A program made the translations under genes and the position numbers. From positions 558,001-622,000 of the forward strand of contig NZ_JAOWKZ010000002.1 in NCBI RefSeq assembly GCF_025751495.1: a stretch of DNA of 64,000 nucleotides, in the 5' to 3' direction. The stretch is from Albidovulum litorale. Lineage in GTDB: Bacteria > Pseudomonadota > Alphaproteobacteria > Rhodobacterales > Rhodobacteraceae. The notes below the pieces were generated by a model that saw only the letters and a program-made list of their open reading frames with translations, had not been told where the DNA came from and did not search any database. This document shows, piece after piece, positions 1-64,000 of this stretch; position 1 is the stretch's first letter; the number at the start of each line of letters is the position of its first letter.

Positions 1-773
1 CGGAACCCGCCGCCGCGCCGGCTGAGGAGGCAATCCGCGTCGAGGACCTTCACAAATCCTTCGGCCATCTTGAGGTGCTGAAGGGCGTCAACATGTCCGC
101 GAAGAAGGGCGATGTCGTCGCGATCATCGGCGGCTCGGGGTCGGGCAAGTCGACGATGCTGCGCTGCATCAACTTCCTTGAAACCCCGACCTCCGGCCGC
201 ATCGTGATCGGCGGAGAAGAGATCGCCATGCGCGCCGACGGGTCGCCCGCAAGCCGCAAGCAGATCGAGCGGGTGCGCTCCCGCCTTGGCATGGTGTTTC
301 AGGCCTTCAACCTCTGGACCCACCGCACGCTGATCGAGAACGTGACCGAAGTGCCGGTTCATGTCCTTGGCGTGCCGAAGGCCGAGGCCCATGACCGGGC
401 CATGGCGCTTCTGGAGCGGGTCGGTCTTGCCGACAAGGCCGCGACCTATCCGGCCTTTCTCTCGGGCGGTCAGCAGCAGCGCGCGGCGATCGCCCGCGCG
501 CTGGCCATCGACCCGTCGGTGATGCTCTTCGATGAACCGACGAGTGCGCTTGACCCGGAACTGGTGGGCGAGGTGCTGACCGTTATCCGCGATCTGGCAG
601 CCGAGGGGCGCACGATGCTTTTGGTCACGCATGAGATGAAATTCGCACGCGAAGTTTCTGATCATGTGATCTATCTTTTCGAAGGCCGGATTGAGGAGCA
701 GGGCCCGCCCGAGGCGGTGTTCGGCGCGCCGAAGTCCGAGCGGCTTAAACAATTCCTGAAATCTGTCGCCTAA
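1..773 (+). CDS. Polar amino-acid ABC transporter ATP-binding protein (5' end outside window)
   Basis: Cytoplasmic ATPase of a HisP/OccP/GlnQ-type importer; it hydrolyses ATP to drive amino-acid uptake through the two permeases encoded just downstream. The frame is open from base 3 with no ATG, GTG or TTG before the GTG at 75. That GTG lies inside the conserved first strand (IRVEDLHKSFG precedes it), so the true start is off the left edge. Visible motifs are Walker A (GGSGSGKST), Q-loop (VFQAFNLW), signature (LSGGQQQR), Walker B with D-loop (MLFDEPTSALDPE) and the H-loop (LLVTHEM). An Ala/Pro/Glu-rich lead precedes the domain. Family assignment is firm; the exact substrate cannot be read from sequence. 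Confidence 0.93.
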   Translation, partial: EPAAAPAEEAIRVEDLHKSFGHLEVLKGVNMSAKKGDVVAIIGGSGSGKSTMLRCINFLETPTSGRIVIGGEEIAMRADGSPASRKQIERVRSRLGMVFQAFNLWTHRTLIENVTEVPVHVLGVPKAEAHDRAMALLERVGLADKAATYPAFLSGGQQQRAAIARALAIDPSVMLFDEPTSALDPELVGEVLTVIRDLAAEGRTMLLVTHEMKFAREVSDHVIYLFEGRIEEQGPPEAVFGAPKSERLKQFLKSVA

Positions 774-808
774 CGGCAGAAACAACCAACCAGAACGGGG
801 AGACTACA

Positions 809-1582
809 ATGAAACTGAAATCCACTTTCGCGGCGGGCATCGCCGCTCTGGCGCTGTTCACGGGCGCGGCTGCGGCCCAGGAGGTCAAGATCGGCATCGC
901 GGCCGAACCCTATCCGCCCTTCGCCTCGCTCGACGCCTCGGGCAACTGGGTCGGCTGGGAGGTCGAGATCATCAATGCAGTCTGCGCTGCGGCAGAACTG
1001 AACTGCGTCATCACGCCGGTCGCATGGGACGGCATCATCCCGTCGCTGACCGGCCAGCAGATCGACGCGATCATGGCGTCGATGTCGATCACCGAAGAGC
1101 GGATGCAGACCATCGACTTCTCCGACAAATACTACGACACGCCGACGGTGATCGTGGCTGACAAGTCGGCTGATATCGCCCCCACACCGGAAGGGCTTGC
1201 GGGCAAGATCCTCGGCGTTCAGGCCTCGACGATCCACCAGACCTATGCCCAACAATACTTCACCGACGCTGCCGAGATTCGCGTCTATCAGACCCAGGAC
1301 GAGATCAACCAGGACCTCGCCGCCGGACGCATCGACGCGACCCAGGCCGACAGCATCGCGATGGATGATTTCGTGAATTCGGATGCTGGTGCCTGCTGCG
1401 AGATCAAGGGCTCGGTCGCGAACGACACGTCGATCCTCGGGCTCGGTGTCGGTGCGGGCGTGCGCAAGGGCGATGACGCGCTGCGCGAAAAGCTGAACGC
1501 GGGTATCGCCGCGATCCGCGCTGACGGCACCTATGACAAGATCACCGAAGGCTACTTCTCATCCTCCATCTATGGCGGCTGA
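809..1582 (+). CDS. Periplasmic amino-acid-binding protein (SBP family 3)
   Basis: Periplasmic receptor that captures the substrate for the importer encoded around it. A Sec signal peptide is clear: Lys-rich start, hydrophobic core and an AAA-QE cleavage site near residue 23. The mature protein opens with the usual family 3 pattern (KIGIAAEPYPPF, then GWEVEIINAVC), and WDGIIPSLTGQQIDAIMASMSIT is the typical lobe 1 core. At 257 residues it matches the lysine/arginine/ornithine/histidine-binding class. A GGGAG ribosome site lies about 8 bases before the ATG. It sits 35 bases after the ATPase gene and 6 bases before the first permease. Extra cysteine pairs (NAVC, LNC, ACC) suggest disulphides. 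Substrate is inferred only as a polar or basic amino acid. Confidence 0.9.
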   Translation: MKLKSTFAAGIAALALFTGAAAAQEVKIGIAAEPYPPFASLDASGNWVGWEVEIINAVCAAAELNCVITPVAWDGIIPSLTGQQIDAIMASMSITEERMQTIDFSDKYYDTPTVIVADKSADIAPTPEGLAGKILGVQASTIHQTYAQQYFTDAAEIRVYQTQDEINQDLAAGRIDATQADSIAMDDFVNSDAGACCEIKGSVANDTSILGLGVGAGVRKGDDALREKLNAGIAAIRADGTYDKITEGYFSSSIYGG

Positions 1583-1588
1583 TAGCCT

Positions 1589-2314
1589 GTGGAACAGGTC
1601 ATAGAGCTTTTGTCTCTTTCCCCCCCGGGCTGGGGGGGAAACCTGCTGCGCGGACTTCTCCACTCACTGGAAATCGCGTTAGGCGCCTTTGGGTTCGGCC
1701 TTCTGATCGGGCTTGGAGGCGCCATCGGGAAGCTCTATGGCGGGCCCATTCTGCGTGACATCCTCGCCGTCTACACGACCGTGGTCCGGGCGGTGCCCGA
1801 ACTGGTCCTGATCCTGATCCTCTATTATGTCGGCACCGACCTCATCAACAAAGCGGCCGGGGCCATGGGCTATGGCCGGGTCGAGATCAGCGGTGTCGCC
1901 GCCGGGATCTGGGTGCTTGGGGTCGTGCAAGGCGCCTACGCGACCGAGATCCTGCGCGGCGCGATCAAGGCGATCCCGATCGGCCAGATCGAGGCCGCCC
2001 GCGCCTTCGGGATGCCACCCCTGAAGATGCTGCGTCGGGTGACGATCCCGGCGATGATGTCCTTCGCCATTCCGGGTCTCGCCAATCTCTGGCTCATCGC
2101 GACCAAGGATACCGCGCTTCTCGCCGTGGTCGGCTTTAATGAACTGACGCTGGAAACGCGGCAGGCCGCCGCTTCGACGCGAGCCTATTTCACCTTCTTC
2201 CTTGCCGCCGGGGCGCTTTACCTGATGGTCACTCTCGTCTCGGGCCGGGTCTTCGCCCGGATCGAGAAATGGGCGCGCAAGGGTCAACCGGGTCACCGGA
2301 GGGCTGGCGCATGA
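1589..2314 (+). CDS. Amino-acid ABC transporter permease (HisQ type)
   Basis: Inner-membrane permease of the importer, 241 residues, starting at GTG 1589 six bases after the binding-protein gene. Several hydrophobic helices are visible. The cytoplasmic EAA loop that contacts the ATPase reads IEAARAFGMPPLKMLRRVTIP, the expected EAA-G-I-P spacing. The order of ATPase, receptor, permease, permease and the tight spacing indicate one transcript. Its last codons overlap the start of the second permease (ATGA), which suggests translational coupling. It would pair with that protein as the heterodimeric channel. Confidence 0.9.
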   Translation: MEQVIELLSLSPPGWGGNLLRGLLHSLEIALGAFGFGLLIGLGGAIGKLYGGPILRDILAVYTTVVRAVPELVLILILYYVGTDLINKAAGAMGYGRVEISGVAAGIWVLGVVQGAYATEILRGAIKAIPIGQIEAARAFGMPPLKMLRRVTIPAMMSFAIPGLANLWLIATKDTALLAVVGFNELTLETRQAAASTRAYFTFFLAAGALYLMVTLVSGRVFARIEKWARKGQPGHRRAGA

Positions 2315-3090
2315 TCACGCTGCGCTCTCTCCTCGTGCCGCACCGGATTGCGATGATGGCGGTCTTTGCAGCCCTCGTCCTCTGGTGCGCCTACGCCCTG
2401 CGCTGGGACTGGATTCCGAAATACGCGCCGCTTGCGGCAGAGGGCATCTGGCGCACGATCTGGATTCTGGCCGTCACTTCCGTCCTCGGCTTTCTTCTGG
2501 CGATACCCCTTGGCCTCGCTCAGGCGATCGGTCCGTGGTACCTCGCCGCGCCCGCCCGCACCTTCTGCACGATCATTCGCGGCACGCCACTCTTGTTGCA
2601 GATATGGCTCCTCTATTACGGGCTCGGTTCGCTCTTCCCGCAATATCCGTGGATCCGCGAAAGCGAGCTTTGGCCCTATCTCAGGCAGGCTTGGCCTTAT
2701 GCAGTCCTTGCACTGACATTGTCCTATGCGGGCTATGAGGGCGAAGTGATGCGCGGCGCCTTTGCAGGCGTCCAGCGCGGCCAGATCGAAGCAGCACAGG
2801 CCTTTGGGATGCCCCGTTTCACCATGTTCCGCCGCATCTGGCTGCCTCAGGCAATTCAGAATGCACTGCCTACGCTCGGCGGGGAAACGATCCTGCAGCT
2901 CAAGGCAACCCCGCTGGTCGCAACCATCGCCATCGTCGAAAGTTACGCGGTTGCGTCACGGGTCCGGCAGGATACGTTCATCGTCTATGAACCTCTCCTG
3001 TTGCTCGCCGTTGTCTACATGATCATCGCGGGTATCCTCGCCTTCGGCTTCCGCAAACTCGAACAACGAGTGCCGGTCAAGGGACACTGA
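2311..3090 (+). CDS. Amino-acid ABC transporter permease (HisM type)
   Basis: Second inner-membrane permease, 259 residues from ATG 2311. This start is chosen because it forms an ATGA overlap with the previous stop; an in-frame start 42 bases further up would lie deep in the first permease. The EAA loop reads IEAAQAFGMPRFTMFRRIWLP, and IRGTPLLLQIWLLYYG is the conserved motif of polar amino-acid permeases. It completes the four-gene importer. It ends 24 bases before a convergent membrane patatin gene, and no obvious hairpin terminator separates them. Confidence 0.92.
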   Translation: MITLRSLLVPHRIAMMAVFAALVLWCAYALRWDWIPKYAPLAAEGIWRTIWILAVTSVLGFLLAIPLGLAQAIGPWYLAAPARTFCTIIRGTPLLLQIWLLYYGLGSLFPQYPWIRESELWPYLRQAWPYAVLALTLSYAGYEGEVMRGAFAGVQRGQIEAAQAFGMPRFTMFRRIWLPQAIQNALPTLGGETILQLKATPLVATIAIVESYAVASRVRQDTFIVYEPLLLLAVVYMIIAGILAFGFRKLEQRVPVKGH

Positions 3091-3114
3091 GCGCCGGGCG
3101 AAGCGTCACGACCA

Positions 3115-5391
3115 TCAGGGCGACTGGCAGAACAGCGCACCGGACGGCGTGTCCGACACACACCCGACCGGCAGCGGCGACTTCAGCGCCTCTATCACCG
3201 TCGCCATCGACGCCGCGTTGTCATTATCACCGCAGCGCCCGCCGATCATCTCTTCCAGATCCTTCCGGGTGCGCTGCGACATCGCCCAGCCAAGCGGCGG
3301 TTTGCGGCCATCAGTCCAGGCACACATGGAAAAATGCACGAAGACCGGGTCAATCGCGGCCGGGAAGCGGTGCGGGTCGGATTTCAGACCATCGACGACA
3401 TCGGCAATGGTCTTATTCGCCAAGACGCCCCGCGCCGTGCGGGTGTTGAGGATACCCCAGAGCGGGCCAAGCACCTCATTGGCAATACCGCCGGGCTTCT
3501 CAGCCGCGAGGTCCGTGCGATAGGAGAGAAACTCAACGTCGGCCGCCGCGCCGCCCGGCTGGTCGCGCGCGGGCAGGTCGGGATCGCTTGAAATCTGGAT
3601 CAGGATCGGCCGGATCGCAACGCCGCGCTTCTCGAAGGCCTTTACGGCCGCCCGTGCGATCTCGGCACTGGTCACCGCGCCGTAATTCTCGAAGTATCCG
3701 CCATCGAGCACATGGCCCATCCCTTCCCCGTCGCCTGCTCGCACAAGCCGCCCCGCCGGGCTGACATAGGTGAAGCGCGCACTGTTGAGCGCCGCCATGC
3801 CCATTGAGACGTCGTGCTGCACCATCGCGTGCATGTCGAACGCATCAAGGAAGACATCCGACGTCACCTTGATGTTACTCGCGATCAATCGTTTGCCGGT
3901 CTCCTGATGGGTGCCATTCAGCAGAAGGATCGGCTGCCAGCCCCCGCCCGCACCGGGCGTTCCCGCCACTTTCAGGAACGGCGCGTCGAGGTCACCAGCA
4001 CCACAGCCCGCGCCAGCCCCACAGGCCTTATGCCAAGCCGAGTTCCAGGCATCGGCCAACGCGCCGCCCCGGTCAGGCAGGAACCCCCAGGGAATGAACC
4101 TTTGCACCAGATCGGGATAGAACATCGCCGCCACGGTGGGGCCAAGGAACTCATCCGACAGGGTGCCGAGGATCTGGGTGCGAATGTCCTCGGCAGAACC
4201 GTCAACCGCTCCGCAAAGCTCAGATACGGCGGGGGCCATGCCGTTGTGCAACGAGGTCGCATATACAGCCGCGCCGACGCTGCCCCCCGACACGCCGCTG
4301 ATCGAAAAGACGTGCCGCTCGACCCCCGGACAGGCCTTCTGCAACTCTCCCATCACCACCGCCGTCCAGTAGGCAGCCCTCAGCCCGCCGCCCGCCGTCG
4401 CGACGAAGATCACCGGCCGCGCGGTATCCCCCGCGCCGGGCGCGCCGGTCGGCCCTACCCCGCCATTCACCGCCAGCCAGGCATCGACCGCATCATCCAC
4501 GCTGAGCCTTTGCGTGAAATCAGGCGCACCGTCCCCCTTAGCGACCGCAACCGCATGGTTGTCCGACCACGCGCTGATCAGCCCGGCGAACACAAGAAAA
4601 CTCATGATGATTGGCGCGCCGGTTTCCCGCGACCGGATGATCAATGCGCTGCCCACGGGCACGATATGACCGAATGCGAGGAACGCGATCGAGGCCGCGC
4701 CGAACCACTGGCCGATTCCGACCGGGTTCCAGATGACGAGGCCCAGCATGACCAGCGCAAAAAGTATCGAGCCGGTCAGCCAGGCTTTCGACACGGGCGA
4801 AAGATCGGCGAAGGCCGTCGGCTGGCCGTCCCCCGGTTCAGACTTCAGCGATCCGCCAAAGCCAAGCCTTTCCGCCAGGGGCACCCGGATCACGAGGAAA
4901 ACCACAAAGGCGAGGCCCGTCACCGCCGTGATCAGCGCGAGGATGGTCGCGTTTTCCAGCCCGCCGCGGCCGGCTATGTAAAGCGACCACGCGGCAAAGC
5001 CAAACGCCGCACCGGCATAAAAACGCGGTGCCCATTTCCGCCCCTTGTCGCCCTGCCGGTGGCCATAACCCTGCTCAAAATAAAACGCGATGCGCGCCCA
5101 GTACCAGGCCTGAAAGGCGAACCAGCCGACGCAGGCAAGGAATACCGCCATGGCCTGAAAAGTCGAAACATCGTCATCGTCGAACCGCATCGCCAGTTCG
5201 CGGCCCTGCGGCGTGGCCACCAAGAGCGCACCCCCGGCCAATAGCGTGAACGCGCTGAACCTGCTTGGCTTGATGATCGACCAGAGATAGCGAAGCGGTC
5301 GCCAGAGCGGCCCGAGCACACGGTCGATGAAGACGTCGATGCGTACGAGGACAGACCAAAGGAAATCCCGGATCACCGCGATAAAAGACAT
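3115..5391 (-). CDS. Membrane-anchored patatin-like phospholipase
   Basis: A 758-residue protein with about 280 N-terminal residues rich in hydrophobic helices followed by a patatin-type serine acyl-hydrolase domain (about residues 325-600). Catalytic marks are the oxyanion loop ATAGGGLRAAYW (about 331-342), the nucleophile elbow GVSGG with Ser368, and the Asp motif DGGYFENYG with Asp563, the expected Ser-Asp dyad. A likely role is lipid deacylation at the inner membrane; substrate and physiology are unknown. The catalytic domain is interrupted by Gly/Cys-rich loops (ACGAGAGCGAG). The ATG at 5391 opens a frame free of competitors. Family call is firm, function is inference. Confidence 0.85.
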   Translation of the reverse strand: MSFIAVIRDFLWSVLVRIDVFIDRVLGPLWRPLRYLWSIIKPSRFSAFTLLAGGALLVATPQGRELAMRFDDDDVSTFQAMAVFLACVGWFAFQAWYWARIAFYFEQGYGHRQGDKGRKWAPRFYAGAAFGFAAWSLYIAGRGGLENATILALITAVTGLAFVVFLVIRVPLAERLGFGGSLKSEPGDGQPTAFADLSPVSKAWLTGSILFALVMLGLVIWNPVGIGQWFGAASIAFLAFGHIVPVGSALIIRSRETGAPIIMSFLVFAGLISAWSDNHAVAVAKGDGAPDFTQRLSVDDAVDAWLAVNGGVGPTGAPGAGDTARPVIFVATAGGGLRAAYWTAVVMGELQKACPGVERHVFSISGVSGGSVGAAVYATSLHNGMAPAVSELCGAVDGSAEDIRTQILGTLSDEFLGPTVAAMFYPDLVQRFIPWGFLPDRGGALADAWNSAWHKACGAGAGCGAGDLDAPFLKVAGTPGAGGGWQPILLLNGTHQETGKRLIASNIKVTSDVFLDAFDMHAMVQHDVSMGMAALNSARFTYVSPAGRLVRAGDGEGMGHVLDGGYFENYGAVTSAEIARAAVKAFEKRGVAIRPILIQISSDPDLPARDQPGGAAADVEFLSYRTDLAAEKPGGIANEVLGPLWGILNTRTARGVLANKTIADVVDGLKSDPHRFPAAIDPVFVHFSMCAWTDGRKPPLGWAMSQRTRKDLEEMIGGRCGDNDNAASMATVIEALKSPLPVGCVSDTPSGALFCQSP

Positions 5392-5539
5392 GGTTCAAAT
5401 ACTCCGTCAAAATTTGCGGAGCCTGCCCGTCTGAAAATCGATACCAACAATGAAATTACGGCAGGCCGCTATCTGCCGGGAAGGATACCACAACTTTGCC
5501 GATTGTCGGAAAAGTTCGTTCTGCCGGAAGGGGCCCAGT

Positions 5540-6037
5540 TCAGGTCCGACCGTATTTCGCCAGCAGCGCGTCCCGTACGGGCGGGGTCACGAACTTTGCC
5601 ACATCGCCTCCCAGCCGCGCGATCTCTTTAACCAGCTTTGATGCAATCGCCTGCCGCCGCGCATCGGCCATCAGGAAGACGGTTTCGACCGAGGCATCCA
5701 TTGCCCGGTTCATGCCGACCATCTGAAACTCGTACTCGAAGTCCGCGACCGCCCGAAGGCCTCTGACTATAACGGTCGCGCCAACATCTCGGGCGCAATC
5801 GATCAGCAGATTCTCGAACGGATGCACGACGATCTCGCCACCGGTCTTTGCGACGATCTCGGCGCATTCCGCCTCGACCATTGCGACGCGCTCTTCCAGC
5901 GAGAACAAGGGCCCCTTGTCGCGGTTGATCGCGACGCCGATCACCAACCGGTCGACAAGCGCCATGGCTCGCTGGATAATGTCGGTATGGCCCAGAGTGA
6001 TCGGGTCGAACGTGCCGGGATAAAGGCCGATGCGCAT
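5540..6037 (-). CDS. coaD: Phosphopantetheine adenylyltransferase
   Basis: Penultimate enzyme of coenzyme A synthesis: ATP plus 4'-phosphopantetheine gives dephospho-CoA and pyrophosphate. The 165-residue product starts at the ATG at 6037 with MRIGLYPGTFDPITLGH, which contains the TxGH nucleotidyltransferase motif at the very N terminus. A longer in-frame start 45 bases upstream would add residues not seen in the family. Further family features are GLRAVADFEYEFQM, the phosphopantetheine-binding region, and VETVFLMA. Length is normal for CoaD. It lies alone between the patatin gene and a CBS-domain gene on the same strand. Confidence 0.95.
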   Translation of the reverse strand: MRIGLYPGTFDPITLGHTDIIQRAMALVDRLVIGVAINRDKGPLFSLEERVAMVEAECAEIVAKTGGEIVVHPFENLLIDCARDVGATVIVRGLRAVADFEYEFQMVGMNRAMDASVETVFLMADARRQAIASKLVKEIARLGGDVAKFVTPPVRDALLAKYGRT

Positions 6038-6114
6038 GGGTCCGTCCTTTTCTGACACGTTCCATCCGCGCGCACGCAACAATATTGCGCGTCAGAATGC
6101 AAGCCTCTCGGCGT

Positions 6115-6549
6115 TCAGTTCCCCATGATCATGCCTTCAAGGGCATCCTTTTCCATCGCCAGTTCCGACATGCGGGCCGCGACCACGTCACCTATGGAGA
6201 TGATGCCGACCATCTCATCCCCGTCCATCACCGGCATATGGCGGAACCGCCCGGCCGTCATCTTCTCCAGAACGCTGTCTGCGCTGTCGGTCGGCGCGCA
6301 GGAAATCAGATTGCGGGTCATCAGCGCCTCGACCGTATCGGTCAGGCAGCCCGATCCGCGCCGACCAAGATCGCGGACGATGTCGCGCTCGGACAGGATA
6401 CCCATCGGCGTCTTGCCGTCCTCCGACACCACGACCGCGCCGATCCTTCGTTCGGCCAGAAGCCGTGCCGCGTCTGCGATACTCGTACCCGGTTTCACCG
6501 TGATGATGCTCTGCTTTGGCTTGGACCGCAGAATCTGGTGAACCTGCAT
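6115..6549 (-). CDS. CBS-domain pair protein
   Basis: A stand-alone Bateman module of 144 residues with two CBS repeats (about residues 10-65 and 75-135). It starts at ATG 6549 after a good AGGAGG-like ribosome site. Conserved pieces are GILSERDIVR at the end of repeat 1 and FRHMPVMDGDEMVGIISIGDVV in repeat 2. Such small proteins usually bind adenine nucleotides and regulate partner enzymes or channels, but no partner can be named here. The gene lies between coaD and a LysR-type regulator, all on the minus strand, with gaps that suggest its own promoter. Confidence 0.88.
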   Translation of the reverse strand: MQVHQILRSKPKQSIITVKPGTSIADAARLLAERRIGAVVVSEDGKTPMGILSERDIVRDLGRRGSGCLTDTVEALMTRNLISCAPTDSADSVLEKMTAGRFRHMPVMDGDEMVGIISIGDVVAARMSELAMEKDALEGMIMGN

Positions 6550-6607
6550 GGGCAACCTCCTGATCAAATGCGACTTTCCCCCAGCGTCCCCCTGATCTGC
6601 GTTTCTG

Positions 6608-7501
6608 TCAAGCCAAGGCTTCAAGCCGCGACACTTCGCGTCGTACGCCATGGGCTAGAAGCTCGGCAAATCGGTTCAGACGCTCAACGCGGCGGTCATC
6701 GGGATGGCGGATCAGATAGAATGTACGGGTCAGCGACACCTGATCTGGCAGAATCTTCACCAGCCCGGGTGCGGCCGACATCGCGAAATCATGGACAACG
6801 GCAATCCCGGCCCCGGTCCGGACCCAGTTGAACTGCACCGAGACGGAGTTCGAGGCGAGCGTCACCGCCTGCATCCCCGCCTCGGACTGGTAGTCCAGTT
6901 CCTTGTCGAAGACGAGGTCCTGAATATAGCCGATAGTGCGGTGATGCTTCAGATCGGCCACCGAGCGGATCGGCGGATGGCGGTCAAGGTAGTCCTTCGA
7001 GGCGGCCAGATGCAGCTTGTAATCGGTCAGCTTCTGTACCGTGAGGTGGCCTGAGGCCGGGGGGCTGACGGCGATGGCCATGTCGGCCTCGCGTTTCGAC
7101 AGGTTGAAGACGCGCGGCTGGGCGACGATCTGCACCTCCAGACCCGGATGATCGGCGCAGATGCCCGCGACGATCTGCGGCAGAAGGTAGTTGGCACTGC
7201 CATCGGGCGCGCCGATGCGGACCTGCCCGGTCAGGCCGCTGCCTTCGCTGCCCACCTCCTCCATCGCTTCGGCCACCGCCTGTTCGGCGCGGGCGGCATG
7301 GGCCAGCAGGCGCTGCCCCTCGCCTGTCAACGTGTAACCCTGCGCCGAACGGGTAAAGAGCCGGACCGCCATCCCCTCTTCCAGCCGCGCGATGCGGCGG
7401 CCGACCGTGGCGGGGTCGAGTTTCAAGAGCTTCCCCGCCCCCGACAGGCTTTCCGCCCGCGCAACGGCAAGAAATATCCTCAGATCGTCCCAGTCGGCCA
7501 T
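6608..7501 (-). CDS. LysR-family transcriptional regulator divergent from mmsA
   Basis: A 297-residue LysR-type regulator from ATG 7501 (MADWDDLRIFLAVARAESL). The N-terminal winged helix-turn-helix (about residues 5-64) is clear, followed by an effector-binding domain resembling periplasmic binding proteins. It is transcribed away from mmsA with 101 bases between the two starts, the usual layout for a LysR regulator and its target, so it probably controls the dehydrogenase gene and itself. An upstream in-frame start at 7618 would overlap mmsA and lacks family residues. The effector is unknown. Confidence 0.88.
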   Translation of the reverse strand: MADWDDLRIFLAVARAESLSGAGKLLKLDPATVGRRIARLEEGMAVRLFTRSAQGYTLTGEGQRLLAHAARAEQAVAEAMEEVGSEGSGLTGQVRIGAPDGSANYLLPQIVAGICADHPGLEVQIVAQPRVFNLSKREADMAIAVSPPASGHLTVQKLTDYKLHLAASKDYLDRHPPIRSVADLKHHRTIGYIQDLVFDKELDYQSEAGMQAVTLASNSVSVQFNWVRTGAGIAVVHDFAMSAAPGLVKILPDQVSLTRTFYLIRHPDDRRVERLNRFAELLAHGVRREVSRLEALA

Positions 7502-7602
7502 GCGCCACCTTTTGCGAAAATGCAAAACACCTTTGGGAAACTGCCTCTTTATCCAGCAAAATTGCAAGGGTATTGTGCCCGGGAAATTTTCGGGAGGCTT
7601 CC
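7502..7602. promoter_or_regulatory. Divergent LysR/mmsA control region with inverted repeats
   Basis: The 101-base gap between the regulator and mmsA holds a perfect 6-base inverted repeat, TTTTGC-N6-GCAAAA, at 7510-7527. It also holds a shorter related palindrome, GCAAAATTGC, at 7556-7565. Two related dyads between divergent genes is the pattern expected for a LysR-type recognition and activation site. This is inference from position and symmetry; no consensus for this particular regulator is known to me. Confidence 0.45.
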
Positions 7603-9102
7603 ATGAAAGAACTGTCACACTGGATCAACGGCGAACACGTCAAGGGCACCTCTGGCCGGTTCGCTGATGTCTTCAACCCCGCCACTGGCGAGGTCCAATC
7701 CAAATGCCCGATGGCGTCTGCCGCTGAAACCGAGGCAGCAATCGCCAACGCCGCCGCTGCACAGGTCGAATGGGGCGCAACCAACCCGCAGAAGCGCGCG
7801 CGCGTTATGATGGCCATGGTCGGCCTGATGAACCGCGACATGGACAAGCTGGCCGAGGCGCTCTCGCGCGAACATGGCAAGACCCTGCCGGACGCGAAGG
7901 GCGACCTGCAGCGTGGTCTTGAGGTCATCGAATACTGCATCGGCGCGCCGCAGATGCTGAAGGGTGAGTTCACCGACAGCGCCGGCCCCGGCATCGACAT
8001 GTATTCGATGCGCCAGCCGCTGGGCGTCGTCGCTGCGATCATGCCCTTCAACTTCCCGGCCATGATGCCCTTGTGGCATGTCGGCCCGGCGCTGGCTTGC
8101 GGCAACGCAGTCGTGCTGAAGCCGTCCGAGCGTGACCCCTCGGTGCCGCTGATGCTGGCTGAACTGTTCGTCGAGGCTGGTCTGCCGAAGGGCGTCTTCC
8201 AGGTCGTCAACGGCGACAAGGAGGCGGTCGATACGCTGCTCGACAGCGAGACCATCCAGGGCGTCAGCTTCGTCGGCTCCACCCCCATCGCGCATTACAT
8301 CTACAGCCGCGCCACCGCGAACGGCAAACGCGCGCAGTGCTTCGGCGGCGCCAAGAACCACATGATCGTCATGCCAGATGCCGACATGGATCAGGCGGCC
8401 GACGCGCTCGTCGGCGCGGGCTTCGGCGCGGCGGGCGAACGCTGCATGGCGGTGTCGGTTGCGGTGCCGGTGGGCGATGCGACCGCCGACAAGCTGATCG
8501 AAAAGCTCGTGCCGCGGATCGAGAAGCTGCGCGTCGCCCCCTATACCGACGGCAATGACGTGGACTTCGGCCCCGTCGTCACCGGCGAGGCAAAGAAGCG
8601 TATCCTCGGCCTGATCAATTCCGGCGTCGAACAGGGCGCGGAGCTTGTCGTCGACAACCGCGACTTCTCGCTTCAGGGCTATGAGAATGGCTTCTTCGTC
8701 GGACCGCATCTCTTCGACAAGGTCACGAAGGACATGGACATCTACAAGACCGAGATCTTCGGCCCGGTTCTGTCCGTTGTTCGCGCCAAGACCTATGAAG
8801 AGGCGATCGGCCTTGCCATGGATCACGAATACGGCAATGGCACCGCGATCTTTACCCGCGACGGCGACACGGCGCGCGACTTCGCGCACCGCATCAATAT
8901 CGGCATGGTGGGTATCAACGTGCCGATCCCGGTGCCGCTGGCCTACCACACCTTCGGCGGCTGGAAGAAGTCGATGTTCGGCGACCTGAACCAGCACGGC
9001 CCGGACAGCTTCAAGTTCTACACGCGGACCAAGACCGTGACGGCCCGCTGGCCGTCCGGCATCAAGGAAGGTGGCGAATTCAACTTCAAGGCAATGGACT
9101 GA
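7603..9102 (+). CDS. mmsA: Methylmalonate-semialdehyde dehydrogenase (CoA-acylating)
   Basis: Oxidises methylmalonate semialdehyde (valine, thymine, myo-inositol breakdown) to propionyl-CoA with NAD and CoA. The 499-residue length and the N-terminal HWINGEHVKGTSGR are typical of MmsA. The ALDH fold shows PFNFPAMMPLW, the family-specific FGGAKNHM loop replacing the usual Glu motif, and catalytic Cys281 in GERCMA. The start at ATG 7603 has a GGGAGG site 8 bases upstream. Codons before this ATG could extend the frame but are not conserved family residues. The divergent LysR gene is its likely regulator. Confidence 0.94.
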   Translation: MKELSHWINGEHVKGTSGRFADVFNPATGEVQSKCPMASAAETEAAIANAAAAQVEWGATNPQKRARVMMAMVGLMNRDMDKLAEALSREHGKTLPDAKGDLQRGLEVIEYCIGAPQMLKGEFTDSAGPGIDMYSMRQPLGVVAAIMPFNFPAMMPLWHVGPALACGNAVVLKPSERDPSVPLMLAELFVEAGLPKGVFQVVNGDKEAVDTLLDSETIQGVSFVGSTPIAHYIYSRATANGKRAQCFGGAKNHMIVMPDADMDQAADALVGAGFGAAGERCMAVSVAVPVGDATADKLIEKLVPRIEKLRVAPYTDGNDVDFGPVVTGEAKKRILGLINSGVEQGAELVVDNRDFSLQGYENGFFVGPHLFDKVTKDMDIYKTEIFGPVLSVVRAKTYEEAIGLAMDHEYGNGTAIFTRDGDTARDFAHRINIGMVGINVPIPVPLAYHTFGGWKKSMFGDLNQHGPDSFKFYTRTKTVTARWPSGIKEGGEFNFKAMD

Positions 9103-9105
9103 CCG

Positions 9106-9519
9106 TCACGCCGGGGGCTTCATCCGCCCCGTCGGCATGGATGCGATCACATGGGCCGGGGGCAGTTCTGTCTCCGGCCCAATTATTTCCGGACGGATCG
9201 GCGCGGGGTTGCGCACCGCCTCGGCCAAGGCACCCCGATGCTGCCGCGCCTTCATACATTCGAAACTGCCAGCCCGGAAGGCGCGGCAGGCTTCGGGGCG
9301 CATATCGTAGATGCCACAGACAAGGCGCGCGTCATCTGTGCGCGCAAGCTGGGCGCAATGCCCTCCGCACATTTTCATGAACCGGCGGCCGTCGTGGTCA
9401 TTGGTGAGGTTTTCGGGGATGGCCCTCGCCCGGTCTTCGGGCATCAGGGCGATATAGCGGTCATGGGTGCCAAAACAGCAGGCGCCGCAGGTCGTGCAGT
9501 CGATATCTGAGGGGGACAA
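9106..9519 (-). CDS. YkgJ-family cysteine cluster protein
   Basis: A 137-residue protein with the CxxCGxCC metal-cluster motif near the N terminus (DCTTCGACC) and later conserved Cys residues (MCGGHC, VCGIYDMRPEACR), as in the YkgJ/Fe-S oxidoreductase-like family. A zinc or iron-sulphur centre is predicted; the function is unknown. A TTG at 9519 is the likely start because an in-frame stop codon lies directly before it, so no upstream start is possible in this frame. The gene is convergent with mmsA, with only 3 bases between the stops. Confidence 0.8.
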   Translation of the reverse strand: MSPSDIDCTTCGACCFGTHDRYIALMPEDRARAIPENLTNDHDGRRFMKMCGGHCAQLARTDDARLVCGIYDMRPEACRAFRAGSFECMKARQHRGALAEAVRNPAPIRPEIIGPETELPPAHVIASMPTGRMKPPA

Positions 9520-9677
9520 TCATTGGGCTCATGGCAGGCGCCGGTCCGGTCGGCCCTTTGCCTCCGGGCGATGCGCCGGCGCGGCATTTAGGTTGGGGCC
9601 ATGAAAACCGCAAGCCCTGAAAACTTGCCCAAAGCGTCCACCTCTGCTCAACTGACGAAAACCATGGGGGCGCGGCG

Positions 9678-10805
9678 ATGTCAGAGCCTGATTTCACCAT
9701 CGGGGTCGAAGAGGAATACCTGCTCGTCGACCGGGACACACTCGCGCTCGCCGTCGCGCCCGAGGCGCTGATGGATGCCTGCAAAGCTGAAATGTCCGAT
9801 CAGGTCAGCCCGGAGTTTCTGCAATGCCAGATCGAGGTCGGGACCCGCGTCTGCAAGGATGTCGGACAGGCGCGGGACGAGTTGCGCAAGCTCCGCGCCT
9901 GCGTTTCCCGCAATGCCGCCAAGCACGGGCTTGCGCCCATCGCGGCCTCCTGTCACCCGTTCTCCGACTGGAAGGACCAGCACCATACCGACAAGGAGCG
10001 TTACAACGACCTGCGCCGCGACCTTGGCGGCGTGGCGCGGCGGATGCTGATCTGCGGCATGCATGTCCATGTCGGTATCCCGGCCGAGGATATGCGCATC
10101 GACCTCGTCAATCAGCTTTCCTATTTCCTGCCGCATCTTCTGGCGATGTCGACCTCTTCCCCGTTCTGGCAGGGCGACGATACCGGGCTCGCTAGCTACC
10201 GGCTGACGGTCTTCGACAACCTGCCCCGCACCGGACTGCCGCCGAAATTCTCAAGCTGGGCGGAATACAAGCGCACCGTGGACGCGCTGGTGCATATGAA
10301 ACTGATCGAGGATTCGTCGAAGATCTGGTGGGACCTGCGCCCTTCGGCGCGCTTCCCGACCATCGAAAGCCGCATCTGCGACGTCCAACCGCGGCTTGAG
10401 ACGACACTGTCGCTCGCCGCCGCCACGCAGTGCCTCACGCGGATGCTCTGGCGGCTCATGCGCAAGAACCAGCGCTGGCGGCACTACGACAACTTCCTTC
10501 TGGAAGAAAACCGCTGGAGGGCCCAGCGATATGGCATCACCGGCGGCCTGATCGACTTTGGCCGGCTGGAGGTGATCGACTTCTCGACGCTGATGGACGA
10601 GCTGATAGAAACCGTTGCGGAGGATGCCGAGGTTCTGGAATGCACGGCCGAGATCGAGGCCCTGCGCGGCCTCCTCGACACCGGCACCAGCGCCGACCGC
10701 CAACGGATCGTTCATGCCGATGCTGTCGAGGCCGGGGATGACGGGCCCGCCGCCATGCGGGCAGTCGTGCACAGCCTGATCGAAGAGTTCCACCACGACC
10801 TCTGA
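9678..10805 (+). CDS. YbdK-type carboxylate-amine ligase (GCS2 family)
   Basis: A 375-residue member of the glutamate-cysteine ligase 2 family. It opens with [13 protein letters not shown], the metal and substrate-binding Glu cluster, and continues with the GMHVHVGIP core and a SRICDVQP motif. Members ligate an amino acid to an amine or amino acid in an ATP-dependent way; E. coli YbdK has weak gamma-glutamylcysteine activity, but the physiological substrate is not established. It is a monocistronic-looking gene on the plus strand with its own start at ATG 9678, after about 150 bases of non-coding sequence. Confidence 0.88.
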
Positions 10806-10886
10806 TCCCCTGCCTTTCGCGGGTTCGGACGCTGGTCAAGACGCAGCGCGGGCGCTACCGTCACCCCATCAATGCGGGAGGCACGA

Positions 10887-12215
10887 ATGGCGGAATGGCG
10901 GGAGATGAGCGCGGGCGATCTGGGCCGCGCGATCGGGCGTGGCGAGATCGACCCCGAGGAACTGACCGCCGCTCATCTGGATGCGATACGTGCACACGAA
11001 TACCGCGACCGCATTTATGCCCGCGTGACCGAGGCGCGCGCACTGGAAGAGGCCGCCGCCGCATCGAAACGCGCCAAGGCGGGACAGCGCCTGTCGCTGC
11101 TCGACGGCGTTCCGATATCGTGGAAGGACCTCTTCGACACGGCCGGGGTGGCGACCGAATCCGGTTCGCGGCTGCTGGAAGGCCGTATCCCCGCCGCCGA
11201 TGCCGAGGTGCTGGCCAATGCCACCCATCAGGGCCTCGTCTGCCTCGGCAAGACCCATATGACCGAGCTCGCTTTTTCCGGCCTCGGCCTCAACCCGATG
11301 ACCGCGACCCCGCCCAACGCGAACGACCCCGCCCTTGCGCCCGGTGGCTCCTCCTCGGGCGCTGCCGCCTCGGTCGCATTCGGACTGGCGGCGGCCGGGA
11401 TCGGCTCTGATACAGGCGGGTCGGTCCGGGTGCCTTCGGTCTGGAACGATCTGGTCGGGCTCAAGACCACCTCGGGACGTCTCTCGCTGAAAGGCGTCGT
11501 GCCGCTCTGCGCACGTTTCGATACGGTCGGGCCGCTTTGCCGGACCGTCGAGGATGCCGCCCTTCTGCTCGCAACGATGGAGGGTAGCAAACCCGCCGAC
11601 CTGCGTGGCGCCAGCCTCAGGGGCACCCGCTTCCTCATCCTCGAAACCATCGCCTTCGACGATATCCGCCCCGAACCGCTCGCCGGGTTCAAACATGCCA
11701 TTGAACGGTTGACCGATGCGGGTGCCACCGTCACGCGCGGGACCGTCCCGGAACTTGCCGACGCGATGGCGCTTTCGGGTGTGCTCTTCACGACCGAGGC
11801 CTACGGCACATGGAAACACGCGATCGAGGCGCATCCCGAAAAGATGTTCGGCCCCATCCGAGATCGCTTTCGCCTCGGCGCAGAGTTTTCCGGCGCGGAC
11901 TATGTCGCGGCCTGGCAAAAGCTCGACCGTATCCGGGCAATCTGGGCCGAAGCGACCGCACCTTACGATGCGGTGCTGGTCCCGACCGCCCCGAACCTGC
12001 CGCCGAATGTCGAGCGGCTGACAACTGACGAGAAGTATTTCGTTACCGAAAACCTGCTGACGCTCCGAAATACCCGCATGGGCAACCTGATGGGACTTTC
12101 GGCGCTGACCCTGCCCACGGGCCTGCCCTCCACGGGGATCATGCTGATGGGCCGACCCTTCGGCGAAGAACGGCTGTTGCGCATCGGTGCCGCAGCCGAA
12201 TCTGCCCTGAGATAG
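10887..12215 (+). CDS. Amidase signature family enzyme
   Basis: A 442-residue amidase signature hydrolase. The start ATG 10887 is preferred over ATG 10872 because GGGAGG sits at the right distance from it. The Ser-cisSer-Lys triad is recognisable: Lys80 in SWKDLFD, the GGSSSGAAA stretch (about 154-162) and nucleophile Ser179 in SDTGGSVR. Members range from GatA-like transamidases to allophanate and indoleacetamide hydrolases. The absence of gatB or gatC nearby argues for a catabolic amidase of unknown substrate. It is followed 6 bases later by a PLP-dependent lyase gene, which suggests co-transcription. Confidence 0.88.
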   Translation: MAEWREMSAGDLGRAIGRGEIDPEELTAAHLDAIRAHEYRDRIYARVTEARALEEAAAASKRAKAGQRLSLLDGVPISWKDLFDTAGVATESGSRLLEGRIPAADAEVLANATHQGLVCLGKTHMTELAFSGLGLNPMTATPPNANDPALAPGGSSSGAAASVAFGLAAAGIGSDTGGSVRVPSVWNDLVGLKTTSGRLSLKGVVPLCARFDTVGPLCRTVEDAALLLATMEGSKPADLRGASLRGTRFLILETIAFDDIRPEPLAGFKHAIERLTDAGATVTRGTVPELADAMALSGVLFTTEAYGTWKHAIEAHPEKMFGPIRDRFRLGAEFSGADYVAAWQKLDRIRAIWAEATAPYDAVLVPTAPNLPPNVERLTTDEKYFVTENLLTLRNTRMGNLMGLSALTLPTGLPSTGIMLMGRPFGEERLLRIGAAAESALR

Positions 12216-12221
12216 CCAGCG

Positions 12222-13379
12222 ATGAGTGACACAGGGCAACCGGATCTGGCGACCCTGCTGGCCATGGTCACGGGCGGCGTGGAGGGGTCAGTGACACCGC
12301 CGATCGTGCAGACCTCGCTCTTTGCATTCGACAGCTATCAGGACTTTGTCGACCGAATGTCCGGGGCGACGTCGCAACCGATCTACACACGGATTCAGAA
12401 CCCGACAGTTGCCGTGTTCGAGGACCTGATGGCAAAGGCCGAAGGCGGCGAGGCGGCGGTCGGATTCGCCTCGGGCATGGCGGCGATTTCCTCGGCCGTT
12501 CTGGCCTTTGTCCGGCCCGGGGATCGCATCGCCTGTGTCGAACATGTTTATCCCGATGCCTATCGCCTGTTCGAGCGGCTCCTTCGCCCCTTCGGCGTCG
12601 AGATCACCTATCATTCCACCGATGCTTTCGAACATGACCCCGACCTTCTGAAGGGCGCGCGGCTAGCATATCTCGAAAGCCCTTCATCGGTCGTGTTCCG
12701 CCCGATGAACCTTTCACGGGTAGCCGAATATGCAAAACGCAACGGCGTCCTGACCGTCACCGACAATTCCTGGGCGACGCCGGTATTCCAGCGCCCCCTG
12801 ACGCAGGGCATCGACGTCGTCCTGCATTCGGCGTCGAAATACATATCGGGCCATTCCGATACGGTCGCTGGGGTCGTGATTGCATCGTCGGACCTGATCA
12901 CCCAGATCCGCGACCTGAGCCTTTCCCTTTTGGGCGGCAAACTCGCCCCGTTTGAGGCGTGGCTGCTGACGCGCGGGCTCCGGACGCTGGAGGTGCGTAT
13001 GCTGCGCCATCAGGCGACGGCGAATACGTTCCTTGAACGGCTGGCGGGTCTGCGCTGCGTCACGGCGGTGCATTCGCCGGAGCCGAATTCGGTGCCGGGC
13101 CTGACCGGCCGCGCGGGACTACTGTCCGTCGAGTTCGACGACAGCGTCGACATCCCGCGTTTCGTCGATGCCCTGAAGCTTTTCCGTATCGGCGTGTCAT
13201 GGGGCGGCTTCGAAAGCCTTGTGATGCCCGCACAGGCCGCGCTGTCGCAGAAGGGAGATCAGAATTCTCTCCAGCGCTTCGGCGTCTCGCCGCGGCTTGT
13301 GCGCTTCAGTCTCGGGTTGGAAAGCGCCGATGATCTTTGGGCCGATCTGGAGGATGCCCTGAGCAAGAGCAGCACATAG
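12222..13379 (+). CDS. metC: Cys/Met metabolism PLP enzyme, cystathionine beta-lyase-like
   Basis: A 385-residue fold type I PLP enzyme of the trans-sulphuration family. Marks are SQPIYTRIQNPT, GFASGMAAIS (phosphate-binding loop), DNSWATPVFQRPL with Asp181 for the pyridine nitrogen, and the Schiff-base lysine Lys206 in SASKYISGHSD. Cystathionine beta-lyase (cystathionine to homocysteine, pyruvate and ammonia) is the best guess; gamma-lyase or synthase cannot be excluded from sequence alone. ATG 12222 follows the amidase stop by 6 bases, so the two genes probably share a transcript. Confidence 0.85.
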   Translation: MSDTGQPDLATLLAMVTGGVEGSVTPPIVQTSLFAFDSYQDFVDRMSGATSQPIYTRIQNPTVAVFEDLMAKAEGGEAAVGFASGMAAISSAVLAFVRPGDRIACVEHVYPDAYRLFERLLRPFGVEITYHSTDAFEHDPDLLKGARLAYLESPSSVVFRPMNLSRVAEYAKRNGVLTVTDNSWATPVFQRPLTQGIDVVLHSASKYISGHSDTVAGVVIASSDLITQIRDLSLSLLGGKLAPFEAWLLTRGLRTLEVRMLRHQATANTFLERLAGLRCVTAVHSPEPNSVPGLTGRAGLLSVEFDDSVDIPRFVDALKLFRIGVSWGGFESLVMPAQAALSQKGDQNSLQRFGVSPRLVRFSLGLESADDLWADLEDALSKSST

Positions 13380-13441
13380 GCGAGGACGATCCACACCTTC
13401 ACAGCTCAAGGCTTCGCGCCCTATCCTGCTGTCATGCCATC

Positions 13442-14701
13442 ATGAGCCCGCGATCTATGACCCAACCAACACCCGATAACCTGTCCCCCGGCCCGGCCGA
13501 TGCGCCCGGCTTCTGGCTTGATCACGCCGACCACCGCGCATGGCTCGCAGCCGAGGCTGACCACCAGTTCGCCTTCTTCCGTGCCAGCCTGCGCCCCGAG
13601 GGCGGGTTCTACACGCTCGATCACGCCGGAGTGCCCCTGCCCGACGACAAGCAGGAACTGCACACCACGACGCGGCTTGTCCATTCCTATGCGCTCGGCC
13701 ACCTTCGCGGCGTTGCGGGCGCCGACGATATCGTCGATCACGGCATGCGCTATCTGCAAAGCCATCACCGGGACGCAGAGTTCGGTGGCTATCTCTGGGC
13801 GCTCGAAGGCACAGGCATCGCCGACGGGCGCAAGCTGGCCTATGGCCATGTCTTCGTACTACTGGCCGGGGCCAGCGCCTTTCAGGCCGGACACCCGGAT
13901 GCGAACACGCTGATCGACGATGTCAGTGGCGTGCTGGACCGGTATTTCTGGGAAGAGGGGCCGGGCCTGTTCAGCGACGAATGGAACCGCGACTGGACGC
14001 CCTTTTCCACCTATCGTGGCATGAACGCCAACATGCACGGGGTCGAGGCGCTCTTGACCGCCTTTGAGGCGACCGGGCGCGAGATATTCCTGAACCGCGC
14101 CGGACGTATCCTTGATTTTTTCGTCACCCGTACGGCACCCGCACATAGCTGGCACCTGCCCGAACACTATACCGATGACTGGCAGGTCGACCACGCCTAT
14201 GAAGGCAACCCGATGTTCCGCCCGGCCGGAACGACACCGGGCCATTCCTTCGAACTCGGGCGATTGCTTCTGCAATACTGGGACCTGACCGGACGGCCAG
14301 AGGACGGCGCACCCGACCGTGCCCGCAAGCTGATCGAACGGGCGCTGACCGATGCATGGAACACCGAAAACGGTGGCCTCGCCTATACGCTCGATTTCGA
14401 CGGGCGCGTTGACAATCCGTCGCGCTATTGGTGGCCCGTGACCGAGGCGATCGGTGCAATGGCGGCATTGATCAAGCTCGACCGCCGCGCTGAGGACGAA
14501 GTCTGGTACCGCAGGCTCTGGACCTTCGCGGATCGTCACCTGATCGACCATAAACACGGCGGCTGGTATCCGGAGCTTGATGCCGGAAACCGGTTGGCCG
14601 AGACGCAGTTCAGCGGCAAGCCGGACATTTATCATTCGGTTCAGGCGGCACTTTTCCCTCTGTCCGACGGTCTGTCCCGGTTTAACGAGGGTCTCCCCTG
14701 A
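13442..14701 (+). CDS. AGE-family sugar epimerase/isomerase (mannose isomerase-like)
   Basis: A 419-residue (alpha/alpha)6-barrel protein of the N-acylglucosamine 2-epimerase superfamily. Family features are HTTTRLVHSYALG, the paired histidines in GHSFELGRLLLQ and DIYHSVQAALF that act as acid/base, and YWWPVTEAIGA. The pattern resembles D-mannose or sulphoquinovose isomerases (YihS type) more than GlcNAc 2-epimerases, but the substrate is uncertain. Start ATG 13442 is chosen; ATG 13457 (MTQPTP) is an alternative, and longer in-frame starts overlap the metC-like gene. It is convergent with the nos operon, leaving 41 bases without an evident terminator. Confidence 0.82.
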   Translation: MSPRSMTQPTPDNLSPGPADAPGFWLDHADHRAWLAAEADHQFAFFRASLRPEGGFYTLDHAGVPLPDDKQELHTTTRLVHSYALGHLRGVAGADDIVDHGMRYLQSHHRDAEFGGYLWALEGTGIADGRKLAYGHVFVLLAGASAFQAGHPDANTLIDDVSGVLDRYFWEEGPGLFSDEWNRDWTPFSTYRGMNANMHGVEALLTAFEATGREIFLNRAGRILDFFVTRTAPAHSWHLPEHYTDDWQVDHAYEGNPMFRPAGTTPGHSFELGRLLLQYWDLTGRPEDGAPDRARKLIERALTDAWNTENGGLAYTLDFDGRVDNPSRYWWPVTEAIGAMAALIKLDRRAEDEVWYRRLWTFADRHLIDHKHGGWYPELDAGNRLAETQFSGKPDIYHSVQAALFPLSDGLSRFNEGLP

Positions 14702-14742
14702 TCCGGGCCGGACGGCTCGATCCTCGCAAAATGATCCCGTCT

Positions 14743-15657
14743 TCAGACCGGAACGGCCGCTTCACAGCGGGCACCCGCGAAGGCACTTGCGAAGGCGTCG
14801 ATCTCGGCGCGGCTGCCTGCCAGACAGGCAGCAGTCGAAAGCGCATCCGCCAGCGCGGCCGAGGGGGCCGAGATCGACACTGCGCGCCAGAGCGGCGTGG
14901 CGGGCTCACCGGTTGCCGGATGCAGGATGTGACCCTTTGTACCGGCGGCATCGAACACCGTGCCAAGCGGTGCGGAGGTGGCAAGGGCACGGGACCGCAG
15001 GTTTACCTGCCCGCCCTCGGCCAGCCTGACCGGCCAGTCGCCACCATCGGGCTGGCCGCCGAGCGCGTGGTGCTCTCCGGTATCAATCAGGATATCGGTC
15101 AGTCCCTCGGATGCCAGCAACGCGGCGACGCGGTCGGCGATATAGCCCTGCGCAATGCCGTTCAAAGTCAGCGCGCCGTCCGGGGCCAGCGATATAGCCG
15201 ATGCGGAAAGCCGCAGATCGGACCAGCCACCGCGCGCGCGCAGCGCTGCCAGTTCGGCGGCGCTCGGCCGCACGCCCACCGGCGCACGTTCCGCCCAGAT
15301 CGCCCAGAGTGGTTGCACCGTCGGGTCGAAGAGCCCGCCCGTGGCCTGATGCACCGCGCCTGCCAGCGTCAGGCATTCCAGAAGTTCCGGCGGCGGCAGG
15401 TCAAGCCGACCGGCCTTGTTCAGGTGCATCAGGGCACTGTCGGCCCGATAGAGGCTGAACACATTCTCCAGCCGGTCGATCTCGGCAGCGACGCGTTCGG
15501 TGATGGCCGCCGCATCCGGGTGCGACAGGCGGATCGTCGCCCGCGCGCCCAGCGCGGCGCCGGACCAGAGATATACCGGCGCGTCACCGGCACGGGCCAT
15601 AGGCGCGAACCCCACCGCAGCGGCGGAGATGGACAGGAAGCGGCGGCGGTTCAGCAT
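14743..15657 (-). CDS. nosX: NosX, ApbE-type FAD:protein FMN transferase
   Basis: A 304-residue ApbE-fold flavin transferase, last gene of the nos operon. It attaches FMN covalently to a threonine of NosR, which keeps electrons flowing to N2O reductase. It begins with a twin-arginine-like leader (NRRRFLSISAAAVG) for export to the periplasm. ApbE features include GALGARATIRL, DIDRLENVFSLYR-type helix, LNGIAQGYIADR and ILIDTGEHHALGG. The gene follows nosL by 5 bases. NosX identity rests on position plus the ApbE fold. Confidence 0.9.
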   Translation of the reverse strand: MLNRRRFLSISAAAVGFAPMARAGDAPVYLWSGAALGARATIRLSHPDAAAITERVAAEIDRLENVFSLYRADSALMHLNKAGRLDLPPPELLECLTLAGAVHQATGGLFDPTVQPLWAIWAERAPVGVRPSAAELAALRARGGWSDLRLSASAISLAPDGALTLNGIAQGYIADRVAALLASEGLTDILIDTGEHHALGGQPDGGDWPVRLAEGGQVNLRSRALATSAPLGTVFDAAGTKGHILHPATGEPATPLWRAVSISAPSAALADALSTAACLAGSRAEIDAFASAFAGARCEAAVPV

Positions 15658-15662
15658 GGTGT

Positions 15663-16223
15663 TTATCCCTCGACCCTTTCGGACAATGCCTTCAGTCGGG
15701 CATTGAAATCGGCGTCATCGTCGGTATCGCCGACAAGATTGGCCGGGGCGATAACGGCATCGTCAGGCACATCTGACAGCGGAAGGACGGTCCCCCCGCT
15801 CTCAGCCGCGAAGGCTGCGGCCTTGGCCGGATCGGCGAAGGGCACAAGCTCTGGCGCGCCCATCCCACCTTCGACGCTGGAGCCGACGACATAGTGGGCC
15901 GTCGCCGCATCGATCCAGTTGACCTTGCCCGGGTCCTGCCATGTTGCGCCTTGGGCCCCCATGTCGTTGACATAAATCGCCAGGATCACGCCGTCCTGTT
16001 CGGGCAGGCGGGCATAGGCCACGGCATCCCGGACCTGACTGAAAAAGAGCGGCATGCCCGGCTGCCCCTCCAGATGCACCTGCGCCTTGGGACCGGGATG
16101 TTCCAGAATATCCATCTGGCAATAGTGGCCGACCGCGCTTTCGGTCAGGGCCACGGGCGAGATATCCTGTGCCTCTTCCTGGCAAGCGGCAAGGAGAAGG
16201 GCGAAAACCAGCACGCGTCTCAT
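15663..16223 (-). CDS. nosL: NosL, outer-membrane-facing copper lipoprotein
   Basis: A 186-residue copper-binding lipoprotein that delivers Cu(I) for the CuZ site of NosZ. A lipobox (LLLAAC, Cys14) follows a short hydrophobic leader. The copper ligand region HYCQMDILEHPGPKAQVHL is characteristic of NosL, and a second conserved block is WIDAATAHYVVGS. Its start at 16223 overlaps the nosY stop (ATGA), which fixes the start choice. It sits between nosY and nosX, the expected order. Confidence 0.93.
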   Translation of the reverse strand: MRRVLVFALLLAACQEEAQDISPVALTESAVGHYCQMDILEHPGPKAQVHLEGQPGMPLFFSQVRDAVAYARLPEQDGVILAIYVNDMGAQGATWQDPGKVNWIDAATAHYVVGSSVEGGMGAPELVPFADPAKAAAFAAESGGTVLPLSDVPDDAVIAPANLVGDTDDDADFNARLKALSERVEG

Positions 16224-17041
16224 GGCGTCACCCGGCGAAAGGCGGCGGTGGCCAGTACCAGTGCCAAAGCCGGCCACAGGGCCACGGACAGCGCAGATTG
16301 CCAGAGCGGGACCGAACCGGCGGCGCCGGCAACACCGGCAGCGGCAGCCGCCGCATCAGAGGCGGCGAGGTTAAAGAGCCGGAACGCATCGGCCGGATTT
16401 GCCAGAAGCGCGATCGGGAAGAACTCCGTGGTGAACCGGCCGCCGCCATCGGCAACGACCGCCGCGAGCAGGCCGAGATCATAAAGCACGACCGCACCCA
16501 GCCAGAGCCCCATCGCCAGCCCCGCCGCGCCGGACGGGCGCCGGGCCAGTGACGACAGGGCATAGCCCGCGCCAAGGAATGTCGCGCCCAAGAGGATCGA
16601 GGTCCAGGTCAGTCGCAAAAGCGCAGGCAAGCCCGCAGCCGACGCCGGATCCGCCCAGAACGCGACCGCACCGGCAATTCCGTACCCCACGACCACGGCG
16701 AGCGAGAGCACGGCCAGATGGGCCAGAAGCTTGCCGAAGAGGATCTCTGCCCGCGCGCCGGGATAGGTCAGCAACAAGGGCAGGGTGCCGCGTTCGACCT
16801 CGCCGGCGACAGCGTCGAAGGACATCAGAAGCGCGATCAGCGGCACCAGATAGACCGAAAGCGAGGTCAGCGACGCAACCGTAATCGACAGCCGGTCGAC
16901 ACCCAGCCCGCCCGTCGGGGCAGAGCCCGCCGCCGACAGAACCAGCGCGAAAAGCGCCATCAGGCCGATGGCGATGGCCACCCAACGATTGCGCAGCGCG
17001 ATGCGGAACTCGGTTGTCGCAGTTGCGAGGATGCGGTTCAT
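16220..17041 (-). CDS. nosY: NosY, ABC-type membrane protein for CuZ assembly
   Basis: A 273-residue integral membrane protein of the ABC-2 type with six or so hydrophobic segments. It forms the NosF2Y2 transporter that works with NosD during maturation of the CuZ sulphide-copper cluster of N2O reductase. Conserved early region reads ATTEFRIALRNRW, followed by SFDAVAGEVERGTLPLLLTYP, which is typical of NosY. It overlaps nosF upstream and nosL downstream by 4 bases each, so the genes are translationally coupled. Confidence 0.93.
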   Translation of the reverse strand: MNRILATATTEFRIALRNRWVAIAIGLMALFALVLSAAGSAPTGGLGVDRLSITVASLTSLSVYLVPLIALLMSFDAVAGEVERGTLPLLLTYPGARAEILFGKLLAHLAVLSLAVVVGYGIAGAVAFWADPASAAGLPALLRLTWTSILLGATFLGAGYALSSLARRPSGAAGLAMGLWLGAVVLYDLGLLAAVVADGGGRFTTEFFPIALLANPADAFRLFNLAASDAAAAAAGVAGAAGSVPLWQSALSVALWPALALVLATAAFRRVTP

Positions 17042-17937
17042 TGCCCGTCCCTCCGGCTGAAATGACTGTAGATGTCCTCAAGGCTCGGCGGCATCATCTC
17101 GATATCGGCGACCTTGTCGCCAAGACCGGTGACACAGGCCAGAATGCCCAGTTTCTCGTCCTGCCCGCAGGACAGGTGCAGGTCGGCGCCGACACGGATC
17201 GCACCGGGCAGGGCATCGGCAATCTCGGACCCGTAGCCGTTCCGCGCCGTGACATGCATCGTCACCGGCAGCGCGGCGGCGCGGCGCAATTCGGAAAGCG
17301 TTCCGCTTGCGGCCATGCGACCGTTGGACAGGATGACGATCTGGTCGGTCCGGGCCTCAACTTCGGTCAGCGCGTGGGACGACAGCAGCACCGCCGCCCC
17401 CTCTGCCGCGAGCCCGTCAAGGAGCGCGTAGAAATCGCGGCGCGACACCGGGTCCAGCCCCGACGTCGGCTCGTCCAGAACCAGAAGTTTCGGCTTGCCG
17501 ATCAGCGCCTGCGCAAGGCCGACACGCTGGCGCATGCCTTTCGAATATGTGCCGATCCGGCGGCGCGCCGCATCATGCAGGCCGACGCGTTCAAGCAGCT
17601 CACGCGCCTTCTTCGGGCTCTCACCGCGCAGCGCCAGGTATTGGCCGATCTGCTCCTCTCCGGTGAGCGCAGGGTGAAAGGCGGCGTTTTCGGGCAGATA
17701 GGCCACCTGCCGCCGCGCCTCGGCAGATCCCGGTGCGGCACCGCAGACCGTCACCGTTCCGGCATCGAAGGGCAAAAGCCCGAGGATGATCTTCATCATC
17801 GTCGACTTGCCAGCGCCATTATGGCCGAGCAGGGCCACGCGGCTGCCGGGCGCGACCGTCAGCGACACGGCGTCGAGCGCCTTGACCCCGGTAAAGGTCT
17901 TAGTGAGATCCGAGATGTTCAGTGGCGATATCATCAT
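17038..17937 (-). CDS. nosF: NosF, ABC ATPase for CuZ assembly
   Basis: A 299-residue cytoplasmic ATPase partner of NosY. Motifs are Walker A (GHNGAGKST), signature (YSKGMRQR, a Lys in place of the usual Gly as often seen in this subfamily), Walker B (LLVLDEPTSGLDP) and the H-loop (LLSSHALTE). The start is ATG 17937, with a second ATG immediately after at 17934; AAGGA lies upstream of both. The 5' end overlaps nosD by 38 bases. Role inferred from operon position and similarity to characterised NosF. Confidence 0.93.
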   Translation of the reverse strand: MMISPLNISDLTKTFTGVKALDAVSLTVAPGSRVALLGHNGAGKSTMMKIILGLLPFDAGTVTVCGAAPGSAEARRQVAYLPENAAFHPALTGEEQIGQYLALRGESPKKARELLERVGLHDAARRRIGTYSKGMRQRVGLAQALIGKPKLLVLDEPTSGLDPVSRRDFYALLDGLAAEGAAVLLSSHALTEVEARTDQIVILSNGRMAASGTLSELRRAAALPVTMHVTARNGYGSEIADALPGAIRVGADLHLSCGQDEKLGILACVTGLGDKVADIEMMPPSLEDIYSHFSRRDGQ

Positions 17938-19228
17938 AATTTCCTTCCGCCCAGCGTCCGGCGACCGCTTCTTCCATGGCTGCGATCTCGGACGGGACGG
18001 CGATGGCCTTCGGGGCCATCATTGGGTGGGAATCAAGCACGCCGCCGGGCAGCGTGGCGGGAAAGCTTTTCTGGCTCCACCGCACAAGTTGCACGGCGGG
18101 CGACCCGGTCAGCAGCGCCGCTGCGGGCTGCGACCAGAGAATGTGATCCATCAGGTCGTTCGGGCGAAACACTCCATCGGCGATACCATCGCCGTTCAGG
18201 TCAAAGCCGGGATGGTCCGACCAATGGTTGCCGCGACCCTCAAAGCTCCATTCGACATGTTTCGTGCCGACATATTTCACCTGCTCGCGGTTGGTGATGA
18301 AAGCATTTCCGGTCAGCACATTGCGTTCCGACCCGGCGGTAAAGTGGATGCCGATGCCGCAGCCCTCGAAACGGTTGTCGTAGATCAGGTTCTTGTGGGC
18401 ATTGTAGATGAAGAGGCACTTGTTCGTGCCGCCACGCACAAGGTTGCCGCTGACATCCGCGTTGTTCGCGTAGTTCAGCATCACGCCGTGTTCGCGGTCG
18501 CCCAAGGAAAGGTTGTCCCGCACCACGACCCGGTTCGAGAACATGATCGCATATCCAAGGTGATTGCCGACCGAGACATTGCCGGTCACCTCGCTGTCAT
18601 TGGTGTACATGTAGTGCACCGCGAACCGCAGATCGCGGAACAGGTTGTTGCGGTAGATGCCCTTCCGCGACGCGTTGGAGAAGATGCCATCGCGGCCGTC
18701 GCGGATGTCGTTATCCTCGACCACCGTGCCCGGCGCGTTCCAGACATAGACACCATTGCCACGGTCGTTCATGCGCTCCAGCCGCAGCCCGACGATCGTA
18801 TTGCCGCGCACCACGCTATCGAGCCCGCCATGCACGTCGACGCCATGCAGGTTCCCGACGATCTGATTGCCTTCGATCATCGCCCGGTCAGCGCCCTTGA
18901 CGATCTTGATGCCGGAATCAATCTCGGCGTTCAGTAGCCCCGACCCGGTAACCGTCACGCCCCGGATCACGACATCATCTGCGGTGACGGTGATCACCGA
19001 GCCCTGACCCTCTCCATCGATAACCGCCCCGACGGGACCGGTCAGGGTCAGCGACTTGTCGATCACCAAGGCCCCGGCATAGCTGCCCTCGCTCAGGCGC
19101 AGCACATCGCCGGGGGATGCCCCGGCGATGGCGTTTTGCAATGTGCCCTGCCCCGGCATGACCTGCACCTCTGCGGCCCAGAGGGGCGCGGCAAGCAGCA
19201 TCAGGATCGGGACAAGGCGATTCAGCAT
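17900..19228 (-). CDS. nosD: NosD, periplasmic copper-processing beta-helix protein
   Basis: A 442-residue periplasmic right-handed beta-helix protein with carbohydrate-binding/CASH-like repeats, required with NosFY for CuZ assembly. The start at 19228 gives a clean Sec signal peptide (MLNRLVPILMLLAAPLWA). The body is built of repeated turns such as IEGNQIVGNLHGVDVHG, VRGNTIVG, VEDNDIRDGRDGIF and VRDNLSLGDREHGV. It starts 2 bases after the nosZ stop, and its 3' end overlaps nosF. Length is normal. Confidence 0.94.
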   Translation of the reverse strand: MLNRLVPILMLLAAPLWAAEVQVMPGQGTLQNAIAGASPGDVLRLSEGSYAGALVIDKSLTLTGPVGAVIDGEGQGSVITVTADDVVIRGVTVTGSGLLNAEIDSGIKIVKGADRAMIEGNQIVGNLHGVDVHGGLDSVVRGNTIVGLRLERMNDRGNGVYVWNAPGTVVEDNDIRDGRDGIFSNASRKGIYRNNLFRDLRFAVHYMYTNDSEVTGNVSVGNHLGYAIMFSNRVVVRDNLSLGDREHGVMLNYANNADVSGNLVRGGTNKCLFIYNAHKNLIYDNRFEGCGIGIHFTAGSERNVLTGNAFITNREQVKYVGTKHVEWSFEGRGNHWSDHPGFDLNGDGIADGVFRPNDLMDHILWSQPAAALLTGSPAVQLVRWSQKSFPATLPGGVLDSHPMMAPKAIAVPSEIAAMEEAVAGRWAEGNYDDIATEHLGSH

Positions 19229-19230
19229 GA

Positions 19231-21153
19231 TCAGGTCGCCCGCGGCTCGACGAACATCCGGCCCCGCATCTCCATATGGAGCGCGTGGCAGAACCACTGG
19301 CAATAGTACCAGTAGACACCCGGCTGCCCCGCAACGAAGGTGACGGAGGCGGTTGCCTGCGGCGCGACCTCCATCGCGACACCGTGGTTGCCCATGGTGA
19401 AGCCGTGGGTCAGATCGTCGATATCGTCGAGGTTGGTGACATAGACCGTCACCTCGTCGCCTTCCTTCACGGTGAAGCTCTGCAACGCGAATTCGGGCGC
19501 CTGGCTCGACATGTAGACCCGGACCTTGTCGCCGTCGCGGATGACCGTGTCCTGCCAGTCATCGAGATCGACGCCGTCTGCCTCGGCCTGCTTGCGGGCA
19601 TCCGCCCACATCGGGTCCTGACGGTTCCACGCGTTCAGCGGGTTGACCTTGCTCGCATGGACGAGGATCGAGTCATGCGGTTCGGCAAAGGTCGGACCGT
19701 CATGGGCAAGTGTCAGCGTATCGCCATCGATGACGAACAGCTGCTCATTCTCGGGCTTCAGCGGGCCGACATTCAGGAACCGGTCCTTCGAGAACTTGTT
19801 CATTGAGATGTAGTATTTCGCCGCCGCGTCGAGCGTCTCGCCCTCGGCGGTGGAGTTATGGCCCGGTTGGTAATGAACATCGGTCTTCGACAGGATCGGG
19901 TCCTCGCCCGCAACCGCCTTGTCGAGGTTCCACTTCACAACCTGGCTGTCGAGGAAGAGCGTGGTGTAGCAATTGCCCTGACCGTCAAAGCAGGTGTGTA
20001 GGGGCCCAAGGCCCAGTTCCGGCTCGGCCACGACGGCCGACCGCGGCTCGGCGCCGTTGTAGAACACGTCATCGAGCTTGCGCACGTCGATCACCGAAAC
20101 CGTCGGCGACAGCTTGCCGCCGATGCAGAGGTGGATCTTGTCCGGCGCCATGTTGCAGCCATGCGGGTTGTTCGGGATCGGAATGTAGCGGGTGTAGTTT
20201 TTCTCCGACCCCTTGCGGCCGTCGATCACCTTGACGCCGTTCAGTTCCTGATAGTCTCCTGCCTCGATCCCTTTCTCGATCTCGGCGATGTTGAAGACCA
20301 CGACATGGTCCATCTCGGCCGCGGTCATGTCGGCAAGGGTCATCCCCATTTCCGAGTTGTACGACGTCGAGAAGGCATATTTGCCGTCATAGTCCGCGTC
20401 GGTGTTGTCGAGGTTGCCCGTCACCATCACCTGCCAGGCGATGGTCATGTCGTCGGCGTTGATCGCGGTGTAGAAGTTCACGTACTGCGCCGGATCGTCC
20501 AGAATCTGACCATCATTGACCATCGGCACCTCATCCTCGCCATTCGCGAAGACATAGTTGGTGCGCGGCCATTTCTGCGGGCGCAGACCGTGGATGCCCT
20601 TGGCATTCGGGATCTCGATGATCTTGTCGCATTTCATGACGTCGCCACGCACACGGGCGACCCGCGTGTTGGCCTTGTCGTTCATGAACAGGAACCGCCC
20701 GTCATATTTGCCTTCGGTGAAGGACATGTGGACGTGGTGCAGGTCGCCGTTTCGCGGGAATTCCAGCCCGTTTGCCGCAAGGTACTTCTTGGTCTTCTCG
20801 GTCAGGCCTTCGGTCAGGATCTTCTTCGATTCATTGGTGATCCCCCAGCCGGTGGCCGAGCAGATGTTGAAGACCGGAACCCGCATCAGTTCGCGCATCG
20901 ACGGAACGCCGAGGATACGCATCTCGCCGGTCTGGCCCGACGACCAGAACCCGTAATATTCGTCGAGCTGACCCGGCGCGACATTGGCCGCCTCGGCCGC
21001 GTTCGCGGTTTTGGTGCCGGCCAGCGTGGCCGCGCCGATGGCGCCGCCGGTCAGCGCGAGACGTCCGCCAAGCCCTCCGGCGATCGCCGCGCCGCCCGCT
21101 GTTGCGCCAAGCAACGCCCGGCGGCTGAAGCCTGATTTCAGTTGTTCTGTCAT
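19231..21153 (-). CDS. nosZ: Nitrous oxide reductase NosZ (clade I, Tat-exported)
   Basis: Periplasmic enzyme that reduces N2O to N2, last step of denitrification; 640 residues. The start at 21153 is preceded by AGGAG; a TTG 18 bases further up is weaker. The leader has a twin-arginine motif (FSRRALLG), which marks clade I NosZ. The C-terminal cupredoxin domain holds the CuA ligands Cys618, Cys622, His626 and Met629 in [12 protein letters not shown]. CuZ histidines are visible in [23 protein letters not shown] and EPHDS. All catalytic marks are intact, so the protein should be functional. Confidence 0.97.
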
Positions 21154-21167
21154 GGTATGGACTCCTT

Positions 21168-23351
21168 TCAACTGGAAGCCTGTGGTTTGGGTGAGTTGGG
21201 GTGATGCCCGAGATCACGGGCAGGCGAGGCGGCAACGCTGTCGCGCCGCTTCGCTTTCCTGATGACGACCGGGCACTTGGTCGTGGACTGGTACAAAAGC
21301 TGGCAATGCAGGCAGTTCACGCATTCGTTCGGATTGATCTCGCCGGTCGGGTGAATGGCCTGCACCGGGCATTCATTGGCGCAGGTCTGACAGGGATGAC
21401 CGCATTCGTGATACCGCTTGAGCCAGTCGAACATCCTCAGCCGCGCCGGAATGGCCAAAGCCGCGCCGAGCGGGCAGAGATAGCGGCAATAGAACCGCTC
21501 GACGAAAAGCCCCGCGATCAAGAGCGCCGCCGCATAGGCGACAAAGGGCCAGGCGCGGACGAATTTCAGAACGATCGCGGTCTTGAACGGCTCCACCTCG
21601 GCCAAATGCTCGGCCTGTTCGATGCTCATCAGGGAAACGCCGAAAAGGCCAAGGAAGATCATGTATTTGAGCGGCCAGAGCCGTTCGTGCAGACCCCAGG
21701 GCAGGGTCCATTGCGGGATATGCAGGGCCTTGGCCGCGCGGTTCATAAGTTCTTGCAGCGCGCCGAAGGGGCAAAGCCAGCCGCAATAGGCGCCCCGCCC
21801 CCAGAAAAGCAGCGCGGCAGCGACCGAGAACCACAGGATGAAGGTCAGCGGGTCGAGCAGGAAGGCCTGCCAGCTGAATCCCGATACCAGCGCGCCAAAG
21901 AGCGCCATCAGGTTCACCACCGAAAGCTGCGCGTTTGCGTACCAGCCGAGGAAGACCAGAGTGACCGAGAGATAGGCGATGCGGAACCAGAAGAAGGCCC
22001 GCGCATTCCGTGTGGCCCAGGTCTGAAAGAAGAAGATCGCCGTCAGAACGAAGAGCATCGCGCCGAGAACCGCGATCTCGGTCTTCGATCCCCGCCAGAT
22101 CTTCTTCCACAATTCGGCCTGCGCCGCGCTTTCCTCCTGCCCCGCAATCCCTTCGGCGGCAGAGGGTTCGGCCACCGGCGCAACCGCAACCGGGCGCAGA
22201 TAGGATTGCGGCAACTGGTAGCCGAGGTCGAAGGTCGTGAAGAGCTTCTCGATCGGCCCCACCTCGCGCTGCACCAGAAGCTGGATACGAAAGGGCTGCG
22301 TCGGATCGAAGCCCGCATCGGCGGGGATCTTGAAAATGTCGGTCTCAGCAAAGACCGGTGCGCCATCCGCCGCCACCGCCACCAGCCGCTTGTGCATGCG
22401 GTCGCGGAACCGGACAGAGATATCGCCCTGGATCAGCACGATCCGGTCGAAGATCCCGCCGCGCACATAACCCGAGCCCTTGAAGCTATAAAGGCCCCGC
22501 CCGACGATCACGATCGCATGCTCGCCCGGCTCGAGCCACGCGGCGAGGTTGGCGTATTCCGCGTCGCCGAGGATCGCCTTGCCGATCGCGGGCACCGATA
22601 CCAGCGCCGTCTGCATCTCGATGAATGTCGTCTCGTCGGGTACGGTCAGCGGGCGTTCGGCTGCGCGCTGGTCCGCAAGCGCGGCAAAGGCCCCGTTCAC
22701 CTGCCCCGCATCCAGCGACAACCGGCGCAGCGTCCCGTCGCCCTCCATCTCCATCCAGCCCTGCGGGGCAGTGGCCTCGGGGTTGAGCTCATAGACGGGA
22801 CCGCTGGCCTTTTCCTCAGGCTTAAGGCCGCCAAGACCAAGCGCGCGCGCCACCTTCAGGCCAGACCGCACGATGGAATCGTCGATCACCATCACCGTGA
22901 CTGTCGCGCCCGAGATGATGTCGACATCATGGGCGGTGCCGCCCGATTCCGCCTCTTCGACCAGATCAAGGCCGACATAACCGGCGGCCATTTCCTTCAT
23001 CTTAGAATCCGGAATACCGATCAGGACGATGGGTTCGGAATGCTTCACCAACTGGACGCCGGTGATCCGCGCATCCTTGTCGACGGCCACCATCGTGTGG
23101 ATCGGCTTGCCGGAATATCCCGTCGTGCCGACGAAATCGCTGGTGACAAAAGCCCAGCCGATGGTCTCGCCACCCTTCAGAACGGGGGCCACCGCAACAT
23201 CTTCCCGCGGCGCGCCGAACCCATCGGCCCCTGGCACGAGCGTGTCGGCTGAAATCTCGGGCAGAAACTTGGAAAGCACGGTCTCTGCTGCCGCCGGAAG
23301 CGCGGCAAACCAGAAAACGGTCAGGCTGAGGAGAACTCGGAACCAATTCAT
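21168..23351 (-). CDS. nosR: NosR, flavin/iron-sulphur membrane electron donor to NosZ
   Basis: A 727-residue membrane protein that carries electrons to NosZ and is needed for its expression and activity. Order of parts: signal peptide (about 1-22); periplasmic FMN-binding domain with the covalent-flavin motif SGATVT (147-152, Thr152 as the expected FMN site, target of NosX); several membrane helices; two CxxxCP motifs (YCGWLCP, YCRYLCP); and C-terminal ferredoxin-like cysteines ([16 protein letters not shown]). The ATG at 23351 overlaps the nosC stop (ATGA). Only 14 bases separate it from nosZ. Confidence 0.95.
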
Positions 23352-23860
23352 TGACGGGCATCCTTGAAGTGTTGCCCGCAAGTCCGGCGCGGTCCAAGAT
23401 CGGTCGAACCGGCTTCGATGAAGCCCGTTCCGGCTGCTGAAAGGTGCATACGCACCGGGGCAGCCTGTGCCGGATCAAGTCGATCAGGGTTGTCGGACGG
23501 GGGCCCCCGCGATTGTCGGCGCATATAGCGGCGTGTGCGCAGGGCAATTGTCGCAGGGCGAATGCCACGATAGCGGCGCGACAGCCTGGCATGCCCCGAG
23601 GCTTCAGGCCCGATCAGGCCGAGAACGGAAAGCGCGATACACAAAGGGCATTTGGCGCAATCCGATCCGCGCGGCACGGGGGTTCCGTCGGCGCGCACAT
23701 AAATTGTCTGCGCACCGTCTTCCGAACAAATCACCATTGCCACGGCGTCTCCACCAACACCCATGGCATGCACGCGCGGGCCACCGGCAAACCCGACAGC
23801 CAGCGCAATCGCCAGAACGATCAGAAGGCGGACATAACGGACCACGCCGCTGCGACCCAT
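23348..23860 (-). CDS. nosC: NosC-like small membrane protein with CXXCXXC motif
   Basis: First gene of the nos operon, product about 170 residues from ATG 23860 (186 from ATG 23908). It has a hydrophobic N-terminal segment (VRLLIVLAIALAVGFAG), a short periplasmic part (AMVICSEDGAQTIYV) and a CAKCPLC motif, i.e. CXXCXXC, followed by a second hydrophobic stretch. Position directly before nosR and this motif match NosC of Paracoccus-type nosCRZDFYLX operons; it also resembles DUF2946 proteins. Function is not established; metal or redox handling is a guess. The 3' end overlaps the nosR start by 4 bases. Confidence 0.72.
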   Translation of the reverse strand: MGRSGVVRYVRLLIVLAIALAVGFAGGPRVHAMGVGGDAVAMVICSEDGAQTIYVRADGTPVPRGSDCAKCPLCIALSVLGLIGPEASGHARLSRRYRGIRPATIALRTRRYMRRQSRGPPSDNPDRLDPAQAAPVRMHLSAAGTGFIEAGSTDLGPRRTCGQHFKDARQ

Positions 23861-24232
23861 TGGCCGTCTCGTCAGGTCTCTGATCTGGTTCCATGCGGTG
23901 CGGTGCATATCGTTTTGCTGCGGCATCCTTGGTGCCGGGATCGGCACGACCAGGACACTTTCACCTGCAACCGCCGGATGCCTTGACTTTCGTCAGGGGC
24001 GTTGCGGTTTATTCGCAACCGCGGAAAATTGCCGCTCCGCAGCAAGTGCGCGCTATCACAGGCCGCCACCCAAACCCTGCCACTCTGCCGATCCTCCCAC
24101 CGGAAACGACGCAAAAGCCACAATCCGGACGCGCCACCCCTGTCAAGGCATTGGTTTTTCTGGACCAGACCACTCCAGCCCGCTAATCTGCCATCAAAAC
24201 GGGGCGTTACGACCCCGCGAATTGAGGCAGAA
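23861..24232. other. Divergent non-coding region between nosC and an aminotransferase gene
   Basis: About 370 bases (324 if nosC starts at 23908) separate the divergent nos operon and the aminotransferase gene. Apart from the FNR/NNR-like box there is no convincing ORF, hairpin or repeat. The stretch is less GC-rich in places (around 24005-24035) and presumably carries both promoters. Confidence 0.5.
23983..23996 (-). promoter_or_regulatory. FNR/NNR-type box upstream of nosC
   Basis: The sequence TTGACTTTCGTCAG on the plus strand (CTGACGAAAGTCAA on the coding strand of nos) matches the FNR/CRP-family half-sites TTGAC-N4-GTCAA with one mismatch. It lies 75 to 123 bases before the two possible nosC starts, a sensible place for an activator of anaerobic or NO-responsive transcription. 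Identification of the cognate regulator (FnrP or NNR) is inference; no regulator gene is in the window. Confidence 0.6.
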
Positions 24233-25411
24233 ATGGCGTTTCCCGAGCGGTTTTCGAACCTGCCAGATTACGCGTTTCCGCGATTGCGGACGTTGCTCGA
24301 CCACCACGAACCGGGGGGCGAGCCTATTGTCATGACCATCGGAGAGCCGCGTCATGCCGTCCCCGATTTCGTCGGACCGATCCTGCAAGCCCATCTGAAC
24401 GAGTTTGGCAAATACCCCCCGAATGACGGCACGCCGGGGCTTCTGGCGGCCATCGCAGGCTGGCTCCGCCTGCGCTACGGCGTGGACCTGTCGCCTGACC
24501 GCATCATGCCGCTTAACGGCACACGCGAAGGGCTTTTCGATGCCTGTATGGCTCTCTGCCCCGAGGTGAAGAACGGCCAGCAGCCGGTCGTCCTCATGCC
24601 GAACCCGTTCTATCAGCCCTATTCGGCTGCGGCCCTCAGTGTCGGTGCCGAACCCGTCTATGTGCCCGCAGGCCCCGCCACCGGCTTTCTGCCGGACTAC
24701 TCCGCCTTGCCGACGGACATCCTCGACCGCACCGCGCTCGCCTATCTCTGCTCGCCCGCGAACCCGCAGGGTGCTGTCGCGCATCGCGACTACATCGCCG
24801 AGGTGCTGCATCTGGCCGAGAAGTACGATTTCATCCTTTTGTCCGATGAATGCTATTCCGAAATCTGGCGCGACCAGCCACCAACCGGCGCGCTTCAGGT
24901 CGCCGATGAAATCGGCGCCGATCCCGAGCGGGTCGTGGTGATGAATTCGCTCTCTAAACGCTCTAACCTCGCAGGCCTCCGCTCGGGCTTCGTCGCGGGT
25001 GGGGCCGAAGCGATCAAGCGGTTTCGCCAGTTGCGCGCCTATGGCGGCTCGCCCCTGCCGCTGCCCGTCCAGCATGTCTCGGAAAAGGCATGGGGCGACG
25101 AGGCGCATGTGGACGCCAGCCGCGCGCTCTATCAGGAGAAATTCACCATTGCGGACAAGGTCTTCGCGAAGGTGCAGGGCTATCAGGGCCCCGAAGGCGG
25201 CTTCTTCCTCTGGCTGCCCGTCGATGACGGCGAGGAAGCGGCACTCAAATCATGGCGCGAGACGGGGGTCAGGGTGCTCCCCGGCGCGTATCTGGCCCGC
25301 GAGGTTGGCGGGTATAATCCGGGAAAGGGTTACATTCGCGTGGCGATGGTGGCCCCAAAAGAAGAAATGCGGCGCGGGCTGACGATGCTCCGCGACTGCC
25401 TCTACGGTTGA
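24233..25411 (+). CDS. Class I/II PLP-dependent aminotransferase
   Basis: A 392-residue fold type I aminotransferase beginning [18 protein letters not shown]. It has the N-terminal substrate loop ([11 protein letters not shown]), LNGTREGLF (phosphate loop), CSPANPQG with the conserved Asn, DECYSEIW with the pyridine-binding Asp, and Schiff-base Lys242 in [15 protein letters not shown]. It resembles the succinyldiaminopimelate/aspartate aminotransferase (DapC-like) group, so lysine biosynthesis is possible but unproven. Start ATG 24233; an earlier in-frame start would add a non-conserved tail. It is followed 11 bases later by ftsK. Confidence 0.86.
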
Positions 25412-25422
25412 GGGATAAGGGT

Positions 25423-28287
25423 ATGGCATCTTACCAGGCACGACAGCGCGATCCGCTTCTGGACCAGAACATTCAGGCTGCGCTGGAACGGCGGGGCAAG
25501 GAACTTCTGGGCATTGCGTTCTGCGTGGCCGCCCTTCTGGTCGCCATGATGCTGGCAAGCTATTCGCCCGATGATCCAAGCTGGTTCGCCTCGACCGACG
25601 AACCCGCGCAGAACCTGCTTGGCCGGTTCGGTGCCGCGATCGCCCTGCCGCTCGTTGTCATCGCCGGGCAAGGAGCTTGGGGGATCGCCGCAATTCTTGC
25701 CGCCTGGGGCGTGCGATTCGTCACCCATCGGGGTGAGGACCGGGCACTGTCGCGCGTCATCTTCGCGCCAATTGCAGTGGCGCTTATGTCGGTCTATGCC
25801 TCGACCCATGCGGGCGGGCCCGACTGGCAGCACAGTTTCGGCCTTGGCGGGCTTTTCGGCGACACGGTTCTTGGCGCGGTTCTCGGCATCGTGCCGGTCA
25901 GCGCCACGTTCGGCCTCAAGGTCATGTCGCTTCTCTTTGCCATCGGCACGCTGGCCATGACGCTTTTCGTCATGGGGTTCGAGCGGCGCGAGTTAAACGC
26001 CATTGGCCGCTTCCTGCTGGTCGGTACCATCGTCGGTTATGACTGGGTCATGCGCATGCTGGGGCAGGGGGCCGTCGCTTCGGTCAAGGGGGCGCAGGCC
26101 CTTCAGGAACGCAGCCGGACCCGCCGCGATGCCGTCTTGGAGGATGACGAAGACTGGCGCGAAGACCGCAGCAACGCCTCCGCGGTTTCCCCGGCCGTCC
26201 GCGCCGCCGTCCTGCGCGCCGATGCGCGGTATGCCGAACCCGTGGCCGAGGCTCCCGTGAAACGCGGCCTTCTGGCCCGTGTGGCCGGCCTCGCGCTCGG
26301 CCGGACTGACGAGGCTCATGCCGATCCCGAACCCGAACTGGTCGAACCCCGCCTCTCGCGCTGGGCGCAGACGACCGAGGCCCCGTCCGAGGACCGCATC
26401 CGCGCCCGCATTGCCGACGCGGTCAAGACCCGCACGATCCATGTCGCCGATGGCGAACCGCGCCAGCGGGTCGAGCCGCCGCTGACCTCCGGCCACATGG
26501 CCCCCGAACCGCCGCTCGGCGCCGCGCCCCGCTTCATGCCGGGCCAGCGCGTCAGCGCACCGATGGCCGGGGACGAGGCTAGCCCGCTCACCGCCGAACC
26601 GCTCTTCGACCCCGAAGGGAACGACGACACCGCCTTCGACGACGCAGACGCCTACTCCACCCCGCCCGCTTCGGGTCAGCGCTCCATCGTCCAGCACACC
26701 CCCCGCAAGGCCCCTGCCCCCTCGCGTCAGGCCATGGCCGAGGCCCAGCCGCGCCTCAATTTCGAGGAACCGGCAGGCAACGCCTACGAAATCCCGCCGC
26801 TTTCCCTCCTCGCCAACCCCTCCTCGGTCCAGCGCCGTCCGCTCTCCGACGAGGCGCTGCAGGAAAACGCCCGCATGCTCGAAAGCGTGCTCGACGATTA
26901 CGGCGTGAAGGGCGAAATCACCTCGGTCCGCCCCGGCCCCGTCGTCACCATGTACGAACTGGAACCCGCGCCGGGGCTCAAGGCCTCCCGCGTCATCGGG
27001 CTGTCCGACGACATCGCCCGCTCCATGTCCGCGCTTTCCGCCCGCGTCTCCACCGTCCCCGGCCGCACCGTCATCGGCATCGAACTCCCCAACGCCTTCC
27101 GCGAGAAGGTCGTCCTGCGCGAGATCCTGTCGGCCCGCGACTTCGGCGACAGCGGCCTCCGCCTGCCGCTGGCCCTGGGCAAGGACATCGCCGGCGACCC
27201 CATCGTCGCCAACCTCGCCAAGATGCCCCACCTGCTGATCGCGGGCACCACCGGCTCGGGCAAATCCGTCGCCATCAACACCATGATCCTCTCGCTCCTC
27301 TACAAGCTCACGCCCGAGGAATGCCGGCTGATCATGATCGACCCCAAGATGCTGGAGCTTTCCGTCTATGACGGCATCCCGCATCTCCTCTCCCCCGTCG
27401 TCACCGACCCCAAGAAGGCCGTCGTGGCGCTGAAATGGACCGTGGGCGAGATGGAGGAGCGCTATCGCAAGATGTCCAAGATGGGCGTCCGCAACATCGA
27501 GGGCTATAACGGCCGCGTGCGCGAGGCGCTGGCCAAGGGCGAGATGTTCAAGCGCACCGTCCAGACCGGCTTTGACGAGGAAACCGGCGACCCGGTCTTC
27601 GAGACCGAGGAGAGCATGCCCGAAGCCCTGCCCTACATCGTCGTCATCGTCGATGAGATGGCCGACCTGATGATGGTCGCGGGGAAGGAGATCGAGGCCT
27701 GCATCCAGCGCCTAGCCCAGATGGCCCGCGCCTCCGGCATCCACCTGATCATGGCCACACAGCGCCCCTCGGTCGATGTCATCACCGGCACGATCAAGGC
27801 CAACTTCCCGACCCGGATCAGCTTCCAGGTCACGTCCAAGATCGACAGCCGCACCATCCTCGGCGAAATGGGGGCCGAACAGCTCCTCGGCATGGGCGAC
27901 ATGCTCTACATGGCCGGCGGGTCAAAGATCACCCGCATCCACGGGCCGTTCGTCTCGGATGAGGAGGTGGAGGAGATCGTGACCCACCTCAAGTCCTTCG
28001 GGCCCCCGGAATACATGTCCGGCGTGGTCGAGGGCCCGGATGACGACAAGGAGGCCGATATCGACCTCGTCCTCGGTCTCGGCGGCGACGGCAGCGAGGA
28101 CGCGCTCTACGATCAGGCCGTTCAGGTCGTGCTGCGAGACCGCAAGGTCAGCACCTCCTACATCCAGCGCAAGCTCGGCATCGGCTACAACAAGGCCGCA
28201 CGGCTGGTCGAGCAGATGGAGGAAGAAGGCCTCGTGTCGGCGGCCAACCATGTCGGCAAGCGGGAGATACTGGTGCCGGAGCAGTAG
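25423..28287 (+). CDS. ftsK: DNA translocase FtsK
   Basis: A 954-residue septal DNA pump that clears and aligns chromosome termini at division. Parts: four or so N-terminal membrane helices (about 25-190), a Pro/Glu/Ala-rich linker (about 215-450), the RecA-like motor with Walker A GTTGSGKS (about 608-615) and Walker [12 protein letters not shown] (near 740), and the C-terminal winged-helix gamma domain (about 893-954) that reads KOPS. The gamma domain's last 16 codons are echoed by a diverged copy 154 bases downstream. Start ATG 25423 is preferred over a TTG 15 bases upstream. Confidence 0.96.
28237..28284 (+). repeat. ftsK 3'-end segment, copy 1 of a direct repeat
   Basis: Last 48 bases of the ftsK coding region before its stop, encoding [16 protein letters not shown]. 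They match 28391-28438 at 43 of 48 positions by hand alignment. This is the in-gene copy. Confidence 0.85.
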
Positions 28288-28309
28288 GGCGGGGTTCGCC
28301 TGTCCCCCA

Positions 28310-28385
28310 CCGTAGGGTGCGCATTCATTGCGCACCTTTCACGTCGCCCCGCCACATCCATGCGCAATGAATGCGCATCCTACGG
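28310..28385. repeat. Long perfect-like inverted repeat (palindromic element) after ftsK
   Basis: Arms at 28310-28334 and 28361-28385 are reverse complements at 24 of 25 positions, separated by 26 bases. Each arm itself contains the nested palindrome GCGCATTCATTGCGC. It could act as the ftsK terminator, but its form (GTAGGGTGCGCATTC...) looks like a dispersed intergenic palindromic repeat. It sits between the two copies of the ftsK tail. Confidence 0.8.
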
Positions 28386-28390
28386 CTTCT

Positions 28391-28438
28391 TCGGCTGCAA
28401 ACCATGTCGGCAAGCGGGAGATGCTGGTGCTGGAGCAT
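28391..28438 (+). repeat. Diverged ftsK 3'-end segment, copy 2 (remnant)
   Basis: Non-coding copy of the ftsK tail, 154 bases after copy 1. In the matching frame it reads [16 protein letters not shown]. Differences fall at wobble positions (gcg/gct, gcc/gca) and in Ile to Met, Pro to Leu and Gln to His changes, so it looks like the end of a related but different ftsK allele rather than a fresh duplication. It directly precedes the AT-rich AIPR gene. Confidence 0.8.
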
Positions 28439-28496
28439 TACCGGCAGGGTTCTTCCCTACGCTTGTTTTCATGCTTTCACGTAAAGAAATGGCAAC

Positions 28497-28525
28497 TTGA
28501 TCTAACTGAATTTCGCCAATAGGTT
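28497..28525 (+). promoter_or_regulatory. Possible sigma70-type promoter of the AIPR gene
   Basis: TTGATC (28497-28502) and TAGGTT (28520-28525) are spaced by 17 bases and lie 40 bases before the ATG at 28566. The -10 element is a weak match, so this is tentative. Confidence 0.25.
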
Positions 28526-28565
28526 GCGCGAAAAGGTCGCAATAACATCGATAAAGGTTTTTCCC

Positions 28566-30260
28566 ATGAGCGATAACTCACAGCAACTTCTCAATGATGT
28601 TCTTGAGCAAAAGAGAGCAGAAATTGCTCCACACCTTTCGGAGCAAGACTATTTTGAAATATTCAGTGCAGAACAAATACTAAAAGACCATGATCTTTCA
28701 TACGAAGAAATAGAAGAAGGTATCGTCGATGGTGAGCACGACGGAGGCGTCGATTCGGTGTTCATATTCGTGAACGGTGAACTTCTTCAAGAAGATTACG
28801 ATATTTCCAGTTTTAAGAAAGACGTAACAATTGAGCTTCACGTAATACAATCAAAAACATCTGGAGGATATAGCGAAGCACCTCTAAATAATCTGATTTC
28901 TGCGACACGTCATCTTTTGAAACTAAATGCAGATTACGATAATTTAACGCAATATAATACAGAAGTTAAAAAGATATTTGATAGATTCCGGTCCACCTAT
29001 CGCGCTCTAGCGTCGCGGTTTCCAATCTTGAAGATATTCTATTACTATGCAGCAAAGAGATCAGACGGCACGGTTCACGAGAACATAAAGAAAAAATCTG
29101 AAGAGCTAGTGTCCGTAGCCAAAGAAATGTTCGCAGAGGCGGAAGTTGAAGTCGTTTTTATTGGTGCACGTTATCTTCTTGATTTAGCGAGGAAGCGCCC
29201 TAAGACAGCATATGACCTTAAGATCAGCAAGCACCTAAGTGACACAGATAGTTACATTGTGCTCAGTCCTCTTAAAGAGTATGTCCGCTTCTTGAAAGAC
29301 TCTGCCAATCAGGTTCGGGCTGAGCTTTTTGAGTCAAACGTTAGGGATTTTTCTGGAAACACTGAAGTTAACGCCGAGATTGTGAATACCCTGAAGAACG
29401 AGTCAGTCGTTGACTTTTGGTGGATGAATAATGGTGTCACTATACTGGCAAGCCGCGCTAGCCTCAATGGTGATACCGTTACTTTGGAGAATCCTCAGAT
29501 TGTAAACGGCCTTCAAACGTCAACTCAAGTTGCTGCGCATTTCACCTCAACTGAAGGCGATAGCCGGAGTGTGATGGTGAAGATTATTTCTTCGGATGAT
29601 GAGGAGACGCGCGATAAAATTATCAAAGCCACCAATAGCCAGAACCCTGTACAGCCAGCAACGTTGCGAGCGACCGACAAGGTTCAGCGTGATATCGAGC
29701 AAGCGTTGAAATCTGCTGGAATGTTCTACGATAGGAGAAAGAACTACTATAAGAATGAAGGCAAGCCAGCAGATAAAATTATTAGTATCCCGCTAATGGC
29801 GCAGGCAGTAATGGCAGTTATACTTTCGAGTCCAGATCAAGCCAGAGCTCGGCCATCCTCATTAATCAAAGACGATACCGTATACTCAAAGGTATTTTCG
29901 GAAAGGAATTCTATCAGTCTCTACGTAAACAGCGCGAAGTTGATTCGAGAAGTTGATAGAATTCTAAAGACACGCACTGAGATGACCGCACGAGATCGCA
30001 CAAATTTACGTTTTTTTGTGCTGCTTTGGGTTGTGGCTTGGGCTTCTAAGAAAGCAAATCCATCTGCGCCGGATGTATCGGCTTTGGATGTTTCAAAAAT
30101 TGGGGATGATCAATTAGAATCGGCGATTGATGAAATCTGGAAGCTATATCAGGGGCTGGGTGCAACTGACCAAGTTGCGAAAGGACCAACGCTAAAGAAT
30201 GCAACGTTGGATGAACTCAAGCGGCGCATTGAGATTTATCACAAATCAAAACCAGCATAG
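28566..30260 (+). CDS. AIPR-family (abortive infection/phage resistance) protein with Mrr-like nuclease core
   Basis: A 564-residue protein of the AIPR type (PF10592-like). Hallmarks are FWWMNNGVTI (Asn288-Asn289-Gly290) and NPQIVNGLQTST (309-320). The N-terminal part has GGVDS (Asp63), a beta hairpin, and IELHVIQSK (Glu90, Gln95, Lys97), which fits the D-x(n)-QxK active site of Mrr-like PD-(D/E)xK nucleases. Base composition is far more AT-rich than every neighbour, with many AAA, GAA, AGA and ATA codons, a sign of recent transfer. ATG 28566 is preferred to TTG 28524; AAAGG lies upstream. The probable role is phage defence; partner genes of a larger system are not seen. Confidence 0.82.
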   Translation: MSDNSQQLLNDVLEQKRAEIAPHLSEQDYFEIFSAEQILKDHDLSYEEIEEGIVDGEHDGGVDSVFIFVNGELLQEDYDISSFKKDVTIELHVIQSKTSGGYSEAPLNNLISATRHLLKLNADYDNLTQYNTEVKKIFDRFRSTYRALASRFPILKIFYYYAAKRSDGTVHENIKKKSEELVSVAKEMFAEAEVEVVFIGARYLLDLARKRPKTAYDLKISKHLSDTDSYIVLSPLKEYVRFLKDSANQVRAELFESNVRDFSGNTEVNAEIVNTLKNESVVDFWWMNNGVTILASRASLNGDTVTLENPQIVNGLQTSTQVAAHFTSTEGDSRSVMVKIISSDDEETRDKIIKATNSQNPVQPATLRATDKVQRDIEQALKSAGMFYDRRKNYYKNEGKPADKIISIPLMAQAVMAVILSSPDQARARPSSLIKDDTVYSKVFSERNSISLYVNSAKLIREVDRILKTRTEMTARDRTNLRFFVLLWVVAWASKKANPSAPDVSALDVSKIGDDQLESAIDEIWKLYQGLGATDQVAKGPTLKNATLDELKRRIEIYHKSKPA

Positions 30261-30285
30261 GGTGGGTGCCTCCTCCCACCACCCC

Positions 30286-30759
30286 CTATTTCCCCAACCG
30301 GTAATCCCGGAACTTCCGCATCCCCTCCAACTCCTTCTTCTCTTCCGCCGCTTTCTCCCGCGCCTCGCGGGCGTCGGTCTCGGCGATGGCGTGGTCGAGG
30401 ATTTCGCGGGTCAGCGCCTTCATCTCCTCCGCATGGGTGGGCGCGTAGCGCACGTCCTCTGGCCCCGTCACCAGCCCCGCCAACCGGGCGAGCATAAAGG
30501 TCCGCAGCACCGCGTTCATCCGGGTCAGGTACCCCGCCCCCATCGCCCGGAAGAAGGCCACGACATCCTCGTCGAGCCTCAGCGTTACCTTGACCTTCCC
30601 CGGCACCGCCGGCCCCTCGGCAATCGCCCGCCACGCATGGGGCAGGCGCAACGAGTCGTTCAGCCCCCAGCGCAGATCGGCCTCCAGCCCCCGCATGGTC
30701 TCGGCCAGTTCGTGATAGGCGGCAATCCTCTCCTTCTCGGCTTTGGTCTGTCGGGTCAT
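30286..30759 (-). CDS. BrnA-like antitoxin domain protein without adjacent toxin
   Basis: A 157-residue protein whose middle (about residues 55-95, KVKVTLRLDEDVVAFFRAMGAG then NAVLRTFM) matches the ribbon-helix-helix region of BrnA antitoxins. It is flanked by a basic helical N terminus and a long charged C-terminal helix (EAREKAAEEKKELEG), both longer than in classical BrnA. No BrnT-like toxin ORF lies on either side, so it is an orphan antitoxin, a repurposed regulator, or the survivor of a lost pair. GC content is like the core genome, unlike the convergent AIPR gene 25 bases away. Confidence 0.68.
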   Translation of the reverse strand: MTRQTKAEKERIAAYHELAETMRGLEADLRWGLNDSLRLPHAWRAIAEGPAVPGKVKVTLRLDEDVVAFFRAMGAGYLTRMNAVLRTFMLARLAGLVTGPEDVRYAPTHAEEMKALTREILDHAIAETDAREAREKAAEEKKELEGMRKFRDYRLGK

Positions 30760-30889
30760 AACGGCCTCCGAACGCGGGGCCCCATGATCGGAAAGAGGCG
30801 TAAAAACCCGGTTCCCCCACCGCGCGCCCTGTCGGGACGGATGCCATACGGATACCCGACGGGCGCGGGACGGATACCGGACGGGGAAT

Positions 30890-30966
30890 TGGCGATCCCG
30901 GAAGGACTCGAACCCTCAACCTGCTGATTAGAAGTCAGCTGCTCTATCCAGTTGAGCTACGGGACC
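30890..30966 (-). tRNA. tRNA-Arg (anticodon TCT)
   Basis: On the minus strand the sequence begins GGTCCCGTAGCTC and ends CGGGATCGCCA. The acceptor stem pairs GGTCCCG with CGGGATC (one G-T). The D arm is GCTCAACTGGATAGAGC, the anticodon arm is GCTGA-CTTCTAA-TCAGC with loop anticodon TCT, and the T arm is GAGGG-TTCGAGT-CCTTC. Encoded CCA is present. It reads AGA codons. Its 3' end points towards the BrnA-like gene and the AIPR patch. Confidence 0.95.
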
Positions 30967-31037
30967 GCTCCGCCTCCTTTACCGGCATAAACCCATCCCA
31001 TGCAAGGCGGTCGATAAGCCGATCGGGGCCCATGACC

Positions 31038-31517
31038 TCAGGCATCGGCGCTGCGATCATCCAGCGTCAGCGTCATGAAAATCGAATTGGGATCAAAGAC
31101 ATAGCCATCAAAAGGCGGACATTCCCTGAAACCCGCCCGCTCATAAAGCCCCCGCGCCGCGGCAAAGCCGGGCTGCGATCCGGTCTCAAGGCTCATGCGC
31201 CGATACCCCGCCGCCCGCGCCTCGGCGATCAGGTGTTCCAGCATCGTCCAGGCCAAACGGCGCCCCCGCATTTCGGCGAGGATGTGCATCGACTTGATCT
31301 CGGCATGACCCCCATCAATCCGCCTCAACGCCCCCATCCCAACCGGCAAGCCATTGTCACGCATGACAAAAAAAACGATCCCCGGCCCCGCGAGCGCCCC
31401 GGCATCCATCATGTGGATGCTTTCGGGTGGCGTATCGGCATGCATCGCTTCGGTATGACGCTCCATCAGCAAAGCCAGTTCCGGCAGCAGCGGATTGTCG
31501 CGGGCAATGGTGATCAT
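31038..31517 (-). CDS. GNAT-family N-acetyltransferase
   Basis: A 159-residue acetyltransferase domain. The acetyl-CoA-binding motif A reads IKSMHILAEMRGRRLAWTMLEHLI, and motif B includes SLETGSQPGFAAARGLYERAGF. It resembles small PhnO/YsnE-like acetyltransferases; the substrate is unknown. Start ATG 31517. It is the first gene on the minus strand upstream of the tRNA-Arg gene and appears monocistronic. Confidence 0.88.
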   Translation of the reverse strand: MITIARDNPLLPELALLMERHTEAMHADTPPESIHMMDAGALAGPGIVFFVMRDNGLPVGMGALRRIDGGHAEIKSMHILAEMRGRRLAWTMLEHLIAEARAAGYRRMSLETGSQPGFAAARGLYERAGFRECPPFDGYVFDPNSIFMTLTLDDRSADA

Positions 31518-31613
31518 CTGGCCTCTCGGTTTCGTTCTTTGCGGTATGGCGTCGCCTGACCGCGGTCACGCTAGAGTGGCGGAAGGGGGAAGTGCAAGGA
31601 GGGTTCTTGCGTT

Positions 31614-32156
31614 TCAGCCAAGATCATAGCGCGCGAGCTCGTCGTAGATCGGCCCGCCTTTGCCTAGGGTCGAACGGAACAGCGAGAAGTGGTCGACCCG
31701 GAACGGTGCGACGCGTGAAACGCCATATTTGGCGAGGAAGTTGCCCAGCCGTGCGAAATCGGTTGCGGACAGGTTCTTTCCGAAACGGACCAGCGTCACA
31801 TGCGGCAGGAACCGTTCGCGCGGCAGCATCAGACCCGCCCCATGCAACCGGCCCCGGATGCGCTGGTGAAGCTCTTTCAGCGGGGGGCACGGGGAGGTGC
31901 CGATATAGGCAAGCGCGGGGGTGTGGCCACCGATCGTTCCGAGCCCGGCTAGTTCAAGCTCAAAACCCGGCAGCGTGATTGTGCCGACGGCTTCATGGGC
32001 TGCCTCGATAACGGCTTCCGGTTCATCGCCGAGAAAGGCGAGGGTCAGGTGCAGGTTCTCAATGGGCACGGTCCGGCCAACCGGGCATTCGGCCTGCAGA
32101 TCAGACAGGGCATCGGCGGTGGTTTCCGGCAGGGGGATGGCAAGAAAGGCGCGCAT
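31614..32156 (-). CDS. thpR: RNA 2',3'-cyclic phosphodiesterase (LigT/ThpR)
   Basis: A 180-residue member of the 2H phosphoesterase superfamily, which opens 2',3'-cyclic phosphates on RNA. Both HxTx motifs are present: HLTLAFLG in the N-terminal half and HVTLVRFG in the C-terminal half. N-terminal MRAFLAIPLPE is typical. Start ATG 32156. It lies divergent to an MFS gene and is not obviously linked to a tRNA ligase here. Confidence 0.92.
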   Translation of the reverse strand: MRAFLAIPLPETTADALSDLQAECPVGRTVPIENLHLTLAFLGDEPEAVIEAAHEAVGTITLPGFELELAGLGTIGGHTPALAYIGTSPCPPLKELHQRIRGRLHGAGLMLPRERFLPHVTLVRFGKNLSATDFARLGNFLAKYGVSRVAPFRVDHFSLFRSTLGKGGPIYDELARYDLG

Positions 32157-32261
32157 TGAGGCTCACTTAGGGATACGGGGGCGATCCAATCACAAACCGC
32201 CCCCCTTGTGCAGGGATTCGTTCTGACGCAGGGTCTGCGCCGGGCGGATACGGGCAGGAAA

Positions 32262-33437
32262 ATGAAAGCAGGGCTGGCATTCTTGGTGGCGGGCTATGTG
32301 CTCAGCCAGTTCTACCGGGCCTTCCTGGCGGTGCTGACGCCGGTTCTGGGCCGCGAGATTGGCGCGAGTCCCGGCGACCTCGCCATATCATCGGGCATCT
32401 GGTTCCTGATCTTCGCGATGATGCAGATGCCGGTCGGGGCTGCGCTGGACCGGGTCGGGCCGCGTCTGACGGCGTCACTCCTGCTCGGGATCGGGGGCGG
32501 CTGCGGGGCGCTGGTCTTTGCCGCCGCCGAAGGTCCGTGGGCCGTTCATGTCGCCATGGCGCTGATCGGGATCGGCTGTTCGCCGGTCCTGATGGCGTCC
32601 TATTACATCTTTGCACGGATCTATTCCCCGGCGGTTTTCGGCACGCTTGCGGGTGCTATCATCGGTGTCGGATCGCTCGGCAATATCGCGGGGGCCGCGC
32701 CGCTCGCATGGCTGGTTGCCGCGGTGGGCTGGCGCCCGGCACTGATCGGGCTTGCGGCTGTCACCTTCGTCATCGCGCTTGCCCTATGGGTCTTCGTCCG
32801 CGATCCCGCGCGGGCCGAAACCCCGGCTGCAGGACGAGGATCGGTCCTTGATATCCTCAGGCAACCGGGGCTTTGGGCGATCCTGCCCCTGATGGCCGTC
32901 GCCTATGCGCCTGCGGCGGCGATACGGGGGCTTTGGGCCGGCCCCTATCTTGCCGAGGTCTTCGGCGCGGATGGTCTAACCATCGGGCGCGTGACGCTTC
33001 TGATGGCGCTGGCGATGGTCGCGGGCAACTTCGCCTACGGCCCCCTTGACCGGATATTCGGCACCCGGAAATGGGTGGTCTTCGTGGGCAACCTTGCCGC
33101 GGCCGTATGCCTTCTGATCCTCGCCCTCCATCCCGGCGGCGGTATCTGGACGGCGGCACTTCTGTTGGCGGCGCTTGGCCTCTTCGGGGCGTCTTTTCCT
33201 GCGATCATGGCGCATGGGCGCGCCTTCTTTCCGGCCCATCTGACCGGCCGGGGGGTGACATTCCTGAACATGTTCGGGATCGGCGGGGCGGGCATCCTGC
33301 AATTCGCCTCGCGCCCAGTCTATGAAAACGCGTCTGGTACGCCGGAAGAGGTGTTCCGGCTTTTGTTCCTGTTCTTTCTGGTGCCGCTCGCCATCGGCCT
33401 CGTTCTTTACCTTTTCAGCCACGACCGCACTGACTGA
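32262..33437 (+). CDS. MFS transporter
   Basis: A 391-residue inner-membrane carrier with about 12 hydrophobic helices, starting MKAGLAFLVAGYVLSQFYRAFLAVL at ATG 32262. The loop between helices 2 and 3 (MQMPVGAALDRVGPRLT) is the MFS motif A variant. Substrate cannot be inferred. It ends about 50 bases before the pseudaminic acid cluster on the same strand, but no functional link is evident. Confidence 0.85.
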   Translation: MKAGLAFLVAGYVLSQFYRAFLAVLTPVLGREIGASPGDLAISSGIWFLIFAMMQMPVGAALDRVGPRLTASLLLGIGGGCGALVFAAAEGPWAVHVAMALIGIGCSPVLMASYYIFARIYSPAVFGTLAGAIIGVGSLGNIAGAAPLAWLVAAVGWRPALIGLAAVTFVIALALWVFVRDPARAETPAAGRGSVLDILRQPGLWAILPLMAVAYAPAAAIRGLWAGPYLAEVFGADGLTIGRVTLLMALAMVAGNFAYGPLDRIFGTRKWVVFVGNLAAAVCLLILALHPGGGIWTAALLLAALGLFGASFPAIMAHGRAFFPAHLTGRGVTFLNMFGIGGAGILQFASRPVYENASGTPEEVFRLLFLFFLVPLAIGLVLYLFSHDRTD

Positions 33438-33487
33438 GGCTTTGCGCTATCGGGCCGGGCATCGTAACAGAAGGGAAAGGAGACCTC

Positions 33488-34195
33488 ATGAGCGCCATCG
33501 CCATCCTTCCCGCCCGGGGCGGGTCCAAGCGTATCCCGCGCAAGAATATCCGCCTCTTTGCCGGACGCCCGGCCATCGGCTGGCCGATCCGCGCGGCACG
33601 GGACAGCGGCTGTTTTTCGCGGATCGTCGTGACGACGGATGATGCCGAGATCGCCGAGGCCGCGCGGGCCGAGGGGGCCGAGGTGCCGTTCCTACGCGAT
33701 CCGGCGCTGGCTGACGATCATACCGGCACGACCGAGGTGATCCGCGATGCCGTGATGCGGCTTGGGCTGGGGCCGGACGTGCCCGTCTGCTGCATCTACG
33801 CGACCGCGTTCTTTGTGACGGCCACCGATCTGGCCGAGGGGCGGGACCTGCTTGCCTCCGGTGCCAAATGGTGCCTGTCGGCCGGTGAGTACCGCACACC
33901 GATCGACCGGGCCTACCGGCGCGACGGGGCGCGACTTGTGGCGCGCGATCCGGCGAAGATGCCGATGCGTTCTCAGGATCTGGAGCCCGCCTTTTTCGAC
34001 GCGGGCCAGTTCTACTGGGCGCGGGCCGCGACATGGTCGGACCCTGCGGAGCGGGTCTGGGACGGTGCGGCGGGCGTCATCCTTCCGGCCGAGCGTTGCA
34101 TCGACATTGACACGGAAGCCGACTGGCATCTGGCCGAGACCATGTTCAGGGTTCTGGGCCTTGGGGGCAATGATGCGGTTCCTGATCCGCACTGA
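33488..34195 (+). CDS. pseF: Pseudaminic acid cytidylyltransferase
   Basis: Activates pseudaminic acid with CTP to give CMP-pseudaminic acid, last step of the nucleotide-sugar pathway. The 235-residue protein opens with ILPARGGSKRIPRKNIR, the CTP-binding signature of NeuA/KdsB/PseF enzymes, and has VVTTDDAEIAEAA and FFDAGQFYWA, typical of PseF. AGGAGACC precedes ATG 33488. Its 3' end overlaps the PseG-PseH gene by 23 bases. NeuA is the alternative, but the neighbours are all Pse-type. Confidence 0.9.
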   Translation: MSAIAILPARGGSKRIPRKNIRLFAGRPAIGWPIRAARDSGCFSRIVVTTDDAEIAEAARAEGAEVPFLRDPALADDHTGTTEVIRDAVMRLGLGPDVPVCCIYATAFFVTATDLAEGRDLLASGAKWCLSAGEYRTPIDRAYRRDGARLVARDPAKMPMRSQDLEPAFFDAGQFYWARAATWSDPAERVWDGAAGVILPAERCIDIDTEADWHLAETMFRVLGLGGNDAVPDPH

Positions 34196-35720
34196 CGGCG
34201 ATCTTAAGATCGGTGGCGGCCATGTGATGCGCTGCCTGACGCTGGCCGCGGAGGCCCGGCGGCGCGGCCATGGTGTGACCTTTGTCACGGCCGGAACGCC
34301 GGGCACAATGGCGGGCCGCATCCGCAGCGAAGGGTTTGACGTGACCGAGGTCACCCCGGTCCCTCACGACCCCGCAGCCGATCCGATGGCTCCTGCCCAT
34401 GCCGGATGGCTCGCTGCACCTTGGCAGACGGATGCCGAAATCACCGCGCGGGCTGCGCAGGCGTTTGGTGCGGATTGGGTGGTCGTCGATCACTACGGGT
34501 TGGACGCGCGATGGGCCGGACGGCTGCGGCAAGCCCGGCCCGATCTCCGCATCCTCGCATTGGACGACCTCGACGACCGGCCGCTTGGCGCCGATCTGGT
34601 GCTTGACCAGACACGGCTTGACGGAGCGCGACGCTATCCGGGCCCGGCGCAGATGATCGGACCGGATTTTGCATTGTTGCGGCCGGAATTTGCCAGCGCC
34701 CGAGAGGGCGCTCTTCAGCGGCGGGGTGGCCCCGTGAAACGCGTTCTGATCGCCCCGGGAATGGGCGATGCCGCCGGACTCGCCCCGCTCGCGCTCGATG
34801 CGCTGGCGGGTTTTCCCGATCTTGCCATCGACGTGGTCATGGGATCGGCAAGCCAGAGCCGCGCAGAGGTCGAGGCGAGGGTCGCCGGGCGACAGGGCGC
34901 GGCATTGCATCTCGACGCAACCGATATGGCAGGCCTGATGACTGCCGCCGATCTCTGCGTCGGCGCTGGCGGAATGACCAGTTGGGAACGCTGCTGCCTT
35001 GGCCTGCCAACCGTCGCGGTCGCCGTGGCCGACAACCAGCAACCCGCGCTTGCGGGACTGGCCGGGGCCGGGGCGGTCATCGCCCTTGATCTGGAAACAG
35101 CGCGGAACGGCGCGCTGGAACCTGCAATTGCGCGGGCCATCGCGGAGGCATCTACCCTCTCTTCCGCTGCGTCCCGCCTTTGCGATGGCGCGGGCGCGGT
35201 GCGTGTCACCGATGCGCTGGAAGGCGCATTCCGGCCGGTGACCAAGGGTGATGCACGTCTTCTGTTCGACTGGCGCAACCGGCCCGATATCCGGGCCGTT
35301 AGCTTGAATACCGGAGAGCTGGTCTGGGACGATCATGTCAACTGGCTTGAGCGCGCCCTGGCCCGAGCCGATGCCCTCTTCCTAATCTGGTCCGAGGGCG
35401 GCCGCGATCTTGGCCATGCCAGCGCCCGCGACCTTGGTGGCGGGACATGGCAATGGAGCTTCTATATCGGTGCCGAAGACGCGCCGAAGGGCGCGGGCGG
35501 GCGGATGATGGCCAGCTTTGCCCGAACACTCTTCGCAAGACCGGGCGTCGATGCGCTGCGCGCCGAGGTGGTGGCGGACAATCCGGCCTCGGCGGCGCTG
35601 CATCGCCGTCTTGGCTTTCGCGAGACAGGTCGAGATGGCGGCGCGCTTGTCTTCACGCTCACCAGATGCGATCACGAGGCGCTACTGGGACTTGGCAATG
35701 AAGGACAACGGGATGGCTGA
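34173..35720 (+). CDS. pseG: PseG-PseH fusion: UDP-sugar hydrolase plus N-acetyltransferase
   Basis: A 515-residue two-domain protein. The first 330 or so residues are PseG, the GT-B-fold hydrolase that removes UDP from UDP-2,4-diacetamido-trideoxy-altrose. Marks are RTDGDLKIGGGHVMRC, VVVDHYGLD, LDDLDDRPL and GAGGMTSWERCCLGLP. The last 160 or so residues are a GNAT domain (RPVTKGDARLLFDWRN, DNPASAALHRRLGFRETG) matching PseH, which acetylates the 4-amino group. The two steps are consecutive in the pathway (H then G), so the fusion would channel the intermediate. Start ATG 34173 (or 34170), overlapping pseF. Confidence 0.88.
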   Translation: MRFLIRTDGDLKIGGGHVMRCLTLAAEARRRGHGVTFVTAGTPGTMAGRIRSEGFDVTEVTPVPHDPAADPMAPAHAGWLAAPWQTDAEITARAAQAFGADWVVVDHYGLDARWAGRLRQARPDLRILALDDLDDRPLGADLVLDQTRLDGARRYPGPAQMIGPDFALLRPEFASAREGALQRRGGPVKRVLIAPGMGDAAGLAPLALDALAGFPDLAIDVVMGSASQSRAEVEARVAGRQGAALHLDATDMAGLMTAADLCVGAGGMTSWERCCLGLPTVAVAVADNQQPALAGLAGAGAVIALDLETARNGALEPAIARAIAEASTLSSAASRLCDGAGAVRVTDALEGAFRPVTKGDARLLFDWRNRPDIRAVSLNTGELVWDDHVNWLERALARADALFLIWSEGGRDLGHASARDLGGGTWQWSFYIGAEDAPKGAGGRMMASFARTLFARPGVDALRAEVVADNPASAALHRRLGFRETGRDGGALVFTLTRCDHEALLGLGNEGQRDG

Positions 35721-36768
35721 GACATTCGGGATCGCGGGCCGGGCCATCGGGGCGGAGCATTCGCCCTATATCATCGCCGAACTGTCCGGAAACCATAACG
35801 GCGATCTCGGCCGGGCGCTGGCGCTGGTCGATGCCGCTGCCTCGACCGGCGCGGATGCGGTGAAGTTGCAGACCTATACCGCCGACACGATCACGCTGGA
35901 TGTCGACCGGCCTGAATTCCACATTCATGGCGGGCTCTGGGACGGGCGATCCTTGCACGAGCTTTATCAGGAGGCTTCGACGCCCTGGGACTGGCATGAA
36001 GCCCTCTTCGACCGGGCGCGCGGCCATGGGCTCCATTGCTTTTCCTCGCCCTTCGATCCGACGGCAGTGGATTTCCTTGAAACCCTCGACACGCCTGCCT
36101 ACAAGATCGCCTCTTTCGAACTGGTCGATACGCCATTGATCCGCAAGGCGGCGGCAACCGGCAAACCGCTGATCATGTCCACCGGCATCGCCAATTATGC
36201 CGAGATCGAGGATGCGGCCCGTGCGGCGCGCGAGGGCGGCGCGGATGGCTTCGCGCTTTTGCACTGCATCTCGGCCTACCCAGCGAAGCCCGAGGAGATG
36301 CGGCTTGGCACGATCGAGGCCTTGTCACAGGCTTTCGGCGTGCCCATTGGCCTCTCGGACCACACGCTCGGCTCGGCCGTCGCGGTCGCGGCGATTGCAC
36401 GGGGGGCCTGTATCATCGAGAAACACATGACGCTGGCGCGCGCCGATGGCGGGCCGGATGCCGAGTTTTCGCTGGAACCGGACGAGTTCCGCCAGCTTGT
36501 CGCCGATTGCCGGATGGCCCATGCCGCGCTTGGCCCTGCAAAACACGACCGCAAGGGCGTTGGCGGGGCGAATGCGCAGTTCCGCCGGTCGCTTTACGTG
36601 ACCGCCGATGTCGCCAAGGGCGAGGTTCTGACCGACGCGAATGTGCGCTCCGTCCGCCCGGGTCTGGGCCTTGCGCCGAAGCACCTTCCGGACGTTCTGG
36701 GCCGGCGTGCCGCCCGGGCGTTGACGCGCGGCGAGCCGATTGATTGGAGCATGATCGCTCAGGATTGA
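35713..36768 (+). CDS. pseI: Pseudaminic acid synthase
   Basis: Condenses the 6-deoxy altrose derivative with phosphoenolpyruvate to give pseudaminic acid. A 351-residue NeuB-family protein: TIM barrel (about 1-270) with AELSGNHNGDLGRAL, DAVKLQTYTADTITLD and KHMTLARADGGPDAEFSLEP, then a C-terminal SAF/antifreeze-like domain (about 285-345). The HIHGGLWDGRSLHELY stretch favours PseI over sialic or legionaminic acid synthases. AAGGA precedes ATG 35713, which overlaps the previous stop; ATG 35698 is an alternative. Its 3' end overlaps a convergent gene by 10 bases. Confidence 0.92.
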   Translation: MAETFGIAGRAIGAEHSPYIIAELSGNHNGDLGRALALVDAAASTGADAVKLQTYTADTITLDVDRPEFHIHGGLWDGRSLHELYQEASTPWDWHEALFDRARGHGLHCFSSPFDPTAVDFLETLDTPAYKIASFELVDTPLIRKAAATGKPLIMSTGIANYAEIEDAARAAREGGADGFALLHCISAYPAKPEEMRLGTIEALSQAFGVPIGLSDHTLGSAVAVAAIARGACIIEKHMTLARADGGPDAEFSLEPDEFRQLVADCRMAHAALGPAKHDRKGVGGANAQFRRSLYVTADVAKGEVLTDANVRSVRPGLGLAPKHLPDVLGRRAARALTRGEPIDWSMIAQD

Positions 36769-37856
36769 GACTTGCGGGTCAGCAACCGGCGCTCGATCGC
36801 CTCGGCTGCGCGGTCGAGATTGCCGTCGAGATCGCCAAAGCGCGACCGGATGTGGTCATAGACCGGGCCGGGCGTCTTGAGGCTGTCGACGAAAGCTTCC
36901 AGCCCCTGAAGATCGCCGATCTGGGGCAGCTCAGCGAACAGAGGCAGGTTTTCGGCAAACACCGCCGCGGGCTTGCCGGAATAGATGCAGTCGAGAACCG
37001 TCGTGGATGTGGGTGAGATCATTCCGTGGGCAAGATCGATGGCATCGTGGATTGTCGCCTTGGCCAGCGGACCACCGTAATAGTGCGAGAACATCACGTT
37101 CGGATGCTTCCGCGCGAGGTCCCGGTCATGCGCCCTGTGGTTGCTGCGCACCTTACCACGATGTGAACGGATGATGATGCCGAGGTCGGGATGACGGCTT
37201 AGCGCCTTGTCCATCAGGTCGTAGAAATGGCCGATATGGTCCTTGGTATAGCGGCCCTGACCCCAGCGGAACGACTGGCAGACCAAGAGCCGCTTCGGGT
37301 AGCGGGCAACCCAGTCCGACACCTCCTCGCCCCACCGGTTGCCGGGAAGGATGTTCTGCTTGGTGAAGCCGACCACCTCGACCCGCCCCGCCGTTTCAGG
37401 TGTGAACAGCGCGCGGTTGTCGCCAAGGGGTTCCCAGAAAAGGATCTGCTGGGAATAGTACTCCATCGGCCCTTCGATCTTCCGGGCATTCACCCCGACC
37501 TGATAGGCGCCGTGCTGAAGAAAGATCGACTGCTGGCCGATCTTGGCCATATAGGTTCCGCGCTGCTTGCGCGTCGTCGTGTCCCAATAGGGATCGGCAA
37601 TCGTCAGCACCGCGTCCGCCTCGCGGATGTTGCGCTGGTAGAGGAGCTTCATGCGAAGTTTCGAGGCGGGTTCAGGGGCAAAACCCTCTTTGTCGAAGAC
37701 ACCGCGGAGGCGCACTTCCTTGCGCAGGAGCTTGGAATAGACAAGCGCCCGAACGGTCACACGGCCACGTTTGTGGAGGCGCGCCAATACCGGATAGGTG
37801 CTTTCGAAATCCGGCATCCCGTTCAGATAGGCCAGCAAGACGGGCTTTTCAGCCAT
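36759..37856 (-). CDS. TagF/capsule-type GT-B transferase in the Pse locus
   Basis: A 365-residue protein resembling CDP-glycerol glycerophosphotransferases and related surface-polysaccharide transferases. Supporting pieces are FLQHGAYQVG in the middle and a C-terminal donor-binding region with SPTSTTVLDCIYSGKPAAVF. It is the third gene of the minus-strand pseB-pseC transcript; its ATG at 37856 overlaps the pseC stop by 8 bases, so it is coupled to that pathway. It may transfer pseudaminic acid or another sugar to a surface acceptor. The exact reaction is unknown. Confidence 0.72.
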   Translation of the reverse strand: MAEKPVLLAYLNGMPDFESTYPVLARLHKRGRVTVRALVYSKLLRKEVRLRGVFDKEGFAPEPASKLRMKLLYQRNIREADAVLTIADPYWDTTTRKQRGTYMAKIGQQSIFLQHGAYQVGVNARKIEGPMEYYSQQILFWEPLGDNRALFTPETAGRVEVVGFTKQNILPGNRWGEEVSDWVARYPKRLLVCQSFRWGQGRYTKDHIGHFYDLMDKALSRHPDLGIIIRSHRGKVRSNHRAHDRDLARKHPNVMFSHYYGGPLAKATIHDAIDLAHGMISPTSTTVLDCIYSGKPAAVFAENLPLFAELPQIGDLQGLEAFVDSLKTPGPVYDHIRSRFGDLDGNLDRAAEAIERRLLTRKSQS

Positions 37857-38991
37857 CGAGCGCCCCGGCAAGCGCGGCCACGACCCGGTCCTGGTCGGCC
37901 TCGGTCAGGCCGGGATAGAGCGGCAGGCTGATGGCCCGTTCATAATAAGCTTCGGCCACCGGGAAATCGCCCCGGGCAAAGCCACGTTTACGCCAGAACG
38001 GTTGGGTGTGGACCGGAATGTAGTGGACGTTCACACCGATGCCCGCTTCGCGCAGGCGAGCGAAGACACGGGCGCGGTCCTCGACCTGTATCGGGTAGAG
38101 ATGCAGCGCCGAGTGGCTGTCGGGGCTCTGGCGCGGCAGGGTCAGCGCCATATTGCCCAGAAGCCGGTCGTAGCGGCGGGCGATCTCGTGCCGTTTCGCG
38201 ACGAACTCTGAAAGCCGCGTCATCTGCGACGCGCCAAGCGCCGCCTGCAACTCCGTCATACGGTAGTTGTAGCCAAGCGCGACCTGCTCATAGTACCAGC
38301 CGCCCTCGGAGGCACCTTCCATCAACGCAGTTTCTCGGGTGACGCCATGCGAGCGGTGCAGTTCCATCCGGCTTGCCAGCCCCGCGTCGTTCGTCGTGGC
38401 GCAGCCGCCCTCGGCGGTGGTGATGATCTTCACGGGATGGAAGGAAAAGACGCAGATGTCGGAATGGGCGCAGTCCCCGACCGGGCGGTCGCGGTAGCTG
38501 GCGCCGATCGCGTGCGAGGCGTCCTCGATCACCTTAAAGCCATATCGCGCCGCCAGCGCGCCGATGGCGGCCATGTCCGCGCTCTGACCGGCGAAATGGA
38601 CGGGGATCACGATTTTTGGCAGCCTGCCCGCCGCCTCGGCGCGGTCGAGTTTCGCCTCCAGCGCCTTCGGGCACATGACATAGGTCTCAGGGTCGATATC
38701 GACGAAATCGACGTCGGCGCCGCAATAGAGCCCGACATTCGCCGAGGCGACGAAGGTATTGGGTACGGTCCAGAGCCAGTCGCCGGGCCCAAGGTCAAGC
38801 GCCATGCAGGCGATGTGCAAGGCCGAAGTTGCCGAATTCACAGCGATGGCATGTGCCGCACCGGTCGCCTCGCGGATTGCCGCCTCAAATCGCGGTACGG
38901 CGGGCCCCTGGGTCAGAAAGTCGGACCGCAGGACGGCGGTGACGGCTTCGACGTCCTCATCCGAAATGTCCTGCCTGCCGTAGGGGATCAT
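37849..38991 (-). CDS. pseC: PseC, UDP-4-amino-sugar transaminase
   Basis: PLP-dependent aminotransferase (380 residues) that adds the 4-amino group to the keto sugar made by PseB. Starts MIPYGRQDISDEDVEAV at ATG 38991, which overlaps the pseB stop (TGATG). Sugar aminotransferase marks are VNSATSALHIA, VPNTFVASAN, EDASHAIGASY and the Schiff-base lysine in SFHPVKIITTAEGG. Specific similarity is to the PseC branch (SDFLTQGPAVPRFE). It is co-transcribed with pseB and a transferase gene. Confidence 0.92.
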   Translation of the reverse strand: MIPYGRQDISDEDVEAVTAVLRSDFLTQGPAVPRFEAAIREATGAAHAIAVNSATSALHIACMALDLGPGDWLWTVPNTFVASANVGLYCGADVDFVDIDPETYVMCPKALEAKLDRAEAAGRLPKIVIPVHFAGQSADMAAIGALAARYGFKVIEDASHAIGASYRDRPVGDCAHSDICVFSFHPVKIITTAEGGCATTNDAGLASRMELHRSHGVTRETALMEGASEGGWYYEQVALGYNYRMTELQAALGASQMTRLSEFVAKRHEIARRYDRLLGNMALTLPRQSPDSHSALHLYPIQVEDRARVFARLREAGIGVNVHYIPVHTQPFWRKRGFARGDFPVAEAYYERAISLPLYPGLTEADQDRVVAALAGALDG

Positions 38992-39989
38992 CAATAGGTC
39001 CCGATCTTCTCGGCGTTCTTAGCGATCCACTTCTGCAGCGCCTCGACGCTCATCCAGTCGGGATTGTTGTCCGACGCATAGTGGAAGCCTTCGGCCACCT
39101 TGCGCCCGTTCTTGATCCGCACCGGATCGCGCGACCAGTTATGGATCGCCGGGATGATCTTGAAATGGTCGTCGTATTCGAACGTGTGGTCGGAATCCTC
39201 CGGCCCGATCATCTGTTCGTGCATTTTCTCGCCGGGTCGCGTGCCGACGATGTCATGCGCCGCCTCAGGCGCAACCGCACGGGCGATGTCGAGGATGTTC
39301 ATCGACGGGATCTTGCGCACATAGATCTCGCCGCCGACCATGTCCTCCATCGCGTGCCAGACCAGTTCCACGCCCTGTTCCAGCGTGATCATGAACCGGG
39401 TCATGCGCGGGTCGGTGATTGGCAGCCTGCCCTTGGCTTTCAGCGACTGGAACAGCGGTATGACTGAGCCGCGCGACCCCATGACATTTCCGTACCGCAC
39501 GACGGAGAAGCGGCACTTGTCGGCACCGGAATAGGAGTTTCCGGCGACGAAAAGCTTGTCCGAGGCGAGCTTGGAGGCACCATAGAGGTTGATCGGGCTC
39601 GACGCCTTGTCGGTCGAAAGCGCGACGCAGCGTTTCACACCCTTGTCGATACAGGCGTCGATGATGTTCATCGCGCCATTGACGTTGGTCTTGATACATT
39701 CGAACGGGTTGTATTCCGCCGTCGGCACGATCTTGGTCGCGGCGGCATGGACGACATAGTCGATCCCGTCCATCGCGCGATAAAGACGCTCGCGGTCGCG
39801 CACATCGCCGATGAAGAACCGCACCTCCGGCAGGTGACCGTAAAGCTTGGCCATCTCCCACTGTTTCATTTCATCGCGGGAATAGATGATGATGCGCGAG
39901 GGCTTGTAGTGCGCGAGCGTCATCGGCACAAATTGCGACCCGAATGAGCCGGTACCGCCGGTCAGAAGTATTTTGGAACCCGTCAGCAT
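38991..39989 (-). CDS. pseB: PseB, UDP-GlcNAc 4,6-dehydratase (inverting)
   Basis: First step of pseudaminic acid synthesis: UDP-GlcNAc 4,6-dehydration with C5 inversion. A 332-residue short-chain dehydrogenase/reductase with the NADP loop TGGTGSFGSQF, the Ser/Tyr/Lys active region LSTDKASSPINLYGASKLASDK, and the PseB-specific ATKIVPTAEYNPFECIKTNV. ATG 39989 is preceded by GAAGGAG; an in-frame start 39 bases upstream is not conserved. It begins the minus-strand arm pseB-pseC-transferase, convergent with pseF-pseGH-pseI. Confidence 0.95.
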   Translation of the reverse strand: MLTGSKILLTGGTGSFGSQFVPMTLAHYKPSRIIIYSRDEMKQWEMAKLYGHLPEVRFFIGDVRDRERLYRAMDGIDYVVHAAATKIVPTAEYNPFECIKTNVNGAMNIIDACIDKGVKRCVALSTDKASSPINLYGASKLASDKLFVAGNSYSGADKCRFSVVRYGNVMGSRGSVIPLFQSLKAKGRLPITDPRMTRFMITLEQGVELVWHAMEDMVGGEIYVRKIPSMNILDIARAVAPEAAHDIVGTRPGEKMHEQMIGPEDSDHTFEYDDHFKIIPAIHNWSRDPVRIKNGRKVAEGFHYASDNNPDWMSVEALQKWIAKNAEKIGTY

Positions 39990-40382
39990 GGCTTTGCTCC
40001 TTCGGAAAGTCCTGCGGCCAGAGACCAACCCCCCGCGCGCCGCGTGATCCGTTTCCTAGCCCGGCCCACCTGCCTTGTCCACTGTCCGAGGCGTATGCAG
40101 GCGGACGTACACCGATCAGTATCCCCGCCCCGACGGATTCCCGGAACAGGGCCAACTGATCCCCCTCCAGCGCATCTTGTAATGGCTGCTTGTAGGTCTT
40201 AATCGACGTTCTGTAGTCAATGTAAAACTTTTGGTGGCCCAGACGAGAATCTCCGTGGCGGCGGCCAGTGCGGCAGACAGATTTTAGAACGTCGATAATC
40301 TTGACCGAGGTGCATTTTGTGCTCTGCTACACAGCCGCGAGACACTGTTGCCACCGGGCACAATCCGGATTGAAGGTACGCC
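39990..40382. other. Intergenic region between pseB and a GT2 gene, with a spaced inverted repeat
   Basis: About 390 bases with no convincing ORF. It presumably holds the promoters of the divergent pseB arm and the GT2 arm. ATCGACGTTCT at 40202-40212 and its exact reverse complement AGAACGTCGAT at 40286-40296 form an 11-base dyad 73 bases apart. A TTGACC (40300-40305) is a possible -35 for the GT2 gene. The region is AT-richer than its surroundings. Confidence 0.5.
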
Positions 40383-41267
40383 ATGAAGATCAGCGTGGTG
40401 ATCACTTGCTACAACAAGGAAGATTACATCGCGCAGGCGATCACGTCGGCATGTAAGCAGGCGGGCGTATACGAAGTTATTGTCGTCGATGATTGTTCCA
40501 CCGACCGCTCTGTCGCCATCGCACGCGCAACTGATGGCATTGTACTCATAGCCAGCGCTGTAAACAAAGGGGTAAGCACCAGCACCCGGATCGGGGTTGA
40601 ACGTGCTCGGGCAGGTGGCGCCGATTACGTCGTGCTGCTCGACGGCGACGATGTTCTTGCTGAAGATGCTGTCAGGTATTTTTCACAAGTCATCGAATGC
40701 TCGGATGTGCCCGCGATTTATTCGTCGATCTCCCGGGACCGGGTCGAAGACATGCGGCTGAAGGCTCATTCCTGTGACCTTGACGCGGGCTACCGGGTCG
40801 AGAACGCGCCGCTCGACTACTATCTGGGCCGACTAAACCGCCCCTTGGCAACCACCGCTCTATGCGCCCGGCCCGAATTGATTGTCCGGCACCTGACGGA
40901 CAAGGCGCGCGTGCAGGATCATCAGATTGCGTTCTCGATTTGCCACAGTGCCGATCGGATCGCGATCTCGGACGCCGTGACCCACTATTGTTCTGCCGCC
41001 CGCGCAGGCGGCAACATCAGTGAAGATGTGGTCGCGATTCTGACGGCCAGCGTTATCGTCTATGCTAATACATTTGATCTGGTGAAGCGTCACACCCTGT
41101 TCAAAGCCTACCAGAAACGCGCCTATACCCGCGGCCTGAGGCTTCGTCATCATGGCGTTCTGCCGAAGTCTCTGGCGCTGGCGCTATATATGATTACGCC
41201 CTTCAAGACCTTGCTACCCGCCAGAATGCGACATGCCATTATCATGACAATCAGTCACCACATCTGA
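40383..41267 (+). CDS. Glycosyltransferase family 2
   Basis: A 294-residue GT-A-fold transferase. The N terminus (MKISVVITCYNKEDYIAQAI) and EVIVVDDCSTDRSV are classic GT2, and the metal-binding DxD is seen in LLDGDDVLAEDAV. The last 40 residues are basic and hydrophobic, perhaps for membrane contact. Beside the pseudaminic acid cluster it likely builds the glycan to which that sugar is attached. It is followed 116 bases later by the GT29-like gene on the same strand. Donor and acceptor are unknown. Confidence 0.88.
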   Translation: MKISVVITCYNKEDYIAQAITSACKQAGVYEVIVVDDCSTDRSVAIARATDGIVLIASAVNKGVSTSTRIGVERARAGGADYVVLLDGDDVLAEDAVRYFSQVIECSDVPAIYSSISRDRVEDMRLKAHSCDLDAGYRVENAPLDYYLGRLNRPLATTALCARPELIVRHLTDKARVQDHQIAFSICHSADRIAISDAVTHYCSAARAGGNISEDVVAILTASVIVYANTFDLVKRHTLFKAYQKRAYTRGLRLRHHGVLPKSLALALYMITPFKTLLPARMRHAIIMTISHHI

Positions 41268-41383
41268 ACGGGAACGTGGATTTGTGGGCGGGGCAACGGT
41301 GCACCGGATGCGTTCCGTGGAGGCCTGTCAACCAAAGCACCGGGATGCTATCTCTGCAATCGATCTGTCCCGGAGCAAACCAC

Positions 41384-42019
41384 GTGACCACGCCGCGCAC
41401 ATCTCCAGTTAATTTCTACATCGCGCGTCTGCTGCGGAGGGAAGCGCCACTTGCGGCCTTGTCCGTGCGGCGCGAAGACCTGATGGCCGATGTATCCGGC
41501 AAGCGCGTGGCCCTCGTCGGCAATGCGCGGTCGCTGGCTGATCGCGATGAAGGGGCCGCGATCGACGCCGCCGATCTCGTGATCCGCATTAACCGGGCGC
41601 CGATGCCCGCTTCGCGGACACATGGGACCCGGACCGATTGGCTGGCGCTCGCGACCTCCATCGGGGTCGATGATCTCGACCGTATCAAACCTGACCGCAT
41701 CCTGTGGATGTCGCACAAGCGCAAGCGCCTGCAATGGGCGATCGCCACGTCGGACGGGTTCTACCTGCACCCGCTTACCGACTGGGCAGCCCTTCGCGAC
41801 CGGCTTGGCGCACCACCGACGACCGGGTTGATGATGATCGACCTGCTCGCATCCAGCGGACTCGCCTCACTCCGCCTCCACGGCTTCGACTTCTTCGCCT
41901 CGCTCTCGCTCACCGGTTCACGCCGGGCGGATCAGGTTCCACATGATTTCGCGGCTGAGAAAGCCTTTGTCGAGGCGTTGATGGCGCGCGATCCGCGCGT
42001 CACACAGGCGGGCGCGTGA
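41384..42019 (+). CDS. GT29 sialyltransferase-like protein
   Basis: A 211-residue protein from GTG 41384 (GGAG nine bases upstream; ATG 41345 is an alternative). It carries the marks of GT29 sialyltransferases: an L-motif-like stretch (about 42-72) with VALVGNARSL and IDAADLVIRINRAP, an S-motif-like stretch (about 144-169) with PPTTGLMMIDLL and LRLHGFDFF, and His187-x4-Glu192 as the VS motif (HDFAAE). It has no signal peptide or membrane helix. In this locus CMP-pseudaminic acid, not CMP-sialic acid, is made, so it may be a pseudaminyltransferase. That specificity is inference. Confidence 0.7.
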   Translation: MTTPRTSPVNFYIARLLRREAPLAALSVRREDLMADVSGKRVALVGNARSLADRDEGAAIDAADLVIRINRAPMPASRTHGTRTDWLALATSIGVDDLDRIKPDRILWMSHKRKRLQWAIATSDGFYLHPLTDWAALRDRLGAPPTTGLMMIDLLASSGLASLRLHGFDFFASLSLTGSRRADQVPHDFAAEKAFVEALMARDPRVTQAGA

Positions 42020-42124
42020 CGCGTCTGCCGCAACCGCATTTTTCCTGCGCCGCACTGCAGCAAGGCCTTTAACTGAAAGGCGCAATACGCTAAAGGGCCA
42101 CGTCCTTAACGTTAGGAGACCCCA

Positions 42125-43147
42125 ATGGGCTACAAGGTCGTTGTTGCCGGCGCCACGGGGAATGTGGGCCGCGAAATGCTGAACATCCTCGCCGAGCGGG
42201 AATTCCCCGTCGACGAGATCGCCGCACTGGCGTCGCGCCGGTCGCTGGGCACCGAGGTTTCGTTCGGCGACAAGACTGTGAAGACCAAGGACATCGAGGG
42301 TTTCGACTTCACCGGCTGGGACATCGCGCTTTTTGCCATCGGGTCCGAGGCGACCAAGAAATACGCCCCCATCGCCGCCTCGCAGGGCTGTGTGGTGATC
42401 GACAACTCCTCGCTCTACCGCTACGACCCGGAAATCCCGCTCGTGGTGCCCGAGGTGAACCCCGAGGCCGTCGAGCAGTACAAGAAGAAGATGATCATCG
42501 CCAACCCCAACTGCTCGACCGCGCAGATGGTGGTGGCGCTTAAGCCCCTGCATGACCGCGCCCGGATCAAGCGCGTCGTCGTGTCAACGTATCAGTCGGT
42601 GTCGGGTGCCGGGAAAGAAGGCATCGACGAGCTCTGGGACCAGACCAAGGGCATGTATGTGCCGGGTCAGGAAGTCGCGCCGAAGAAGTTCTCCAAGCAG
42701 ATCGCCTTCAACGTCATTCCCCATATCGACGTCTTCATGGAAGACGGTCAGACCAAGGAAGAATGGAAGATGGTCGCCGAGACCAAGAAGATCCTCGACA
42801 AAACGATCAAGGTCACCGCGACCTGCGTCCGCGTCCCGGTCTTTGTCGGCCATTCCGAGGCGGTCAACATCGAGTTTGAGGATTTCCTCGACGAAGATGA
42901 GGCCCGCGACATCCTGCGTGAAGCGCCGGGCGTCATGGTCGTCGACAAGCGCGAGAACGGTGGCTACGTGACTCCGGTCGAATGCGTCGGCGACTACGCG
43001 ACCTTCGTCAGCCGCATCCGCCAGGACGGCACGATCGAGAACGGGCTGAACCTCTGGTGCGTGTCGGACAATCTGCGCAAGGGTGCCGCGCTGAATGCCG
43101 TGCAGATTGCCGAGACGCTGGGCAATCGCTGCCTGAAGAAGGGCTGA
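42125..43147 (+). CDS. asd: Aspartate-semialdehyde dehydrogenase
   Basis: Reduces aspartyl phosphate to aspartate semialdehyde with NADPH, at the branch to lysine, threonine and methionine. 340 residues, with the nucleotide loop GATGNVGREML, catalytic Cys130 in NPNCSTAQM, and VSTYQSVSGAGKEGIDELW. Later RVPVFVGHSEAVNIEF includes the catalytic His. TAGGAG precedes ATG 42125. It stands alone, followed by a hairpin at 43166. Confidence 0.96.
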   Translation: MGYKVVVAGATGNVGREMLNILAEREFPVDEIAALASRRSLGTEVSFGDKTVKTKDIEGFDFTGWDIALFAIGSEATKKYAPIAASQGCVVIDNSSLYRYDPEIPLVVPEVNPEAVEQYKKKMIIANPNCSTAQMVVALKPLHDRARIKRVVVSTYQSVSGAGKEGIDELWDQTKGMYVPGQEVAPKKFSKQIAFNVIPHIDVFMEDGQTKEEWKMVAETKKILDKTIKVTATCVRVPVFVGHSEAVNIEFEDFLDEDEARDILREAPGVMVVDKRENGGYVTPVECVGDYATFVSRIRQDGTIENGLNLWCVSDNLRKGAALNAVQIAETLGNRCLKKG

Positions 43148-43165
43148 AGCGCCCGTCGATCTGTT

Positions 43166-43187
43166 GGGTGCGCGGCTGAGCGCACCC
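43166..43187 (+). terminator. Hairpin after asd
   Basis: GGGTGCGC (43166-43173) pairs perfectly with GCGCACCC (43180-43187) around a 6-base loop, 18 bases after the asd stop and 32 bases before the end of a convergent gene. There is no T-run, so it may be a bidirectional stop signal or a palindromic repeat. Confidence 0.5.
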
Positions 43188-43219
43188 ACGCGCCGCATAG
43201 AAGTGTTTGGTGCGCCATC

Positions 43220-44884
43220 CTAGTCCAGCGAAGTGTGCAGCCCTTCCGGAAACTCTGACGGAAGGGCGCAGAAGATCAGGACACCGCCCTTGTCGTCGGA
43301 ACGCTTGCAGGTTCGCCCGTCGGCTTCGGCCAAATCCACAAAGCGCGTCAGCTTTCCGGGGACGGTTTCCTCTGGCCAGAAATGCGCGAACAGCATCCAG
43401 ACCGGATCATTTCCCGAAAGCCACTTCGCGGACCGACGGACATAGTCGTCGCTCGTCGTCAGATTGTCCTCATCGCGCGCCTGAAGCTGCCAGGATCGTG
43501 TCGTGCTTCGATGATCGAGTAGTCCGATCACCTCAATGTCGCCCCTGCTCATGATGTCCGTCCGTAGAGCGCGCAAGCTGGGTTGAGCGCCATAGTAGAC
43601 CCAAAGTTTTGCCTGATACTGATCTACCAGTTTCAGATGCGCGGACACTTCCGCGTTCTCCAGATCCGTGGACCGAACCGCAGCTACGCCGACCAAAACA
43701 AGGCTGAGAAGATATCCGATTGCCGGTGTCAGGGCGCGAAGTCTTACGGCGGTCAGTACTGTCCTCAGCACCACGATCAAACCGATCGCAAAACTGGGAA
43801 CGGCAAACGGCGTGAAGAACAGGAAGTGCCGGACCGACATTATTGGAAGTACATGAAGCCCGTTCAAGGCAAGGAATGCCAACGAACCGACCATGAAACC
43901 TCCGGCCAGAATAGGCGCCCTGCGCCAGTACGAAGGGAGTCCAACAAGCGCAATTAATAGGCAGATAAACCGAATTTCAGGAAGCAGGCTGATGATTCCG
44001 GCGACATACAGCACCTGCGGAAAGTAAGCAGGTTCAATCATCAGATAAAAAACATTCAGTATCCCCCCGAATGCCACCGCGTTGTGGTCCGAAAAGAACG
44101 GATTGATGTCTATGAAAGAGTGAGCGTAGCGGCCCGCATAGGCGGCCTGGTCAAGCTCAGTCATCGGTATCGTGTACCAGATGTGAAATATTAGGCTGAT
44201 TGCCATGCCAACAACGCCCAAACCGATCAGCTTGACGACCTGATCGCGCATATCCGCCAATGATGTACCCGCTCCGCGGTTGCGAGACACTGTCTCGGCA
44301 AGCATGCCGCCCCCGACGGCCACGAATATCAGGGGCGCGACAAACGAAAAAACGCAGGTCAGGAACGCGATGCCGATAAACACAGCGGCCCGTTTCGCCC
44401 TGGGGTCGTCGAGATACGCGATACCCGCCCAAAGCAGCGCGCATACGAAGAAGAACTCGTTTACATAGTTCTTCGGATTGGTCGTGAATAGCAGCACTTC
44501 ATTGGTTGACGCCATGAGAGCCAGGGCAAGCAGAGCGTCGGGCACGTCAAGCCGCCGCCGCATGATCCGCCAGAGAATAAAATATCCCCATATGGCAAGC
44601 GCTGCGGCAACGGCCCGAATGGCGGTGAAGCGCGCCAGGCCCTCATTGCCGAATATCCGGGTTGCGATATCGAGTTCAATGATTGAACCAAGCGCCGTGG
44701 CCTGTTCGAAATAGGGCAGAGGTTCGAAGTAGGCCGCGATGGATGGCAACGGAAAGTTTGCCATGAGCATGGCTTGGTCATAGCCAGGATCCCGCCCATC
44801 ATAGACCGCAAGAAGGCGCCCGAATATGATCAACGCAAATACGCATAGCGGAACGAGTCGCGCGTTCATAAGAGTTACTGCCAT
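43220..44884 (-). CDS. Polytopic membrane protein, GT-C glycosyltransferase-like
   Basis: A roughly 554-residue protein with about ten or more hydrophobic helices and a C-terminal soluble tail of about 150 residues (from DQYQAKLWVYYG on). The early LLAVYDGRDPGYDQAM, an acidic loop after helix 1, is what GT-C/GT39-like sugar transferases show, so glycan transfer from a lipid-linked donor is the best guess. No named family is certain. Start at ATG 44884; a TTG at 44893 and ATG 44869 are alternatives. Codon use is slightly less GC-rich than neighbours. Confidence 0.6.
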   Translation of the reverse strand: MAVTLMNARLVPLCVFALIIFGRLLAVYDGRDPGYDQAMLMANFPLPSIAAYFEPLPYFEQATALGSIIELDIATRIFGNEGLARFTAIRAVAAALAIWGYFILWRIMRRRLDVPDALLALALMASTNEVLLFTTNPKNYVNEFFFVCALLWAGIAYLDDPRAKRAAVFIGIAFLTCVFSFVAPLIFVAVGGGMLAETVSRNRGAGTSLADMRDQVVKLIGLGVVGMAISLIFHIWYTIPMTELDQAAYAGRYAHSFIDINPFFSDHNAVAFGGILNVFYLMIEPAYFPQVLYVAGIISLLPEIRFICLLIALVGLPSYWRRAPILAGGFMVGSLAFLALNGLHVLPIMSVRHFLFFTPFAVPSFAIGLIVVLRTVLTAVRLRALTPAIGYLLSLVLVGVAAVRSTDLENAEVSAHLKLVDQYQAKLWVYYGAQPSLRALRTDIMSRGDIEVIGLLDHRSTTRSWQLQARDEDNLTTSDDYVRRSAKWLSGNDPVWMLFAHFWPEETVPGKLTRFVDLAEADGRTCKRSDDKGGVLIFCALPSEFPEGLHTSLD

Positions 44885-45116
44885 TGCCTTCAACAGAATG
44901 CCAAAACGGATATCCGTCCGACCATAACATATGTATCCGGCCGAGCAGGCAATTGATATTCATAGGTTGCTTGGATCCGCGATCCGATCTTTCCCGGCGT
45001 GGAAAATCCCGAAGAACTGCGGCTTCGCGAGGGCACCGCGATCCATTCACAACCAATGCGCCGCTGCATGGCTTTCGGCACGGGCCGTCTGTCGGAGCAA
45101 TGCGTCCGGTGATACC

Positions 45117-45575
45117 TCAGCTTTGGCCCTTGGCATCCAGCGCGGCCCGGAGGTCGATCACTTCTTCGCAGGCGCCGCAGATCGCCGTTATAAGTTTCAG
45201 GTTTTGCCGGGCGCGGTCATAGTCGCCCGTCTCCACGAACAATTCGCCCTGGTGTCCCAGCGCGCCGATATGTTGCGGGTTCACCTTCAGCGCCGCATCG
45301 TAATAGCGCGCGGCTTCGGACAACCGGTTCATTTTGCGATTGGAATAGCCCATGAGGTCCAGCGCATTGGCGTTGCGCGGCTCCGACTTTATCACGGCCG
45401 CCAACAGTCTCAGCGCCTCGGGGTAGCGGCCCGCGTCCACGGCCGCCTGAGCTTCGGTCATTCCGGTAGGTGCGGACGCGGCGGCATTGTCGTTGCTGCC
45501 AGCCGCGAAGGCGGGCGTGCCAAGCATGGCCAGAGCGACAAACACGCGAAGTATCGGGAAGTGGTTGAGGATCAT
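45117..45575 (-). CDS. Periplasmic TPR-repeat protein
   Basis: A 152-residue exported protein with a Sec signal peptide (MILNHFPILRVFVALAMLGTPAFA) and about two to three tetratricopeptide repeats. Repeats are visible as AQAAVDAGRYPEALRLLAAVI, NALDLMGYSNRKMNRLSEAARYYDAALKV and GALGHQGELFVETGDYDRARQNL. A C-terminal ICGACEE cysteine pair could bind metal or form a disulphide. ATG 45575 with GGAG upstream is chosen over longer in-frame starts. Function unknown; such proteins scaffold envelope complexes. Confidence 0.8.
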   Translation of the reverse strand: MILNHFPILRVFVALAMLGTPAFAAGSNDNAAASAPTGMTEAQAAVDAGRYPEALRLLAAVIKSEPRNANALDLMGYSNRKMNRLSEAARYYDAALKVNPQHIGALGHQGELFVETGDYDRARQNLKLITAICGACEEVIDLRAALDAKGQS

Positions 45576-45670
45576 GACGGGGACTCCTTCTGCCCTTGCA
45601 TCGATCCTAGCACAGAGCGTCCCGATGACCATCATTCACGATCCGTCTCGGGAAAATTCCCTTGTCACGA

Positions 45671-46087
45671 TCATGCGGCCGGTGGCGGGGCTAGGCGCGC
45701 ACGGCGGGCGCCGCTCAGATCACCGGGAAAAGCCGCGCCGAATTTAAGAACCAGCCCCGCGGAACTGTATCCTAAGTCCTCGACCCGCAGAATCGCACGA
45801 TCACGTGGCCAGGTGTGAATGGCCAGCCCACCATCCGGCACCCGGCGCAGGACATAGCCGCGCGCCCGCAGTCTGCGTTGAAGCTCCAGCCAGTCGGAGG
45901 ATTGGTGGATTTCCCTGCGGATCACCTCTTCCTCGCCGCCGGCTCTAGCCGGGGCGTTCGACAGAATGACACGCAACACGGCGTAGAGATAGTCGGACGG
46001 CTGACATCCGGCCGCATCGGCGGCGCTGCCTAACGCGGCGACGACATCGTCGGGAAGATCAAGGGAGACTGAGCGATACTGTGTCAT
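45671..46087 (-). CDS. Conserved hypothetical protein with RHH-like N terminus
   Basis: A 138-residue protein I cannot name. The first 45 residues (SVSLDLPDDVVAALGSAADAAGCQPSDYLYAVLRVIL) look like a ribbon-helix-helix DNA-binding segment. The rest (DWLELQRRLRARGYVLRRVPDGGLAIHTWP, then LGYSSAGLVLKFGAAFPG) resembles a motif often found fused or next to mobilisation relaxases, where it reads as a small alpha/beta unit. No mobilisation gene is nearby. Start ATG 46087. It lies downstream of the SbtB-like gene with a 51-base gap. Confidence 0.6.
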   Translation of the reverse strand: MTQYRSVSLDLPDDVVAALGSAADAAGCQPSDYLYAVLRVILSNAPARAGGEEEVIRREIHQSSDWLELQRRLRARGYVLRRVPDGGLAIHTWPRDRAILRVEDLGYSSAGLVLKFGAAFPGDLSGARRARLAPPPAA

Positions 46088-46138
46088 ACCGCCAGATTCG
46101 GCGAATCTGGTTAACAGAAGGTTTAGCGCCGTTATGTG

Positions 46139-46450
46139 TCAGAACCGCTCGGCCCGGAGTACTTTGCAGTCGGTCACGGAGACGACACCAATATGCCGCT
46201 CCACCACCTTGAAGGCGGCATCGAGCAAGCCGTCTACACGGTCCGGCCGCACGATACAGACCACCGCGACCATGCCGCCCGCGACCGAGACCTGACCATC
46301 ACGGCTCCATTGTCCGGATCGGCCTGACCCGCCAAGGACCGGCAGGATCGTGAATCCGGTAACACCTGCGTCGATGATCGCATCGGTCAGGCGGTGTTCG
46401 AGCGGAGCCTCGATAATAATTTCAACACGTTTTGCATCATGCGTCTGCAT
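46139..46450 (-). CDS. sbtB: PII-like signalling protein (SbtB type)
   Basis: A 103-residue trimeric PII-fold protein. Segments KRVEIIIEAPLEHRLTDAIIDAGVTGFTILPVLGGSGR, the variable T-loop region, and the C-terminal VVSVTDCKVLRAERF fit the PII/SbtB fold. It starts 2 bases after the sbtA stop, which is the standard pairing in which SbtB binds adenine nucleotides and shuts SbtA. The T-loop (SGQWSRDGQVSVAGG) lacks the canonical uridylylated Tyr context, as expected for SbtB. Confidence 0.82.
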   Translation of the reverse strand: MQTHDAKRVEIIIEAPLEHRLTDAIIDAGVTGFTILPVLGGSGRSGQWSRDGQVSVAGGMVAVVCIVRPDRVDGLLDAAFKVVERHIGVVSVTDCKVLRAERF

Positions 46451-46452
46451 CG

Positions 46453-47436
46453 TCAGCCTCCGGTCACAAATCCGGCCACGGTCACGTAAAGCGGAATGCC
46501 GAGCGCCAGGTTGAAGGGGAATGTCACGCCGAGCGACAGGGTCAGGTAGATGGACGGATTTGCCTCAGGCAGGGCAACCCGCATCGCTGCTGGCACAGCG
46601 ATGTAGGATGCCGAGGCGGCCAGCGTCATGAAGAGCGCGGTGCCGCCGGCGGAAAAGCCCAGCATAATTGCCACCGGCAGTGCCATCGCCGCGCCGATCA
46701 GGGGCATGAGGCCCGCGAAAACCAGAGCACCGGCAGAAAGAAGCCCACGCGATTGCTTCAGTCCGCGCCCGGCGACCAGCCCCATATCCAGAAGGAAAAG
46801 GCAGAGCACGCCCTTGAACGGCGACACGATGAAGCTTTCGATCTCTGCCAGGCCGCGCTCGCCGGTGATTGCACCGATCATGAATGCGCCGATCAAAAGC
46901 ACGATGGAGCCGTTCAGCAGCACTTCGCGCCACAATTCGGCATCCATCTTAACACCCGACCCGCCGCGCGCGGCCAGCCAGAGTGCCGCGACAATTGCGG
47001 GCGCCTCCATCGCTGCTGCGACGGCGACCATGTAGCCCTCATACCCCATGCCTGAGCTGGTCAGGATCGCGGTCGCCGATACGAATGTGACGATTGAGAT
47101 TGAACCGTAGTGCCCCGCGACGGCAGCGGCATCGACGCGCGACATCCCCGTGAGCGCGCGCAGGAGGGCGAACGCCACGATCGGGATCGCGAAACTCAAC
47201 GCAATGCCGGCGACGAGCGCCAGACCCAACCGTAGATCAAGCCCGTGTGCGGAGACACTGGCGCCGCCTTTGAAGCCGATCGCAAAGAGCAGGTAGATCG
47301 ACAGCGCCTTGGCTGCGGCTTCGGGCACTGAGAGGCTGGATCGCGCCATCGCGGCGGCGAGGCCAAGTGCAAAACTCAGTATGATCGGGGACAGAAGGTT
47401 CTGCCCCATAACCGAAATAATCGCGTCCAACGTCAC
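46453..47436 (-). CDS. sbtA: Sodium-dependent bicarbonate transporter SbtA
   Basis: A 327-residue inner-membrane protein with ten hydrophobic helices, matching the SbtA (DUF897) bicarbonate permease family. Typical stretches are LSPIILSFALGLAAAMARSSLSVPE, FAIGFKGGASVSAHG and VAGHYGSISIVTFVSA. A GTG at 47436 is the likely start; ATG 47409 is an alternative. It lies 96 bases after the carbonic anhydrase gene and is followed by its PII-like regulator, a bicarbonate uptake cassette. Confidence 0.86.
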   Translation of the reverse strand: MTLDAIISVMGQNLLSPIILSFALGLAAAMARSSLSVPEAAAKALSIYLLFAIGFKGGASVSAHGLDLRLGLALVAGIALSFAIPIVAFALLRALTGMSRVDAAAVAGHYGSISIVTFVSATAILTSSGMGYEGYMVAVAAAMEAPAIVAALWLAARGGSGVKMDAELWREVLLNGSIVLLIGAFMIGAITGERGLAEIESFIVSPFKGVLCLFLLDMGLVAGRGLKQSRGLLSAGALVFAGLMPLIGAAMALPVAIMLGFSAGGTALFMTLAASASYIAVPAAMRVALPEANPSIYLTLSLGVTFPFNLALGIPLYVTVAGFVTGG

Positions 47437-47532
47437 CGCCCCGTGTCAGGTAAAAGCGTAGATAGGGGGACCGGCGGCCAAGACAAGGGGCATTTTGCCG
47501 TCGGGCAACACTAACCGCCCGAACCCCAAACC

Positions 47533-48180
47533 TCAGATCGCGACGAACCGACCGCTTGCCGGGTCGAACTGCTCCAGCCCGCCTTCGCCGATATCGTTCC
47601 AGAGCCCGTGCAGGCTGATTTCGCCCGCTTCCACTGCAGAGCGAACGAATGGGAAGGTCATGAGGTTTTCAAGACTGACCAGAACCGCCTGTTTCTCCAG
47701 CGCCGTTAGTCGTTCGCCTTCAGGCAGATCCTTGATCCGCTCATAACCCGGGCGCAGGATATCCATCCAGCGACCGACGAAGCTCGTCTTTTCCTCCAGT
47801 GCCGGGGCGGTACCCGAACACATGTCGTGACAGCCCTTGACCCCACCGCAATAGGAATGGCCGACGATGATCACATGCGCCACCTTCAGCGCGGTCACCG
47901 CGAATTCCAGCGCCGCCGACGTGCCGTGCGGCTCGCCGTCGGGCTCATAGGGCGGCACGAGATTGGCCACATTGCGATGGATGAAGAACTCACCCTGATC
48001 GGCACCGAAGATCGAGGTGACATGGACCCTGCTGTCACAGCAGGAGATAACCATTGCGCGCGGACGCTGCCCTTCTTCGGCAAGACGGCGATACCAGGAC
48101 CGGTTCTCTTCCCAGGTCGTCGCCTTCCAGCCGTGATAGCGTTGCACCAGGTAGGTCGGCAGCGGTTTCGCGTGTTCCAT
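47533..48180 (-). CDS. Beta-class carbonic anhydrase
   Basis: Interconverts CO2 and bicarbonate. A 215-residue beta-CA with the zinc ligands and catalytic dyad in CCDSRV (Cys, Asp, Arg) and HSYCGG (His, Cys). Preceding VISCCDSR and following ADQGEFFIHRNVANLVPP are family hallmarks. ATG 48180 is preceded by GAGGG and is the first plausible start; much longer in-frame extensions are not conserved. It leads the CA-sbtA-sbtB group on the minus strand. Confidence 0.95.
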   Translation of the reverse strand: MEHAKPLPTYLVQRYHGWKATTWEENRSWYRRLAEEGQRPRAMVISCCDSRVHVTSIFGADQGEFFIHRNVANLVPPYEPDGEPHGTSAALEFAVTALKVAHVIIVGHSYCGGVKGCHDMCSGTAPALEEKTSFVGRWMDILRPGYERIKDLPEGERLTALEKQAVLVSLENLMTFPFVRSAVEAGEISLHGLWNDIGEGGLEQFDPASGRFVAI

Positions 48181-48325
48181 ATCCCTCGCCTCGCAATTTG
48201 TTCCGCCCGACATAGCGATCCGACGTATCGAATTCGAGCGGTTTTTCCGCTGGTCATCAAGAATTTCTTGAGAGGTGACGTTCAGGCTGAGCCGGCGCGT
48301 GGGGCGTGAAGTCGGAGGGTGAAGG

Positions 48326-48706
48326 GTGGCGAAACTTGCCGTTTTGCGCCACGAGGAAGGGGTTCGCGTGAATCCAGATTGCCTTGTGGCTTTGTACGCG
48401 GAACTGGGCGAAGCCGGGGCTGAGCGGGTCGTGGCCCGCACGATGGAGGAATTGAATGCGCGGTTGTCTGAGATGCAACGCTTTGCCGATGATGGCGACC
48501 TTGTCGCACTGAGGCGCAGCGCGCGGGTCGTCGTGAAGATGGCCGACCAGATTGGGCTGACAAGTTTTGTGATGGTCGCCTTGGATGTCATCGCTGCGGC
48601 GGTAGCGGAGGACCATGCGGGGCAGGCCGCAACGCTCGCCCGTCTGCTTCGGATCGGGGATCGTTCGCTGAACGCGGTCTGGGACCTGCGCGACATGACG
48701 ATCTGA
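48326..48706 (+). CDS. Hypothetical helical protein (HPt-like, histidine absent)
   Basis: A 126-residue all-helical protein from GTG 48326 with GGAGGG upstream. The middle (MQRFADDGDLVALRRSARVVVKMADQIGLTSF) has the spacing of histidine phosphotransfer domains, but the phosphorylatable His is not present where AHSLKG-like motifs normally occur. It lies between a carbonic anhydrase gene and a leucyl aminopeptidase gene, 66 bases from the latter. Function unknown; it may be a degenerate HPt or unrelated helical bundle. Confidence 0.6.
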   Translation: MAKLAVLRHEEGVRVNPDCLVALYAELGEAGAERVVARTMEELNARLSEMQRFADDGDLVALRRSARVVVKMADQIGLTSFVMVALDVIAAAVAEDHAGQAATLARLLRIGDRSLNAVWDLRDMTI

Positions 48707-48772
48707 GTGCGACGGGGGTTGCGGGCACCGTGCGGCCCGCTAGTCTGGCGCGGTAACAATCTCGAGCCCGCC

Positions 48773-50158
48773 ATGCCCTTTGCCTTCGCCGATCCCGACC
48801 AGCCGTCACGTCCCGTTCATATCGTCGCGCAAAGTGATGCTGAGGCATTCCTTGCAGCCCGGTCGCCAGCCGAACGCGCCTGGCTGACCGCCGCCGGGTT
48901 CGCGGGAAAACTCGGCCAATTCTGCCTGCTTCCCGGTCCCGATGGCAGCCCTGCCGCTGCCATCCTTGGCTGGGGTTCACCGGTTGCCCGCCAGCGCGGC
49001 CGGTTCCATGCCGCGAAGGTGGTGGCCGATCTGCCGGACGGCAACTGGCATCTGGAAGGACCGCTGGACAGAAACGAGCTGGAGGAGGCTGCCCTCGGCT
49101 GGCTGCTCGCCACCTACCGCTTCGACCGCTACAAATCCGCGAAAGCCCCGTCGGCCCGGCTGAAAGCGCCGGATGGGATCGATACAGCCCGCATTCTGGC
49201 GATTGCCGAAGGTGAGGCGCTGACGCGCGATCTGATCAACACTCCGGCCGCCGATATGGGGCCGGGCGAATTGGAGAACGCTTTCCTTGCGCTGGCGGAA
49301 AGGTTCGGGGCGCAAACACGCGTAGTGCGTGGCGATGACCTGCTGGCGGAAGGCTTTCCGATGATCCACACGGTCGGCCGCGCCTCCAGCCGGGCGCCCC
49401 GGCTTCTCGATCTGCGCTGGGGCTCAGAGGGGCCGACCCTGACGCTCGTTGGCAAGGGTGTCTGCTTTGATACAGGCGGGCTCGACATCAAGCCAGCCTC
49501 TTCGATGGGACTGATGAAGAAGGATATGGGCGGGGCCGCGACGGTCATGGGGCTTGCGCGGATGATCATGGCTTTGGGGCTGAAGCTGAGGCTTCGGGTC
49601 CTCGTTCCCGCAGTTGAGAATGCGGTTGGCGGCAACGCGTTCCGGCCGCAGGACATCCTGACCAGTCGCAAGGGGCTGACGGTCGAGGTCAACAACACCG
49701 ACGCCGAGGGCCGTCTGGTGCTCGCCGACGCGCTGGCGCTGGCGGATGAGGAAAAGCCGGACCTGATCATTTCCATGGCCACGCTGACTGGTGCTGCGCG
49801 CGTCGCAGTCGGACCCGATCTGGCGCCGTTCTATTGCGACGACAATGCCGTAGCGGCGGCGCTGGCGGCCGGAGGATCGGCGGTTGCCGATCCTTTGTGG
49901 CGCATGCCGTTCTGGGAGCCTTACGAGACGATGATCGAGCCGGGCATCGCCGATCTCGACAATGCGCCGTCGGGTGGCATGGCCGGGTCGATCACCGCCG
50001 CGCTCTTCCTGCGGCGGTTCGTGACTGAAACCCCGCGCTACGTTCATTTCGACATCTACGGATGGCAGCCAAAATCCGAACCGGCCCGCCCCAAGGGGGG
50101 TGTCGGTCAGGGCGCCCGCGCGATCCTCGCGGCCCTGCCCGATGTGCTGCCGCTATGA
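48773..50158 (+). CDS. M17-family leucyl aminopeptidase
   Basis: A 461-residue cytoplasmic metallo-aminopeptidase that trims N-terminal residues from peptides. The catalytic M17 core is clear: GKGVCFDTGGLDIKPASSMGLMKKDMGGAA (metal Lys and Asp) and the signature NTDAEGRLVLADAL. The N-terminal 160 residues are a divergent regulatory domain. ATG 48773 is chosen; upstream in-frame codons are weak. The stop overlaps the NlpC/P60 gene start (ATGA), so the two are translationally coupled. Confidence 0.93.
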   Translation: MPFAFADPDQPSRPVHIVAQSDAEAFLAARSPAERAWLTAAGFAGKLGQFCLLPGPDGSPAAAILGWGSPVARQRGRFHAAKVVADLPDGNWHLEGPLDRNELEEAALGWLLATYRFDRYKSAKAPSARLKAPDGIDTARILAIAEGEALTRDLINTPAADMGPGELENAFLALAERFGAQTRVVRGDDLLAEGFPMIHTVGRASSRAPRLLDLRWGSEGPTLTLVGKGVCFDTGGLDIKPASSMGLMKKDMGGAATVMGLARMIMALGLKLRLRVLVPAVENAVGGNAFRPQDILTSRKGLTVEVNNTDAEGRLVLADALALADEEKPDLIISMATLTGAARVAVGPDLAPFYCDDNAVAAALAAGGSAVADPLWRMPFWEPYETMIEPGIADLDNAPSGGMAGSITAALFLRRFVTETPRYVHFDIYGWQPKSEPARPKGGVGQGARAILAALPDVLPL

Positions 50159-50997
50159 CCGACCGCCGCCTCACCCCGGCGAACGAACGCGTCGCGCATG
50201 TATCGCTCAAGGGCGAGGTCGAGGCGTTGAAATATGTAGCGGGTGAGCCTGCCCGGATCGTCGTCCCCCGTGCGGACCTTCTGGTTCAACCGCTGGGCGC
50301 GCGCGACCGGCAAGTGCTGATGGGGGAAAGTGTTCTGGTTCTTGAACGGCACAAGGGCTTTGCCTTCATCCGTGCCGACAAGGACGGCTATTGTGGCTAC
50401 CTGCCCGAACCGGTCCTTGGCCCGCCAGTGGCCGCAACGCATTGGGTCGCAGCGCCCGCGACACATCTTTACCGCGCGGCAGATATCAAATCGCCCGAGG
50501 CGGCGATGCTGAGCCTTGGCGCAAGGCTTGCGGTTAGGAAAACACACGAGCGGTTCTTCGAGACCGCCGAAGGTCTCTTCGTTCCGCGCCCGCATCTGAG
50601 GGAAATCGAGGATTGGGCCGAAGATCCGGTTTCGGTCGCCGAAAGTCTTGTCGGCACGCCCTATCTCTGGGGCGGGAATTCGCGCAGTGGGATCGATTGT
50701 TCGGGGCTCGTTCAGGCGGCGATGACCGCCTGTGGCATCGCCTGCCCCGGTGATAGCGACATGCAGGAAAATGCATTGGGCAAGCGGCTCGGTTCCGGTG
50801 CCGATCGGCGGCGCGGGGATCTGGTCTTCTGGAAAGGTCATGTCGCCATCGCGGTTGATGACAAACGGTTGATCCACGCCAATGCCTACCACATGTCCGT
50901 TGCCTATGAAGGGATCGACGAGGCGATCGTACGTATCGCCAAGCAGGGCGACGGTGCTGTCACCTCGGTCAGGCGGCTCAGTCTACAGGACGTATGA
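50155..50997 (+). CDS. NlpC/P60 family cysteine peptidase
   Basis: A 280-residue peptidoglycan hydrolase-like protein. Two N-terminal SH3-like segments (about 15-150) precede an NlpC/P60 domain with catalytic Cys182 in WGGNSRSGIDCSG, His229 in WKGHVAIAV and a further His241 in LIHANAYH. No signal peptide is seen, so cytoplasmic peptide processing, alongside the coupled M17 aminopeptidase, is likely (recycling of murein peptides). The 3' end overlaps a convergent DUF2794 gene by 20 bases. Confidence 0.9.
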   Translation: MTDRRLTPANERVAHVSLKGEVEALKYVAGEPARIVVPRADLLVQPLGARDRQVLMGESVLVLERHKGFAFIRADKDGYCGYLPEPVLGPPVAATHWVAAPATHLYRAADIKSPEAAMLSLGARLAVRKTHERFFETAEGLFVPRPHLREIEDWAEDPVSVAESLVGTPYLWGGNSRSGIDCSGLVQAAMTACGIACPGDSDMQENALGKRLGSGADRRRGDLVFWKGHVAIAVDDKRLIHANAYHMSVAYEGIDEAIVRIAKQGDGAVTSVRRLSLQDV

Positions 50998-51325
50998 GCT
51001 TGCGTTCGAGGATGCGCAAAACCGTCGGCAGGTCATGGCCGCGTTTCAGGACCTGTCCGTCCATACCCACGACTGCATACATGCCCTGACGGCTCCGCAG
51101 GCGCGGTCGTTTTTCGATACGGTAAAGCGGGTGTTCCGCTGCCCGGCGAAAGACCGAAAAGACCGCCATGTCGCTGAGGAAGGAAAGCGCGTAATCGCGC
51201 CATTCGCCCGCCGCCACCATGCGCCCGTAAAGCCCCAGGATCGTGCCGAGTTCCAGACGGTCGAAGGCAACCTGCTCGGGCGGGGTTGCGGAGGCGCGAA
51301 ACGGGATCGGCGGCTGGACCGTCAT
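50978..51325 (-). CDS. DUF2794 family protein
   Basis: A 115-residue protein of a family common in alphaproteobacteria with no known function. The pattern FDRLELGTILGLYGRMVAAGEWRDYA...YRIEKRP...QGMYAVVGMDGQVLKRGHDLPTVLRIL is characteristic. It is convergent with and overlaps the NlpC/P60 gene by 20 bases. Start ATG 51325. Confidence 0.8.
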   Translation of the reverse strand: MTVQPPIPFRASATPPEQVAFDRLELGTILGLYGRMVAAGEWRDYALSFLSDMAVFSVFRRAAEHPLYRIEKRPRLRSRQGMYAVVGMDGQVLKRGHDLPTVLRILERKLIRPVD

Positions 51326-51378
51326 AGGTGAATCTTACCGCGCTTTTGCAGCAAATCAAGCACCTGGATAGGTCGGGG

Positions 51379-52161
51379 TCAGGCGACCGGGTTTACAGCG
51401 AAGCGGTCAGCGAGCCCTGTATCCGCTGCAGGAAGAGGTGCATCACCGGTTTCAAGCCAATGTTCCGATGCCGACAGTAGCGCGTGATAGGCGGCCCCGA
51501 CACGGGACCGGAGCCCGGTCAGCCGCGCCGGAAGCACGGCATCGGGAAGGTCCCCATGGCGCAGCACGATCCGCCGCCAGCGATGGATCAGCATCGTCCG
51601 CGCCGCAATTGCGTCCTGAGGGCCGAGGCGCGCAGCGTCCAGCACATCGAGGTCGGCGGCGAGCCGTTCAAGCGCCGCGAGACGGTCGGGATGGCAGAGC
51701 GTTTCGCGCATCCCTGCCCCCACCTTCAACGCACCCGAAACGGCAAGTGCGGCCTCTGCCGGGACGTTCCCCGCCACCAGCCACAGCCCGCCGCCAAGAG
51801 ATATCCCGCCCACATCATCGCCAAGCGCAATCGTCCAGCATTCCGGCTCTGCCTTGGGCGCGGCATAGATGGCCTCTGCTGCCGGACCGTATTCCGCCTG
51901 CCCTTGCTCGCTCAGCCGGTAATGGCTGGTCCTGCCATTTCGCTCGCGTATCAGCCAGCCATCGGCGACAAGCCGCGACAGGGCGGTGCGCAGGGCGCCC
52001 GGCTCCACCCCGATCCGCCCCAAGAGGTCCTGAAGCCGGGCCGCAGCAATCCGGCCGCCACGCGGCTGAACGGCATCGCCCATGACAGTGACAACCAGCG
52101 ACCACACCCTGAGGCGGCCTTGGGCATGCAGAGCGTCGATAAGGGGCGCAAGCGGGTCCAT
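51379..52161 (-). CDS. paaX: PaaX-family transcriptional repressor
   Basis: A 260-residue GntR-like winged-helix repressor of the PaaX type, which senses phenylacetyl-CoA and represses phenylacetate catabolism. Winged helix: LRVWSLVVTVMGDAVQPRGGRIAAARLQDLLGRIGVEPGALRTALSRLVADGW (about 18-70), then the PaaX central and C-terminal domains (WRRIVLRHGDLPDAVLP). It lies 10 bases after paaZ on the same strand, so it is co-transcribed with its likely target. Confidence 0.9.
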   Translation of the reverse strand: MDPLAPLIDALHAQGRLRVWSLVVTVMGDAVQPRGGRIAAARLQDLLGRIGVEPGALRTALSRLVADGWLIRERNGRTSHYRLSEQGQAEYGPAAEAIYAAPKAEPECWTIALGDDVGGISLGGGLWLVAGNVPAEAALAVSGALKVGAGMRETLCHPDRLAALERLAADLDVLDAARLGPQDAIAARTMLIHRWRRIVLRHGDLPDAVLPARLTGLRSRVGAAYHALLSASEHWLETGDAPLPAADTGLADRFAVNPVA

Positions 52162-52171
52162 GGAAACGGGT

Positions 52172-54181
52172 CTAACCTGACCGTGCCACCATCGTCAAAA
52201 GCTCGTATTCCGCGACCGGTTCGCCTTTCTGGTTGGTGACCGTCGCGGCCCAGGCGACTTCGCCATATTCTGCAGTCCGCCTTGTCTTGCGCTTGACCAC
52301 CAGCCGTACCCGGATCGCGTCGCCGGGGCTGACCGGTTTCAGGAACCGCAAGTGGTTCAACCCGGTATTGGCGAGGACCGGCCCCGGCGCAGGGTCCACG
52401 AACAGCCCGGCGGCGAAGGAGAGGATCAGATATCCATGCGCGACACGGCCCGGGAAGAAGGGGTTGGCGCGGGCGGCCTCGTCATCCATATGGGCATAGA
52501 AAGTGTCGCCGGTGAATTCGGCAAAATGTTCGATATCTGCTAGGGTTACGGTCCGGAACGGGGTTTCGATACCCTGACCGATCTCCAGATTATCGAAATT
52601 CTGCTGGAACGGGTGTTTTACACAATCAATAATTGCATCTATTTCCGCATACTCTCTCTGAACGCGAGACAAGATCGCCGGGCTGCCCTGTACCGCCACC
52701 CGCGCCATGTAATGCAGAATGCCCCGCACCCCGCCCAACTCCTCGCCGCCACCCGCGCGGCCGGGCCCGCCATGGACCATATGCGGCAGCGGGGAACCGT
52801 GGGCGGTCGCTTCGGCCGCACAGTCCCGGTCGTTGATATAGATGCGGCCATGCCAGGCTCCGGCCTCGGTCACATAGGCCCGCGCCACGTCGGGGTCGTG
52901 CGTGAAGAGCGACGACACAAGACTGCCACCCCCGCGATTGGCGAGATGCGCGGCATGTAAAAGGTCTCGGGCAGGCAGGATCGTCGCGACAGGGCCGAAG
53001 GCTTCGACCTCATGCACAGCGCGGGCCGCGTCGGGATCGTCACAGAGGTACAGCTGGGGCGCGACGAATGCACCGTCGCCGGGGGCGTCGTGATGGCGGA
53101 AGACCAGCCGAGTATCGTTTGCGATCTCGGCCGCGCGGTCCGTGACATCGGCCTTCTGCGCCATCGAGACGAGCGGCCCCATCCGCGTGTCCGGGTCTGC
53201 CGGATCGCCGATCCGGATCGCGGCCAACCGGGCGGAGATGGCTTCGACGACAGCGTCGGCTAGCGCCTCGGGCACGATCATCCGCCGAATCGCGGTGCAT
53301 TTCTGCCCGGCCTTCACCGTCATCTCCGCCGCCGCCTCTTTCACGAAGAGGTCGAATTCCGGCGTGCCGGGCGTGGCGTCCGGGCCGAGGACTGCGGCGT
53401 TCAGGCTGTCCTGCTCGGCGATGAACCGCGTGCCCTGCGCCAGAAGGCGCGGGTTCGACCGCAAGGCAAGTGCGGTGGCCGCCGAGCCGGTGAAACTGAC
53501 CACATCCTGCGCCCCGAGCCGGTCGAGAAGATCGCCTGTCCGCCCCACCACGAGTTGCACCGCGCCCTCGGGCAACAGCCCGCTTTCGAGGATCATGCGA
53601 AAGGCGGCCTCGGTCAGGTAGCTCGTCTGGGTCGCGGGTTTCACGATGACCGGCATGCCGGCCAGAAGCGCCGGTGCCAGTTTCTCCAGCATGCCCCAGA
53701 CCGGAAAGTTGAAAGCGTTGATCTGGACCGCCACACCTTGCATCGGCACCGCGACATGGCGGCCAAGGAAGGTGCCATTCCGCGACAGCCGCTCGACCGG
53801 CCCGTCAAGATGGACCTCGCCATCCGGCATCTCGCGCCGTGCCTTCGACGCCATCGTCAGTGCGGTCATGATCCCGCCTTCGATGTCGATCCAGCCATCC
53901 TTGCGGGTGGCGCCGGTCAGGGGATTGAGGGCGTAAAGCTCCTCTTTCCGCTCCTGCAACATCAGTGCCATGGCTTTCACCATCCGCGCCCGTTCATGGA
54001 TGTTCATGGCGCGCAGCGCGGGACCGCCTTTGCCCGTTGCCCAGTAATACGCCGCGCCGAAGTCGATCCCCTCGGACCCGGCCCTGGCAATCGGTTCGCC
54101 CGTTACCGGGCTGTCGATCCGTGCCGCATGGGCCGATGGTCCGATCCAGCGGCCCGCAATGTAGGAGGATGGGGTGAGCAT
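52172..54181 (-). CDS. paaZ: PaaZ, oxepin-CoA hydrolase / 3-oxo-5,6-dehydrosuberyl-CoA semialdehyde dehydrogenase
   Basis: A 669-residue bifunctional ring-opening enzyme of aerobic phenylacetate degradation. The N-terminal aldehyde dehydrogenase (about 1-520) has Glu256 and Cys295 at the positions known for E. coli PaaZ. The C-terminal MaoC-like hydratase (about 535-669) has [10 protein letters not shown] and GRVAHGYL. Start at ATG 54181 gives [13 protein letters not shown]; longer in-frame starts run into the divergent promoter. It is the first gene of the paaZX unit, divergent from paaIJK. Confidence 0.96.
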
Positions 54182-54287
54182 GGTCTTCTCCCTTCGCCTC
54201 CAGTCTAGCGCAGCCATGAACGCGCGCAACACTCTTGACCGCACGGTCGGATATGTAGCAGCATTCATCTGAGACAGGGAGAATAGG
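54182..54287. promoter_or_regulatory. Divergent paaZ/paaI promoter region with ACCG-N2-CGGT palindrome
   Basis: In this 106-base gap, TTGACCGCACGGTCGG (54235-54250) contains a perfect GACCG-CA-CGGTC dyad (54237-54248) overlapping a possible -35 TTGACC. ACCG-N2-CGGT palindromes are typical operators of TetR-type regulators, and such a regulator is encoded at the end of the paaIJK transcript. Assignment to that TetR rather than PaaX is inference. Confidence 0.5.
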
Positions 54288-54719
54288 ATGACACCGCAGG
54301 AGCGGGCGGAGAAAAGTGCTGCTGCGATATGGGCGGGCGATGCGGCCTCGAAGCATCTCGGCATGAGCCTTGATGCGGTCGGGCCGGGGCGGGCGGTGAT
54401 GTCCTTCACCGTCCGGGCTGAACATCTGAACGGTCACGGCATCTGCCATGGCGGATATATCTTCACGCTGGCAGACAGTGCCTTTGCCTTTGCCTGCAAC
54501 AGCCAAAACCGGCTTGTCGTCGCGCAGCAAAATTCCATCACGTACCTGTCTCCGGGGCGGGAGGGTGAGCGTCTGACCGCCGAGGCGGTCGAGGTCAGCC
54601 TCTCCGGTCGTTCGGGCATCTACGACGTCACGGTCACCGGCGACGACGGGCGCAAGGTGGCTCTGTTCCGGGGCCTTTCGCGCCAGATCGAGGGCCAACA
54701 TTTCGAGGAAGACACATGA
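54288..54719 (+). CDS. paaI: PaaI, hydroxyphenylacetyl-CoA thioesterase
   Basis: A 143-residue hot-dog-fold thioesterase that rescues CoA from dead-end phenylacetyl-CoA derivatives. Typical pieces are LNGHGICHGGYIFTLADSAFAFACNS, which holds the active-site region, and VVAQQNSITYLSP. ATG 54288 follows a GGGAG site. Its stop overlaps the paaJ start (ATGA). Confidence 0.93.
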   Translation: MTPQERAEKSAAAIWAGDAASKHLGMSLDAVGPGRAVMSFTVRAEHLNGHGICHGGYIFTLADSAFAFACNSQNRLVVAQQNSITYLSPGREGERLTAEAVEVSLSGRSGIYDVTVTGDDGRKVALFRGLSRQIEGQHFEEDT

Positions 54720-55915
54720 GAGAGGCATTTCTCTGCGAAGGGCTCAGGACACCTATCGGCCGTTATGGCGGGGCCTTGGCCTCGATCCGGCCCGACGACT
54801 TGCTGGCAGGTGTGATCCGCGCCGTTATGGACGCGACGGGTCTGCCAGGCGAGGCCGTGGACGAGGTGATAGCGGGCTGCGCCAATCAGGCGGGGGAGGA
54901 CAACCGCAATGTCGCGCGCATGGCGGCATTGCTGGCGGGGCTGCCCGTTTCCGTGCCGGGCGTTACACTGAATCGTCTCTGCGGATCGGGTCTCGACGCG
55001 GTCGGGCAGGCGGCGCGCGCGGTACGGCTGGGCGAGGCGGAGGTGGTGCTGGCTTGCGGCGTCGAAAGCATGAGCCGGGCACCCTTCGTAATGCCGAAGG
55101 CTGAGGCCGGGTTCTCGCGGAACGCCGAGATATTCGACACGACCATCGGCTGGCGTTTCGTCAACCCGGTGCTGAAAGCGCAGTATGGCGTCGACTCGAT
55201 GCCCGAGACGGCCGAGAACGTAGCGGCAGAGTTCAGCATCGCCCGCGCCGATCAGGACGCTTTCGCACTCAGGTCCCAGACCCGCGCGCTTTCCGCCATC
55301 GCCTCGGGCCGTCTGGCCGAAGAAATCGCGCCGGTGACGCTCGCGCAGCGTCGGGGCGCTCCTGTGATCGTCTCTCAGGATGAACATCCACGCCAAACGA
55401 CGGCAGAAAAGCTTGCAGCTTTGCACACGCCGTTCCGCGACAATGGCAGCGTGACCGCGGGTAATGCCAGCGGCGTGAATGACGGCGCGGCGGCGTTGAT
55501 CGTCGCCTCGGCGGAGGCGGTGAAGCGCCATGGCCTGACGCCAAAGGCGCGGATCACCGGCATGGCGACCGCGGGCGTTCCGCCGCGTATCATGGGCATC
55601 GGACCGGTCCCCTCCACGCAGAAATTGCTCTCTCGCCACAGCCTGACCATCGCCGATATCGGGCTGATCGAACTGAATGAGGCCTTCGCCGCTCAGGCGC
55701 TTGCCGTGATGCGCCAACTCGGCCTGCCGGATGACGCAGAGCATGTGAACCCGAATGGCGGGGCCATCGCCCTTGGCCATCCGCTCGGCATGTCCGGCGC
55801 GCGCTTGGCACTGACGACGGGGATAGAGATGGACAGGCGTGGAACGGCTCGCGCGCTCTGCACCATGTGCGTGGGGGTCGGGCAGGGCATATCGCTCCTG
55901 CTCGAAGCCCCGTGA
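54716..55915 (+). CDS. paaJ: PaaJ, beta-ketoadipyl-CoA thiolase
   Basis: A 399-residue thiolase that splits 3-oxoadipyl-CoA (and the dehydro derivative) to acetyl-CoA and succinyl-CoA. Acyl-binding Cys lies in LNRLCGSGLDAV; the C-terminal NGGAIALGHPLGMSGARL holds the catalytic His, and CTMCVGVGQG the second Cys. N-terminal REAFLCEGLRTPIGRYGGAL fits the PcaF/PaaJ branch. It is coupled to paaI upstream and is 9 bases before paaK. Confidence 0.94.
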   Translation: MREAFLCEGLRTPIGRYGGALASIRPDDLLAGVIRAVMDATGLPGEAVDEVIAGCANQAGEDNRNVARMAALLAGLPVSVPGVTLNRLCGSGLDAVGQAARAVRLGEAEVVLACGVESMSRAPFVMPKAEAGFSRNAEIFDTTIGWRFVNPVLKAQYGVDSMPETAENVAAEFSIARADQDAFALRSQTRALSAIASGRLAEEIAPVTLAQRRGAPVIVSQDEHPRQTTAEKLAALHTPFRDNGSVTAGNASGVNDGAAALIVASAEAVKRHGLTPKARITGMATAGVPPRIMGIGPVPSTQKLLSRHSLTIADIGLIELNEAFAAQALAVMRQLGLPDDAEHVNPNGGAIALGHPLGMSGARLALTTGIEMDRRGTARALCTMCVGVGQGISLLLEAP

Positions 55916-55924
55916 GGAGGGGTG

Positions 55925-57235
55925 ATGAAGGACCTGACACCGGACCCGAAGACGCTGGACCCGATTGAGACCGCAAGCCGGGATGAGATCGCGGCGCTGC
56001 AACTTGCCCGCATGAAATGGTCGCTGAAACACGCCTATGACAACGTGCCCTACTACCGGCAGAGCTTCGATGCGGCGGGGGTGCATCCCGACGATATGAA
56101 AGACCTCTCTGATCTTTCGAAATTCCCCTTCACCGCCAAGGCCGACCTGCGCGCGAACTATCCCTTCGGCATGTTCGCCGTGCCGCGTGAAAAAGTCGTC
56201 CGTGTCCATGCCTCCTCCGGCACAACGGGCAAGCCGACGGTTGTGGGCTACACACAGAAAGACATCGACACCTGGGCGGATTGCGTCGCCCGGTCGCTGC
56301 GGGCGGCGGGAACACGGTCGGGGGATGTCGTCCATGTTTCCTACGGTTACGGGCTTTTTACTGGGGGACTCGGCGCGCATTACGGGGCTGAGCGGCTGGG
56401 CTGTACGGTGGTGCCGATATCGGGCGGACTGACGCCCCGACAGGTGCAACTGATCGAGGACTTTGGCGCCTCCACAATCATGGTCACGCCCTCCTACATG
56501 TTGGCAATACTTGACGAATACCGGGCACAGGGCCGCGATCCGCGCAAGAGCCCGCTTCAGGTCGGGGTGTTCGGAGCCGAACCCTGGACCAATGCGATGC
56601 GCGCCGAAATCGAACAGGCCTTCGACATGCATGCGGTCGATATCTACGGGCTGTCGGAAGTCATCGGACCGGGCGTGGCCAATGAATGCGTGGAAACGAA
56701 GGACGGGCTGCATATCTGGGAGGATCATTTCTACCCCGAGATCATCGACCCCGAAACCGGTGTGGTGCTGCCAGAGGGTGAGAAGGGCGAACTGGTTTTC
56801 TCCTCTCTGACGAAAGAGGCGATGCCGGTCATCCGCTACCGCACCCGCGACCTGACGCGCCTGCTGCCCGGCACGGCGCGGTCCATGCGGCGGATGGAGA
56901 AGGTGACGGGCCGTTCGGACGATCTGATCATCCTGAGGGGCGTCAATATCTTCCCGACCCAGATCGAGGAGCAGATCCTGAAAATCCGCACCTTCGCCCC
57001 GCATTTTCAGATCGAACTCAAGCGCGAGGGACGGCTGGACGAGATGACGGTACTGGTCGAGGCGGCAGAGGGGCATTCGGATTCGACCGAAAGGCTGCAG
57101 GCCGCCGCCGCATTGAAAAAGGCGGTGCGGGATACGTCGGGCCTGAACATCGCGGTCAGCGTCGCCGATCCCGGTGGCATCGCGCGCAGCCAGGGTAAGG
57201 CGGTCCGCATCGTCGACAAGCGACCTAAGGGCTGA
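55925..57235 (+). CDS. paaK: PaaK, phenylacetate-CoA ligase
   Basis: A 436-residue AMP-forming ligase that activates phenylacetate to its CoA thioester, the first step of the pathway. The ATP loop HASSGTTGKPTVVGYT and the C-terminal GRSDDLIILRGVNIFPTQIEEQIL are diagnostic. ATG 55925 after GAGGAGG is preferred; a GTG lies one codon earlier. It is followed 4 bases later by a TetR gene, thus probably in one transcript paaI-J-K-tetR. Confidence 0.96.
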   Translation: MKDLTPDPKTLDPIETASRDEIAALQLARMKWSLKHAYDNVPYYRQSFDAAGVHPDDMKDLSDLSKFPFTAKADLRANYPFGMFAVPREKVVRVHASSGTTGKPTVVGYTQKDIDTWADCVARSLRAAGTRSGDVVHVSYGYGLFTGGLGAHYGAERLGCTVVPISGGLTPRQVQLIEDFGASTIMVTPSYMLAILDEYRAQGRDPRKSPLQVGVFGAEPWTNAMRAEIEQAFDMHAVDIYGLSEVIGPGVANECVETKDGLHIWEDHFYPEIIDPETGVVLPEGEKGELVFSSLTKEAMPVIRYRTRDLTRLLPGTARSMRRMEKVTGRSDDLIILRGVNIFPTQIEEQILKIRTFAPHFQIELKREGRLDEMTVLVEAAEGHSDSTERLQAAAALKKAVRDTSGLNIAVSVADPGGIARSQGKAVRIVDKRPKG

Positions 57236-57239
57236 ATTC

Positions 57240-57827
57240 ATGCCAAGGGGACTGGCCCGCGATCACGACGACAAGCGCGCCGCTATCCGCGAAGGCGCAG
57301 CGGCATATTTCGCGGCGCATGGCTTCGACCGTGCCTCGATGGCCGGGGCGGCTAAGGCCTGCGGCGTGTCGAAGGCGCTGTTATACCACTATCATGCGTC
57401 GAAAGAGGCGCTTCTTTTCGATATCCTCGACGCGCATCTCTCCGGCCTCGTCGAAGTGGTCGCCGCAGTGCCCGAAGGACAGCCGGAAGCCACGCTGAGG
57501 GCCCTCATCCGCGCGATCCTCATGGAATACCGCGATGCCGATGCCGAACACCGGTTGCAACTCGATGCGCTTAAGGCACTCACGCCAGACCAGCAGACGG
57601 TGCTGCGCGGGCATCAGCGCCGACTTGTGGGCTCGCTCGCTGAAACGCTCGGCCGCCTGCGCCCCGATCTGACAGAGGATCGGTTGCAGGCCGCGACGAT
57701 GTCGGTCTTCGGAATGCTCAACTGGTTCTTCCTCTGGCACCGGCCGGGCAAAGGGATCGGCCGCGAGGCCTATGCCGACATGGTTACCGATCTGGTGATC
57801 GGCGGATTGCCTGCGATTTCAGAGTGA
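57240..57827 (+). CDS. TetR-family regulator of the paa block
   Basis: A 195-residue TetR-type repressor. The N-terminal helix-turn-helix is FAAHGFDRASMAGAAKACGVSKALLYHYHASKEAL. It is the last gene of the paaI-J-K transcript, 4 bases after paaK, so it very likely regulates phenylacetate genes (PaaR-like), with the palindrome at 54237-54248 as a candidate operator. ATG 57240 is chosen; an in-frame start inside paaK is less likely. Having both PaaX and a TetR in one locus is unusual but plausible. Confidence 0.85.
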   Translation: MPRGLARDHDDKRAAIREGAAAYFAAHGFDRASMAGAAKACGVSKALLYHYHASKEALLFDILDAHLSGLVEVVAAVPEGQPEATLRALIRAILMEYRDADAEHRLQLDALKALTPDQQTVLRGHQRRLVGSLAETLGRLRPDLTEDRLQAATMSVFGMLNWFFLWHRPGKGIGREAYADMVTDLVIGGLPAISE

Positions 57828-57854
57828 GGCCGAAAGAGCGCGCTGAAGACATCT

Positions 57855-57880
57855 GTAGGGTGGCTTAAAACCCACCTTAC
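57855..57880. terminator. Bidirectional hairpin between tetR and zapE
   Basis: GTAGGGTGG (57855-57863) pairs with CCACCTTAC (57872-57880), one G-T pair, around an 8-base loop rich in A/T. It lies between two convergent genes. The GTAGGGTGG type of palindrome is also reminiscent of dispersed intergenic repeats. Confidence 0.5.
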
Positions 57881-57911
57881 CTGGCGTTCTTTCCCAGGAT
57901 TGGCGAAGGCA

Positions 57912-58994
57912 TCATGCCCCCCACTCCGCCCCCTGCATCTCCCGCAACCGGCTCGCCGTGCGTTCGAATTCGAAGCTGCCGGCACCCTCGACATAAAGCC
58001 GTTCGGGCTCTTCGGCAGCCGAGCAGATGAGCCGGACCTTGCCCTCGTAAAGCGCGTCGATGAGGGTGACGAAGCGTTTCGCCTCGTTGTAGTTCTCGGA
58101 TGAGAGGTGCGGGATGTCTTCGAGGATCAGGACGCGCACCGCGCCCGCGACGGCGAGGTAGTCGGCGGGGCCGAGGGGGCGGCCGCAGAGGTCCCAGAAG
58201 CCCGCGCGGGCGACGCCGGCATGGTAGTCGGGCAGCGTGACCTCCCTGCCCTTCACGGTGAGCCGTAGCTCGGCATCGCCGCCGCCGCCCGTGAGTTCGG
58301 TCCATATCTGCGAAAGCGCGGTCTTGGCGCGCGCATCGGCGGGGGTGAAATAGACCTGCGCGCCTTCGAGGCGATGCTGGCGGTAATCCGTCTCGCTCTC
58401 GATCTCGCGCACCTCCAGCCGGTCCTTCAGAAGCTGGATGAAGGGCAGGAAGAGGGGCCGGTTCAGCCCGTCCTTGTAAAGATCGTCCGGCACGCGGTTC
58501 GAGGTGGTGACAACCGTCACCCCGCGGTCGAAAAGCATCTGGAAGAGACGGCCGACGATCATCGCATCGGCAATGTCGGTGATCTGCATCTCGTCGAACG
58601 ACAAAAGCCGCAGGTCCTCGGCAATCTTCTCGGCCACGGGCCGGATGGCGTCATCGACGCCGGTCTTGCGCGCCTCTTGCAAAGCCGCCTGCACTTCCTG
58701 CATGAAAGCGTGGAAATGGACGCGGCGCTTGGCCTCGATTTTCACATGGGCGTGGAAGAGGTCCATCAGCATCGACTTGCCGCGCCCGACCCCGCCCCAG
58801 AGGTAAAGGCCCTTCACCCCGTCCGGCGCCCTCGCGAAGAGCCCGCCCAAGAGACCCTTCCTTCGGCCGTTCCCGGCCTCCAGCCCCTCGCGGATGCGCT
58901 GCAATTCGGGCAGGAGCGCGCGTTGGGCGGCGTCCTGCTTGAGGTCGCCCTCATGGGTCATACGATCGTAGATTTCGGTCAGTGTCTCGGTCAT
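57912..58994 (-). CDS. zapE: ZapE/AFG1-family cell division ATPase
   Basis: A 360-residue AAA-type ATPase. Walker A is GGVGRGKSML; Walker B-like FDEMQITDIADAMI and VTTSNRVPDDLYKDGLNRPLFLP are typical of ZapE/AFG1. E. coli ZapE destabilises FtsZ rings under stress; mitochondrial relatives handle protein quality. Start ATG 58994. It is convergent with the paa transcript. Confidence 0.93.
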   Translation of the reverse strand: MTETLTEIYDRMTHEGDLKQDAAQRALLPELQRIREGLEAGNGRRKGLLGGLFARAPDGVKGLYLWGGVGRGKSMLMDLFHAHVKIEAKRRVHFHAFMQEVQAALQEARKTGVDDAIRPVAEKIAEDLRLLSFDEMQITDIADAMIVGRLFQMLFDRGVTVVTTSNRVPDDLYKDGLNRPLFLPFIQLLKDRLEVREIESETDYRQHRLEGAQVYFTPADARAKTALSQIWTELTGGGGDAELRLTVKGREVTLPDYHAGVARAGFWDLCGRPLGPADYLAVAGAVRVLILEDIPHLSSENYNEAKRFVTLIDALYEGKVRLICSAAEEPERLYVEGAGSFEFERTASRLREMQGAEWGA

Positions 58995-59045
58995 GGCTCT
59001 CGATAGCGCGGGCGCCAGCGAAGGGGAAGTGCGGTTGACGCGCTT

Positions 59046-59933
59046 TCAAAGATCGCGGGTCCGGCGCACGAGAAAGTCCAGAAGCACCCGTACCCTGACC
59101 GGCAGATGCCGGGTCGCCGGGTAGAGTACATGGACGCCCCGCGGCTCGTGCCCGTAACTGTGGAGGACACGGACCAGCCGGCCCGTGCGGATTTCCGGAT
59201 CAGCCAGATAATCGGGCACGCGCGCCACGCCGAGCCCGGATGCGGCGGCGTCGATCAGAAACGCGCCATCGCCGGAATTGAGAACGGCGAGCAGCCGCAC
59301 GGTCGTTTTTGCGCCCGTCGGGCTTTGCAAGGTCCAGCTTGCATGGCGCGCCGGGCCAAATTGAATAATGCGGTGGTGGTGCAGGTCGGCGGGCGTTTCG
59401 ATCGGCGGATTGCGGGCAAGATAGTGGGGGCTGGCGCAGAGAACATGCCGGGTTTCGGTTAGCTTCCGCGCGATCAGTGAGGAATCGGGCGGCTGGGATA
59501 CGCGCACGACCAGATGATAGTTCTCGCCGATCACATCGACGATCCGGTCGTCGAAATCCACTGTCAGGCGAAGCCCTGCATGCGCGGCGGCAAAGTCCAG
59601 CAGCGCCGGGGCAAGGACCATACGGCCGAAATGGAGTGGGACCGACAGCCGGATATCGCCCGAGAGTGACCGGGAGTCGCAGCGGACCTGCGCCTCGGCC
59701 TCATCCAGAGCCGCGAGTATGTCGACGGCGCGGTCGTAGAACTCCCTGCCGGTATCGCTCAGCGCCCATTGCCGGGTCGTACGGGTGATGAGCTCGGTCT
59801 GCAACCGCTCCTCGAGCAGCCGCAGCTTTCTGCTCATCGCCGATTTGGCGATGCCGGCGGCTTCGGCGGCCTTTCCGATGCTTTCGAACTCGACGATGCG
59901 GACAAAGGCGCGGAGGTCTTCGATCTGTCCCAT
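59046..59933 (-). CDS. LysR-family transcriptional regulator
   Basis: A 295-residue regulator starting MGQIEDLRAFVRIVEFESIGKAAEAAGIAKSAMSRKLRLLEERL, a canonical LysR HTH, followed by a substrate-binding-like domain. ATG 59933 is preferred; a longer in-frame start lies in AT-rich promoter DNA. It is divergent from a metallo-beta-lactamase-fold gene with 121 bases between, so that gene is its probable target. Confidence 0.88.
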   Translation of the reverse strand: MGQIEDLRAFVRIVEFESIGKAAEAAGIAKSAMSRKLRLLEERLQTELITRTTRQWALSDTGREFYDRAVDILAALDEAEAQVRCDSRSLSGDIRLSVPLHFGRMVLAPALLDFAAAHAGLRLTVDFDDRIVDVIGENYHLVVRVSQPPDSSLIARKLTETRHVLCASPHYLARNPPIETPADLHHHRIIQFGPARHASWTLQSPTGAKTTVRLLAVLNSGDGAFLIDAAASGLGVARVPDYLADPEIRTGRLVRVLHSYGHEPRGVHVLYPATRHLPVRVRVLLDFLVRRTRDL

Positions 59934-60054
59934 GGAGGGTCTAATTAATAGAATAGTTATTGAAATAATGTCAGTCTGTTCGAGTTTCTGCAACAACCTA
60001 TCTTGCCGGCATCAGGGCAACCCGGGATGGGCGCCCGCTTTCACGGAGATCAAA
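59934..60054. promoter_or_regulatory. Divergent AT-rich control region between LysR and MBL-fold genes
   Basis: The first 40 bases (59938-59975) are strikingly AT-rich for this genome, with TAATTAATAGAATAG and TTATTGAAATAATG. This is the expected place for the LysR binding site and both promoters. No clean palindrome longer than about 5 bases was found. Confidence 0.4.
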
Positions 60055-61014
60055 ATGAGAAGGATTGTTACACTCGCAGCTGTCGCCGCGATGACGGTGT
60101 CTTCGTCACGAGCGCAAGAGCCGGTCTGGGACGCCAACACCGTCGTGCTGGAATCACAAAAGCTTGCCGAAGGCGTCTTCGCGGTCATACCGGCAGGAGC
60201 GGAGGAAATGGCCGCCGATGGGTTGCCGATCGCGACCACATCGGGGTTCGTCATCGGCACGCGTGGCGTTCTCGTCATCGACTCGATGCTGAACGAGCGG
60301 CTGAACAGCCAGTTATTCGGCCTGATCGCGGCCGAAACCGATCTGCCAGTGCGCTACATGGTGAACACCAGTTTCCACGGCGATCACTCCTACGGCAATT
60401 TCTACCTGCCCGACGAGATCGACATCATCCAGCACGCCAACGCCAAGGCATATATCGACAGCCATTTCGAAGCGGATACTGCCTTCATGATCCAGAATTT
60501 CGGCGAGGGGCGAGGGATCGAGGAAATCGAACCGACCGATGCCGACATCTTGATCGGCGAGGGCGGCAGTCTGACGGTCGATCTTGGTGGGATCGCTGTC
60601 GATATCCGCGACTATGGATTCGCGCAGACCGGCGGCGACCTATTCGTCTCGGTACCATCTGCCAATGTTCTCTGGACCGGAAACCCGGTCATCGCTCCGG
60701 CACCGGCCCTGCCATGGCTGCTGGACGGGCATCTCGTGGCGACGCGTGACACACTGGTGCGGGTACGCGACGCGATCGATGCCAACACAAAGGTTGTGCC
60801 GGGGCACGGCCCCGTCACGGATACGAGCGCGTTTGACTGGTCGATCGACTATCTGAGCGCGGTTGAACGCGAGGTTAGCGCGGCTATTGCCGATGGGCTG
60901 AGCGTTGAAGAGACCGTATCCCGCGTCGGACTGCCGGAATTCGGTGGCTACGCGCTCTTTGGCTGGGTGCACCCGGGGCTGAATGTTCCCGCTGCCTACA
61001 ATGACCTGAAGTAA
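60055..61014 (+). CDS. Exported metallo-beta-lactamase-fold hydrolase with altered metal motif
   Basis: A 319-residue protein with a signal peptide (MRRIVTLAAVAAMTVSSSRA) and an MBL fold. The metal motif reads NTSFHGDHSYGN: the usual HxHxDH has Ser106 in place of the first His, while His108, Asp110 and His111 remain. Later ligands QHANAK and VPGHGPV are present. It resembles SoxH/quinoprotein-relay-like MBL proteins. Function is unknown; the divergent LysR regulator suggests a substrate-inducible catabolic role. Start ATG 60055 after CGGAG. Confidence 0.8.
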   Translation: MRRIVTLAAVAAMTVSSSRAQEPVWDANTVVLESQKLAEGVFAVIPAGAEEMAADGLPIATTSGFVIGTRGVLVIDSMLNERLNSQLFGLIAAETDLPVRYMVNTSFHGDHSYGNFYLPDEIDIIQHANAKAYIDSHFEADTAFMIQNFGEGRGIEEIEPTDADILIGEGGSLTVDLGGIAVDIRDYGFAQTGGDLFVSVPSANVLWTGNPVIAPAPALPWLLDGHLVATRDTLVRVRDAIDANTKVVPGHGPVTDTSAFDWSIDYLSAVEREVSAAIADGLSVEETVSRVGLPEFGGYALFGWVHPGLNVPAAYNDLK

Positions 61015-61026
61015 GACAGAGTTGCC

Positions 61027-61051
61027 GCAGCCGCCTGTCACGGGCGGCTGC
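61027..61051 (+). terminator. GC-rich hairpin after the MBL-fold gene
   Basis: GCAGCCGCC (61027-61035) and GGCGGCTGC (61043-61051) form a perfect 9-base stem with a 7-base loop, 12 bases after the stop codon. No T-run follows, so termination could need Rho or an alternative mechanism. Confidence 0.55.
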
Positions 61052-61170
61052 GAGGTGCTGTCGCGGTCCGGCCGCGCGGTCGCAAGAAACGAACGGAATT
61101 GTCGCGATCACAATTCTCGATTTGACCGCCTTCCTGTGCTCGGCGAAAGTGCCGGTCCACAGGAGACATC

Positions 61171-62409
61171 ATGCAAACACGCGCCCAGATTTTGTTCCCG
61201 GCCCTGATCGCCGGGATCATCGTTCTCATGGTCTCGAACGCGATCCGGTCGAGTTTCGGCGTGTTCCAGATCCCGATTGCAGACGAGTTTGGCTGGCCGC
61301 GCGCCGATTTCAGCTTTGCCATCGCGATCCAGAACCTCGCCTGGGGCATCGGCGCGCCGGTTTTCGGGGCCATTGCCGAGCGGTTTGGCGACAGGAAGGC
61401 CATCGTGCTCGGCGCGATCTGTTATGCGGCGGGGCTGGTCCTGTCGGCCTATGCCATGACACCGGGTCAGCATCAGCTCCTGGAAATTCTCGTCGGCTTC
61501 GGCATCGCCGGAACCGGGTTTGGCGTCGTGCTGGCGGTTGTCGGGCGTGCGGCCTCCGACGACAACCGGTCACTCTCGCTCGGCATTGCCTCGGCCGCAG
61601 GCTCACTCGGACAGGTGTTCTCGGCGCCGGTGGCCGAGATCCTGCTCGGGGTCTTTCCCTGGCAGATCGTCTTCATGATCTTCGCGGCGTCGATCCTGTC
61701 GGTCATCGCCGTCCTGCCGCTGATGCGCGCGCCTGAGCGGCCAGACGGGCCGGTTGTGGAGGTGTCGATGGGCGCAGCGCTGAGGCGGGCGTTCCGCGAT
61801 CCGAGTTTCACGCTGATCTTTCTCGGGTTCTTTTCCTGCGGCTACCAGCTCGGCTTTATGGTCGCGCATTTCCCGGCGTTGGTGACCGAGATGTGCGGCC
61901 CGATCTCGCCCTCGGGACCGCTTGCCGCGATTGGTATCTCGTCGACCTCGGCCCTGGGTGCGGCGGCGATCTCGCTGATCGGGCTTGCCAATATTGCGGG
62001 AACGCTGACCGCCGGCTGGCTCGGCAAGGTCTTTCCGAAAAAGTATGTTCTGGCCGCGATCTATACCGGGCGGACGCTCTTTGCCGCGATGTTCATCCTA
62101 TTCCCGATCACGCCGCTTACCGTGGTTCTTTTCTCGATTGGCATGGGGTCGCTCTGGCTGGCCACAGTGCCGCTGACGTCCGGCCTCGTCGGCCATATCT
62201 ACGGGCTGCGTTACATGGGCACGCTCTACGGAATCGTGTTCCTGTCGCATCAGGTTGGATCGTTCATGGGCGTCTGGCTCGGCGGACGTCTTTACGATGC
62301 CTATGGCGACTATACGCTCGTCTGGTGGATCGGTGTCGCGGTCGGGGCGTTTTCGGCCATCGTGCATCTGCCGGTGAGGGAACGGTCGCTGGCGGCTCAG
62401 GCGGCGTAA
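61171..62409 (+). CDS. MFS transporter (NNP/oxalate-formate antiporter-like)
   Basis: A 412-residue carrier with about 12 hydrophobic helices. MVSNAIRSSFGVFQIPIADEFGWPRADFSFAIAIQNLAWG and AERFGDRKAIVLGA (motif A) resemble the monocarboxylate/oxalate-formate antiporter group. Substrate unknown; it follows the MBL-fold gene by about 156 bases on the same strand with a hairpin between them. GGAG precedes ATG 61171. Confidence 0.88.
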   Translation: MQTRAQILFPALIAGIIVLMVSNAIRSSFGVFQIPIADEFGWPRADFSFAIAIQNLAWGIGAPVFGAIAERFGDRKAIVLGAICYAAGLVLSAYAMTPGQHQLLEILVGFGIAGTGFGVVLAVVGRAASDDNRSLSLGIASAAGSLGQVFSAPVAEILLGVFPWQIVFMIFAASILSVIAVLPLMRAPERPDGPVVEVSMGAALRRAFRDPSFTLIFLGFFSCGYQLGFMVAHFPALVTEMCGPISPSGPLAAIGISSTSALGAAAISLIGLANIAGTLTAGWLGKVFPKKYVLAAIYTGRTLFAAMFILFPITPLTVVLFSIGMGSLWLATVPLTSGLVGHIYGLRYMGTLYGIVFLSHQVGSFMGVWLGGRLYDAYGDYTLVWWIGVAVGAFSAIVHLPVRERSLAAQAA

Positions 62410-62420
62410 CGGTGGAGAGG

Positions 62421-62441
62421 CCGGGGGTTTCACACCCCCGG
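62421..62441. terminator. Hairpin terminator between MFS and ornithine cyclodeaminase-like genes
   Basis: CCGGGGGT (62421-62428) pairs with ACCCCCGG (62434-62441) around loop TTCAC; GCGTATTTTC follows shortly on the plus strand. It sits between convergent stops and suits a bidirectional terminator. Confidence 0.65.
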
Positions 62442-62475
62442 ACCCCCGTGGCGTATTTTCCGACAGAAAATGGGA

Positions 62476-63387
62476 TCAGGACTTCGCGGCGTTCAGGATG
62501 TAGCGGGCAGTCATAAGGTCCAGATGCGCACCGCCGCCATTCTTGGCGATTGTGATCTCGTCGTCCGACGTCCGGGTGTAGACGCCTCCGGCGATGTCAT
62601 AGAAATCGGCCAGTATATCGCCTTCGGTGATTGCGCCCGAGGCGATGGGGTCCATGATCTCGCCGATATGGTGGATCGTGGTCGCGCGCGCATCGACGAA
62701 GATACGGGAGCGCCGCATGGCTTCGTCATCTACTTCGCGCATATCGGGCCGATAGGCGCCGATCAGGTCGAGGTGAGTGCCGGGTTTCAGCCATTCACCC
62801 CGGATCACCGGCGCCGTCGCCATGGTGGCCGTGGCGATGACATCGGCCTTGGCGACGGCGGTCTCCAGATCGGCTTCAACGGTAGCCCCGGTTGCCGCGG
62901 CAAAGGCCTGCGCGGTTGCATCTGTACGGGTCCAGACATGGAAGCGTGCATTGGGGAAGGCTGCGGAATAGGCCTCGACCATTGACTGGGCGACAGTGCC
63001 CGCGCCGACGAGGAGGAAGGTCGCGGAATCCTTGCGGGCAAGTCGACGGGCCGAGAGCAGGCTGTCGGCGGCCGTCTTCCATTTTGTCACTAGCGCGAAG
63101 TCGAGATAGGCTTCGGGGATACCGGTCTGATCGGCAAAGAGCGCCACGGCGCCATGAAGGTTCGGCACGTTGAAGCGCTGGTTTCCGGGGTAAATCGTGG
63201 CGGCCTTGACCGCGAGCCCCATGCCGTCGATCCAGGCCGAGCGGGTCAGGAGCGTGTCGTCGCCGCGGCGGAGCACCGTATCGCCAACCTCGGCCTTCGG
63301 CAGCAGGTGGCCCGCCTCCAATGCCTCGGTCAGGGCCAGCCAATCCAGCTTCGCCTCGGCCTCCGGCCCGATGATCTCGATACTCAT
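62476..63387 (-). CDS. Ornithine cyclodeaminase/mu-crystallin family enzyme
   Basis: A 303-residue NAD(P)-dependent enzyme of the OCD/mu-crystallin family. Rossmann loop FLLVGAGTVAQSMVEAY, substrate region ALVTKWKTAADSLLSARRLA and GAYRPDMREVDDEA are typical. Possible reactions are ornithine cyclodeamination or ketimine/imine reduction; substrate uncertain. ATG 63387, with GGGAGG upstream, overlaps the stop of the HAD gene before it (ATGA), so the two are coupled. Confidence 0.88.
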   Translation of the reverse strand: MSIEIIGPEAEAKLDWLALTEALEAGHLLPKAEVGDTVLRRGDDTLLTRSAWIDGMGLAVKAATIYPGNQRFNVPNLHGAVALFADQTGIPEAYLDFALVTKWKTAADSLLSARRLARKDSATFLLVGAGTVAQSMVEAYSAAFPNARFHVWTRTDATAQAFAAATGATVEADLETAVAKADVIATATMATAPVIRGEWLKPGTHLDLIGAYRPDMREVDDEAMRRSRIFVDARATTIHHIGEIMDPIASGAITEGDILADFYDIAGGVYTRTSDDEITIAKNGGGAHLDLMTARYILNAAKS

Positions 63388-64000
63388 GCAGCCTCCCTTT
63401 CGGTTAACAATCCCTCGGCGATCAGCCGGGCGGCAAAGCCCTCCGGCCTGTCGAATTGATGCACATGCCAGCCGCGTGCGGCAGCGGCGGCGATGTTTTC
63501 CTGCTTGTCGTCCGTGAAGAGAAGCCCGCCGGGTGGCAGTCCGCAATCCTCCTCGACGATTTCATAGATGCGCGGTTCGGGTTTCAGGACGCCCAGATGA
63601 GCCGAGACATAGGCGCGGTCGAACTCGGCAAAAAACGGATAGGGATCCTTTGCGATCTCGAATGTTTCCGCCCCGAAATTCGTCAATGCGAAGACCGGAA
63701 TGCCGCGCGCCTTCAACGCACGCAGCAGCCGCACCGAATGCGGGATGACGGGCTGAGCCATATCGATCCAGTTGTCATGCCACTTCACGATCATGTCGGC
63801 CCATTCGGGATGGCGTTCGGCCAAGGCAAAGATGGTTTCACGGAAGGGTGCGCCCCGGTCGATCGAGAGGTTTACGTCTTCGATGCCGGTCTCGGCGAAC
63901 ATACGTTCCCGCTCTGAACGCGGCATCAGCCGGTCGTAGAACCCTTCGGGGTTCCAGCCGATCAGGACCCGGCCGATATCGAAGATGACAGCTTGAATGG
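63384..64000 (-). CDS. HAD-superfamily hydrolase (5' end at or beyond window edge)
   Basis: A HAD-IA phosphatase-like protein. The frame is open to the right edge, where residues read IQAVIFDIGRVLIGW, the motif 1 with nucleophile Asp; only a few residues are likely missing. Motif 2 is ALTNFG, the motif 3 Lys lies in GVLKPEPRIYE, and motif 4 is LLFTDDKQENI. About 205 residues visible. An internal ATG at 63926 would lose motif 1 and is not the true start. It is coupled to the ornithine cyclodeaminase-like gene by a 4-base overlap. Confidence 0.9.
   Translation of the reverse strand, partial: IQAVIFDIGRVLIGWNPEGFYDRLMPRSERERMFAETGIEDVNLSIDRGAPFRETIFALAERHPEWADMIVKWHDNWIDMAQPVIPHSVRLLRALKARGIPVFALTNFGAETFEIAKDPYPFFAEFDRAYVSAHLGVLKPEPRIYEIVEEDCGLPPGGLLFTDDKQENIAAAAARGWHVHQFDRPEGFAARLIAEGLLTEREAA

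Follow-up and report, generated by a model that had tools for sequence, protein, structure and literature searches.

A bacterial GT29 homologue beside a pseudaminic acid gene cluster in Albidovulum litorale: genomic context and a predicted CMP-Kdo donor

Introduction

The bacterial members of glycosyltransferase family GT29 were surveyed by Petit et al. (2018; PMC5811610), who analyzed 23 sequences (19 of them alphaproteobacterial), derived the eukaryotic sialyltransferases from bacterial GT29s and considered function in Bacteria not predictable from their trees. The description of GT29 as a family found mainly in eukaryotes, given in a first-pass annotation of the locus studied here, is partly outdated in view of that set. 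Among the papers listed in our literature searches, which mostly excluded subscription journals, there was no further work on the function of bacterial GT29s and nothing usable on the lipopolysaccharide (LPS) core of Rhodobacter or Paracoccus.

Among the animal enzymes, an HxxxxE motif with a catalytic His has been described for human ST3Gal1, in which two motif III residues, H299 and Y300, are also essential, since alanine at either position inactivates the enzyme (PMC6884586). In Arabidopsis, genetic evidence without in-vitro activity indicates that rhamnogalacturonan II (RG-II) depends on the GT29 protein RCKT1/MGP2 for its Kdo (PMC11288761). Bacterial enzymes handling the sugars in question include Acinetobacter baumannii KdoT, which adds a third Kdo before the GT4 enzyme GnaT acts (PMC12856342), and the pseudaminic acid (Pse) transferase KpsS1 of GT118 (PMC12887879); LpcC and WadC are treated in PMC3349745.

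Here we describe a GT29 homologue encoded next to a Pse gene cluster in Albidovulum litorale, compare its locus with those of its relatives and infer its putative sugar donor.

Genomes and Searches

The window is the whole stretch of 64,000 nucleotides that was analyzed (contig NZ_JAOWKZ010000002.1, positions 558,001 to 622,000). Relatives of its GT29 protein were called at E ≤ 1e-5 in a family sample of 394 genomes, and 51 of these had one. The close clade comprises 36 of the 51 genomes, A. litorale included, with best copies 47-100% identical to the window protein (47-72% in the 35 further genomes); copies in the remaining 15 genomes were 26-41% identical. A second copy, 42% identical, was present in genome G444. 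The genomic context was analyzed in two sets of loci, namely 80 named loci kept out of 150 encoding a relative, from which records of the own genome were possibly left out, and 37 close-clade loci, which have at least 11 records in common with the named set. The nearest named relatives belonged to Defluviimonas, followed by Frigidibacter, Thioclava, Cereibacter and Paracoccus, among others.

Pse genes were counted as neighbors at 60% identity or more. A match to PF03102, the family that includes PseI, LegI and NeuB, was regarded as being of PseI strength at 280 bits or more, a cut set by us. Since several long branches meet in the phylogenetic tree of the GT29 proteins, its bootstrap values were unsettled and its deep split was weakly supported (59/94), only the starred tree groups were used.

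The GT29 Homologue and Its Motifs

The following features were identified in the gene and its product:

41384..42019 (+): GT29 (sialyltransferase-family) homologue, 211 aa, with a GTG start, a PF00777 match and a family profile that hits solved GT29 enzymes
41519..41593 (+): core of motif L (GNARSL...VIRIN, residues 46-70), which aligns with the ST3Gal1 sequence VGNSGNL...VLRMN
41816..41887 (+): motif S (PTTG...GF, residues 145-168), with G148, G167 and F168 invariant
41942..41959 (+): motif VS, residues 187-192, HDFAAE, with H187 and E192 invariant and H187 as candidate catalytic base

The gene starts with GTG at 41384 and its stop codon ends at 42019, the frame being open already from 41276. 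Its product matched PF00777 (Glyco_transf_29) at 33.3 bits (E 4.4e-8, curated cut-off 23) and matched no NCBIfam family. The same model had a single match in the own genome and no match in 14 control genomes, and was positive in two of the 385 genomes of a class sample, the own genome being one of the two. Because the match spans residues 39-93 only, a 24-row alignment of diverse family members was built, and PDB sequences were searched with the resulting profile. The top eight of the 11 matches were mammalian GT29 enzymes, with ST3Gal1 first (E 1.7e-10), followed among the distinct enzymes by ST8SiaIII (2.4e-7), ST6GalNAc2 (2.7e-6) and ST6Gal1 (1.3e-5); the other three (E 0.03-0.17) were by name a chlorophenol-reduction regulator and cyclic-nucleotide-binding proteins, and GT42 entries were absent from the matches. 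The assignment to GT29 made in the first-pass annotation is thus confirmed at the level of sequence, as are the L-like, S-like and HxxxxE motifs that it reported in a compact protein, which by eye has no membrane anchor.

Nine residues (G46, N47, R68, N70, G148, G167, F168, H187 and E192) are invariant in the 24-row alignment. In the profile search, motif S was aligned only weakly, in a second domain of the matches to ST8SiaIII and ST6GalNAc2. The 211 residues, as read from the sequence, contain no cysteine and hence no L/S cysteine pair. For motif III (H-Y-aromatic-E/D, HYYE type) no counterpart was found in the window protein, and a Tyr or Trp between GFD and motif VS was present in none of the 36 parsed copies (of 37) of the close clade and none of the 78 parsed copies (of 80) of the named set. 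Since motif III typifies the characterized sialyltransferases, we keep the name GT29 homologue rather than sialyltransferase.

The short length and the missing motif III, at a place where alanine substitutions inactivate human ST3Gal1 (PMC6884586), could indicate a catalytically dead or regulatory GT29 remnant, and one relative (in G766) is in fact split over two frames. If function had simply been lost, motif III would be expected to disappear but the other residues would not be expected to stay conserved, whereas the His and Glu of motif VS and the Asn of motif L are invariant in 24 copies and the gene is retained beside asd in most named loci (see below). We regard a dead remnant as distinctly improbable. 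The split copy itself (locus L067, 9555-9983 (-) and the adjoining frame, with pieces 66% and 72% identical) probably reflects a frameshift or an assembly error.

The Chromosomal Slot and Its Neighbors

The window genes around the GT29 gene are:

32208..33437 (+): MFS-type transporter, as judged by eye from its sequence, at the left edge of the slot, with a homologue upstream of GT29 in relatives
33488..34195 (+): PseF, CMP-Pse synthetase (TIGR03584, 237.2 bits, cut-off 205.7)
34122..35720 (+): PseG with a fused PseH-like acetyltransferase part (TIGR03590, 227.4 bits, cut-off 153.55)
35695..36768 (+): PseI, pseudaminic acid synthase (TIGR03586, 490.4 bits, cut-off 340.25)
36759..37871 (-): protein of no assigned family, perhaps a transferase of GT-B type (weak TIGR04396 match, 16.4 bits, cut-off 125)
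37849..38994 (-): PseC (TIGR03588, 546 bits, cut-off 423.5)
38991..40028 (-): PseB (TIGR03589, 524.8 bits, cut-off 407.75)
40383..41267 (+): GT2 glycosyltransferase (PF00535), occupying the place of GT4 in most relatives
42125..43147 (+): asd, encoding aspartate-semialdehyde dehydrogenase (NF011456, 521.4 bits), at the right edge of the slot

Scores above the NCBIfam cut-offs were obtained for PseF, PseG, PseI, PseC and PseB, and the PseH-like part, which shares a single polypeptide with PseG, stays below its own cut-off (TIGR03585, 55.4 bits, cut-off 93.1). The locus therefore encodes the CMP-Pse pathway, as had been annotated. It also holds that the own genome has no NeuB beyond PseI and no NeuA: the single match to PF03102 was PseI, and the two matches to PF02348 were PseF and a protein of KdsB type. 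The GT2 gene has a G+C content of 0.564, vs 0.630 for the window.

The flanks of the slot recur widely in relatives. The asd gene accompanies GT29 on one stretch in 68/80 named and 24/37 close-clade loci, and an MFS homologue lies upstream on the same strand in 61/80 named loci. The usual neighbor is a GT4 gene, which precedes GT29 on its strand by no more than 2.5 kb in 67/80 named and 19/37 close-clade loci; its N-terminal sequence suggests the name LpcC-like, which we take as a working label, and Pfam assigns it to the GT4 type only. Less often, waaA precedes GT29 on its strand at a distance of up to 3 kb (7/37 close-clade loci). Nine of the 37 close-clade loci carry GT29 and a PS_pyruv_trans-type gene side by side. 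One locus (L085, genome G535) has GT29-like and PS_pyruv_trans-like parts in one open frame (8543-10027 (-)), which may mark a functional pair. GT2 homologues near GT29 are rare (1/80 named, 0/37 close-clade loci), and so are Pse genes within 10 kb (3/80 and 0/37).

The three named loci with Pse genes are those of D. aestuarii (L089) and of two MAGs (L090 and L165). All three are among the 13 named loci that lack the GT4 gene, which is missing in the window too. The nature of the exchange is seen in D. salinarum, whose DNA can be aligned with the window as far as 33425 and then again from 41414; between these flanks D. salinarum has about 1.1 kb with the GT4 gene vs 8.0 kb here. In the window lineage the Pse cluster and the GT2 gene thus stand in place of the GT4 gene, and the cluster would have been swapped in beside a pre-existing GT29 gene. 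A search for a GT4 remnant in the window by tblastn returned chance-level matches only (E 0.13 or worse), and no close GT4 orthologue was found elsewhere in the own genome, the best match having 37% identity over the C-terminal part (five genomes searched).

In the tree, the window protein pairs with that of D. aestuarii (100/90) within a starred set of nine, six of which have the GT4 gene, and L165 is placed in a different branch. The Pse genes have therefore reached the slot at least twice. Slots of envelope genes are exchanged often; a functional link to GT29 could also explain this repeated arrival, which is the best remaining point in favor of such a link, though the rest of the evidence points in the opposite direction.

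The window protein could also be an envelope glycan enzyme of GT29 fold with another donor, such as a sugar bound to UDP or GDP or an unknown CMP-sugar: motif III is gone, the plant GT29 protein GALT29A is by its name a galactosyltransferase (PMC11288761), and the GT4, GT2 and PS_pyruv_trans neighbors provide a glycan context in which the sugar is unnamed. On the other hand N47, N70, the GF in motif S and the His and Glu of motif VS are invariant in 24 copies, which fits the CMP donor of the solved enzymes, and the linkage to waaA in 7/37 loci likewise speaks against this alternative, which we rate as doubtful.

Ulosonates Expected in the Carriers

Of the 36 genomes in the close clade, that of A. 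litorale counted, 33 gave no match to PF03102. The three positives were the own genome, G408, where the synthase lies on a different contig from GT29, and G635, where the two share a contig but are about 365 kb apart. Among the 358 other genomes of the family sample, 116 had a match and 242 had none, so that the NeuB family is rarer in the close clade than in the rest (Fisher p 0.0019, kinship ignored). Matches of PseI strength were no commoner with the close clade (3/36) than without it (33/358). Among 50 records chosen from the 80 named loci (MAGs included, completeness not stated), 43 had no NeuB-family synthase, one of the seven positives covering only 66 profile positions; Paracoccus denitrificans DSM 413 is among the 43. 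So is D. salinarum, whose GT29 is 84% identical and which has neither the Pse cluster nor NeuB. Carriers without PF03102 are therefore without the known route to Pse, Leg or Neu5Ac.

These results bear on the earlier proposal that the window GT29 uses CMP-Pse, which they do not support: the clade sits mostly in the same slot without Pse genes, and in genomes mostly without a nonulosonate synthase. CMP-Pse as inferred from the neighborhood alone is rejected because, as the comparison with D. salinarum showed, the neighborhood is a replacement. What could still be argued is that GT29 transfers Pse from CMP-Pse after a donor switch upon arrival of the cluster. The cluster starts about 1.4 kb upstream of GT29, Pse genes also lie near GT29 in three further loci, one of them (L165) in another tree branch, the usual GT4 gene is missing in all four of these loci, and the own genome has no Maf-type match. 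Yet PseI-strength synthases are not enriched with the clade, those of G408 and G635 are remote from GT29, and no residue is common to the four Pse-linked copies and missing from 72 others. The nearest to such a residue, D99, occurs in all four and also in 7/72; position 85, exclusively Asp in the 24-row alignment, is Gly in L090. CMP-Pse is thus an unlikely donor of the window GT29, and a switch of donor on arrival of the cluster seems improbable to us.

A WaaA-type protein (PF04413) was found in 51/51 GT29 genomes, including all 36 of the close clade, and a PF02348 cytidylyltransferase in 50/51, the exception being an 89% complete genome. Five of five strong PF02348 matches tested (own and four NeuB-less genomes) scored over the cut-off of the CMP-Kdo synthetase model NF003950 (own protein 353.4 bits, cut-off 234), and the same five KdsB-type proteins reached 134-153 bits with the kdsB equivalog TIGR00466 (own protein 147 bits, cut-off 155.2; three of the five partial). 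With NeuB mostly absent and WaaA and PF02348 near-universal, CMP-Kdo would be the sole activated ulosonate expected in nearly all carriers. Two NeuB-less genomes, G547 (contig C29, locus L177) and G642 (contig C36, locus L178), encode an extra PseF-like cytidylyltransferase at 77-78 bits (cut-off 205.7).

The Sister Clade beside NeuB-Type Synthases

Eight distant GT29 copies (L071-L078), 30-35% identical to the window protein, have a NeuB-type synthase no more than about 3 kb away and waaA-type genes at a distance of about 3-4 kb; two of the latter were confirmed by PF04413, with further confirmation by position. Three of the synthases were tested and scored 341-352 bits with the NeuB model (equivalog cut-off 399.65) and 231-242 bits with the PseI model (cut-off 340.25); their product is therefore probably Neu5Ac, Leg or a related sugar and not Pse. 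The place of motif III reads TYY in all eight parsed sister-clade copies (of nine), and four of the five parsed among seven other distant copies have Tyr or Trp there. The L071-L078 proteins are candidate LPS sialyltransferases of GT29 type within the same bacterial family.

Its family membership and this sister clade could suggest that the window GT29 is a sialyltransferase proper with CMP-Neu5Ac or CMP-Leg as donor. However, the own genome's only NeuB-family match is PseI, 33/36 clade genomes have none, and the motif III Tyr retained in the NeuB-linked copies is missing from the window clade; we hold this alternative to be highly improbable. The loss of motif III coincides with the loss of the pathway, as a change of donor would predict.

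A Candidate Pse Transferase in the Window

GT29 probably keeps its ancestral donor in the window strain, and Pse would then be moved by another protein, for which the product of 36759-37871(-) is probably the best candidate. Encoded between pseI and pseC, it has no Pfam match, and a PDB search found no relatives. Homologues were found in six of 56 chosen genomes (36 with PF03102 at 280 bits or more, five weaker, 15 without), all six among the 36, where only the synthases of the window and L165 are confirmed as PseI. Five of the six (own included) lie within 5 kb of the synthase, and two of the homologue matches contain one internal stop. Since 30 of the 36 genomes with a PseI-strength synthase have no homologue, the protein is no general Pse transferase. 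It is 89-90% identical in the Pse clusters of L089 and L090, which occupy the same slot, and no homologue was found in the L165 locus. The own genome has no match to PF01973, the family of the known Pse transferase Maf.

The Putative Donor and Role of the GT29 Protein

Our preferred reading, held with modest confidence, is that the window protein is an inverting GT29 of LPS core assembly which most likely adds Kdo from CMP-Kdo to the core. The donor would be CMP-Kdo, the acceptor the LPS core and the protein cytosolic, with H187 as putative catalytic base; the GT4 neighbor of most relatives would extend the sugar added by GT29. Kdo appears more likely than Pse because the genomes of most close relatives seem to be without the synthesis of sialic-acid-type sugars. 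Further support comes from the supply of CMP-Kdo (PF02348, NF003950 and PF04413), from the linkage, in part of the clade, to waaA and to the GT4 gene (whose function is unproved), from the precedent of RCKT1, from the analogy with KdoT and GnaT and from the contrast in motif III with the NeuB-linked sister clade.

Several observations count against the Kdo reading. The waaA gene is near in just 7/37 loci, and the KdsB-type proteins fall slightly under the TIGR00466 cut-off. The argument from absence covers the NeuB-type route, which uptake of ready-made sialic acid would escape, and the PseF-like extra protein occurs in two NeuB-less genomes. The loss of motif III, a motif reported for the bacterial set of PMC5811610, could mean lost activity or a different donor. 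Finally, a functional link could also account for the arrival of Pse genes near GT29, which took place in at least two lineages (that of the window and L089, and that of L165).

Comparison with Known Systems

GT29 is a known family, and what is new here is the donor predicted for this clade from its sequences and their context. Within one bacterial family the GT29 copies fall into a NeuB-adjacent group and a group mostly without a nonulosonate synthase; different donors are therefore predicted for the two, and the question is testable in Paracoccus denitrificans, a harmless laboratory species. The case also cautions that the donor of a transferase is not to be read off its local neighbors.

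Like the window protein, the alphaproteobacterial GT29s of Petit et al. (2018) are without a transmembrane anchor or L/S cysteines; all four motifs are reported for the bacterial set of that paper (PMC5811610), whereas the window clade has no motif III, and its genomes are mostly without nonulosonate synthases. The mammalian enzymes ST3Gal1, ST8SiaIII, ST6GalNAc2 and ST6Gal1 share motifs L, S and VS and the profile match with the window protein but differ in their CMP-Neu5Ac donor, their cysteine pair, motif III and a longer catalytic domain. Maf and KpsS1 (GT118) handle Pse and belong to families other than GT29. Acinetobacter KdoT and GnaT resemble the proposed system, by analogy only, in adding an extra Kdo independently of WaaA followed by a GT4 step, and KdoT differs in belonging to another family, modeled as GT-B (PMC12856342).

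RCKT1/MGP2 is likewise a GT29 protein, with genetics pointing to a role in Kdo transfer, although it is a membrane-anchored plant protein acting on the pectin RG-II (PMC11288761). As a tentative extension of our reading, the GT29s of this clade may be LPS-core Kdo transferases and thus a second bacterial use of the fold beside sialyl transfer; if so, together with RCKT1, Kdo transfer would be an old, perhaps the ancestral, activity of GT29, from which animal sialylation was derived.
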